Assembly: GCA_009787915.1 (NCBI GenBank)
Contig: WQSK01000004.1
Span: 1 to 40,846 of the forward strand
Reading direction: 5' to 3'
Length of the DNA: 40,846 nt
Source: Bacillota bacterium
Lineage (GTDB): Bacteria > Bacillota > Clostridia > Christensenellales > UBA1242
Shown: piece by piece, positions 1 to 40,846 of the stretch
How positions within the stretch are numbered: the first letter of the stretch is position 1
How the letters are laid out: every line of letters starts with the position of its first letter
The notes under the pieces: generated by a model
The model's input: the letters and a program-made list of their open reading frames with translations, nothing else
Databases searched by the model: none
What the model was told of the DNA's origin: nothing
Program-made: the position numbers and the translations under genes

Positions 1-682
1 CACCACCTTCAAAACCCGCGTCACCACCCCAAGTCCTGGCTCTCCTGCCCCGCCGAATAGTGTATACACCTTCACCATCGCTATCTAAAAACGCACCAGC
101 GCGTCCGCCAAGCCGCAATCGGTTGGCCTCGTGCGACATGCCACGGAAAATTGCCCCCGATGCACCGCCGCCGTCCGAGCCACCCGTTGCACGGTTTAGG
201 GCCTGGAACACAATTTGGTTAAGTTGCAACCCAACCAAAACGGCTGCAGTCACAAACAACATTGTTATCATCCCGCGAAACATTCTGAAAACAATCATGT
301 ACGGGTTGCCACCAGTTTTGTCCTTGATTTGTTCGCGAATGATTTGAATAATTGTAAAGAACATAATCAATGCCACGGCCACGATAATCATGTTTTGGAA
401 AAGGTTCCTAACGATACCGTGCTGTAAAAACACGGAAATAATATCATCGTCAAGTATTTGGTCACCTGGCTGACCGCCAACACCAACTTGGTCAGGAGAA
501 AAGGTACCGTCTGGTGCATTGCGTGCAACATAAACAGGACCAAGACCCGCCAGCCCCATAAATACGTCCTCTACCATATCAACAATAATTGTAAAGAAAA
601 TCCAAAACGGGTAAAAAATGTTGCCAAAGACAAAGCCCACCACATCGCCGAGCGGTCCAAGCAACAATCTCCCCAGATTCAT
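1..682 (-). CDS. Integral membrane protein, 3' part cut by window edge; resembles VirB6/TrbL-like or ICE-type transmembrane proteins
   Basis: Minus frame open from ATG at 682 to the window start (MNLGRLLLGPLGDVVGFVFGNIFYPFWIFFTIIVDMVEDVFMGLAGLGPVYVARN...RNLFQNMIIVAVALIMFFTIIQIIREQIKDKTGGNPYMIVFRMFRGMITMLFVTAAV). Several TM segments. Absent from the ORF track because no stop lies in the window. The family assignment is tentative. Confidence 0.7.
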   Translation of the reverse strand, partial: MNLGRLLLGPLGDVVGFVFGNIFYPFWIFFTIIVDMVEDVFMGLAGLGPVYVARNAPDGTFSPDQVGVGGQPGDQILDDDIISVFLQHGIVRNLFQNMIIVAVALIMFFTIIQIIREQIKDKTGGNPYMIVFRMFRGMITMLFVTAAVLVGLQLNQIVFQALNRATGGSDGGGASGAIFRGMSHEANRLRLGGRAGAFLDSDGEGVYTIRRGRRARTWGGDAGFEGG

Positions 683-754
683 AGTTCAATATTAGAACAA
701 AAAAAAACCCACGTCAATATTTTTGGCATGGATTTTTGTTTTAATTACAAAGAA

Positions 755-1792
<1,038 letters not shown>

Positions 1793-1830
1793 TTACAACA
1801 TCTATTATATATATGTAAAATGATTTTGTT

Positions 1831-2502
1831 ATGAAATACAAAACAGAAACACATTTGCATACCTCAGAGTCCAGCCCTTGCGGTTTTATGACCGCCAAAG
1901 AAATGGTACAGGCATACAAAAACGCGGGTTATAAAACCGTCATCATCACAGACCATGTTTACGAATACCCGTACCGCAATATGACGGATAAGACTTGGGA
2001 TGAAAAGATAGACTACTCTATGACGGGTTTCAAAAATGCCAAGGCACACGGCGACAAAATCGGTGTCAATGTTTTGTTTGCAATCGAAATCGTTTGCGAA
2101 GACAATGACCATATATTATATGGAATTACCGAGAAACTCTTGCGCTCGACCCCGAATATATACGAGATGACAATGCAGAACTTGAAAAACTTCGCCGACA
2201 AAAACAACATCTTGGTTGTCCAAGCCCACCCGTTTAGAACTTGTAGCACTACCCCACGGGCGCACGAATATGGTTTCGGAGCCGAGGTATACAACGGACA
2301 ATACGACAAAAGACACAGACAATGTTACGACAGCGCAATGGAATACGCAGGAGCACATGGTTTGTTAAAAACCAGTGGCTCTGACGCCCACGAACCTGAC
2401 GATATCGCACGCGGAGGCATGATATCAAAAACCGAAATCAAAACAATGGACGATTTTATTGAACTTGTAAAAAGTGGTTCGGGCGAACTTATCACATCTT
2501 AA
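1831..2502 (+). CDS. PHP-domain metal-dependent phosphoesterase
   Basis: ETHLHTSESSPCG ... IITDHVYEY ... VQAHPFR ... SGSDAHEPDDIARGG. Confidence 0.85.
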   Translation: MKYKTETHLHTSESSPCGFMTAKEMVQAYKNAGYKTVIITDHVYEYPYRNMTDKTWDEKIDYSMTGFKNAKAHGDKIGVNVLFAIEIVCEDNDHILYGITEKLLRSTPNIYEMTMQNLKNFADKNNILVVQAHPFRTCSTTPRAHEYGFGAEVYNGQYDKRHRQCYDSAMEYAGAHGLLKTSGSDAHEPDDIARGGMISKTEIKTMDDFIELVKSGSGELITS

Positions 2503-3302
2503 CTGATTGCCACACAGTCTGTTTTATCACCCAAAAGATTATACCTTATAACTGTTGGTATCGCTTGTTTGAACGTACTTTTTTTGTATATATCCAACCA
2601 CGTTTGTTCCTCTGTAAAATCAGAACCGACAACCAAAGTTTCTTCACCAGAGCCCAAGTCTTTTACAAACATTGTTTCATCATGCACAGGTATCGTAGCC
2701 TGACCATTTTTCATTCTTGTTTGCAAGATAGAATCAACAACATCGGATTCATGCCTGCCGTCCGCCCATGGTTTTTGTTTGGATTTATAATGAGGCAAAA
2801 TCATCTCGCTCTTTAACAAACCGATACCATCGTACGTATCGGTATCCAAACCAAAGTGGTTTGCCTCGGGGTTATCATAAACACTGACTGTGCTTAAATC
2901 ATCTGTTGTTGAAACTATACCCGCGCTGGCTCCGACCCAGAGTAAATCTGGGTTTTCAATATTTGCATGTGCCCATTCTGAAAAACCAGATACTTTCATC
3001 AAGCGTGACAAGTCAAAACTGTTACCACCCTCTACATAAATAGTTTTTGCCTTTTCCAAAGCCCTGAACAAATCACCTGGCTTACCTAAGTAATCTTGCA
3101 AACTCAAAACTTCTATAGAAAATTTGCCTTTCGATTTCAAATTACGCAATTTGTTTTGTGCCTTAATACTGCAATAAGAGTTATCGTCCAATGCATCTAA
3201 ACCATCTGGAATATAGAAAAGTTCATTTCCAAACTTCTCTCTGTGACCCATTGTGTATTGCTTCAAGAACTTTATATTTCTTGGTGCCGTTATTATTTTC
3301 AT
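2499..3302 (-). CDS. Peptidase S51 (peptidase E-like) family protein
   Basis: EGGNSFDLSRLM and VGASAGIVSTTDDLS (nucleophile Ser context). Confidence 0.8.
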   Translation of the reverse strand: MKIITAPRNIKFLKQYTMGHREKFGNELFYIPDGLDALDDNSYCSIKAQNKLRNLKSKGKFSIEVLSLQDYLGKPGDLFRALEKAKTIYVEGGNSFDLSRLMKVSGFSEWAHANIENPDLLWVGASAGIVSTTDDLSTVSVYDNPEANHFGLDTDTYDGIGLLKSEMILPHYKSKQKPWADGRHESDVVDSILQTRMKNGQATIPVHDETMFVKDLGSGEETLVVGSDFTEEQTWLDIYKKSTFKQAIPTVIRYNLLGDKTDCVAIS

Positions 3303-3324
3303 ATTTATATCCCCTTAATATCAT

Positions 3325-3370
3325 CAAAAAAAATCTGCTTTTGCATTTAACGCTCAAGCAGATTTTTTGT
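3325..3370 (-). terminator. Intrinsic terminator
   Basis: Minus strand AAAAAATCTGCTT-loop-AAGCAGATTTTTTT; long stem followed by T-run. Confidence 0.85.
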
Positions 3371-3493
3371 TCCTTTTTATTTTAAATTAATTATAATTTT
3401 TATTTTTTTACCGCAGAAACCCAAAACCCGCACGTCCGCCGACGAGCCAAATAAACCGAATATAGAGTTTCTTACAGGTTTTCAATTCCATAT
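3371..3493 (-). ncRNA. Candidate stand-alone structured small RNA (transcript probably about 3493 to 3325)
   Basis: Minus strand GGAATTGAAAACCTGTAAGAAACTCTATATTCGGTTTATTTGGCTCGTCGGCGGACGTGCGGGTTTTGGGTTTCTGCGG. Nested pairing AGAAACTC/GGGTTTCT around a GCTCGTC-GGCG-GACGTGC hairpin. Near-consensus promoter upstream and intrinsic terminator downstream. Confidence 0.6.
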
Positions 3494-3497
3494 ATAT

Positions 3498-3528
3498 ATT
3501 ATATACCACAATAGATACAATTTGTCAA
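3498..3528 (-). promoter_or_regulatory. SigA-type promoter
   Basis: Minus strand TTGACA (3528-3523), 17-nt spacer to TATATA (3505-3500) or 19 nt to TATAAT (3503-3498). Confidence 0.75.
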
Positions 3529-3713
3529 TGATTTTTTCGGCGTCTGCCCCTAATAATATCAAGATTGTGTCTAAGGAGCCCCAAAAACTCAGACAGTTCC
3601 ATAAGTTGGTGTTCATCCAAACAATTGGCGAGCGCCGTCGCCGTCACACCCGCTTGTGCAATCAGGCATTCGCCGCTTTTTATATCACGTTGTTGTTTAT
3701 TTTCATTACTCAT
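3525..3713 (-). CDS. Small conserved-type protein of unknown function (possibly DUF6774-like)
   Basis: MSNENKQQRDIKSGECLIAQAGVTATALANCLDEHQLMELSEFLGLLRHNLDIIRGRRRKNH; directly downstream of plsX on the same strand. Confidence 0.55.
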   Translation of the reverse strand: MSNENKQQRDIKSGECLIAQAGVTATALANCLDEHQLMELSEFLGLLRHNLDIIRGRRRKNH

Positions 3714-3730
3714 TAGGTCATTATATATGA

Positions 3731-4738
3731 TTACTCTGTAACTTGGCACTTTGCAATTGCCGAACCAATCTTTTCTGACAAAGACATAGCCCCCATTTTC
3801 GATGCCTGCAAGATTGCCGTTGCGATTGCGCTTGGTCCGCTGTTCCCGTGTGCTTTTAAAAGCGGTTTTTTCACACCCAAGAATATCGCCCCGCCCTTTG
3901 CATCTTCACCAAGTCGCTTTTTCATTTTAAGCAACCTTGGTGCAACCAAAATCTTTCCGACTACCGAACCTTTAAGTGCGGATTTTAGTTCTTTGGAAAA
4001 CAACTTGGCGGTTCCTTCCAGGGTTTTTAACAAAACGTTTCCAACAAACCCGTCAGCAACGACTATGTCACATTTTCCCATTACAACGTCGCGAGCCTCT
4101 ATGTTTCCAACAAAATTAAGACCCGACTCTTTTAACAACTTGAATGTTTCAAGGGTTAATTCGTTTCCTTTTTCGTCCTCGGCACCAACCGAGAGCAAAC
4201 CAACGCGTGGTTTTTCCAAACCTTTTTCCCTTGCATAAATATCGGCCATAACCGCAAAGTGCAACAAGTTGATTGGCTTGCAATCCATGTTTGCCCCCAA
4301 ATCCAAAACCATAACACCTTTTCTATCTATAGTAGGTAAACTCGCACAAAGCGCAGGACGGGAAACCCCCGCTATCCGCCCAAGTTTCATAAACCCACCC
4401 GTGAGCAAAGCCCCCGTGCTTCCTGCCGATACCATAGCAGAACAATCTTCACGGCTCTTAAGTGCCTCGACACCTTTGACAATTGAACTGTCGGGTTTGG
4501 TTCGGATTGCTTGGGCTGGATGCTCGTTCATCTCTATATTTACAGTTGTATGAATGACCTCTACTCGACCCGAGTTTATAAACTCACCCATGTTTTTATA
4601 GTCACGAATTTTTTGCTCGTCACCAACGAGTACAAGTTTCAATGCTTTGTCGCTATCCAATGCCGACATCGCTGCGGGAAGTGTCGCCATCACACCATTG
4701 TCCCCACCTAAACAATCAAGAATTACTTTTGTTTCCAC
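3731..4738 (-). CDS. plsX: Phosphate acyltransferase PlsX
   Basis: LDCLGGDNGVMATLPAAMSAL, MVSAGSTGALLTGG, VADGFVGNVLLKTLEG, GVKKPLLKAHGNS. Confidence 0.96.
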   Translation of the reverse strand: METKVILDCLGGDNGVMATLPAAMSALDSDKALKLVLVGDEQKIRDYKNMGEFINSGRVEVIHTTVNIEMNEHPAQAIRTKPDSSIVKGVEALKSREDCSAMVSAGSTGALLTGGFMKLGRIAGVSRPALCASLPTIDRKGVMVLDLGANMDCKPINLLHFAVMADIYAREKGLEKPRVGLLSVGAEDEKGNELTLETFKLLKESGLNFVGNIEARDVVMGKCDIVVADGFVGNVLLKTLEGTAKLFSKELKSALKGSVVGKILVAPRLLKMKKRLGEDAKGGAIFLGVKKPLLKAHGNSGPSAIATAILQASKMGAMSLSEKIGSAIAKCQVTE

Positions 4739-4791
4739 TTGACAAGGTTATCATATACGTGTTATGTTTGTCAAATAAAGGAGTACCAAAC

Positions 4792-4989
4792 ATGGCAGTA
4801 CCAAAAACCAAGACCTCGAAATCCAAAAAGCGCACAAGGAGTGCCGCTAATTTCAAAGCGCACGCAAGGGCAACAAGCGAATGCCCACATTGTCACGAAC
4901 AAAAACAACCACACCGTGTTTGCAAAGCCTGTGGTTATTATAAAGGCGCAAAAGTTCTTGAAGTAGAAAAAGAAAAGAAAAAAGATTAA
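4792..4989 (+). CDS. rpmF: 50S ribosomal protein L32
   Basis: MAVPKTKTSKSKKRTRSAANFKAHARATSECPHCHEQKQPHRVCKACGYYKG; four-Cys zinc ribbon; AAAGGAG RBS. Confidence 0.95.
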   Translation: MAVPKTKTSKSKKRTRSAANFKAHARATSECPHCHEQKQPHRVCKACGYYKGAKVLEVEKEKKKD

Positions 4990-5025
4990 CCAGCGTACCG
5001 CTGGACCTAGTTGCTACGCGTACAT

Positions 5026-5059
5026 TAAAAATACCCCAGTTAATCGCGGGGCATTTTTT
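5026..5059 (+). terminator. Intrinsic terminator after rpmF, probably bidirectional
   Basis: AAAAATACCCC-AGTTAATCG-CGGGGCATTTTTT. Confidence 0.8.
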
Positions 5060-5074
5060 GTTGTATAAAAAACT

Positions 5075-7363
5075 TTAGACGCCCAATGTGTCGTCGACTT
5101 CTGTGGCGGCCCTGCCCATACCTGCGGTGCCGTCAAGAAACCGCTCGCAACTCTTTTCACCTTTTTCGGCAAGAAGGGCCTTAAGTTCCCCGACCTCGTC
5201 AACGGTTCCGCCCGTTCCATCCGTGAGCCTTGGTCCGCCGTTCATCTCGTCACGTTTTTTCATAATGAGTTCTTTTAATCGCGGTGAAAAACCTGTTGTA
5301 GAAGCAGGTCGTCTGTATCTTGGGTGCGACATATCGCGACGTTCTTTTATATCTTTGACTACGACATTTATGATGTGTTTTATATTTTGCTCGGTGTTTG
5401 CGGTGTTGTGTCGCAAATGTTTTACAAGGTCAGGGGTCTGAATATCGGTTACGCCCCTTGCAAGGTCGGCAGATTCTTCAACATACTCTCTCATACTTTC
5501 AAATCCGTTCGCGGTTCCATTTCGTTTAAGTTTTTCTGCGAGAAACGCTTTTTTCTCGCCAATTCTTTTGATTCCTGCAATATCGCTTGTGACGTTGGCG
5601 CGTGCCTCGTCCGATAATCCGCTGTCAGGGAGTTCCAACCACCTGCCCAAAACAACAAGGTACTCATCCAACAACGCACTGACATGAAGGACTTGGAGTT
5701 CACTGTTTTTTTGTTCCTCGGTAATCGGTTGGTCGAGGACATCTACAGGCGGAGGGTCGTCTGGTGGGTCCAAAACATCATCGGGGTCGGCGGGGTCAAG
5801 CGGGTCGGGCGCATCAATATCGTCATCGGCGGAATCATCAACATCAGTACCACCCGTTCCAAAGTCGCCAAAGTCACCCAAATCAAATATTTCGTCGTCA
5901 TCCGTTGTTAAATCATGGTCCCTCAAATATTGCTCGATTTTATTTTTCGCATCTTGCCTATCAAGATAATCCAACACAACAATGGCATTATTAAGTTGCT
6001 CACTATACGTGACAATCAACTTTTTGTTCTTAATCGCATCTGAACACGCTGTAAAAAAGTCGTCGTCATAAGCCCCCAACCCTGCATAGTTTTCACCATC
6101 AATTTCAGAAAGCGCGCTCACGTCTATAAGTCCCAAATACCAAACTATATCTGTGTCGTCTATGGTGACGATACTTGACTGGTTTCTTCTATCCATCAAT
6201 TCACGATAGTCGTGTATTCTTTGTTTTGTTTCCCTGACTGTGTTCAAGAGTGCCTGTGTCGCCAATTCCTCCGCGGTCAAAGGTGGGGTTTCAACATCCG
6301 CGGGGGCAAGGTCGGGCAGGTCAGTCCCAAGCAATTCATCATCACCATAATAATCAAAAAGAGGCCTGTCTATCATTACCTTGTCGAACTTAATATAATA
6401 CTGCCATGGTTTAATTACCGCAGTTCCATAGGGTTGAGGCATAGCGTCAACATTACCCACCTCCAAATTTCCTGTGAATCCGCTGGCATTGGGTTGCGGT
6501 TCTTCGATTGGTCCTTGCGCCAATTTCGCGTGCATAGAATCAAATAACTCTGGGTGTTGTTTTTCCAAAACATAAGAGGTCGGACTCCCCTCCCTTAACA
6601 AATCCGCGAGCGCATCAAAAGAATGTGTTCCCGTTTCATTAACCACGTCCAAAAAGTTTTTGTCCCTATCAAAAGATATTAAAACTGAGCCGTTTAAACT
6701 TAAATCTGTTCCTTTGTAAAACCAAAGCCTAAGGGTAAAAATTGTATCTTCTGGTTTTTCGCCCTGAACCTCAACAAGGTCGTCGGCATAAGACAAATAT
6801 GGTTCCAACCGCGCACTTTGTTCTTCGGTAAGTTTCACGTTTTCAAGTTCAACCCTAAGGTGATGGATATTAAAGTTTTCATCCTTCATCAGTTTGTTTA
6901 TGATATCGTTTAATTCGTCATCGGTTATTGATTTTGTCGTAGGCTCGTTTGATTTAAGGGTTTCAAGCAACTTTGGTTCATGTCGCAAAAGATATAAATA
7001 AACTGGGTGATTTTCTGGCAAAAGATTCAGGTCAACAATACCCCAAAGACCCGAGATACTCTCGATTTTGCCATTAGCAATGTTTATGGTCCACGGTATG
7101 TAATTTTCAGGTGCACTCCCCCATGAGTTCTGATGGATAGTAATCGAACTACTATTGACACCATCTGCAATGGAAACTCTGTTCCCTCCCTCATGGGTAA
7201 GATACCGTTCTAAAATCCTTTCTTGCTTCTCTGTCAGGGTTGCACCGTCCCCAAGTTTTGCAACTTCATCTCGCGCAAAACCATATGGTGTCCGACCCTC
7301 GGTTTCACGGCGCATAATCTTTTCGACAAGTCCGTCAATAAATTCGTTTGTTACTTCTGCCAC
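5075..7363 (-). CDS. Large hypothetical protein with an Asp/Pro-rich linker
   Basis: Long ORF. The likely start is GTG at 7363 (VAEVTNEFIDGLVEK...) because the ORF-track start at 7525 runs through the divergent gene at 7455. Contains DDDIDAPDPLDPADPDDVLDPPDDPPPVDVLDQ. Confidence 0.75.
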   Translation of the reverse strand: MAEVTNEFIDGLVEKIMRRETEGRTPYGFARDEVAKLGDGATLTEKQERILERYLTHEGGNRVSIADGVNSSSITIHQNSWGSAPENYIPWTINIANGKIESISGLWGIVDLNLLPENHPVYLYLLRHEPKLLETLKSNEPTTKSITDDELNDIINKLMKDENFNIHHLRVELENVKLTEEQSARLEPYLSYADDLVEVQGEKPEDTIFTLRLWFYKGTDLSLNGSVLISFDRDKNFLDVVNETGTHSFDALADLLREGSPTSYVLEKQHPELFDSMHAKLAQGPIEEPQPNASGFTGNLEVGNVDAMPQPYGTAVIKPWQYYIKFDKVMIDRPLFDYYGDDELLGTDLPDLAPADVETPPLTAEELATQALLNTVRETKQRIHDYRELMDRRNQSSIVTIDDTDIVWYLGLIDVSALSEIDGENYAGLGAYDDDFFTACSDAIKNKKLIVTYSEQLNNAIVVLDYLDRQDAKNKIEQYLRDHDLTTDDDEIFDLGDFGDFGTGGTDVDDSADDDIDAPDPLDPADPDDVLDPPDDPPPVDVLDQPITEEQKNSELQVLHVSALLDEYLVVLGRWLELPDSGLSDEARANVTSDIAGIKRIGEKKAFLAEKLKRNGTANGFESMREYVEESADLARGVTDIQTPDLVKHLRHNTANTEQNIKHIINVVVKDIKERRDMSHPRYRRPASTTGFSPRLKELIMKKRDEMNGGPRLTDGTGGTVDEVGELKALLAEKGEKSCERFLDGTAGMGRAATEVDDTLGV

Positions 7364-7454
7364 TGTGCATAGTATGCCACATTTTTCGGCTTTTTGCAAC
7401 TGATTTCTTCGTGATAATTGACTTTTGTCGAAAAGTGTGTTATTATGAAACCCA

Positions 7455-7991
7455 ATGAAGGGGCTAATCATTTTTTGCATTCTATTATTTGTGGCGTCAA
7501 TAGCCCCACTTTTTTCATGGGGCAAGAGTTACGACGACGTCATAGCCACCGCCGCCCAAATGTTCGGCATAGAGGAACACGAGTTCGAGATTAACCTAAC
7601 CCGAGGTCGCGTAGTAAATGCGGCAGGCGAAAACGTAAGCGGAACCTTCCGCCTCTGTGTCCGCGTTACCGAGTACAATCGGGTCTACGGTGTCTATGTA
7701 ATAAACGTTCGTCAAACTTTTTCCCGTCCAATGACGATACAAACAATCTTCCACGAATTTGCACACGCGGCGCAACACAAGTTCCGACTCTGTTTCGGCG
7801 GACTCCACCGCGAACAACACGCCGAGTTATTGGCTTTCAACAAAATGTGGCACGGCGGTTTTTGGTGGGACGCCCTGCATATGCTCGGGGTTCACGGACT
7901 TCGCTTGAAGCCAAGTGATTACCTTGTCCCCCGCCAAATCATGCGCACGATGCTAACGGGCGAAATCACAACACCTATAAATTTTGTCTAG
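7455..7991 (+). CDS. Secreted/membrane-anchored putative zinc-metallopeptidase-like protein
   Basis: N-terminal hydrophobic signal (MKGLIIFCILLFVASIAPLFSWG) and HEFAHAAQ (HExxH). Confidence 0.7.
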   Translation: MKGLIIFCILLFVASIAPLFSWGKSYDDVIATAAQMFGIEEHEFEINLTRGRVVNAAGENVSGTFRLCVRVTEYNRVYGVYVINVRQTFSRPMTIQTIFHEFAHAAQHKFRLCFGGLHREQHAELLAFNKMWHGGFWWDALHMLGVHGLRLKPSDYLVPRQIMRTMLTGEITTPINFV

Positions 7992-8188
7992 GGGAATCCG
8001 CGTGCGAAAGGGTGAGGGCAGTCGCATATGTACTTTTACAGTTTGAGAATCTTTCTTGAAAAATCGCATTTTCACTCTTGATCCATATTTTTGTTTTCAA
8101 GGCGAAAATAGTGATTTTACCAAGAAAGGCTCAAACCATATAAAAGTACATATGCGACTGCCCTCACCCTTTCGCACGCGGATTCCCC
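7991..8188. repeat. Palindromic repeat element, copy 1
   Basis: GGGGAATCCGCGTGCGAAAGGGTGAGGGCAGTCGCATATGTACTTTTA is a 48-nt perfect inverted repeat at both ends. Inner imperfect pairing continues (TTTGAG..CTTTCTTG..AAAATC). Left end overlaps the TAG stop at 7989-7991. Confidence 0.92.
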
Positions 8189-8232
8189 GCAAACCTTTGA
8201 CAATATGAATTGGCACGTGCTATTATTTTGAC

Positions 8233-8706
8233 ATGTCTGTTGGGGAAAAAGAAGAAAAGGAAAAACTGGTCGAAGCCACAATTGTCGCCGTGCAATCGAG
8301 TTTTATAGAAAATAGGCTCTTTTACGACGAGGTCTTGGTACGATTCAAAGTAGATGAAACAACACAACTGAAAATGTTTAACAGTCCGCTCTTGGAAGCA
8401 GACGATATAAGGCTTTGGCGCAGAATTGTTTTGACCGCCGTAACGGGAAATGAAACAAGTCCCATCGCCCGCGCTGTAAATTTTTTCAAAGACTATAAAT
8501 CCACCCTTATGGGGAAAAAAGTTTTGGTTTCATGGATTGACCATGATGTTTGGGGTATCGGAAAAACCGATGACAAAATGTTCTATCCTGGTCAGCACGG
8601 TCTTTGGGGTGACGATGACGAAGAAACATCGCTTAACCTGAGCACATATGCAAACGAAAATGTCACACCAATAACCGACGCCCCAGAAACCCCTCCCGTA
8701 ATTTAA
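8233..8706 (+). CDS. Hypothetical protein
   Basis: 157-aa ORF without a competing longer ORF; MSVGEKEEKEKLVEATIVAVQSSFIENRLFYDEV. Confidence 0.65.
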   Translation: MSVGEKEEKEKLVEATIVAVQSSFIENRLFYDEVLVRFKVDETTQLKMFNSPLLEADDIRLWRRIVLTAVTGNETSPIARAVNFFKDYKSTLMGKKVLVSWIDHDVWGIGKTDDKMFYPGQHGLWGDDDEETSLNLSTYANENVTPITDAPETPPVI

Positions 8707-8709
8707 ACC

Positions 8710-8824
8710 TAAAAAGGCATTTACTACTTTAATAAAATATCTATGATAAATAGTCTTGAGGCTATTTTAGGGAAAAGATTGCAAACTACAAAATTATACT
8801 CGCGTACCCTTGCTCACCCTTTTT
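8710..8824. repeat. Palindromic repeat family, copy 3 (degenerate half element)
   Basis: Minus strand GTAGTTTGCAATCTTTTCCCTAAAATAGCCTCAAGACTATTTAT matches copy 2 ACAGTTTGCAATCTTTTTCCGAAAATCGCTTCAAGACAATTTAT. GGGTGAG is shared with the copy 1 arm. Confidence 0.7.
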
Positions 8825-11284
8825 TCATGTTCCGACAATGTTTTTGCCGCCGCGACATCTAAGGTAGTATTTTCTTAGCATATCCATTGGCACAATCGCC
8901 AAAGCAAACATAACCGCAACCAAAAGATGCCCAATCAAAAGCGGTTCCGCCCTAAACACATTCCCCCCAAAGAAGATAAGCAATATCTGGGCAAGCGTCA
9001 CAATCGCCATAATAATCACAAACGGTTTGTTAAGCAAAAGTCCCTGTACTGGGTTCAAACTATGAGTTCGGGAATTGAAACTGTTAAAGATGTTCACGAA
9101 CATAAAGAAGGCAAAGAACGCAGTCATCGCATACACCGTACCATGCGGGCTTAGCGAATTTTGCACAATCGGAGATAATATAAAAAACATAGACATCAGA
9201 GAAATCACAAATGTTCCATAAAGAATCTGCCCCCACATATATTTGTTGACAATTGGTTCATCTCGTCGTTTTGGGGCTTCGGACATGTATTTTTTATGAG
9301 GTCGCTCTCCCCCAAACGCTATGCCTGCTAGGGTATCCATGACGATGTTAATCCATAGCATCTGCATAACGGTTATTGGCATACCTACGCCAAAGAACGG
9401 AGCCAAAATTGAAATCGCCATAGCAACAAAGTTTATTGTCAGTTTGAAAATCAAAAACTTTCTAATCGACTTGAATATTGTGCGCCCGTAACTTGTGGCT
9501 TTGGCGATGCTTGTGATATTGTCGTCCATTATGACTATGTCACCTGCTTCTTTGGCGACCTCGGTGCCACTCCCCATTGAAAAGCCAACATCCGCGGATT
9601 TAAGGGCGGGTGCATCATTAACCCCGTCCCCTGTCATCCCGACAACCAGCCCAAGACTCTGCGCCACCATAACCAAACGGCTCTTGTCATTCGGGAGTGC
9701 CCTTGCAACGACACGGAGGTTAGGTAAAACCAGTTTCAATTTATCGTCACTTAGTTTCCCAAGTTCTTTTGACGTCAAAACAACTTCGTTTGAATCCCCT
9801 GTAAGGATTCCGACTTCACGGGCAACGGCGATTGCGGTTTCACGGTTATCCCCCGTTATCATAACAGTTTGAACCCCTGCGGTTCGCATATTGGAAACGG
9901 CGGTAATTGCCTCGGGGCGAACATTGTCGCGAATGGCTACCAAGCCCACAAAAGTACTGTCCACCGCAACTGCGATTACGCGGTATGCTTTTTGGGTGAA
10001 CCCCGCGACTGCTCTGTTATATTCGGTCAGGTCCTTGCCTTTACACATCGCAAAGATGACCTCGGGTGCGCCTTTGTACAAAACACGGCCGTCCGCCAAA
10101 GTTGTTTTCATATATTTGTCGCGACTGTTAAAAGGAGTTTGGTTTTTAACATCAACACTTTGATATTTACGGCTTGAGGCATATTCCAACAAAATCCTAT
10201 CCGTAAAGTTCCCACCAATTGCCCGACCGCTCTCGTTGATTCGGGCACTTGTGTCGTAACGCAAAATCGTATTAAGCATCTCCTCGTCATCCGTTACGAC
10301 TTCTACGACTTCCAAATGTCCGTTTGTAAGGGTTCCTGTTTTGTCGGTGAACAAGATGTTCATGCTCCCCGCGGTTTCGATACCTCCGAGTTTCCTCACC
10401 AGAACATTGTCTTTCATCATGTGTTTCATATTGGAGGCGAAAACAACCGTTATCATCATGGGGAGCCCCTCGGGCACAACCATAACAATGACCGATACGA
10501 TAAGCGTCCCCGTATGGACGATATGTCTGAATCCAAATGTTTCCCCATTAATAACGAGGGCGTTAAAAAGATACGCACCCGCAATCACGACCGCACCGAT
10601 ATAGCCGATGACACTTATAAGTTTCGCCAAATGCTCCAGTTTGATTTTAAGCGGGCTTTTTGGTTGTTCGGATTGAAGTTCCGACGCCATCTTTCCATAA
10701 AAAGTATTATCACCCACGTGTGTCACTCGCATGACTGCCTCGCCGTTTGTTACAACGGTTCCTGAATAAACGATACCTGAACTCACCCCTGGTTGTTTTG
10801 TGGCTTCGGCACTCTCGCCATTTATAAGGGATTGGTCGACCTCGATTTTACCGCTTATCACCTGACCGTCTGCGGGGATTTTGTCCCCCGCCGACAAATA
10901 CACAATGTCGCCAACAACCAAATCTTCAATTGGAATCTCTGTTGCCCCTTGCGACCGCTGGGCCCGAACCTTTATATTTTGAACCGCGCGCTGGAGTTTC
11001 TCGAACGCCGCTTGGCTCCCTTGCTCTGATATTGTAGAAACAACAACTGCAATCAAAATCGCCGCTGCTATACCGATTGTTTCCAGGACACTTTCATGAC
11101 GGAAAACAAACATACTGTTGACCGCGAGTGCGACCAGGAGAATTTTTAACATAGGGTCGTTAAAGTTCGCCAAAAAATTCCTAAGCCACGACACACGCCG
11201 TTTTTGCGTGATAACATTTGCGCCGTGTTCTTTGCGACTACTTACAACCTGTTCTGGGGTCAAACCATCGTGCTTTAACGCCAT
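8825..11284 (-). CDS. P-type cation (Ca2+)-transporting ATPase
   Basis: DKTGTLTNG phosphorylation motif, VPEGLPMMITVV, GDGVNDAPALKSADVG, TMs; P2-type architecture. Confidence 0.95.
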   Translation of the reverse strand: MALKHDGLTPEQVVSSRKEHGANVITQKRRVSWLRNFLANFNDPMLKILLVALAVNSMFVFRHESVLETIGIAAAILIAVVVSTISEQGSQAAFEKLQRAVQNIKVRAQRSQGATEIPIEDLVVGDIVYLSAGDKIPADGQVISGKIEVDQSLINGESAEATKQPGVSSGIVYSGTVVTNGEAVMRVTHVGDNTFYGKMASELQSEQPKSPLKIKLEHLAKLISVIGYIGAVVIAGAYLFNALVINGETFGFRHIVHTGTLIVSVIVMVVPEGLPMMITVVFASNMKHMMKDNVLVRKLGGIETAGSMNILFTDKTGTLTNGHLEVVEVVTDDEEMLNTILRYDTSARINESGRAIGGNFTDRILLEYASSRKYQSVDVKNQTPFNSRDKYMKTTLADGRVLYKGAPEVIFAMCKGKDLTEYNRAVAGFTQKAYRVIAVAVDSTFVGLVAIRDNVRPEAITAVSNMRTAGVQTVMITGDNRETAIAVAREVGILTGDSNEVVLTSKELGKLSDDKLKLVLPNLRVVARALPNDKSRLVMVAQSLGLVVGMTGDGVNDAPALKSADVGFSMGSGTEVAKEAGDIVIMDDNITSIAKATSYGRTIFKSIRKFLIFKLTINFVAMAISILAPFFGVGMPITVMQMLWINIVMDTLAGIAFGGERPHKKYMSEAPKRRDEPIVNKYMWGQILYGTFVISLMSMFFILSPIVQNSLSPHGTVYAMTAFFAFFMFVNIFNSFNSRTHSLNPVQGLLLNKPFVIIMAIVTLAQILLIFFGGNVFRAEPLLIGHLLVAVMFALAIVPMDMLRKYYLRCRGGKNIVGT

Positions 11285-11312
11285 GGACTATACATATGTA
11301 CAACCTATTTGG

Positions 11313-12095
11313 TTATTGTCGTCTTTGTTGTTGGTACAGAGCCATAACCAATCTATCAATCTTTTTCTGTGCAAGGTTTTTTCTGTACGCAAAAGCCGTT
11401 GACCTAAGAATCGGATATAATAGCCTTCTTAAAAAACGCAACATGTCTTGAATCCCTGGCAGACCCAAAATCAGGTTCAGCAAACCTTTTGGTGTAACAA
11501 TAAAACCAATTTCACCAAGGGGTCCATCAAATAACTCTAGCAATGCCCCGACAGTGTTAAACGGATATTTGAATTTTATGAAAAACAATGCCCAATGCCA
11601 CCCCGCCGTTGCCGTCGTCAAAGCGACCTTGACTTTAAAGTCAATCTTTTTACAAAAACCCCTTGTAATGGGATTCCACCATGCTGTGTTCCAAAAACGT
11701 GCAAGCCACTCTACTGTCACTGGTTCATTTTTATATGGGTTGTCGCGCATCTCTTGTATAACACGGTCAATCTCGGCTTTTATGCGGGCGGCTTCGGCAT
11801 AGCGATTGCTGTTAGCAATCAAATAATTGTGGAACTCGCCCCAAAGACCATGCTCCTCGGTGTCTACTTTTAAATGCTCGTAGTCTGGTTGGATTGGTTC
11901 TTCTTTATCCTCATCATTTTCAGGTAGCGGGTGATATTCATAGTCGTCATTAAATTGCGCGAATTCAATGTGTTCATTTTCGTCACCAACATCGGGTGCA
12001 TCCTGATATTCGTTATCTATTACAAGTCCGCCCGAAGATTCCTCGTCCTCAACGTACTCAGATTGTGTTTGGGGTTGTATTTCGTTCTCCTCCAC
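11313..12095 (-). CDS. Hypothetical protein with acidic N-terminus and hydrophobic C-terminal half
   Basis: 260-aa ORF MEENEIQPQTQSEYVEDEESSGG...; divergent from the HTH regulator gene. Confidence 0.7.
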   Translation of the reverse strand: MEENEIQPQTQSEYVEDEESSGGLVIDNEYQDAPDVGDENEHIEFAQFNDDYEYHPLPENDEDKEEPIQPDYEHLKVDTEEHGLWGEFHNYLIANSNRYAEAARIKAEIDRVIQEMRDNPYKNEPVTVEWLARFWNTAWWNPITRGFCKKIDFKVKVALTTATAGWHWALFFIKFKYPFNTVGALLELFDGPLGEIGFIVTPKGLLNLILGLPGIQDMLRFLRRLLYPILRSTAFAYRKNLAQKKIDRLVMALYQQQRRQ

Positions 12096-12104
12096 ACCCG
12101 AATA

Positions 12105-12184
12105 TCACATACATTGCGATACATAGCAACTAAAATCACATATATTGTGGCATTTTACTACCTTTGATGTGTATATCTCACAAT
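12105..12184. promoter_or_regulatory. Cluster of operator-like dyads in the divergent intergenic region
   Basis: CACATATATTGTG (12137-12149), TGTGTATATCTCACA (12169-12183), related CACATACATTGCG (12106-12118). Confidence 0.45.
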
Positions 12185-12207
12185 GAATACCACTTTATAA
12201 TGCTTTT

Positions 12208-12522
12208 ATGGACAAAATCGAGATAATTGAGCGCATAAGCAAACTACGCACGCGGGCAAACTTGTCAGCACGGGCATTGTCCCAGCGCATCGACCTTAAC
12301 GACGGGTATATAAATCGTCTTGAGAGCAAAAAAGATTTTTTACCAAGCGTCGAGGTGTTGCTTAAAATTATCGAGGTTTGCAATTCCAGCCCAGCCGAGT
12401 TTTTCTACCGCGACATGGACGCATATAAAAGCGACCTGCCTATAATAGAACTCTTGGATGCCGTTGACCAAAATTCAAAAACACTTGTCAAAGAACTTAT
12501 TCAGCGCATGACAAAAAGTTAA
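12208..12522 (+). CDS. HTH transcriptional regulator (Cro/CI/XRE family)
   Basis: SARALSQRIDLNDGYINRLESKKDFLPSVEVLLKIIEVC helix-turn-helix pattern. Confidence 0.85.
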   Translation: MDKIEIIERISKLRTRANLSARALSQRIDLNDGYINRLESKKDFLPSVEVLLKIIEVCNSSPAEFFYRDMDAYKSDLPIIELLDAVDQNSKTLVKELIQRMTKS

Positions 12523-13277
12523 ATCCTCCCGCCTTCTTTGACAAGCCATTCACCGCTTTCAAAAGTTCCGCGTTTTCCTTTAAACCGCAAATCCAAACGG
12601 ATGTCGATACTGTCGCAATAATCAAGGTATATAGATTTAAACACATTTTCTAACGTATCAAATGAAACACCCTGATTACCAGGAAACAGTTTTTCGGTTT
12701 CTTCTTTGGTCATATCGGTTTGCATATCAATGTGAATCGCCACCATATTTGTATAGTCATCATAAACAATCTCGAACTTGGGCTCCCTCAGCAAAGTAAA
12801 GTCCGTTATATCTTTTTTAAACTCCGCCTCTGTCGCAGGCAAAACAAACGGCCAAGGCTCCCCTGAAGGGTACTTGTACATATTTGTGACCTTTGCGAGT
12901 TTACCGAGCAAACTCTGCCACTCTTGTTCAGAGTACAAACCCATCGGCAGATTAAACCCTGTGTGGTCGAGGCGTGTAATCCGCCCATGCAGTTTTTTAA
13001 GGACTTCTTCACACGAAAAGCGTTTGACGGCAAGCGGTTGCTTGGTATTGCGGTCAGTCATATTGAAAAACTTTGTGCCGCCCAAAAGCAAATGCACAAA
13101 GTTCGCATTGTCGCAAAGTCTAAACACCGTGACGGGGTTAAGGTTTTTGTTACCAATGTGGATTTTACCCGCTTTTGGGGTCGTGACATATTTTATATCC
13201 TTAAACAACGAGGTCAGCAACCCAAACAATTTTTTGTTCTTCCCCGTGTTTGGGAAAACATAAACAACCTCTCTCAC
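12519..13277 (-). CDS. Hypothetical protein
   Basis: 252-aa ORF overlapping scpB by 4 nt (operon-like). Confidence 0.7.
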   Translation of the reverse strand: MREVVYVFPNTGKNKKLFGLLTSLFKDIKYVTTPKAGKIHIGNKNLNPVTVFRLCDNANFVHLLLGGTKFFNMTDRNTKQPLAVKRFSCEEVLKKLHGRITRLDHTGFNLPMGLYSEQEWQSLLGKLAKVTNMYKYPSGEPWPFVLPATEAEFKKDITDFTLLREPKFEIVYDDYTNMVAIHIDMQTDMTKEETEKLFPGNQGVSFDTLENVFKSIYLDYCDSIDIRLDLRFKGKRGTFESGEWLVKEGGRI

Positions 13278-13828
13278 GACGTCCTTGCGAACAAATCTGT
13301 GGTTTCAATGGTTTTAAGTTTTTCCATCATTTGTTCGTAACTTGGGAGTGCATCAATATCAGGTAACTCGAACCGCTTTAAAAACGTATCGGTGGTTCCA
13401 TACAAAATTGGTTTCCCCAAGGCCTCTTTTTTCCCGACGACAGAAATCAAATCATTTTGCAACAAAACGTGTACGGCATAGTCACTTCCCACACCACGAA
13501 TTTCGTCAATCTCGGGTTTTGTAATTGGTTGTTTGTAGGCAATAATCGCCATGGTTTCAAGGGCCGCACGCGTCAAACTCTTTTCACGCACAGGGTTCAA
13601 AACCGAAGCCACCGATTCGGCAATATTTGGGTTTGTGCAAAACTGATAGTTATTGCGGTACTTAATCAAATGCACACCGCTCTCCCCGCCATATTTTTTT
13701 TGCAACTTATCAATCGCGGTTTGTATCTCTTTTTCTTTTACCCCAAATTTCTCGGCTAAAAATGCAACCGACAAACCCTCGCCCGACACAAACAAAACCG
13801 CTTCCAATTCCCCACACAGTTTTTCCAT
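13274..13828 (-). CDS. scpB: Segregation and condensation protein B
   Basis: EAVLFVSGEGLSVAFLAEKFGV..., LTRAALETMAIIAYKQPITKPEIDEIRGV. Confidence 0.95.
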   Translation of the reverse strand: MEKLCGELEAVLFVSGEGLSVAFLAEKFGVKEKEIQTAIDKLQKKYGGESGVHLIKYRNNYQFCTNPNIAESVASVLNPVREKSLTRAALETMAIIAYKQPITKPEIDEIRGVGSDYAVHVLLQNDLISVVGKKEALGKPILYGTTDTFLKRFELPDIDALPSYEQMMEKLKTIETTDLFARTS

Positions 13829-13870
13829 CTTGGAACAAGTATACCGCGTAAAAACTAAAAAAGCAAATAT

Positions 13871-14563
13871 TTATTCAATCTCTGTTTCTTTAATACCAAA
13901 CACACTTTCAAAACTCGGGGTGATATATTCTTCTTGTATTCGCTTTACAAATTCGACTTGGAATTGATTCAGTTCACCCGCCATCTTTCGCGCCGTCGGT
14001 GTGTTCATTGCCTCAGCAAGACGCAGGGTTTTCCGAACTATGCTATGAACTGTAGACACATTTTTGTCACCCTCGGTAAAGTCACCTTGGGTCAGCGGAA
14101 TATCAGGCACAAATATCGGGTGACCGTGTGCATGGCCATACTCCAATTGACGATACAAGCCCATCGCCCCTAACATATCAAGGTTGTCGGCATCCTGTAA
14201 TATTTTTGATTCGATATCTTTCACGGTAACACCTTGTTCTGAAAAAGCATACTCCTCGTGGTGCTCTATCGCATAACAGACGTGCTGTTTTTGTTGTTCG
14301 GTAAGTGGCAAATCGGAAATTAGTTCGCGAACCAATGGTATGCTTTCAACTGGAGGCACAAACCGTTTCTCTTTGGTTTGCATTATTCGGTGCAAGTCAT
14401 GCAAAAAAGAAGAAGTTGCTATTACCAACTTGTCACCGCCCTCGTGTTCCCAAATCTTGAGTGCAAAATTCAATGTTCGCCAAAGGTGCGTCATATTATG
14501 TCCAGTTTTATCATCGCCAAAGATTTGAACTACTTTTGATTCCAGTTGTTTAATAATCTGCAT
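13871..14563 (-). CDS. HD-domain hydrolase
   Basis: GHNMTHLWRTLNFALKIWEHEGG..SSFLHDLHR..IEHHEEYAFS..DADNLDMLGAMG. Confidence 0.85.
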   Translation of the reverse strand: MQIIKQLESKVVQIFGDDKTGHNMTHLWRTLNFALKIWEHEGGDKLVIATSSFLHDLHRIMQTKEKRFVPPVESIPLVRELISDLPLTEQQKQHVCYAIEHHEEYAFSEQGVTVKDIESKILQDADNLDMLGAMGLYRQLEYGHAHGHPIFVPDIPLTQGDFTEGDKNVSTVHSIVRKTLRLAEAMNTPTARKMAGELNQFQVEFVKRIQEEYITPSFESVFGIKETEIE

Positions 14564-14566
14564 TTT

Positions 14567-15616
14567 TTATTTTACCTCCAATTCTTGCTTCTTAGACAAA
14601 CCACACGCACCCAACTTTTTGTCATACCGCCCCAAAAACTCTGGCAAAGTGACCTCACCGTCATAGTCCAACAATACAACCTCTTTGTGCAAATCGTGAC
14701 CATAGTACTCTTTGACCTTTTGTGTCACATGGGAAAACCATTTGGCAACGTCTTTGTCAGTAGTATGCGGTTCGGTTTTAAATAGCCTCGCACCATTCGA
14801 ACTGAACGTTGCACCATTCGCGTCAATGTTTATGTCAGGATTTTCAGAGAGCATCATCTGAATCTTTTTACCCGTCGCCATAACAATGTGTCCGCCCGAA
14901 AACACCGAACCTGCCGTACCTTCTTTGAAACCAAAATAAGAACTCTCGCGCCGCTCCTCCGTTTGTCGTTGCACCAGTTCTTTAACATTTTCTTTACCAA
15001 TGTATTCACTGGCAAGCACGCTCTCGACCACAATATAACGTGTCTTTCCTTTGTTTTGTTGTTTCAAAAAACTGTCACGAGTACCAAAGAAATCTCCATC
15101 GGGTGTCATCCACTCGAATTCACCCTTTTGTAAATCAAAAACCTTGATTCTCTTAACAAAATAATCAAAGTCCCTCTTGGTCGGATTTGCAGGCCAGCCA
15201 GAGTTCCCAACAATCCCCGCCCCAACAAGACCTGGAACGCCCGTCAAAGGTGAAAAATCGTAGCCTCGTTCCGTCGTGTCTTTTACAAGCACACCTACCG
15301 TCGCATTCGCCGATACATGAAACTCGGATGTTTTTTCATCAAATTTTATTCCTGCACCTTTCGTTCCCACCGCAACAAAGAGCCCGTCATAACCGCGCTC
15401 GCTGATTAACAAGTTTGTGCCTTGCGAAAACAAGACAAACGGGAGATTTTCTTTGTACAGTTCACCAAAAACTTTCAAGTCATTCTCCATTGTTTCATCA
15501 AAACAAAGTTCATAGAAAAACTTTGCGTTGCCCGTTTTCTTTTTGAACAAATGTCTTTTCGCCAAAGGATAATTCACCGAAACTTCACGGCTTAACTTAG
15601 CCAAAATTTTTTCCAT
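14567..15616 (-). CDS. murB: UDP-N-acetylenolpyruvoylglucosamine reductase-like FAD-binding protein (divergent MurB)
   Basis: FSQGTNLLISERGYDGLFV (FAD-binding), PLTGVPGLVGAGIVGNSGWP, AGSVFSGG, LHKEVVLLDYDGE; probable start MEKILAK at 15616. Confidence 0.75.
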   Translation of the reverse strand: MEKILAKLSREVSVNYPLAKRHLFKKKTGNAKFFYELCFDETMENDLKVFGELYKENLPFVLFSQGTNLLISERGYDGLFVAVGTKGAGIKFDEKTSEFHVSANATVGVLVKDTTERGYDFSPLTGVPGLVGAGIVGNSGWPANPTKRDFDYFVKRIKVFDLQKGEFEWMTPDGDFFGTRDSFLKQQNKGKTRYIVVESVLASEYIGKENVKELVQRQTEERRESSYFGFKEGTAGSVFSGGHIVMATGKKIQMMLSENPDINIDANGATFSSNGARLFKTEPHTTDKDVAKWFSHVTQKVKEYYGHDLHKEVVLLDYDGEVTLPEFLGRYDKKLGACGLSKKQELEVK

Positions 15617-15626
15617 AAACAAATTA

Positions 15627-16298
15627 TTAAACCCCCTCGACAAATTCGCCGTTTATAAATTTTTTGGCTCCATGCCCAACCATGTAGATTTTCCCCCCGT
15701 CTACAATAACCGCCGAGTCATCCGACAAAGCATACACAGGCACACCGCCGTTAATCTTGCTCTCCCCTATACTGGCTTCCAGGCCTTCCCCGTGTTCGCT
15801 GTCGGCACCTACGTGTGGGCGGATACTTAGATTTACAAGTTCCAAATACCTATCCACATCGCACGAGATTGATTTACCCGTGTCAAGACGGAACTCGTTC
15901 GGAGGGCGAACCCCTGTGACGCAAGAGCCCGCACTGCTCCCCACCCAGACTTTGGTTTTTAAAAGTTTCGGGAGGGTTTTTGTGAAACCACTTTTGTTGA
16001 AAACACTTTGTAAATAATCCACGTGTCCGCCCATACACCAAATAACGTCGGCTTTGGCAATGCGTTTTTCGTTTTCCGCCAAACTCTCGTTTCGCAAATC
16101 ACAAAGATACATCCCACCGCCAAATGTTTCGGCTACTTTTGAAAGACTATTCAACAACCACCGAACATCCCAGTCCTCGATTTGCGAACACTCGTTCAAA
16201 ATCGCCGCGCTAATCTTGCTGGCGGGCTTTCCCGTCAACTCTACAATCTTTTTTGTAATCGCATCCGTATTGTACGCGGACATTAAGACAAGTTTCAT
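15627..16298 (-). CDS. Peptidase S51 family protein
   Basis: VGSSAGSCVTGVRPP nucleophile region, CMGGHVDYLQSVF. Confidence 0.8.
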   Translation of the reverse strand: MKLVLMSAYNTDAITKKIVELTGKPASKISAAILNECSQIEDWDVRWLLNSLSKVAETFGGGMYLCDLRNESLAENEKRIAKADVIWCMGGHVDYLQSVFNKSGFTKTLPKLLKTKVWVGSSAGSCVTGVRPPNEFRLDTGKSISCDVDRYLELVNLSIRPHVGADSEHGEGLEASIGESKINGGVPVYALSDDSAVIVDGGKIYMVGHGAKKFINGEFVEGV

Positions 16299-16867
16299 TT
16301 CTTCACCCTTTTGTCAAAATCGAATTTTATAAGTTCACAATTCATCATCTCGGGTGTGTCGCGGTAAAATCCACTCTTTGGTTTGCCATCAAAGTACGCC
16401 TTGAACACACGCCCTACACCGCCATGCGCCACAACCAATATGTCTTTCCCTTTGTGTTCCTCCCAAAGTTCATCAAGGAAACTTTTGACGCGCGCTTCTA
16501 CCGCTTCAAAAGATTCAACCGTAGAATAATCGTATAATTTGCGCTCGCTAAAAAAATCGTCATCAAAGTCTGGGTGTTTCATCCACTCAAGCCCCTCGTA
16601 ATCACCACAATAGTATTCAATGATGCGCGCATCAATTATAACAGGAGGCCTCTTATCGGCAGGTCGTGCCGTCAATATAAGTTCGCACGTCTGTTTTGTT
16701 CTAAGCAACGGACTGGCAAAAACCAAATCAAATTTGACGTCTTTGATTTTGTGTCCGAGGTCTACCGCCTGCTTGACACCTTTCCCTGTCAGGATAGTAT
16801 CAGAGTACCCACTCCAGTTCCCTTGCTTGTTAAAAAACGTTTCCCCATGTCTTACGTAATAAATCAT
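16295..16867 (-). CDS. Histidine phosphatase (phosphoglycerate mutase-like) family protein
   Basis: YYVRHGETFFNKQG, SPLLRTKQTCELI, VVAHGGVGRVF. Confidence 0.9.
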   Translation of the reverse strand: MIYYVRHGETFFNKQGNWSGYSDTILTGKGVKQAVDLGHKIKDVKFDLVFASPLLRTKQTCELILTARPADKRPPVIIDARIIEYYCGDYEGLEWMKHPDFDDDFFSERKLYDYSTVESFEAVEARVKSFLDELWEEHKGKDILVVAHGGVGRVFKAYFDGKPKSGFYRDTPEMMNCELIKFDFDKRVKK

Positions 16868-17595
16868 TTCTTTGCCTCAATTTTGATGTCCGCAAATTGG
16901 TTGTCTTGAACAACGCCAATCTCGCCCGTTTTTAAAAGTTCCAACAATGCAAGGAAAGTATTAATAACTTCGCTCTTTGTAAAGTCCGCCTCGAACAGGT
17001 CAAAAAACATAACACGTTTGCCCGAGGTTATCCGCGTTCGGATGTCAGCCATTTTGTCGCCAACGGTAAAGCGGTCCATGCGTATTTGTTTCGTCACAAT
17101 CTGCGGAGCATTAAATTGCAAACGGTGCATGACCTTTTGAAAAGCGGAGGTCAGCATATCAATACTTAGGTTATCCAAAACATATTTGTATTCTGGCTTG
17201 AATTCCACAGGGGCTTTGTAAAAGCGGTCTACGTTTTCGGTTTCTTTTAATTTTTCGCTGGCTTCCTTTAACAACTTGTATTCTTCCAATTGCCTCAAAA
17301 GTTTCGCCTCGATGTCCTCGGGGTCCTCCTCGATTTTTTCTTTTGGTAAAATCCCTCGGCTTTTGATTTCAACAAGGGTTGCCCCTATATCAATGAACTC
17401 GACGGCATCATCCAAATTCAACTGGTCAAGTTGTGACAAAAATTCAAGATACTGCTCTGTCACCAAAGAAAGTTGCACGGTTTTGATGTCCAACTTTTTT
17501 TCACGAATTAAATGGAGCAACAAATCCAACGGCCCATCAAAGTCGGTTATATGAATATGATGCTTTTGCTGTGCGGTTTCGTTTTGTTGTTCCAT
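16864..17595 (-). CDS. scpA: Segregation and condensation protein A
   Basis: DFDGPLDLLLHLIREKKLDIKTVQLSLVTEQYLEFL. Confidence 0.95.
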   Translation of the reverse strand: MEQQNETAQQKHHIHITDFDGPLDLLLHLIREKKLDIKTVQLSLVTEQYLEFLSQLDQLNLDDAVEFIDIGATLVEIKSRGILPKEKIEEDPEDIEAKLLRQLEEYKLLKEASEKLKETENVDRFYKAPVEFKPEYKYVLDNLSIDMLTSAFQKVMHRLQFNAPQIVTKQIRMDRFTVGDKMADIRTRITSGKRVMFFDLFEADFTKSEVINTFLALLELLKTGEIGVVQDNQFADIKIEAKK

Positions 17596-17603
17596 ACTTT
17601 ATA

Positions 17604-18272
17604 CTAAAACATTAGCCCCCAAAAATCAAAGAATAAATTAACAATATGCCCGCCAAGCAGACCAATTGCATTTGTAAACATCAAAACCATCATTACGACA
17701 AGGAGCACCGCCATAGAATTCTGCCTAACAAAACTCATGTAACTGTTGTTTGGTTTTGTGAAACTTGCCAAAATGTTGTACCCGTCCAACGGAAATATCG
17801 GCAAGAGATTAAACAACATCAAAGACACATTAATAATCGTCAAAAACCAAAACAATTGATACAGCATAAACATCCCCACGTTCGCTGTCGGATTTCCAAA
17901 TGTAAATATTAAATACAAGCACAAACTGGATATAAACCCGATTATTAAGTTTACTACTATGCCCGCGATACTTACAAAAAAATTGCCCTTTCTGAAATTT
18001 CGGTAATTAAATGGGTTTACGGGAACTGGCTTTGCCCAACCTATGCCTGCCAAAACAAAAGACAAAAGACCCAACGGGTCTATGTGACGTGCAGGGTTTG
18101 GGCTTAGACGCTTCATCATCTTTGCGGTCGGGTCACCATTCCAAAGTGCGACCAAACCGTGTGCAATCTCGTGCGCGACAATCGCCACCACAAGGGCGAG
18201 CGCGAACATCAAAATCATCGCGAACACATAAAGTGCTGGCCAGTTATTGTTTTGGATTGCAAAGAACAACAC
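17604..18272 (-). CDS. Site-2 protease family (M50) membrane metallopeptidase
   Basis: IVAHEIAHGLVALWNGD (HExxH) and NLLPIFPLDGYNIL; hydrophobic. Confidence 0.9.
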   Translation of the reverse strand: MLFFAIQNNNWPALYVFAMILMFALALVVAIVAHEIAHGLVALWNGDPTAKMMKRLSPNPARHIDPLGLLSFVLAGIGWAKPVPVNPFNYRNFRKGNFFVSIAGIVVNLIIGFISSLCLYLIFTFGNPTANVGMFMLYQLFWFLTIINVSLMLFNLLPIFPLDGYNILASFTKPNNSYMSFVRQNSMAVLLVVMMVLMFTNAIGLLGGHIVNLFFDFWGLMF

Positions 18273-18312
18273 AAAGAGAGTTTAGCGTATAAAACGAACT
18301 TGTGCAAGGGTG

Positions 18313-18498
18313 TTATCCTTGATTCATTGAAAAACCGTCTTCGGGTTGTTCTGAAAAAACTTCTGGTTCAAAAACTGGGGCTTGGGTTTCGACCACGGGT
18401 TCTGCTTGGACTGGCTCGGAAACAACTGGTGCCTGAACAGCAACAGGTTCAAGGAAAACTTCTTCTGGTTCTTTATTTTGATTCGGGAAATACCACAT
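18313..18498 (-). CDS. Small Pro/Val/Glu-rich protein
   Basis: EPVAVQAPVVSEPVQAEPVVETQAPVFEPEV; co-oriented between dacF and the M50 gene; no clear RBS. Confidence 0.45.
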   Translation of the reverse strand: MWYFPNQNKEPEEVFLEPVAVQAPVVSEPVQAEPVVETQAPVFEPEVFSEQPEDGFSMNQG

Positions 18499-18501
18499 GG
18501 G

Positions 18502-18699
18502 TTAGTATATTACGGCGGCGACGCACATGTGCCTCGCTTGTTCTTTTACAGTTTGCAATCTTTTTCCGAAAATCGCTTCAAGACAATTTATAAATTAAAT
18601 ATTATCAAAAGATATAAAAGCCTTGAAAGTGATTTTACGTCAAAAGTGCAAACCTTGTAAAAAACAAGGGAGGCACATGTGCGCCGCCGCAACATATTA
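18502..18699. repeat. Palindromic repeat element, copy 2
   Basis: Left TTAGTATATTACGGCGGCGACGCACATGTGCCTCGCTTGTTCTTTTACA pairs with right arm CTAATATGTTGCGGCGGCGCGCACATGTGCCTCCCTTGTTTTTTACA (reverse complement). Includes the dacF stop codon. Shares its inner core with copy 1. Confidence 0.88.
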
Positions 18700-19944
18700 G
18701 ATTTTATAGTTTCTTGTGACTTTTTTGACCGCGCCGAAGAATCCCATTGAATCAATATCTGCACCCGTCACAAGGTCAATCTCGGAAACAACAACGCCTT
18801 CGTCGGTCACGATAATTTTACCAACGGCATCCCCCATTTTGTGTGGTGCCTTTACGTGTTCGTTCATTTCAATAGCCACAGTCGGTGCCGCCCCTTTGTC
18901 GCCCTTTTTCACAAGGTCAAAAAAGTTGTCCTTTGCGAACACATCAATTTTATCGGTCATCGCACCCTTTACATTAATCTGTCCGACAATTTGGTTTTTA
19001 TCAACAATAAGTTTGCTTTCATAACTGTCCATAGCATGGCGCATAAGGGCACCACTCTCGTTAAAACGAGTTTGGCTATTCTCCGCACCGATAATTACAG
19101 CGATAGGTTTGATTTTCCCACGCTCGGCCGATACAGTGATACAGTGTCCTGCTTCATTCGTAAAGCCCGTCTTTCCTCCCAAACATCCGTCAAAGAATTT
19201 TGCGTGCTTGTTTGTGTTTGTAAGACCAGTCACGCGACCGCTTGGGTGCGCAAAGTCATACATCCATGTGTTTGTAACATCGATATCATAGAACGGTGAA
19301 GAAATCATATATTGGAAAACCTTTGCAACGTCTGCGGCCGTAGAATATGCCTCGGCGGCTGGTAAACCCGTTGCGTTTGCGTATCTTGTGTTTTCCATAC
19401 CCAAACGTGTAGCGAGTTCGTTCATGCGGTCAACAAACGCTGACTCGCTTCCTGCAATAAGTTCCGCCATAGCAACACATGAATCATTGGCACTGGCAAC
19501 AATGATTGTTCTTATAAGTTCTTTGACTGAATATTCTGCCTCGAAATCGAGGAAGGCTTGGGAACCACCCATTCCGCTTGCTTCACGGCTGACAGGAACC
19601 ATTTGTTCAAGGGTAATCTCACCTGCTTCCAATGCGTCGAAAATAACCGACAAGGTCGTAATCTTTACCATACTTGCGATTGGCAAGCGGTTGTGTTCGT
19701 CTTTTGTGAACAAAACTTTTCCGCTGTTGGCTTCGACAAGAAATGCGGATTTCGCTGTGATTTCGAGGGCCGATTGTTCCACAGCCGCAGACACCAATGC
19801 CGCCGCCGATACAACTGCATTCGTTGTTCCGCCTTCTTTACAACACTTAGGCCCCATCAGAAACACCGACCCAACTGCCACAGGGATTACCATGCCAAGT
19901 ATCAAAGTTTTTTTCACACCAAAAGTTTTTTTTTCCATACCCAT
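18697..19944 (-). CDS. dacF: D-alanyl-D-alanine carboxypeptidase (DacF-type, S11)
   Basis: ASMVK (SxxK), SAND (SxN), GCLGGKTGFTNEAGHC (KTG). Confidence 0.93.
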   Translation of the reverse strand: MGMEKKTFGVKKTLILGMVIPVAVGSVFLMGPKCCKEGGTTNAVVSAAALVSAAVEQSALEITAKSAFLVEANSGKVLFTKDEHNRLPIASMVKITTLSVIFDALEAGEITLEQMVPVSREASGMGGSQAFLDFEAEYSVKELIRTIIVASANDSCVAMAELIAGSESAFVDRMNELATRLGMENTRYANATGLPAAEAYSTAADVAKVFQYMISSPFYDIDVTNTWMYDFAHPSGRVTGLTNTNKHAKFFDGCLGGKTGFTNEAGHCITVSAERGKIKPIAVIIGAENSQTRFNESGALMRHAMDSYESKLIVDKNQIVGQINVKGAMTDKIDVFAKDNFFDLVKKGDKGAAPTVAIEMNEHVKAPHKMGDAVGKIIVTDEGVVVSEIDLVTGADIDSMGFFGAVKKVTRNYKI

Positions 19945-19984
19945 AGCGTTTGCAAAAATAATTAAATTATTCTAATATTTCAAT

Positions 19985-21157
19985 GTGGCTGACGGCACAA
20001 AGTTATTTATTATTGATACTTTACGCAGGATATCGCTCGCGTTACTTGGTGGCTTTTTGGTAATGTATTTTTTGCAACTTGGGAGCGACACAATTTACCC
20101 AATTGCCGCCATGTATCTAATAATGTGGATTGTTGCTGTGCTTGTTTTTTACGTAACAAGAAACTTGGTAAACCGCGGGAATAAACTTGTCCCCATACGC
20201 ATTTCGACGATTCTGCTTTTGGCAATATATGTTTTTGTAATTTTTACAAGGCACCACATTATTGATTTCTTTTGGGTTATTGGAATTTTGCGCGGATTGG
20301 AGGTCGGTTTCTATCACACCTCATTCAACCAGATGAAGTCAACAATAATATCGAACAAGAGCAGATTATGGTTTTTATCCATCGGACAAATCAGAACAGG
20401 TATCATTGATATCTTCTTACCAATTTTATTCGGGTTTATGCTGCTACGGTTAGAATATCATTATGTCGCCATAGTCATGGCTTTTATCTGTGCGATAAGT
20501 TTCTTGTTCTCTTTGTGCTTAAAAGACAAATCTCCTAAACTTGGCAAAACGAATATTCCGTTATTTATGAAAACTTTTTCTGAAAACAAGAAAATTAAAA
20601 AAGTCATGTGGGTGGCGTTTTTCAGCGGACTTACATATAACGCGAGTGCCTTTACCCTGATGATAACAATTTACACCGCATTGGTTCTCGGCAGCACATT
20701 CCACTTCGGGATGGCGGCCGCCCTATATTCCGTACTAGGAATGGTTGCAAGTCTTTTGGTCGCAAAATTCGGCAAAGAAAACAATTTCAAAACTTTGTCA
20801 TGGTCGGCTGTTTTAATAATCTTATCAACCTTTTTCTTTATGGTTTTCAACACAGATATTTATACCGTTATTATCTTCGCGTGCATAAATGCGTTCTTTA
20901 TCGTTTTCGCAAGCGCATTTGTGAGTAAAAACATCTACGACTACTCTAATCTTGATTGCGTCAAAGACAAACATAAAACAGAGTACTTTTTCATAATCGA
21001 AGTATTCCGATGTCTTGGCAGGGTTTTGGGACTTGTACTCTTAATCTTGACCGCGGTTTTCAGTAGCACATTGTTCTTGCAAATATCAATGGTATTAATC
21101 GGGCTTATGTTTATCCCATTGGTATTTATAAACAATAGACTGGGGATGAGTGCATGA
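19985..21157 (+). CDS. MFS-like multi-pass membrane transporter
   Basis: About 10-12 hydrophobic segments over 390 aa; GTG start; coupled to the downstream phosphatase gene. Confidence 0.75.
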   Translation: MADGTKLFIIDTLRRISLALLGGFLVMYFLQLGSDTIYPIAAMYLIMWIVAVLVFYVTRNLVNRGNKLVPIRISTILLLAIYVFVIFTRHHIIDFFWVIGILRGLEVGFYHTSFNQMKSTIISNKSRLWFLSIGQIRTGIIDIFLPILFGFMLLRLEYHYVAIVMAFICAISFLFSLCLKDKSPKLGKTNIPLFMKTFSENKKIKKVMWVAFFSGLTYNASAFTLMITIYTALVLGSTFHFGMAAALYSVLGMVASLLVAKFGKENNFKTLSWSAVLIILSTFFFMVFNTDIYTVIIFACINAFFIVFASAFVSKNIYDYSNLDCVKDKHKTEYFFIIEVFRCLGRVLGLVLLILTAVFSSTLFLQISMVLIGLMFIPLVFINNRLGMSA

Positions 21158-21738
21158 TATATCTTCTGCGACATGGTGAAACAGATTTTAATGTTAAAAA
21201 CTTGCTTATGGGTCAATTAGACATCCCACTTAATGCAAATGGTATCTCACAGGCGCACTCTGCTATTACGGATGTCACAAAAATCAAATTCGATTATATT
21301 TTCTCATCAGACCTTGCACGCGCAAGACAAACAGCCGAGATTATAAACAAGCATCTAAACCTCAATATAACTTTTGACAAAAGATTGCGGGAGGTTGGAC
21401 TTGGCGAACTTCAAGGGAGAGAGAGAAAAAATATAACCGCTTGTGAATGGGAAAAGTTCAACGAACGCCCAGAATTATTTGGCGGCGAACCATGGTGTCG
21501 CATATTTTCACGCGCAAAAAGTTTTATCCATGAAATCTCATCATACAAGGGTGATATTTTAGTCGTAGGCCACAGTGGTTTATTTAAAATAATGATGTGT
21601 TATGCCGACAACAAAAATTTCAAAGACTTCATGAGGTATTTTATACAAATTGAAATACCGCACTCTAAAATACAAACACTAGGTTACTTAAAATCAACCA
21701 ATACAAGAACCACTCGAAAAGACCAAAACACGCAATGA
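21154..21738 (+). CDS. Histidine phosphatase family protein
   Basis: IYLLRHGETDFN, SSDLARARQTAEII, LREVGLGELQGRE, VVGHSGLFKIM. Confidence 0.93.
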   Translation: MIYLLRHGETDFNVKNLLMGQLDIPLNANGISQAHSAITDVTKIKFDYIFSSDLARARQTAEIINKHLNLNITFDKRLREVGLGELQGRERKNITACEWEKFNERPELFGGEPWCRIFSRAKSFIHEISSYKGDILVVGHSGLFKIMMCYADNKNFKDFMRYFIQIEIPHSKIQTLGYLKSTNTRTTRKDQNTQ

Positions 21739-22300
21739 TTATTATGAACTTTGTGCACGCGGCCACGAGTTCGTTTTTTGTAAATGCCCCACGGAGTCCG
21801 CTGCTCCTTGCCGTTGCACAGGTTCGCAAACACCAGACTGCTGCCGCAATGACGATGACTAATAGCACAAGCATTATAAACAAATACACGATGAACAATA
21901 TAACCCCCGTGATTGCGCCGAACCTTGACAACGCCCAATACAAATTAATGAACATCTCGAAACCCTTATAAGCCAACACAACAAAAACAACCCATGATGC
22001 CCAGCGGTGTAGGCTTGCAACAAACATTATCACAAACACAAGTGTAAACGAAAAAATCCGTGTGATAACTATGGAGCCCAAACTCACATTCGGTCGGACG
22101 ACCCTTAGGATGTTTCCGTCCAAAATGTTGTTTCCGATTTGGATTACGTTGAACCTCGGATTAAAAACCACCGACGCCCCAATAATCATGCCAACAACAA
22201 AAGCCGCAAAAAGACATATCAAAAGAACCTTGTCCATCCTCCAACGAACGGCAATAGCCCCGCGCAATATAAACAGCCCTCGGCGACAACTATGTTTCAC
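21665..22300 (-). CDS. Multi-pass membrane protein of unknown function
   Basis: Several hydrophobic stretches (VLLICLFAAFVVGMIIGASVVF, FSFTLVFVIMFVASL, VILFIVYLFIMLVLLVIVIAAAVW). Confidence 0.7.
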   Translation of the reverse strand: MKHSCRRGLFILRGAIAVRWRMDKVLLICLFAAFVVGMIIGASVVFNPRFNVIQIGNNILDGNILRVVRPNVSLGSIVITRIFSFTLVFVIMFVASLHRWASWVVFVVLAYKGFEMFINLYWALSRFGAITGVILFIVYLFIMLVLLVIVIAAAVWCLRTCATARSSGLRGAFTKNELVAACTKFIIIIACFGLFEWFLYWLILSNLVFVF

Positions 22301-22335
22301 ATAAATTTATATGTTTGCTTTTACTTAAATATTAG

Positions 22336-23280
22336 TTACGCATTTGGCACAGGAGCCAATGGGAGGTCGGTTACAAAAACACCTTCGTCTTTAAAGCCCA
22401 AACAAATTCCAAAGTTGCCTTCTTTTATGCACTCTACTGCGCGCGCCCCGTATGATGTACCAAGATACCTATCGTGGTATGACGGTCTGGCTCCGCGTTG
22501 CATGTACCCAAGCGTGCAAAGCCGTATTTTGTCGTTCCCCATAGCCTCACCAATTTGTTTAACAAAAGTTGCTGCCTCCATAATTTCCGCAAACTGGGTT
22601 TCGGCTTTTTTTTCTTGAAAGACACAAAAACTGCTTTCTTTTCCTTCTGCACGATTTTTTACAAAGATATCAGCAATTTGTTTTGGTGTATGTCGGTCAC
22701 CCTCCATGTCAATCACGTCGGCAAAAGACGCCTCCCCGATATGTTTCGCCAACCTATTACAGTTACGCCCCATGACTTTCACAACATAGTCGCGCCTTGA
22801 TGTTTCCATAGTTTCTTTGAACTTGTCGATTTGAACAACCGAGTCCTCGCACGCCGACGAAAAACCAAGGCAATTCATAGTGTACTCTACATCATTGTCA
22901 ATTGTTGCAGGAATAAAAATTGTATTAACACGCGCGTTTTTACACCGACCTGCACCGATAAAGGAACCATTTCCCCCAATAACAACAAGTGCCGTGAACC
23001 CTTGCTTTTTGTAATTTTTAATGGCAGCCGCAAACCCGTCCTTTGTCATAAGCCGTTTGCTTCGACCACAACGAAATTCACAACCGCTCCGTTGCGAGAT
23101 ACCTCTTGTGTTTTCCAATGTGAGTTGCACAAAGTTCCCGTCAATCAATCCGTCAAATCCGTCAATACCTGCGTACACAGAAATGTCAGGTGAAGCAAAG
23201 CGAAAGATTGCCTCCATGCACGCATTCATCCCAGGCGCGTCACCGCCACTTGCAATTACACAAATTTTTTGTTTAGCCAT
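22336..23280 (-). CDS. pfkA: 6-phosphofructokinase (PfkA family)
   Basis: ASGGDAPGMNACMEAIFR, TIDND, MGRNCNRLA, LGYMQRGARPSYHDR. Confidence 0.92.
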   Translation of the reverse strand: MAKQKICVIASGGDAPGMNACMEAIFRFASPDISVYAGIDGFDGLIDGNFVQLTLENTRGISQRSGCEFRCGRSKRLMTKDGFAAAIKNYKKQGFTALVVIGGNGSFIGAGRCKNARVNTIFIPATIDNDVEYTMNCLGFSSACEDSVVQIDKFKETMETSRRDYVVKVMGRNCNRLAKHIGEASFADVIDMEGDRHTPKQIADIFVKNRAEGKESSFCVFQEKKAETQFAEIMEAATFVKQIGEAMGNDKIRLCTLGYMQRGARPSYHDRYLGTSYGARAVECIKEGNFGICLGFKDEGVFVTDLPLAPVPNA

Positions 23281-23288
23281 ACTCCACT

Positions 23289-24776
23289 TTACCTCATACC
23301 CTTGGATTTAATCAACGTTTTTCTATAGTGATTTGCAAAACGATGGGCCTCGTCCCTAACTCGACAAAGGAGCCTTAGGGCATAACTGTGCTTGTCCAAA
23401 ACAATGGGGTCAGAACGATTGATTAAAAAGACCTCGTTATTTTCGGTAAAGCCAATGATTCTGTCCCTGGGAAACGATTCAGGTGAGAGTGGATTATCAA
23501 CATTGTCCACCGCAAGCATCGCCGCCGACAACTGCCCTTTACCGCCGTCCGCAATTATAAGGTCAGGGGTTTCACGAAAACTCTCGTCCGTACCACCGAT
23601 TCTGTTAAGGCGTCTGAGCAAAACTTCATAAATAGAAGCATAATCATCGCTGTCATTCGTGTGTCGGATTTTGAACTTGCGATACATTTTGCGTGCAACC
23701 TCCCCATCTATGAATACTACCATAGAGCCTACAACATGCTCGCCCCCTGTGTGCGAGATATCAAAACATTCTATTCGTTTAATATTGTGTTCAAAGCCCA
23801 AAACATTTTGCAACTCCCCACACGCACCATGCGTAAATTGGTGCTTTTGTTCGATTCGCTCGATACTCGTTTGCGCGTACTCTTGCGCATTTATATTGGC
23901 CATATCAACAAGTTTCTTTTTATAACCAACTTTGGCATCGGTGACAACTTCGGTCGGGCGGATGTTTTCAAAATAATATTGACCAATAAATTCATCAAGT
24001 TTTTCAGCATCGGTCTTTGGCGAGTTATTAAGATTAGAAAAGTTTTGTATCCCAATAATTTTCCCCGCACGAACTGTAAGAACTGATACGACAAAAACCT
24101 GGGCGGTGCTTGCACAACCAAACACGTCGCAATTGACGTTTCGTGCAACGTTTGCAATTGTGCGTTCCTTGAACTTGTCCAAAAAGTTCATCCCATTTCT
24201 ATACCTTATTGCAAGTTCAAACTGTTGTAACTCGGCGGCTTGGTTCATCTTTTGTTCCAGCACCTCGCGCGCATTAAATTCGTCCTCCCCTGACAAAAAG
24301 CGTTTAATATTCGCAATGGTTTCGGGGTCGCATTTACCGCGTACATTAAATAAATCATAAATCGTATCCATAATCCCAGATGCCCAAATGCCGTTGAAAT
24401 ACGGACCAAAGTATTTACCCCGCTTGTGCAATTGTCTGGTAATTTCAATCTTGTCATCTGTCACCAAAATATATGGGAAAGTCTTATTGTCTTTAAGCAA
24501 CACATTATAGTGCGGCTTATGACGGCGAATAAGGTTTGCCTCCAACGCCAAAGCATCATTTTCGGTCTTGCAAACAAAATAGTTAAAATCCACAACACGT
24601 TGTACAAGAGCAATTGTCTTTGCATCATGGTTGCCTTTTCGGAAGTACGATGACAGGCGTTTGAACAAATCTTTTGCTTTGCCAATGTAAATCACGTGGT
24701 TTGCCATGTCGCGCATTTCGTACACCCCAGGTACGTGCGGAACCAATTGCAGTTTCTCGTTAATGCGGTCGTTCAT
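23289..24776 (-). CDS. uvrC: UvrABC system protein C lacking the C-terminal (HhH)2 domain
   Basis: GIY-YIG (GVYEMRDMANHVIYIGKAKDLFKRLSSYF), UVR motif, RIECFDISHTGGE, IIADGGKGQL, RDEAHRFA; probable start MNDRINEK at 24776. Confidence 0.93.
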   Translation of the reverse strand: MNDRINEKLQLVPHVPGVYEMRDMANHVIYIGKAKDLFKRLSSYFRKGNHDAKTIALVQRVVDFNYFVCKTENDALALEANLIRRHKPHYNVLLKDNKTFPYILVTDDKIEITRQLHKRGKYFGPYFNGIWASGIMDTIYDLFNVRGKCDPETIANIKRFLSGEDEFNAREVLEQKMNQAAELQQFELAIRYRNGMNFLDKFKERTIANVARNVNCDVFGCASTAQVFVVSVLTVRAGKIIGIQNFSNLNNSPKTDAEKLDEFIGQYYFENIRPTEVVTDAKVGYKKKLVDMANINAQEYAQTSIERIEQKHQFTHGACGELQNVLGFEHNIKRIECFDISHTGGEHVVGSMVVFIDGEVARKMYRKFKIRHTNDSDDYASIYEVLLRRLNRIGGTDESFRETPDLIIADGGKGQLSAAMLAVDNVDNPLSPESFPRDRIIGFTENNEVFLINRSDPIVLDKHSYALRLLCRVRDEAHRFANHYRKTLIKSKGMR

Positions 24777-24777
24777 A

Positions 24778-26079
24778 TCACTTCCCCAAACAAAAGCGCG
24801 AAAATATCGTATCCAGCACGGCCTCGGACGTATTCGTCCCCGTAACATTTGATATATGAAACAAACCCGTAGACACGCACGACCCAACAAGGTCTATGGT
24901 TTCACCCTTTTTTAACGAAGATATCGCATAGTCCAAAGACTCTGATGCCAACCGAATTTGTTCGCGCTGTCGCATGTTTGCGTTGACCCGCGCGTTTGAC
25001 TTGCCCGCCACCCCAACGGTTTTTTCGATGATTTGTGATTTCAAGGTATCAATCCCCTCGCCCGTTTTTGCCGAGGTATACACCCAGCCTGCTTTATGCT
25101 TTGTTTTTGTGGTGTCACACTTGTTCCGAACAACGATATGCACTTTTGATTTAACTAGGCTCATAATATCTTTATCGACCATATCCGTGTCTGTCACAAC
25201 AATAGCAACATCACACTCCTCGGCAAGTTTGCGCGTCCGCTCTTGCCCACATTTTTCAATTTTGTTACCTCCGCTTCGCAAACCCGCGGTGTCGAGGAAA
25301 ACAACCTTGTACCCCTCAATCTGGATAGCCTCGGAAATTGTGTCTGTTGTTGTTCCTGCGATGTCGGTGACGATACTGCGACTGGTTCCCAATATCGCGT
25401 TAAAAATTGAACTCTTGCCGACATTTGGCGCACCAAAAAATGCCACGCGAATCCCATTATAGATGTACTCGGCATTACGTTGGTTTTCATTAAGTTTTAA
25501 AAGGCTATTTTTGCACTCGGAAATTTGCGGTAGCACATTGGTTAAGGGCACATCCTCGGGGTGGTCGTTGTGTGCCTCGATTAAAGCCGATACACCCAAC
25601 AACTTTTTTTCAATATCAATCATCGTGTCATGAAATTCGGAATGTAAATATGCCGACCCCAATTCCGCCTCGGATTCGGCATGGATAATATTTGCAATCG
25701 CCTCGGCACCGCTAAGTGTCACACGCCCGCCTAGCAAAGCACGGCGCGTGAACTCGCCAGGTTCTGCCAAACGGCAACCGAGCGAAATCAAATGCTCTAT
25801 GGTTTTATCCAAGAGTATCTGCCCACCGTGCATTTGTAATTCAACAACATCTTCGCCTGTGAAACTTTTTGGGTTCTTGAAAAAAATTGCTACCGAATTA
25901 TCGCACACGAAACCAAACCAAACATTAACCGACGTTGCCTTTCTTGGTTCCAACAAAACACCCGTAATTTTTTGGGCTATGGCGTGTGCCTTGTCACCGC
26001 TGATACGTATTATACCCACCCCGCCAAGTCCTCGGGGTGTCGCAACAGCAACAATTGTGTCAGTGGATATCGAGCGCAC
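24778..26079 (-). CDS. mnmE: tRNA modification GTPase MnmE
   Basis: DTIVAVATPRGLGGVGIIRISG, GAPNVGKSSIFNAIL, TDIAGTTTDTI, C-terminal IFSRFCLGK; probable GTG start at 26079. Confidence 0.95.
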   Translation of the reverse strand: MRSISTDTIVAVATPRGLGGVGIIRISGDKAHAIAQKITGVLLEPRKATSVNVWFGFVCDNSVAIFFKNPKSFTGEDVVELQMHGGQILLDKTIEHLISLGCRLAEPGEFTRRALLGGRVTLSGAEAIANIIHAESEAELGSAYLHSEFHDTMIDIEKKLLGVSALIEAHNDHPEDVPLTNVLPQISECKNSLLKLNENQRNAEYIYNGIRVAFFGAPNVGKSSIFNAILGTSRSIVTDIAGTTTDTISEAIQIEGYKVVFLDTAGLRSGGNKIEKCGQERTRKLAEECDVAIVVTDTDMVDKDIMSLVKSKVHIVVRNKCDTTKTKHKAGWVYTSAKTGEGIDTLKSQIIEKTVGVAGKSNARVNANMRQREQIRLASESLDYAISSLKKGETIDLVGSCVSTGLFHISNVTGTNTSEAVLDTIFSRFCLGK

Positions 26080-26845
26080 GGACAAAATCCCAAAGCCTTG
26101 TATAATTTCCGTAAACCGTAACGACGTGTCTGAGCGAGAAACTTGTGCCTCCGCCGACTGCATTCGGATTTGTTGTGGCGAGATACCAGCGTTGTGCACC
26201 AAAGCCACCCTCTCTTAACGGGATATAAATTCTGAAAACATCCATATCGGATACCAAACGCTCACCTTCGTCATTGTGTAAAAACTCAAACTCTGTACGC
26301 GAGTCTGGAACAGGCGAAATACGGAAAACTGGTCTTGCAAATTCTATGACAATTGAATTTTGAGCAAAGGAACTCTCAAACGATGTTCCGCATTGAACAA
26401 ACCCATTGTTCCAACCTGTGGAGCCTCGTGGTCGTCCGCGGAAAACATCGGCAAGAACATTTGTCCTTGACCCTCGATGCAAAAGATTCAATACCTCCGC
26501 CATGGGTGCATAATGAAGATGTGTAGAATCGTTTGCACTTATCATCTCGCCTGGGCTGTTTGCATTTGCATTTCTATAGGTAATCATGAAAACATCTTCT
26601 TTCAAAATTTCGTGTCCGAAATTGCGCGGTATAGCAACCATTACAATCGACGCGGTTCCAAAACCAACAATCAAAAACACAACAAACGACACGGCCCAAA
26701 TAATAGCCATACGCGGAGTAATATTTTTTGTAAAACCAAAGATACGTTCGTTGAAAGATTTTGGGCGCGCGGTGTCGTCCTTTGGGGCGTCTATGGCCTT
26801 TTGTCTTTCTTCGTCCGTTGTGGACCCTGGTTTATACTCGCTCAT
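26060..26845 (-). CDS. Hypothetical single-pass membrane protein
   Basis: 261-aa ORF with one TM (MAIIWAVSFVVFLIVGFGTASIVMVAI); co-oriented and overlapping neighbours. Confidence 0.75.
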   Translation of the reverse strand: MSEYKPGSTTDEERQKAIDAPKDDTARPKSFNERIFGFTKNITPRMAIIWAVSFVVFLIVGFGTASIVMVAIPRNFGHEILKEDVFMITYRNANANSPGEMISANDSTHLHYAPMAEVLNLLHRGSRTNVLADVFRGRPRGSTGWNNGFVQCGTSFESSFAQNSIVIEFARPVFRISPVPDSRTEFEFLHNDEGERLVSDMDVFRIYIPLREGGFGAQRWYLATTNPNAVGGGTSFSLRHVVTVYGNYTRLWDFVRALDIH

Positions 26846-29505
26846 TCATTTTCCTTTTTCTCTTGATTTTCTGGCGTCTTAACAACTGGTTTCTTCGCCA
26901 CAGGCTTTCTTGGCGCAGTCGGTTTTTTTGCCTGGACAGGCTTTTCCTCTGAACCTGGCTCGGTTTCTGTAACCTCGGCCACTTTCACCGCCCTAGCCAA
27001 AATACTATCATATTCCGCCAAATTGTCAAGAGTCGGGAGTTGCGTCAACTCGTTCCCGTCCCTAACGTGCTGTCTGGCTTTTTCCATTTTTTCTTCCAAC
27101 TCAGCCAGTTTTTCAGGAGTCGACAACTTTGCCTCAACATAACGCTTGCTGTGCTTAAGAATTTTGTCCAATTCAACATCCAATAACTCTATCTCTGAAT
27201 TAATGCGGTCACGTTCTTCCGAGGATTTGGACTCCGCATCACGTTCTTCCATTTTTTTGATAACGTCTTTCGCAGACTTACCCTCCATGATAAGTGCAAT
27301 ATCCGCCGCATAAATTGTTTCGCGTTCAAGCAACACTTTTTTCATAACCTCGGCATGAGATTTGTGTTTTGTCAAAATCTCGGTAGCGCGTTTTTCGGCA
27401 TCCATTATCAGTGCCTTAATCTCGCCGTCAATCACAGATTGAAGTGCTTCCGAGCGGTTTTGGCTGTTATATAAACGCAGTGCCATTTCTTCTTCTTTAC
27501 CATAATAAAGAGGCCCAAGTTTTTTCGACATACCAAACGTTGTTACCATGTACTCGGCAAGGTTTGTTGCAACCTTGATATCGTTTGATGCACCCGTACA
27601 AATGTCACCATGGAAAAGTTGTTCCGCAACACGCCCACCCATAAGCATCGCCAATCTATGCGACAACTCGGTTTTCGATTTATGTTGTGTTTCTTTTTCA
27701 TGGTCGTTTGTTAGGGTATAACCTGCCGCCATACCACGCGGGATAATAGAAACCTCTTGCACCGTTTGGTCAGGTTGCAAAACACGGGAAATAATCGCGT
27801 GACCTGCCTCGTGATAAGCCGTAATTTTTTTATCTTCTTCGGTAATGATTCGGCTTTTTTTCTGTGGTCCAAGTATAACCTTGTTAATACCCTCGGTAAT
27901 ATCAGACATACTGATTTTACGTTTGTCTTTTTTTGCGGCAATAATCGCGGCTTCGTTCAACAAGTTCTCGATATCAGCACCCGAAAACCCAGACACGATT
28001 TGCGCAACACGCTTAAGGTCAACATCGCCGCCCAATGGTTTGCCCTTGGCGTGGACTTTAAGGATTTGCTCGCGCCCCTTAACATCAGGGAGTTGCACAA
28101 CAATTTGCCTGTCAAATCGACCTGGGCGTAAAAGTGCTTGGTCCAAAATATCTGGACGGTTTGTGGCGGCAATAACAATAACGCCCTCCGATTTTGTAAA
28201 GCCATCCATTTGAACCAAAAGTTGGTTAAGGGTTTGTTCGTTTTCTTCAGAAACACCGCTGACCCCTACACCGCGCATACGTGCGATAGAGTCAATTTCG
28301 TCAATAAAGATAATCGCAGGTGCGTTTGCTTTTGCGGTTTCAAAAAGGTCGCGCATACGGCTTGGTCCAACACCAACAAGCATCTCCGAGAAGTCCGAAC
28401 CGCTTATTGAAAAGAAATGAACCCCTGCTTCCCCTGCAATTGCTTTTGCCAAAAGTGTTTTTCCTGTACCTGGTTGTCCCACAAGCAAAACACCTTTAGG
28501 GATACGGGCACCGAGGTCGAGGAATTTCTTTGGGTTTCTTAGGAAATCAACAATTTCCATAACCTGTTCTTTTTCTTCTTCGATACCTGCGACGTTTGCA
28601 AATTTTACATCGCCACCGATTGTATGTGTCGCACGGTTTTTACCCATGTTTCCCAAACCGCCACGGCTTGAAAACGACCTAAATATAAGGAACGCAACCA
28701 ACAGGAATACCATGATTGAAAGGACACTTAAGATGTTTCCAAAGTTAAACCAGTTTGACGGAATCTCACTTGAATTTACATGGAACGAATAACGTGCCGC
28801 GAACTGATTTACAAAAGTATTTACTTGACGGATGTGTGCCCATTGTTCGTTTGATAAGTTCGCATGAGGGGATACCTCGTTTCCCAAAAACCCTGCTAAC
28901 TCGCTTGGGTCAATGTTAAATGCACCCTCAACATAGTCATCATCGGTCGAAGTAAGACCATAGTTTGCAGTTAGAAATGTATTAAGCAAATCCGCAAGCG
29001 CGCGTGCCTGTACATTTACGAAAGAGTTATAAGCCATCCAAATTGCGCTGATGTCGTGAACCATTGTATAATGGAAAACATATGTAGCATGACGGCTTGG
29101 GTTACTTTGGAATCTGTCCAACATTTGCGGGTCGGTGAAGCCATGTCTTAAAACATAGAATTGATTCCCTTGCTGTACAATAGCAGCGATGTTGCTTGTA
29201 GGAATATAGACATAGTGATGACCGAAATCGTCACTACCAAAACGAACATCTGTTGTTTCGCCTTCTATGGTTTGTCTAAGCCTTGTTGTTTCAAAAATCC
29301 ATGCGCCATTTGGCCCAATTGGTTTTGAAACCAAACCGATATCACGCGTGAACTGTGTGTAGGTTGAACGCCGTACTTGTGTCCCGCACGCGTTCATAGA
29401 ATTCATAATCAAAAAAAGTACTAATACAATAGTAACAATGTAAAACAGCGATGACCCGCCGCGTCTTCTTTGTTGTGGTGCTTGTTGTTGCTGTTCAGTG
29501 CTCAT
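26842..29505 (-). CDS. ftsH: ATP-dependent zinc metalloprotease FtsH
   Basis: [33 protein letters not shown] region ([21 protein letters not shown]), HEAGHAI; probable start MSTEQQQQ at 29505. Confidence 0.97.
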
Positions 29506-29555
29506 GTCCATAGTATGCCATATGACAAAATTAAAATACAAGCCAAATCAGAAAA

Positions 29556-30260
29556 TTATTCAATAGTTGGGCCAACTTCTTTATTTATTTCTTCGATACT
29601 TGGCAAAGCATTAATCTTGTCAAGAAGATAATCTTCGCACCAATATTGTGTTACGTCCTCGTGGTTCGGGAAGTATATATGACCAAATTTTTTGGTACGG
29701 GCAATGTATTCTTCTACTTTTTCGTTATACTCTGGTTTTCCAAGGCTGAGGCTCCCCGCCGTATAAAGTTGTCTTGGGTTAGATGTGTATTTGCTTTCCG
29801 CAAAGCCAAAAGTTACCAACTGCCCATTTTTAATGAAAGTCTGACCAAGGCGCGACATCAAATGCAAGTTTCTTCTATCTGCCCATTTTTCTGTAAGAAC
29901 AGAAGCCCTGTCACGGTCATATTCGTCATGGATAATAATGCTGTCGCCATAGCCTCGTGTTGCAACCCAACCCTCTGCCATAGTCACTTGGTCGAAAAAC
30001 CAATTAATCTGGTCCTCTGTCATTGTACCATTGTTAAACAAATCTAAATCAACTTCGGGTTCGTATTTCCACCCAAGTGATTCAAGCCATGCTTTTGCGT
30101 CAAAGCCATGTTCTTCTCCGTCTACACCAAGTTGGTTTGCTGGAAAAATGCTTTTTGGAACAAGCAAAGTTCTGTTCTCGTCTTTTTTACGTAACTCTGC
30201 ACGCAATTGCTCGTTTGTTGGGATTGCATCCCGTCTTGGAAATAAATTAATTGAACTCAT
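29556..30260 (-). CDS. Hypothetical protein
   Basis: 234-aa ORF, co-oriented. Confidence 0.7.
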   Translation of the reverse strand: MSSINLFPRRDAIPTNEQLRAELRKKDENRTLLVPKSIFPANQLGVDGEEHGFDAKAWLESLGWKYEPEVDLDLFNNGTMTEDQINWFFDQVTMAEGWVATRGYGDSIIIHDEYDRDRASVLTEKWADRRNLHLMSRLGQTFIKNGQLVTFGFAESKYTSNPRQLYTAGSLSLGKPEYNEKVEEYIARTKKFGHIYFPNHEDVTQYWCEDYLLDKINALPSIEEINKEVGPTIE

Positions 30261-30299
30261 ATGTCGTATATACCATAGTTTTGGACTAAAGTCAATAGG

Positions 30300-30959
30300 C
30301 TATTTAAAAACATCGTGTTTCATAATATATTCTGCGATTGATTTGAACAATGGTTCATCTTCAAACACGCGTTCAATATCATTCCCAATCCAAAAGTCCG
30401 AAAACCGTTTATATCCGCGGTCTTTCCACTTTTCAATTCTGATTCTTTGAATATCGCTTGGTGTTAGTTTATCGAACTTCATTGCGCCCGACTCGTCATA
30501 ATATTTGCATTGCAGGTCACACTCGAGTTTATCAACAAGATACGCAAATCGCGCCTCTTTTGTTTTTTGTTCGTCGTATTCCTTGTATATTTTTTTAATT
30601 TCGCTACCATTTACGAGGCCACCCAAAATCTTTTTCACCGCCTCTAGTTCAATTCGTTGTTTCTCTTGTTTTGTTACGACACTCCCCGTTGCTGGGATAT
30701 CGCCAATTATGCACTCGCCCAACTCATGTATCGCAATCATAAGTGCAACCTTACTTATATCAAACCCAAGGTCAAACTCCGCGTTAATCGCCAAAGCCAA
30801 CATCTGGGTTCCATAAATATGTTCCGCCACCGATTCGATTCTGTCGCTTTGAATACCACAATCTATCCACCCAGTTCGCGGGAGGGTTTTCAAGCGGTGT
30901 GTTATTGCATAAAAATCACAAACGTTTTTAATTTGATTAGCCACAACAAAAGTATACAT
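30300..30959 (-). CDS. HD-domain (YfbR/5'-deoxynucleotidase-like) protein, paralogue A
   Basis: RIESVAEHIYGTQMLALAIN...ALMIAIHELGECIIGDIP. Confidence 0.85.
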   Translation of the reverse strand: MYTFVVANQIKNVCDFYAITHRLKTLPRTGWIDCGIQSDRIESVAEHIYGTQMLALAINAEFDLGFDISKVALMIAIHELGECIIGDIPATGSVVTKQEKQRIELEAVKKILGGLVNGSEIKKIYKEYDEQKTKEARFAYLVDKLECDLQCKYYDESGAMKFDKLTPSDIQRIRIEKWKDRGYKRFSDFWIGNDIERVFEDEPLFKSIAEYIMKHDVFK

Positions 30960-30997
30960 GATAGACTATCATATGCCATACAGAAAAATTAAAAATA

Positions 30998-31639
30998 TTA
31001 GTTAAAGACTTTATTTTTCAAAAGATACTCTGCAATAGCATTAAAGATTTTGTCATCTCCAAAAATATTTCGCCTGTCATGTTCAATAAAACCCTCGACC
31101 AAAGTCCTGCATCCATACTTTTTATGTTTCAAGAGCATCTCCTTTGCCGACTTGTTCGTAACACGTTTTTCATCCGCATAGCCCATTTCTTCGTTATACT
31201 TGAATTCGAAATCACACTCGATTTTTTCCACGAGGTACGCAAACTTTGCCTCATCGGTTTTGCGCTCCTCGAATTGGGCAAAGAGTTCCAACAACTCCCC
31301 TGCATTACTTATGCCCGCAAAAATCTTTTGGACGGCCTCCAATTCAAGTCGGGCTTTTTCTTCTTTTGAAATCGGGCAACCAGTGTCACCGAGGTCGCCA
31401 ATCACGCACTCGCCCAATTCATGAATCGCAATCATAAGTGCAACCTTTTTAAGGTCCAATTTCAAATCAAACTCGCTGTGAATTGCAAGAGCCAACATTT
31501 GGGAACCATAAACGTGTTCCGCGACACTCTCAAACCGTTCGCGCTCTATCGCCCAAGTCGTCTGCCCCGCACGAATCAGGTTTTTCAACCTGTGCGTAAT
31601 CGCGTAAAATTCACAAACATTTTTGATTCTTTTGTCCAT
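30998..31639 (-). CDS. HD-domain (YfbR/5'-deoxynucleotidase-like) protein, paralogue B
   Basis: RFESVAEHVYGSQMLALAIH...ALMIAIHELGECVIGDLG; clearly homologous to paralogue A along its length. Confidence 0.85.
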   Translation of the reverse strand: MDKRIKNVCEFYAITHRLKNLIRAGQTTWAIERERFESVAEHVYGSQMLALAIHSEFDLKLDLKKVALMIAIHELGECVIGDLGDTGCPISKEEKARLELEAVQKIFAGISNAGELLELFAQFEERKTDEAKFAYLVEKIECDFEFKYNEEMGYADEKRVTNKSAKEMLLKHKKYGCRTLVEGFIEHDRRNIFGDDKIFNAIAEYLLKNKVFN

Positions 31640-32488
31640 TCAAAAAGCATACAAGCGTTTTTGAACCTCGTCAATTAAATACTCTGGACATGACACCCCA
31701 CCCACAAGTCCACAACTCTTTTTTCCCGCAAACCAATCTTTGTTAATCTCGTCCGCGGATTCGATATGATACGTGGGTTTATACTTGGAGGCGGTTGTTT
31801 TAAGTAGCACCGTGTTGTGCGAGGCTTTTCCCCCAACAACAATAACAACGTCCACGGATTTTGCAAGTGTGGCGACCTCCTTTTGTCGTTCCCTAACCGC
31901 CGAACAGGTCGTATCAACCAAATCGTGTCCAACACCTTTTTCTTTGAAAGTCACAGATATCTCCAACAAGTCGGTTTGGTTTTTTGTGGTCTGGGCAAGG
32001 AGTGCAATCTTTTGACCATGACGGACGTGTTCAAGCAAAGAAGGTATATTGCTAATCGCTTCGTCCACGGTTTCGACCACAAAGATATTATCGTTTGCGT
32101 AACCCACATGACCGATTGTTTCGGGGTGCTTTTTGTCGCCAAACAAAACAATATAATAACCAGCCTCGGTCAACTCGCGAACTTTGTGGTGAACCTTTTT
32201 AACCGTCGGGCAGGTCGAATCCACCAAATCTATGCCCTTGTTACGAAGTTCATCCTCGACCCTTTTTGGCAAACCATGTGCGGTGATAATTGCCTTTTGT
32301 TTGGAAACAATCTTTTTATAATCGGGTTGTATTGTGATTCCAAAGTCCTTTTCCAAGCGGTTGTTAATAACAGGGTTTCTTAAAATAGGACCGCCGATTA
32401 AAACCGAGTTCGGATTTCCTTCCGCAATATCTATCGCGCGTTTCGCCCCAAAGCAAAGACCGCTACTTTTACAAACTACAACTTTCAT
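31640..32488 (-). CDS. ispH: 4-hydroxy-3-methylbut-2-enyl diphosphate reductase
   Basis: SSGLCFGAKRAIDIA, DSTCPTVKKVH, DTTCSAVRERQ, VVGGKASHNT. Confidence 0.95.
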   Translation of the reverse strand: MKVVVCKSSGLCFGAKRAIDIAEGNPNSVLIGGPILRNPVINNRLEKDFGITIQPDYKKIVSKQKAIITAHGLPKRVEDELRNKGIDLVDSTCPTVKKVHHKVRELTEAGYYIVLFGDKKHPETIGHVGYANDNIFVVETVDEAISNIPSLLEHVRHGQKIALLAQTTKNQTDLLEISVTFKEKGVGHDLVDTTCSAVRERQKEVATLAKSVDVVIVVGGKASHNTVLLKTTASKYKPTYHIESADEINKDWFAGKKSCGLVGGVSCPEYLIDEVQKRLYAF

Positions 32489-33543
32489 CTCCCACCTGCC
32501 ATTTTATTGATTTCTTTCATAAGTTCATCCACCATTTTATTCTCTGACACGGTCTTTAAAACCTTACCGTTTTTGAACAAAACACCTTGACCCCTCCCGC
32601 ACGCAATTCCGATGTCGGATTGGCTTGCCTCACCTGGTCCATTTACCGCACAGCCCATAACTGCTACCTTTATATGTTTGTTGATACCAGCACATTGTTT
32701 CTCGACCTCGTTCGCAATTGGGATAAGGTCAACCTCCGTCCTCGCACACGTTGGACAAGATATAACCTCTACACCAAACTTTCTTAAATCCAGTGCACTT
32801 AAGATTTGTTTGCAATAATAGATTTCTTCCACTGGGTCACCCGTGAGCGAAACCCGAATAGTATCCCCAATCCCGTGATGCAAAAGTGTCCCCAGCCTCA
32901 CCGCGGATTTAATCGACCCCGACCTAATTGTTCCAGATTCTGTGATACCGATGTGTATGGGATAGTCAAACTTTTTTGCGAGCAACAAATTGGTTTCAAT
33001 CGTCATCGGCACATTTGAACACTTTACGGAAATACAAATATCGTAAAAGCCCAAATCCTCCAAAATTTTAACACTACGCTCGGTACTCTCGGTCAAACCC
33101 TCGGCTGTTACTCCGCCGTGTTTTTTCAAAATATCTTTTTCAACCGAACCCGAGTTCAACCCAACCCGTATTGGTATTTTATATTCTTTCGCCACGTCAA
33201 CAACATGTTTGATTTTATCAAGTCCGCCCAAAGTCCCTGGATTAATCCGAATCTTGTCCGCCCCATGTCTAATAGATTCAACCGCAAGTTTATAATCAAA
33301 ATGAATATCCGCCTCGATAGGTATGTTGATTTGTTTTTTAATCTCGGAAATAGCCTTTGCCGAATCCAAACACGGCACGGCGACACGTACAAGTTCACAA
33401 CCCACACTCTCCAACGCCTTGATTTGCGCAACCGTGGCTCTTATATCTTTTGTCGGTGTGTTTGTCATTGATTGAATAACAATTGGGCTCTCACCACCCA
33501 TTTTTATTTTCCCGACATTTATTACACGCGTGACTTTTGGCAT
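32485..33543 (-). CDS. ispG: 4-hydroxy-3-methylbut-2-en-1-yl diphosphate synthase
   Basis: SPIVIQSMTNTPTKDI, VISCPTCARTEVDL, VAVMGCAVNGPGEA; probable start MPKVTRV at 33543; 4-nt overlap with ispH. Confidence 0.96.
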   Translation of the reverse strand: MPKVTRVINVGKIKMGGESPIVIQSMTNTPTKDIRATVAQIKALESVGCELVRVAVPCLDSAKAISEIKKQINIPIEADIHFDYKLAVESIRHGADKIRINPGTLGGLDKIKHVVDVAKEYKIPIRVGLNSGSVEKDILKKHGGVTAEGLTESTERSVKILEDLGFYDICISVKCSNVPMTIETNLLLAKKFDYPIHIGITESGTIRSGSIKSAVRLGTLLHHGIGDTIRVSLTGDPVEEIYYCKQILSALDLRKFGVEVISCPTCARTEVDLIPIANEVEKQCAGINKHIKVAVMGCAVNGPGEASQSDIGIACGRGQGVLFKNGKVLKTVSENKMVDELMKEINKMAGGR

Positions 33544-33604
33544 TCCATCTAGGATAACAAATGTGCTCTTGATATTGCAAATTAAATGTGCTAGTTTAAT
33601 TTCG

Positions 33605-34201
33605 ATGAAGAAAGAAATTATGGAAACTTGTAGATGGGCGGAGCGCATGGCAATGCCCAACATTTTACATGAAGAAGTCGCCGACTTGTTTCTTGAACAT
33701 TTTCCCGAAATGCTTATTAACGAAGCACGGAACTATGCTCTGTTTTTGTTAAACGAACGTGATGCCCGAAACGTTGTTGGGTACACAGACCAAAAGCGCG
33801 TCGATGCCTTTAAACAGGAGATGCGTTATATAGAGCAAAAATATTTTGTCACTGCAGACGATATCGTTAAAAAATATCAACTAATAGAAAAGTACAGAAC
33901 TGCGCTACATGAATACAAAAAACTGCAAGATTATAAAATCAAACGTGAGAGTCAAAGAATCGACCTAAAACATCTTTCGGAAAAAGATTTGTGGGAATAT
34001 CTTGAGTTTGCGACGAACGACTTTTTAATATCTGAAAAATTTGGAATGGACAAAACTGTTTCTGCCACACCAGAGTTTTTGGACTATGCAAAACGAAATG
34101 TAAGAAGTGACTTGAATTCACACCTGCGCAGAGGCGGTATAGTGCATGACTATGATGAACTCAAAGAACAATTGTCAAACGCAGAAGAATATTTTTTGTA
34201 A
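33605..34201 (+). CDS. Hypothetical helical protein
   Basis: MKKEIMETCRWAERMAMPNILHEEVADLFLEHFPEML...; probable start 33605. Confidence 0.65.
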   Translation: MKKEIMETCRWAERMAMPNILHEEVADLFLEHFPEMLINEARNYALFLLNERDARNVVGYTDQKRVDAFKQEMRYIEQKYFVTADDIVKKYQLIEKYRTALHEYKKLQDYKIKRESQRIDLKHLSEKDLWEYLEFATNDFLISEKFGMDKTVSATPEFLDYAKRNVRSDLNSHLRRGGIVHDYDELKEQLSNAEEYFL

Positions 34202-34204
34202 ATA

Positions 34205-34351
34205 TCAATCATCGTGGTTGGGTTCTGCTGAACTTTCGGCACAAATTTCGAGCATATTTTGGAGGAGGGTAAGAACCTCGCTTCTGCGAGAACCTTGTCC
34301 TCTCCTGCGCTTCGCTTGGAGGAGCATACGACGTAATAAACGAACTGTCAA
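34205..34351 (-). CDS. Small basic protein (48 aa), below the ORF-track threshold
   Basis: TTG start: MTVRLLRRMLLQAKRRRGQGSRRSEVLTLLQNMLEICAESSAEPNHDD*; alternative ATG at 34327; last gene of the minus-strand island array. Confidence 0.5.
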   Translation of the reverse strand: MTVRLLRRMLLQAKRRRGQGSRRSEVLTLLQNMLEICAESSAEPNHDD

Positions 34352-34387
34352 GGTTGTTTATCTGCCGTGGCGTTGTTGGGAGGTTCA

Positions 34388-34981
34388 TTATCTAAATAGG
34401 TTTACTCCGAATATGAAAATTATATTACCAGCGTCACTTGTAAATTTTCCGACTTTAATTATCAAAGCGTTCCTCGACTTGGCCGATACATCATTTTCAA
34501 ACTTGAACCCAGTGATGTAGTCATTAAATTCCTTAATATGTGACTCTAACGCACATAAATCATCTTTACAAAAGCGCTCCGCATCCATTTTTTTGAGTGT
34601 ATCTACTGTATTGCTTAACTTTCTAAACGCACTAACAACTTGCATGCAACATGTGAAATTTCTTATTTTAGCAGCCGATGTTAAATCATAAGCCTCGACA
34701 ATAGAATCTATCTTCTCAAACATGGTTATAATCTTTTTAAGATACTCATATATAGTTTCTTTTTGCTTTTTCTCATCGGAGATTTTATTAGAAAACCAAA
34801 AAGACAGAAACATCGTTGCCACGGCAATTAGAATAATTGGTATACCTTCCGACAAAGAAATATGATAAAAAGACTCTTTGTTTATGTCAAGTCTCGAAGC
34901 AAGTACTAGCCAAACAATTAGAGAAATAATGATAAATATACCTATTATTAAAAATATCCTCTGTATTATTCTTGTTGACAT
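34388..34981 (-). CDS. Two-TM membrane protein with cytosolic helical domain, putative third gene of the GHKL/STAS module
   Basis: MSTRIIQRIFLIIGIFIIISLIVWLVLASR...GIPIILIAVATMFLSFWFSNKISDEKKQKETIYEYLKKIITMFEK...; start 2 nt after the STAS-like gene stop. Confidence 0.75.
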   Translation of the reverse strand: MSTRIIQRIFLIIGIFIIISLIVWLVLASRLDINKESFYHISLSEGIPIILIAVATMFLSFWFSNKISDEKKQKETIYEYLKKIITMFEKIDSIVEAYDLTSAAKIRNFTCCMQVVSAFRKLSNTVDTLKKMDAERFCKDDLCALESHIKEFNDYITGFKFENDVSAKSRNALIIKVGKFTSDAGNIIFIFGVNLFR

Positions 34982-34982
34982 T

Positions 34983-35321
34983 TCAAACCCTCTTATTCGC
35001 ATCCAATATATATTTTCTGATATCATCTATCAAAGATGGCTCCTCTTTTGAAACAAAATCAAACATACCCACAACATTATCGTCTCTATAAATCCTTGCG
35101 AGTCCACCAAAAGATTCCTCGAGAAAAGAAACTGGATAGCCATACCCACCGTCAAGATTGACCATTATCTTTACACCATTAGCCTTTGCCTTATCGTAGT
35201 TAGGGATTAGGTGTTTATCCCTAAATTCCTCGCCAGAAAATTTACCATCCTTTTTATAGCGTGGACCCGGTATCTCAGTAAAGTCATGTGCGACATTTAT
35301 CTTAATCTTTTCCATTAACAT
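34983..35321 (-). CDS. STAS-like domain protein (DUF4325)
   Basis: DGKFSGEEFRDKHLIPNYDKAKANGVKIMVNLDGGYGYPVSFLEESFGGLAR; overlaps the upstream GHKL gene. Confidence 0.78.
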   Translation of the reverse strand: MLMEKIKINVAHDFTEIPGPRYKKDGKFSGEEFRDKHLIPNYDKAKANGVKIMVNLDGGYGYPVSFLEESFGGLARIYRDDNVVGMFDFVSKEEPSLIDDIRKYILDANKRV

Positions 35322-36382
35322 GCTTCTCCTTTCAATTTCACAGTGTCTACTTCCCAGTAGTATAGCGTACCATATAATTTATTTTTTTGCTCATCTTTTT
35401 TTATAACTAGATTATTATTTTCTTTATACAGTTCACACTTCGCCCTATTAGATAATATCACCATACTTTTAATATGTCCATATTCAATTTTTTGTTTAAT
35501 ATTTGGCAAGCCTTTGTTTCGATGCTTAAGTTTTGTAGTTGAACGAAATTCTCCGCCCTCCAAAGCAGACTCAATCAAATCTACTTGCCTAGCACCAAAA
35601 ACCTTTTCTCCAAATCTCTTTTTAATGGTCGAAGGTATACTGCCACCTGTGTCAAGAAATACAAACTCAAATTTCGAGCTGCGCTTTTCGACAAACAAAT
35701 ACCAATCTTTTAAAAGATCTGTGTCATCAGTGTAAGCATGTGCTTTCGTGTTTTCCATAAGCTCTACAATAGTCTTCTGCAAAAATTTCGTTTCATTTCT
35801 AGTACACCCAATTTTGTCTATAACCCAATCGCATATGGCTTTTGCAAGATCTGATTTAACCTCTTTTCCATTTTTAATCGCAACCTTATCGGCGTTTTTG
35901 ATAATATTATTTAAGCTATTAACGTAGCTAAGAAATCCTGACTCCATAAATACACGTCTTGCTCCATCTACTAGCGGGAGGTCTCCAGACCACCTAATAC
36001 CTTCATTTTGATTCCGCTTGTCTCTAAGCATCGCGAGTAGGTACATTACTGCATCTGCTGTTGCATTTTTAATATTTCTAGCATCGATTTTTATCTTCAT
36101 GCGCAGACCTCTATTCGCAATCATGAATTCACGAATACAGTGAAAAGTGCTCTTCACGTCTTCTGGATTACTAAGCAAGCTAAAATCCTCTGGAAGACTA
36201 AAACTCTTTTCTTTAATCTTTTGTAAGTGGCATCTATCAGTTTTTTTATATTTTTTTATTTTGATAGCTTCTTTCTTCCTACTAGTGCATGGTTTATGGT
36301 AACGGCGTTCAGCTTTACGCACTCCTTTCTTCCTACTTTTGCGTCTCAAATATTCTTTGTATCTAGGATTTTTCTTTCTCAA
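35315..36382 (-). CDS. GHKL-type ATP-binding protein with STAS-like N-terminal region
   Basis: N box VELMENTKAHA, G1-like FVFLDTGGSIPSTI, G2-like HRNKGLPNIKQKI; STAS-like IKIDARNIKNATADAVMYLLAML. Confidence 0.75.
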   Translation of the reverse strand: MRKKNPRYKEYLRRKSRKKGVRKAERRYHKPCTSRKKEAIKIKKYKKTDRCHLQKIKEKSFSLPEDFSLLSNPEDVKSTFHCIREFMIANRGLRMKIKIDARNIKNATADAVMYLLAMLRDKRNQNEGIRWSGDLPLVDGARRVFMESGFLSYVNSLNNIIKNADKVAIKNGKEVKSDLAKAICDWVIDKIGCTRNETKFLQKTIVELMENTKAHAYTDDTDLLKDWYLFVEKRSSKFEFVFLDTGGSIPSTIKKRFGEKVFGARQVDLIESALEGGEFRSTTKLKHRNKGLPNIKQKIEYGHIKSMVILSNRAKCELYKENNNLVIKKDEQKNKLYGTLYYWEVDTVKLKGEAC

Positions 36383-36463
36383 AATGCCTCCACCCAGATA
36401 CTACCACGAATTCTACTCAAAGACAATATAAAATTATCTTCAAGTTTGGAACTATTTAGGTAC

Positions 36464-37420
36464 TTACCACTTAACATCTATATAAAACATTTTTTCGGGC
36501 TTGCTTTGTAAATTAATATCGAATTTCAAACTTGTTTCAACTTTGGAACTTGCATTGTGAATTCGGAAAGAAATTGACCAACCATTATTCATTGTTAATA
36601 TCAACGTGGTTTGTGATTTTTCTTTGAAATCAAACTCAATAATTCGCGTAGGTAATTCGATATTTGGGATAGTTATAGTTGGCTTGTTTTTACCGCTTGT
36701 GTTTAATGTGCCGAACAAGTTAAATGGAATAATCGTAGCAATGTTATTATTGCGGTGGATAAGTTTGTAATAGTCTTTCCCGTTGCTTCCAAGCAGATAG
36801 CGAATTAGATTTTCGGTTACGTCTTCGTTTTGAGAATTAAGTTTAATAAACTCATTTTTGAAAGCAGTTAATAACGGAACATATACGGCATTCTCCTTGC
36901 TTGGCAACTGCGACCACAATTTCCCGCAAGACTTTTCTTTTGACAACATGTCAAACAAAGGTTTTATTTCAGTGAAGTAATCTTTGGAACAATTTGCACC
37001 AAGCCAAAGTTTGCCAAAATCAATACTCATCGAAAGCCGTGAGTGTTTTAACGCCTCGTGGTTATGTTTAACCGAAACTCCGATTTCCCACTTGATTGAA
37101 CGTCGGATAATCAGGACATCACGAATATCCCCACCTTTCGCCAAATTATCGGGTTGTAGCGATATGGTCAATTTATCATCTCCGTCGTCGGTTACTTTGG
37201 GTTCCATTTCAATAATTTTGCTCATGCCCGCTTTTGCGGATCTCAACATTTCGGCTTGCTCGTCTTGCGTGATTTCGTTATATCTTTGTTCTGCTATTTC
37301 AAGACTTGAATTCGCTATGATTTCAACTGGACGAATAGGCGTGACAAGTTCCTTTATCGCCAACACGCAAGCGTATTCATATGCCTTGCCTTTAATTGTT
37401 GAGTTTATTGTTGTTCTCAT
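36464..37420 (-). CDS. Type II restriction endonuclease, HaeIII-like
   Basis: [42 protein letters not shown]; 4-nt overlap with the HaeIII-like methyltransferase gene. Confidence 0.78.
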
Positions 37421-38394
37421 TTCAAATCTTCCTTTATCTTTTTTGCAATCGCATACGCTAGGTTTACTGGCACGGCATTACCCACCATTTTGTAACCGTC
37501 GGCAATGTCATTATAAATAAAAATAAAACTATCGGGGAATGTTTGTATTCTTGCACACTCACGCACGGACAACCGCCTATAATCATCTTCTTTACCGGGA
37601 ACGAATATTCTTTTGTTTTGTTCGACAAAAAGCATTTTAGGGGCTTGTGGGTGGATAGGGGCGTGTCTGCCACCTGCTTGGATAGTGAAAGAAGGTTCGT
37701 CCCAAGAACGTACACGATTACGTGACATAAAGATTGTAGAGAATCCGCCATTCATATATTCGTGATTCGGAATTGGTAATTCAAGCCCCCATGACTTATT
37801 ATGCTGTTTAGCAGGTTGGGCTTGTCGCAAATCCCATATAGCGTCTTTCAAATTTGGTTTATATTCTTGCACAGGTGGAAATTCAAACTTTTTATTTAAA
37901 TCTTTTCTATATCCCACGATGATGACACGCTTGCGATTTTGAGGGACATCAAAATCATTAGCGTCAACAAGTTGCCAAGAAACATTATATCCTGCACTTT
38001 CAAACTCGGAAATAAACTTATCGAAATTAACTTTGTGTTTATCTAAAAGCATACCGCCCACATTTTCACACAAGAAAAACTTTGGCTTTTTATCTTTTAA
38101 TATCCTAATATAGTCTAAAAACAATTTACCCCTATCGTCATCAATGCCACGCCCCGCACCGGCTTCACTCCAACTTTGACATGGCGGTCCGCCAATGATT
38201 CCGTCACAATCGGGAACTTCTTTGGGAGATACATCTGTTATGCTTCGTTTATCAAGTTTAGAATTAGGAAAATTTTTTTCATAAGTAGCCCAAATTGTTT
38301 TATCGTATTCATTCGCCCAAACAGTGTGAAACCCCGCTTTTTCAAAGCCAAGGTCAAGACCCCCAGCACCTGCAAAAAATGAAACGATTTTCAT
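37417..38394 (-). CDS. DNA (cytosine-5-)-methyltransferase, M.HaeIII-like
   Basis: [26 protein letters not shown] (motif IV), ENVGGM (motif VI), [33 protein letters not shown] (TRD region close to M.HaeIII), [16 protein letters not shown]. Confidence 0.95.
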
Positions 38395-38419
38395 CGTTGT
38401 GATTGTACCATTAACCTTC

Positions 38420-39358
38420 TTAATTGTACACCCTAAAAACAATCATTCTGTCGTTCTCTTTGTGTTTGACGAGTTTTGCGTTTATATCAAACGTACTTAA
38501 TAGCAGACTCTCATATTTCGCTTTGTCAGTAAACTTTATCTCGGTGTTTTTGAAATCCAAGTTTCTAGTTCGATAATAGCGTTTCTGATTAAGCCCAATG
38601 CTGTTCTCTTGCTTGGTCACATATCCAATAATGTAGTTGATTGCTTTCAACTGGTTTTCAATACTCTCTTGGTCGATTTTAACAACAGTTGAAAAACCTT
38701 TGTCCCAGAGTGGCAAATTATAAACTTGTCGACCACTTTGTAATACAGGTTCGCTTGTGTGTGGGTTGATTGCCACGACTAAAATATTTTCTAAGTCACA
38801 ATCCCCAAGTAAAGCATGAAAATGAATGTTGCCTTTGGCGTGGCGTTCAGGAACTGCAAGGATCTTAACAGTTGGAAATCTCTTTTGTAACTTTTGGCGG
38901 AACATTTGCCAGTAGTATTTTGTTGCTTTGTCATCATGGTCATGTTCGCTTTTCGCAATCGTAAAAGTACAAAAATAAACCCAGTCATTACACAAAGCAT
39001 ATCCATAAAAATTGTCTTTTGCTCTGCGACAACTCTCGTATTGACTGCGGTCAAATCCGTTGTCGATTTCCAAAATCTCGCCACGACTTGCGTATTCGTC
39101 AATTTGCTCTTGGTCTGTTATCTCTTTTCGTTTACTCGCTGAGATGATTTTGCCAGTTTCAGTATCTACCCAGTTATAATCTTTCTTACCAGTCAGGATA
39201 TCAAAAGGTTCGTGATAGTAAATGATTTCAGTAAAGAACTTAAACCGATTTATCCGAGTATTTACTTGCTCTCTCTTTTGTTTAGATAATAAATGTGCGT
39301 TAGGTTTCAAAACCCTCTCAACACGTTTTGACATGAACTTGTCCATGTGATTATCCAC
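38420..39358 (-). CDS. HUH-type rolling-circle replication initiator (Rep)
   Basis: Motif [10 protein letters not shown], motif [12 protein letters not shown] (HUH), motif III candidate [10 protein letters not shown] (catalytic Tyr). Confidence 0.8.
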
Positions 39359-39372
39359 CTCTTTTAGAATTT

Positions 39373-39684
39373 TTAAGTGTTGCCAATATCAAGTATGACA
39401 ACCGCTTCGCTAGCAACCCCTTGCGGCGCACGTGGCGGAGACGGGCAAGCCTCGTCTCTCGCCACCACTGTGCGGTCGCAAGTGTGTTTGCACACTCTCG
39501 GCTCATTCGCTTTGCTCATTTGATAGCAATCGACTAGAAGGCTTGCCACTCGTTCCGCAAGACTTACTGCTACCTTTGTTGTGACTTCTGCATAAATCGG
39601 CACGCATGGCAAAAGCGACCTCGTAACTTTGTCACGAAGCCGATAACTGCCGATTTGTACTCGAATAGTTTTTTGCACAGCCAC
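39373..39684 (-). CDS. Possible small protein upstream of rep
   Basis: MAVQKTIRVQIGSYRLRDKVTRSLLPCVPIYAEVTTKVAVSLAERVASLL...; AAGAGGTG RBS-like sequence. The C-terminal half is encoded by the hairpin region and may be fortuitous. Confidence 0.3.
   Translation of the reverse strand: MAVQKTIRVQIGSYRLRDKVTRSLLPCVPIYAEVTTKVAVSLAERVASLLVDCYQMSKANEPRVCKHTCDRTVVARDEACPSPPRAPQGVASEAVVILDIGNT
39421..39496. repeat. Hairpin cluster upstream of rep, candidate rolling-circle origin
   Basis: TTGCG-CGCA-TGGCG-GAGACG...CGTCTC-CGCCA-TGTGCG-CGCAA long stem (39421-39481) followed by AGTGTG-TTTG-CACACT (39481-39496). Confidence 0.5.
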
Positions 39685-39929
39685 CTCTTAAAGATTTGCT
39701 GTCATTTGTTTTTCTTTTGCCTTAACAGTAGGTCACGACAAAGGTCAAAAGTGAGGGGGTAAATCAAAAAAACTTTCCCTACATGGAGAACGCAAGAAGT
39801 ACCCATTTTGACTACTAGAATTTTAAAAAATCGTTTTTAATTTGTCCCATGACTTTACCTACACAAAACCAATACTTTACACAGCAAAAACCTAACTTTT
39901 CCCATCACTTGTGGTACAGTTGGTGTGCT

Positions 39930-40056
39930 CCCTTTTGGGCATAGCCGATGTTGGTAGCACAACACGCCCAAGACCGTCAAGGTAGTTTTCCCTTGGAACT
40001 TCCACCTTGACTGCCTTGGGCGGTTGTGCGGTTTGTCGGCTAAGCCCAAAAGGCAG
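39930..40056 (+). promoter_or_regulatory. Long imperfect hairpin in the leader of the serine recombinase gene
   Basis: Complementary blocks CCTTTTGGGC, TAGCCGA, GCACAAC, CGCCCAAG, GTCAAGGT in the left arm and the reverse complement of the right arm; about 15-nt loop. Confidence 0.7.
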
Positions 40057-40100
40057 CCCTACGATCGGTTGCTTGTTAAGGGCAAAAAGGAGTGTGTAAA

Positions 40101-40846
40101 ATGAACAAAGCAGTAATCTACGCAAGGTACAGTTCCAACAACCAAACGGAACAGTCGATTGAAGGACAGGTTAAAGTCTGTGGGGAATTTGCCCAACGAC
40201 AAAATCTCGCCATTGTAGGCGAGTATGTTGATCGTGCTATGACGGGGACTAATGACAAACGTCCTGAATTTCAACGCATGATTTCGGACAGCAAACAAGA
40301 AATATTTGACGTGATTTTGGTGTATAAACTTGACCGATTTTCTAGGGACAAATATGAAAGTGTGGTTTATAAACGACAACTTAAAGAAGCAGGCGTTAAG
40401 GTCGTGTCGGCAACGGAAGCCATAGCGGACTCGCCAGAGGGCATTTTGTTAGAAAGTGTCATAGAGGGTTACAACCAGTTCTATTCAGTGGAACTCTCTC
40501 AGAAAATTAAACGTGGCAATCAAATCAATCTTGACAAGGGGAACTGGACTGGCGGAATTGTGACGTATGGGTACAAGGTTGTTGACAAGAAAATTCAAAT
40601 TGATAAACCCAAAGCCGAAATTATGAAAAAGATTTTTTCAGACTATGCAAGCGGAAAACCTAAGAAAGAGATTTGCAAAGAACTTAACGAAAAAGGTATA
40701 CGCAATAGAAGTGGCGAGCCTTGGAGTGTCACAAACATTTACCACAACTTGAAAAACAAAAACTACATCGGAATACTTGAACGTCATGGTGTTGAATACA
40801 CCAACATATACCCCAGGCTTATCGACGATAAACTTTTTGAAGAAGT
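40101..40846 (+). CDS. Large serine recombinase (site-specific integrase), 3' truncated by window edge
   Basis: MNKAVIYARYSSNNQTEQSIEGQVKVC (catalytic Ser context), VDRAMTGTNDKRPEFQRM, LVYKLDRFSRD, KRGNQINLDKGNWTGGIVTYGYKV; AAAAAGGAG RBS. Absent from the ORF track because no stop lies in the window. Confidence 0.93.
   Translation, partial: MNKAVIYARYSSNNQTEQSIEGQVKVCGEFAQRQNLAIVGEYVDRAMTGTNDKRPEFQRMISDSKQEIFDVILVYKLDRFSRDKYESVVYKRQLKEAGVKVVSATEAIADSPEGILLESVIEGYNQFYSVELSQKIKRGNQINLDKGNWTGGIVTYGYKVVDKKIQIDKPKAEIMKKIFSDYASGKPKKEICKELNEKGIRNRSGEPWSVTNIYHNLKNKNYIGILERHGVEYTNIYPRLIDDKLFEE

Follow-up and report, generated by a model that had tools for sequence, protein, structure and literature searches.

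A three-gene module encoding a STAS-GHKL kinase-like protein (gene A), a DUF4325 STAS-like switch protein (gene B) and a two-TM membrane protein (gene C) was found in the 40,846-nucleotide stretch of Bacillota DNA analysed here (the window). That this module is real, conserved and mobile is near certain. Judged by its sequence, it is a VapKSC-like system in which the PIN toxin is replaced by a membrane protein. VapKSC consists of the STAS-GHKL kinase VapK, the STAS antitoxin VapS and the PIN toxin VapC (EMBO J 2026, PMC13373217). The features of the locus are the following.

34259..34274, minus strand: putative att-type direct repeat TCTTACCCTCCTCCAA, 16 bp; second copy at C1:63366
34388..34981, minus strand: gene C, two-TM membrane protein, 197 aa (TM prediction and model)
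34983..35321, minus strand: gene B, DUF4325 (PF14213) STAS-like switch protein, 112 aa (Pfam E=8e-7)
35315..36382, minus strand: gene A, STAS-GHKL kinase-like protein, 355 aa (intact ORF, TTG start)
36464..37420, minus strand: HaeIII-type restriction endonuclease, a cargo neighbour outside the module (PF09556, E=1.8e-111)
37417..38442, minus strand: C5 cytosine methyltransferase, a cargo neighbour (PF00145, E=2e-101)
38420..39358, minus strand: replication-associated protein Rep (REP_ORF2-G2P) of the mobile element (PF23343, E=7e-13)
40101..40846, plus strand: large serine recombinase, first part (508 aa in full, the rest on contig C1; PF00239, PF07508, PF13408)

Genes A, B and C are intact minus-strand ORFs forming an operon. 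The TTG start of gene A lies 4 nt beyond GGAGG. A and B overlap by 7 nt, and B and C are joined as TGA-A-ATG with a 1-nt spacer. The first-pass annotation had described three coupled minus-strand genes with a 7-nt overlap, as the ORFs confirm, and a TGA-AA-ATG junction, which is in fact one base shorter. The module proper occupies positions 34388-36382, while 34205-34387 is the edge of the element. The HaeIII endonuclease, the C5 methylase and Rep all lie upstream of A-B-C, and the Pfam matches bear out the earlier identification of the R-M pair and Rep gene directly downstream of which the module had been placed.

The suggestion of a mobile island was also borne out. An element of about 7.36 kb comprises the serine recombinase, Rep, the HaeIII R-M genes and A-B-C, and is bounded by 16-bp direct repeats. 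One copy of TCTTACCCTCCTCCAA lies just past the recombinase gene, the other just past gene C. The exact 16-mer occurs at only these two sites of the genome (contig overlap counted once), and its chance expectation, allowing up to two mismatches, is 0.01 in the 13-kb locus. Since the repeats flank this segment, its cargo is the R-M system and A-B-C. The 508-aa recombinase, completed on the extension in contig C1, has Resolvase, Recombinase and zinc-ribbon domains. The final 7725 bp of the window (33122-40846) are identical to the reversed end of C1. This is a dovetail overlap of contig ends, and thus there is one locus; the second identical copy of A-B-C in the assembly is this overlap, and a duplication was rejected. 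The assembly contigs are redundant, so copy numbers in it mislead. When an empty site was sought in the same-genus and same-family genomes tried, the flanking genes were not found together.

Several other structures were observed in the window. An inverted repeat of 22 nt (91%), whose loop measures 87 nt, lies at 39927-40057, immediately before the serine recombinase start, and is possibly a regulatory or attachment structure. A plus-strand ORF of 223 aa (33530-34201) overlaps the ispG start and adjoins the edge of the element; it matches no Pfam family and is almost entirely missing from 11 relatives. At 30300-31639, two paralogous HD-domain-like genes in tandem encode proteins of 219 and 213 aa, with about 80% DNA identity in a 130-bp core. 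A self-complementary palindrome of about 200 bp, with arms 83% identical, is situated at 7991-8188.

The loci used to analyse conservation were gathered by similarity to B, and the survey thus describes this clade of B, not all DUF4325 proteins. The scan of genome contigs yielded 342 relatives, of which 80 were kept; viral contigs gave a further 15. Linkage was called by six-frame profile searches on B loci with enough flanking DNA (n=90). Gene A is directly upstream of B in 74 of these, and a membrane-protein gene is directly downstream in all 74 A-bearing loci, 66 of them recognized by profile. The other eight third-gene proteins are divergent, each predicted to have one or two TM segments, and are encoded at the same position. 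Relatives of A-B-C occur in about 18 bacterial phyla, including Bacillota, Bacteroidota and Patescibacteria, and also on phages and plasmids. Two plasmids, one of Leptospira and one of Vibrio, and Marinobacter phage AS1 carry distant homologues in the order A-B-small membrane protein; in AS1, the module adjoins the repressor region. Streptococcus phage Javan172 (L107:1998-3276) has a STAS-GHKL kinase paired with a DUF4325 protein, and the integrase follows without any obvious third gene in between. Among closer genomes, gene A is absent from 58 relatives, same genus included, and when 300 genomes of the phylum were searched with A, no further convincing full-length copy emerged, most matches being partial and generic to GHKL proteins. 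The neighbourhood survey proposed with the first reading thus shows that the membrane gene recurs in every kinase-bearing locus (74/74). Together with the structural matches described below, this linkage upholds the proposed SpoIIAB/SpoIIAA-like kinase-STAS pair with an associated membrane protein.

The 135 genes flanking the module loci include those for AbiH (3), YhcG/DUF1016 (3), type I R (2), GmrSD (2), Fic (2), DpnII and RhuM, several integrases and recombinases, and matches to PADLOC candidate families. No sigma-factor family is among the top families of these neighbours. AbiH was matched 8 times across 200 genomes of the phylum, and its frequency near the module (3/135) is far above this background, which has a different taxon mix and is not a set of matched random loci. 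As to the defence-island enrichment named as a check in the first reading, genes for defence and mobility often adjoin the module, and the comparison with a background covers AbiH only. The distribution is patchy and horizontal with defence or mobility neighbours, as in a mobile defence cassette. PADLOC has no model matching A, B or C, either in the window or in the relatives scanned, and the PADLOC check suggested previously gave no relevant match for the three proteins.

Gene A alone has no Pfam match. Its AlphaFold2 model (mean pLDDT 89.8) consists of a basic N-terminal helix (residues 6-51), a STAS-like domain and a SpoIIAB-like GHKL domain. The best clean Foldseek matches are SpoIIAB (TMt 0.65-0.72) and, for the STAS part, RsbV; the RsbV identity of the short chains of RsbV/RsbW complexes and of the STAS-part match was read from chain length and the domain order of the model. 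Both methods agree with the GHKL-fold ATPase and STAS-like N-terminal part recognized from the sequence at the outset. The GHKL residues E207, N211, D244, G246 and G291 are invariant in 59/59 proteins, and the aromatics F150 and W227 are conserved. The N-terminus has a net charge of +23 over 63 aa (median of homologues +15), and its basic helix is a candidate nucleic-acid contact. At two near-invariant nucleotide-binding glycines (58/59 and 56/59) the protein from the window has the substitutions G248S and G289N, by which this particular kinase copy might be weakened.

The assignment of B to DUF4325 holds, as the PF14213 match is above the curated cut-off. The top PDB match of the B profile is Escherichia VapS 9Z7O, though it is weak (E=0.07). 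The N-terminal invariants of B are R21, G26, S29, F33 and L38. Ser65, situated in the motif GYxxSFLEExFGGL, is invariant in all 81 kinase-paired copies. Where no kinase was detected (18 copies), the residue is Gly or Cys in seven and still Ser in 11, some of the latter being visible remnants or located at contig edges. Thus Ser65 is replaced by Gly/Cys only in kinase-less orphans. On the tree the losses reduce to about two independent events, one of them the Bacilli clade of solitary genes; Fisher's p=2e-6 for Ser65 against kinase presence is overstated, since only about two losses are needed.

In VapS, a Ser/Thr equivalent to S48 is absolutely conserved in the STAS domain, and S48E abolishes inhibition of the PIN toxin (PMC13373217). 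Ser65 aligns one column after this residue. The column matching Ser48, position 64, lacks Ser/Thr in 13 of the 81 kinase-paired proteins and has Val in the window copy; it was therefore rejected as the phosphosite, and Ser65 is preferred. Ser65 is the predicted phosphosite of B, with the caveat of a one-residue register difference from VapS Ser48. Signalling from kinase A to Ser65 of B is considered fairly probable.

Solitary DUF4325 genes of Bacilli with Gly at the Ser65 position and no kinase or membrane gene were observed at L067:7995-8354, L085:8001-8348 and L062:3321-3665 and in L080, L092 and L099. Their contexts are housekeeping: the gene in L067 lies between rimM-like and trmD-like genes, that in L085 follows a murE-like gene. 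In an Acidobacteria contig (L079:1570-2298), a C-terminal fragment of the kinase is apparently fused in frame to B, which suggests a fusion or a decayed copy.

The model of C (pLDDT 86.6) has TM1 at about residues 2-31, a TM2 that runs into a long helix (43-96), and helices 104-158 and 167-196. The protein is predicted to be N-in/C-in, with a short loop between the TM segments and no periplasmic sensor domain. Two TM segments are predicted in 53 of 58 C proteins, and the positive-inside bias places the helical domain in the cytosol. The model and these predictions agree with the original description of two TM segments and a helical domain in the cytosol. C has no conserved residues that look catalytic. 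It matches none of the Pfam, NCBIfam or PADLOC families above the cut-off, and a Foldseek comparison with PDB gave no significant match, only generic helical bundles. Matches of the C profile to coiled-coil and helical-bundle chains were taken as composition artefacts.

A possible mechanism is as follows. In the resting state, B would bind the cytosolic helical domain of C and keep C inactive. Kinase A would then be activated; its trigger may be DNA, single-stranded or damaged, that arises in a phage attack, and the STAS-GHKL groove and basic N-terminal helix of A are candidates for contact with nucleic acid. In the published systems, ssDNA activates the kinase via a conserved aromatic residue, VapK F54 or CapK W68 (PMC13373217). 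Activated A would phosphorylate Ser65 of B, a step supported by the conservation pattern, and B would release C. Freed C may then act in the inner membrane, resulting in growth stop or cell death. We consider it somewhat more probable than its converse that A-B-C is a stress-triggered toxin-antitoxin or abortive-infection cassette working like VapKSC, and the chance that C is the released membrane effector is rated about even or slightly better. VapKSC protects about 100-fold against phage Bas42, and this protection needs VapC D28, VapS S48 and VapK F54 (PMC13373217). By analogy and from the context, an antiphage function of the module is plausible. The wider proposal falls a little short of an even chance. 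It would make the module an undescribed, phylum-spanning antiphage class, in which a STAS-GHKL kinase senses infection, phosphorylates a DUF4325 STAS protein and unleashes a two-TM effector, so that phospho-release (partner switching) directly turns on abortive infection at the membrane.

The role of C could also be the reverse: a membrane anchor or sensor for envelope disturbance during phage adsorption or DNA entry, signalling via the STAS protein to the kinase, whose output would be phosphorylation of other host proteins. The long continuous helix from TM2 into the cytosol resembles receptor signalling helices, helices of chemoreceptors and of histidine-kinase complexes are among the weak, non-significant Foldseek matches, and the lack of conserved catalytic-looking residues fits as well. 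However, C has no periplasmic sensor domain and a short inter-TM loop, and in the published VapKSC parallel the third gene is the toxin; we regard a sensor role as unlikely. The copies on plasmids, phage genomes and the small integrative element, as well as that beside the repressor region of phage AS1, would agree with a plasmid or prophage maintenance or exclusion module (addiction, superinfection exclusion) benefiting the mobile element rather than general antiphage defence. Many copies, however, reside on contigs of bacterial genomes and have restriction and Abi genes next to them, and the distinction from defence is in part a matter of wording, since VapKSC is a toxin-antitoxin system that also protects. 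This explanation is given a small chance.

Slightly smaller still is the chance of a non-defensive, horizontally spread regulatory switch, for instance one controlling envelope stress. STAS/GHKL pairs commonly regulate stress responses, and the Bacilli have their solitary DUF4325 genes in housekeeping contexts. But these copies have neither Ser65 nor a kinase, and the patchy mobile distribution of the module, absent from the 58 relatives, and its defence and recombinase neighbours also argue against such a switch. The first-pass annotation had considered A-B-C as a control layer for the HaeIII R-M system, directly downstream of which it lies within this element; close to 20% of capKS loci are likewise downstream of an R-M operon (PMC13373217). 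However, the module has no DNA-binding domain, in particular no HTH as in CapK/CapS, and it recurs with other neighbours: HaeIII is not a recurrent one, whereas the membrane gene is the constant partner. Control of the R-M system can hardly be its function. The cassette with C as the membrane effector thus remains the preferred reading.

VapKSC provides the precedent for a kinase-STAS pair that gates a toxin via phosphorylation, and the module suggests a wider use of this sensor-switch, in about 18 phyla, phages and plasmids, with a membrane protein as the output. DUF4325 gains a likely role, with a precise phosphosite prediction, Ser65, that has natural variants. The module is also a defence candidate invisible to PADLOC. 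In the open-access literature on DUF4325, on STAS-like and GHKL proteins and on partner-switching and antiphage systems, no description of the membrane variant was found.

The module resembles the pairs SpoIIAB/SpoIIAA and RsbW/RsbV in the GHKL serine-kinase fold with a STAS partner and in the E-N-D-G motifs, and these are its best Foldseek matches. However, A itself includes a fused STAS-like domain, there is no sigma factor, and the membrane partner is constant. Two-TM effectors of abortive systems are small proteins with a cytosolic helical domain, encoded at the end of the operon, and C would be similar by class analogy.

In both VapKSC and CapK/CapS, a STAS-GHKL kinase phosphorylates a STAS protein; CapK is an HTH-STAS-GHKL kinase, and CapS a STAS-wHTH repressor of the downstream operon (PMC13373217). 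The module shares with the latter pair a STAS-GHKL kinase beside a STAS substrate in defence loci. However, the N-terminus of A is one long basic helix without HTH, and B consists of the STAS-like domain only, without wHTH; therefore this is not a transcriptional switch.

The closest parallel is with VapKSC. A VapKSC locus (L106) was found in which VapS is a DUF4325 protein (E=3e-13) and the third gene encodes a PIN protein. In hhalign comparisons A matches the VapK of this locus with E=5e-9 over 237 columns, and B matches its VapS with E=4e-4. The third gene of our module encodes a two-TM helical protein with no PIN match, and the module is therefore not filed as VapKSC. Further, kinase A has an extra basic N-terminal helix of about 60 residues, B has an additional conserved N-terminal motif PGxRY..G..SGExFR, and its invariant serine is one column from VapS Ser48. 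The two systems share the gene order, a homologous STAS-GHKL kinase without HTH, a DUF4325 STAS protein as the second gene, a conserved serine near the same helix start, and the association with mobile elements and defence.
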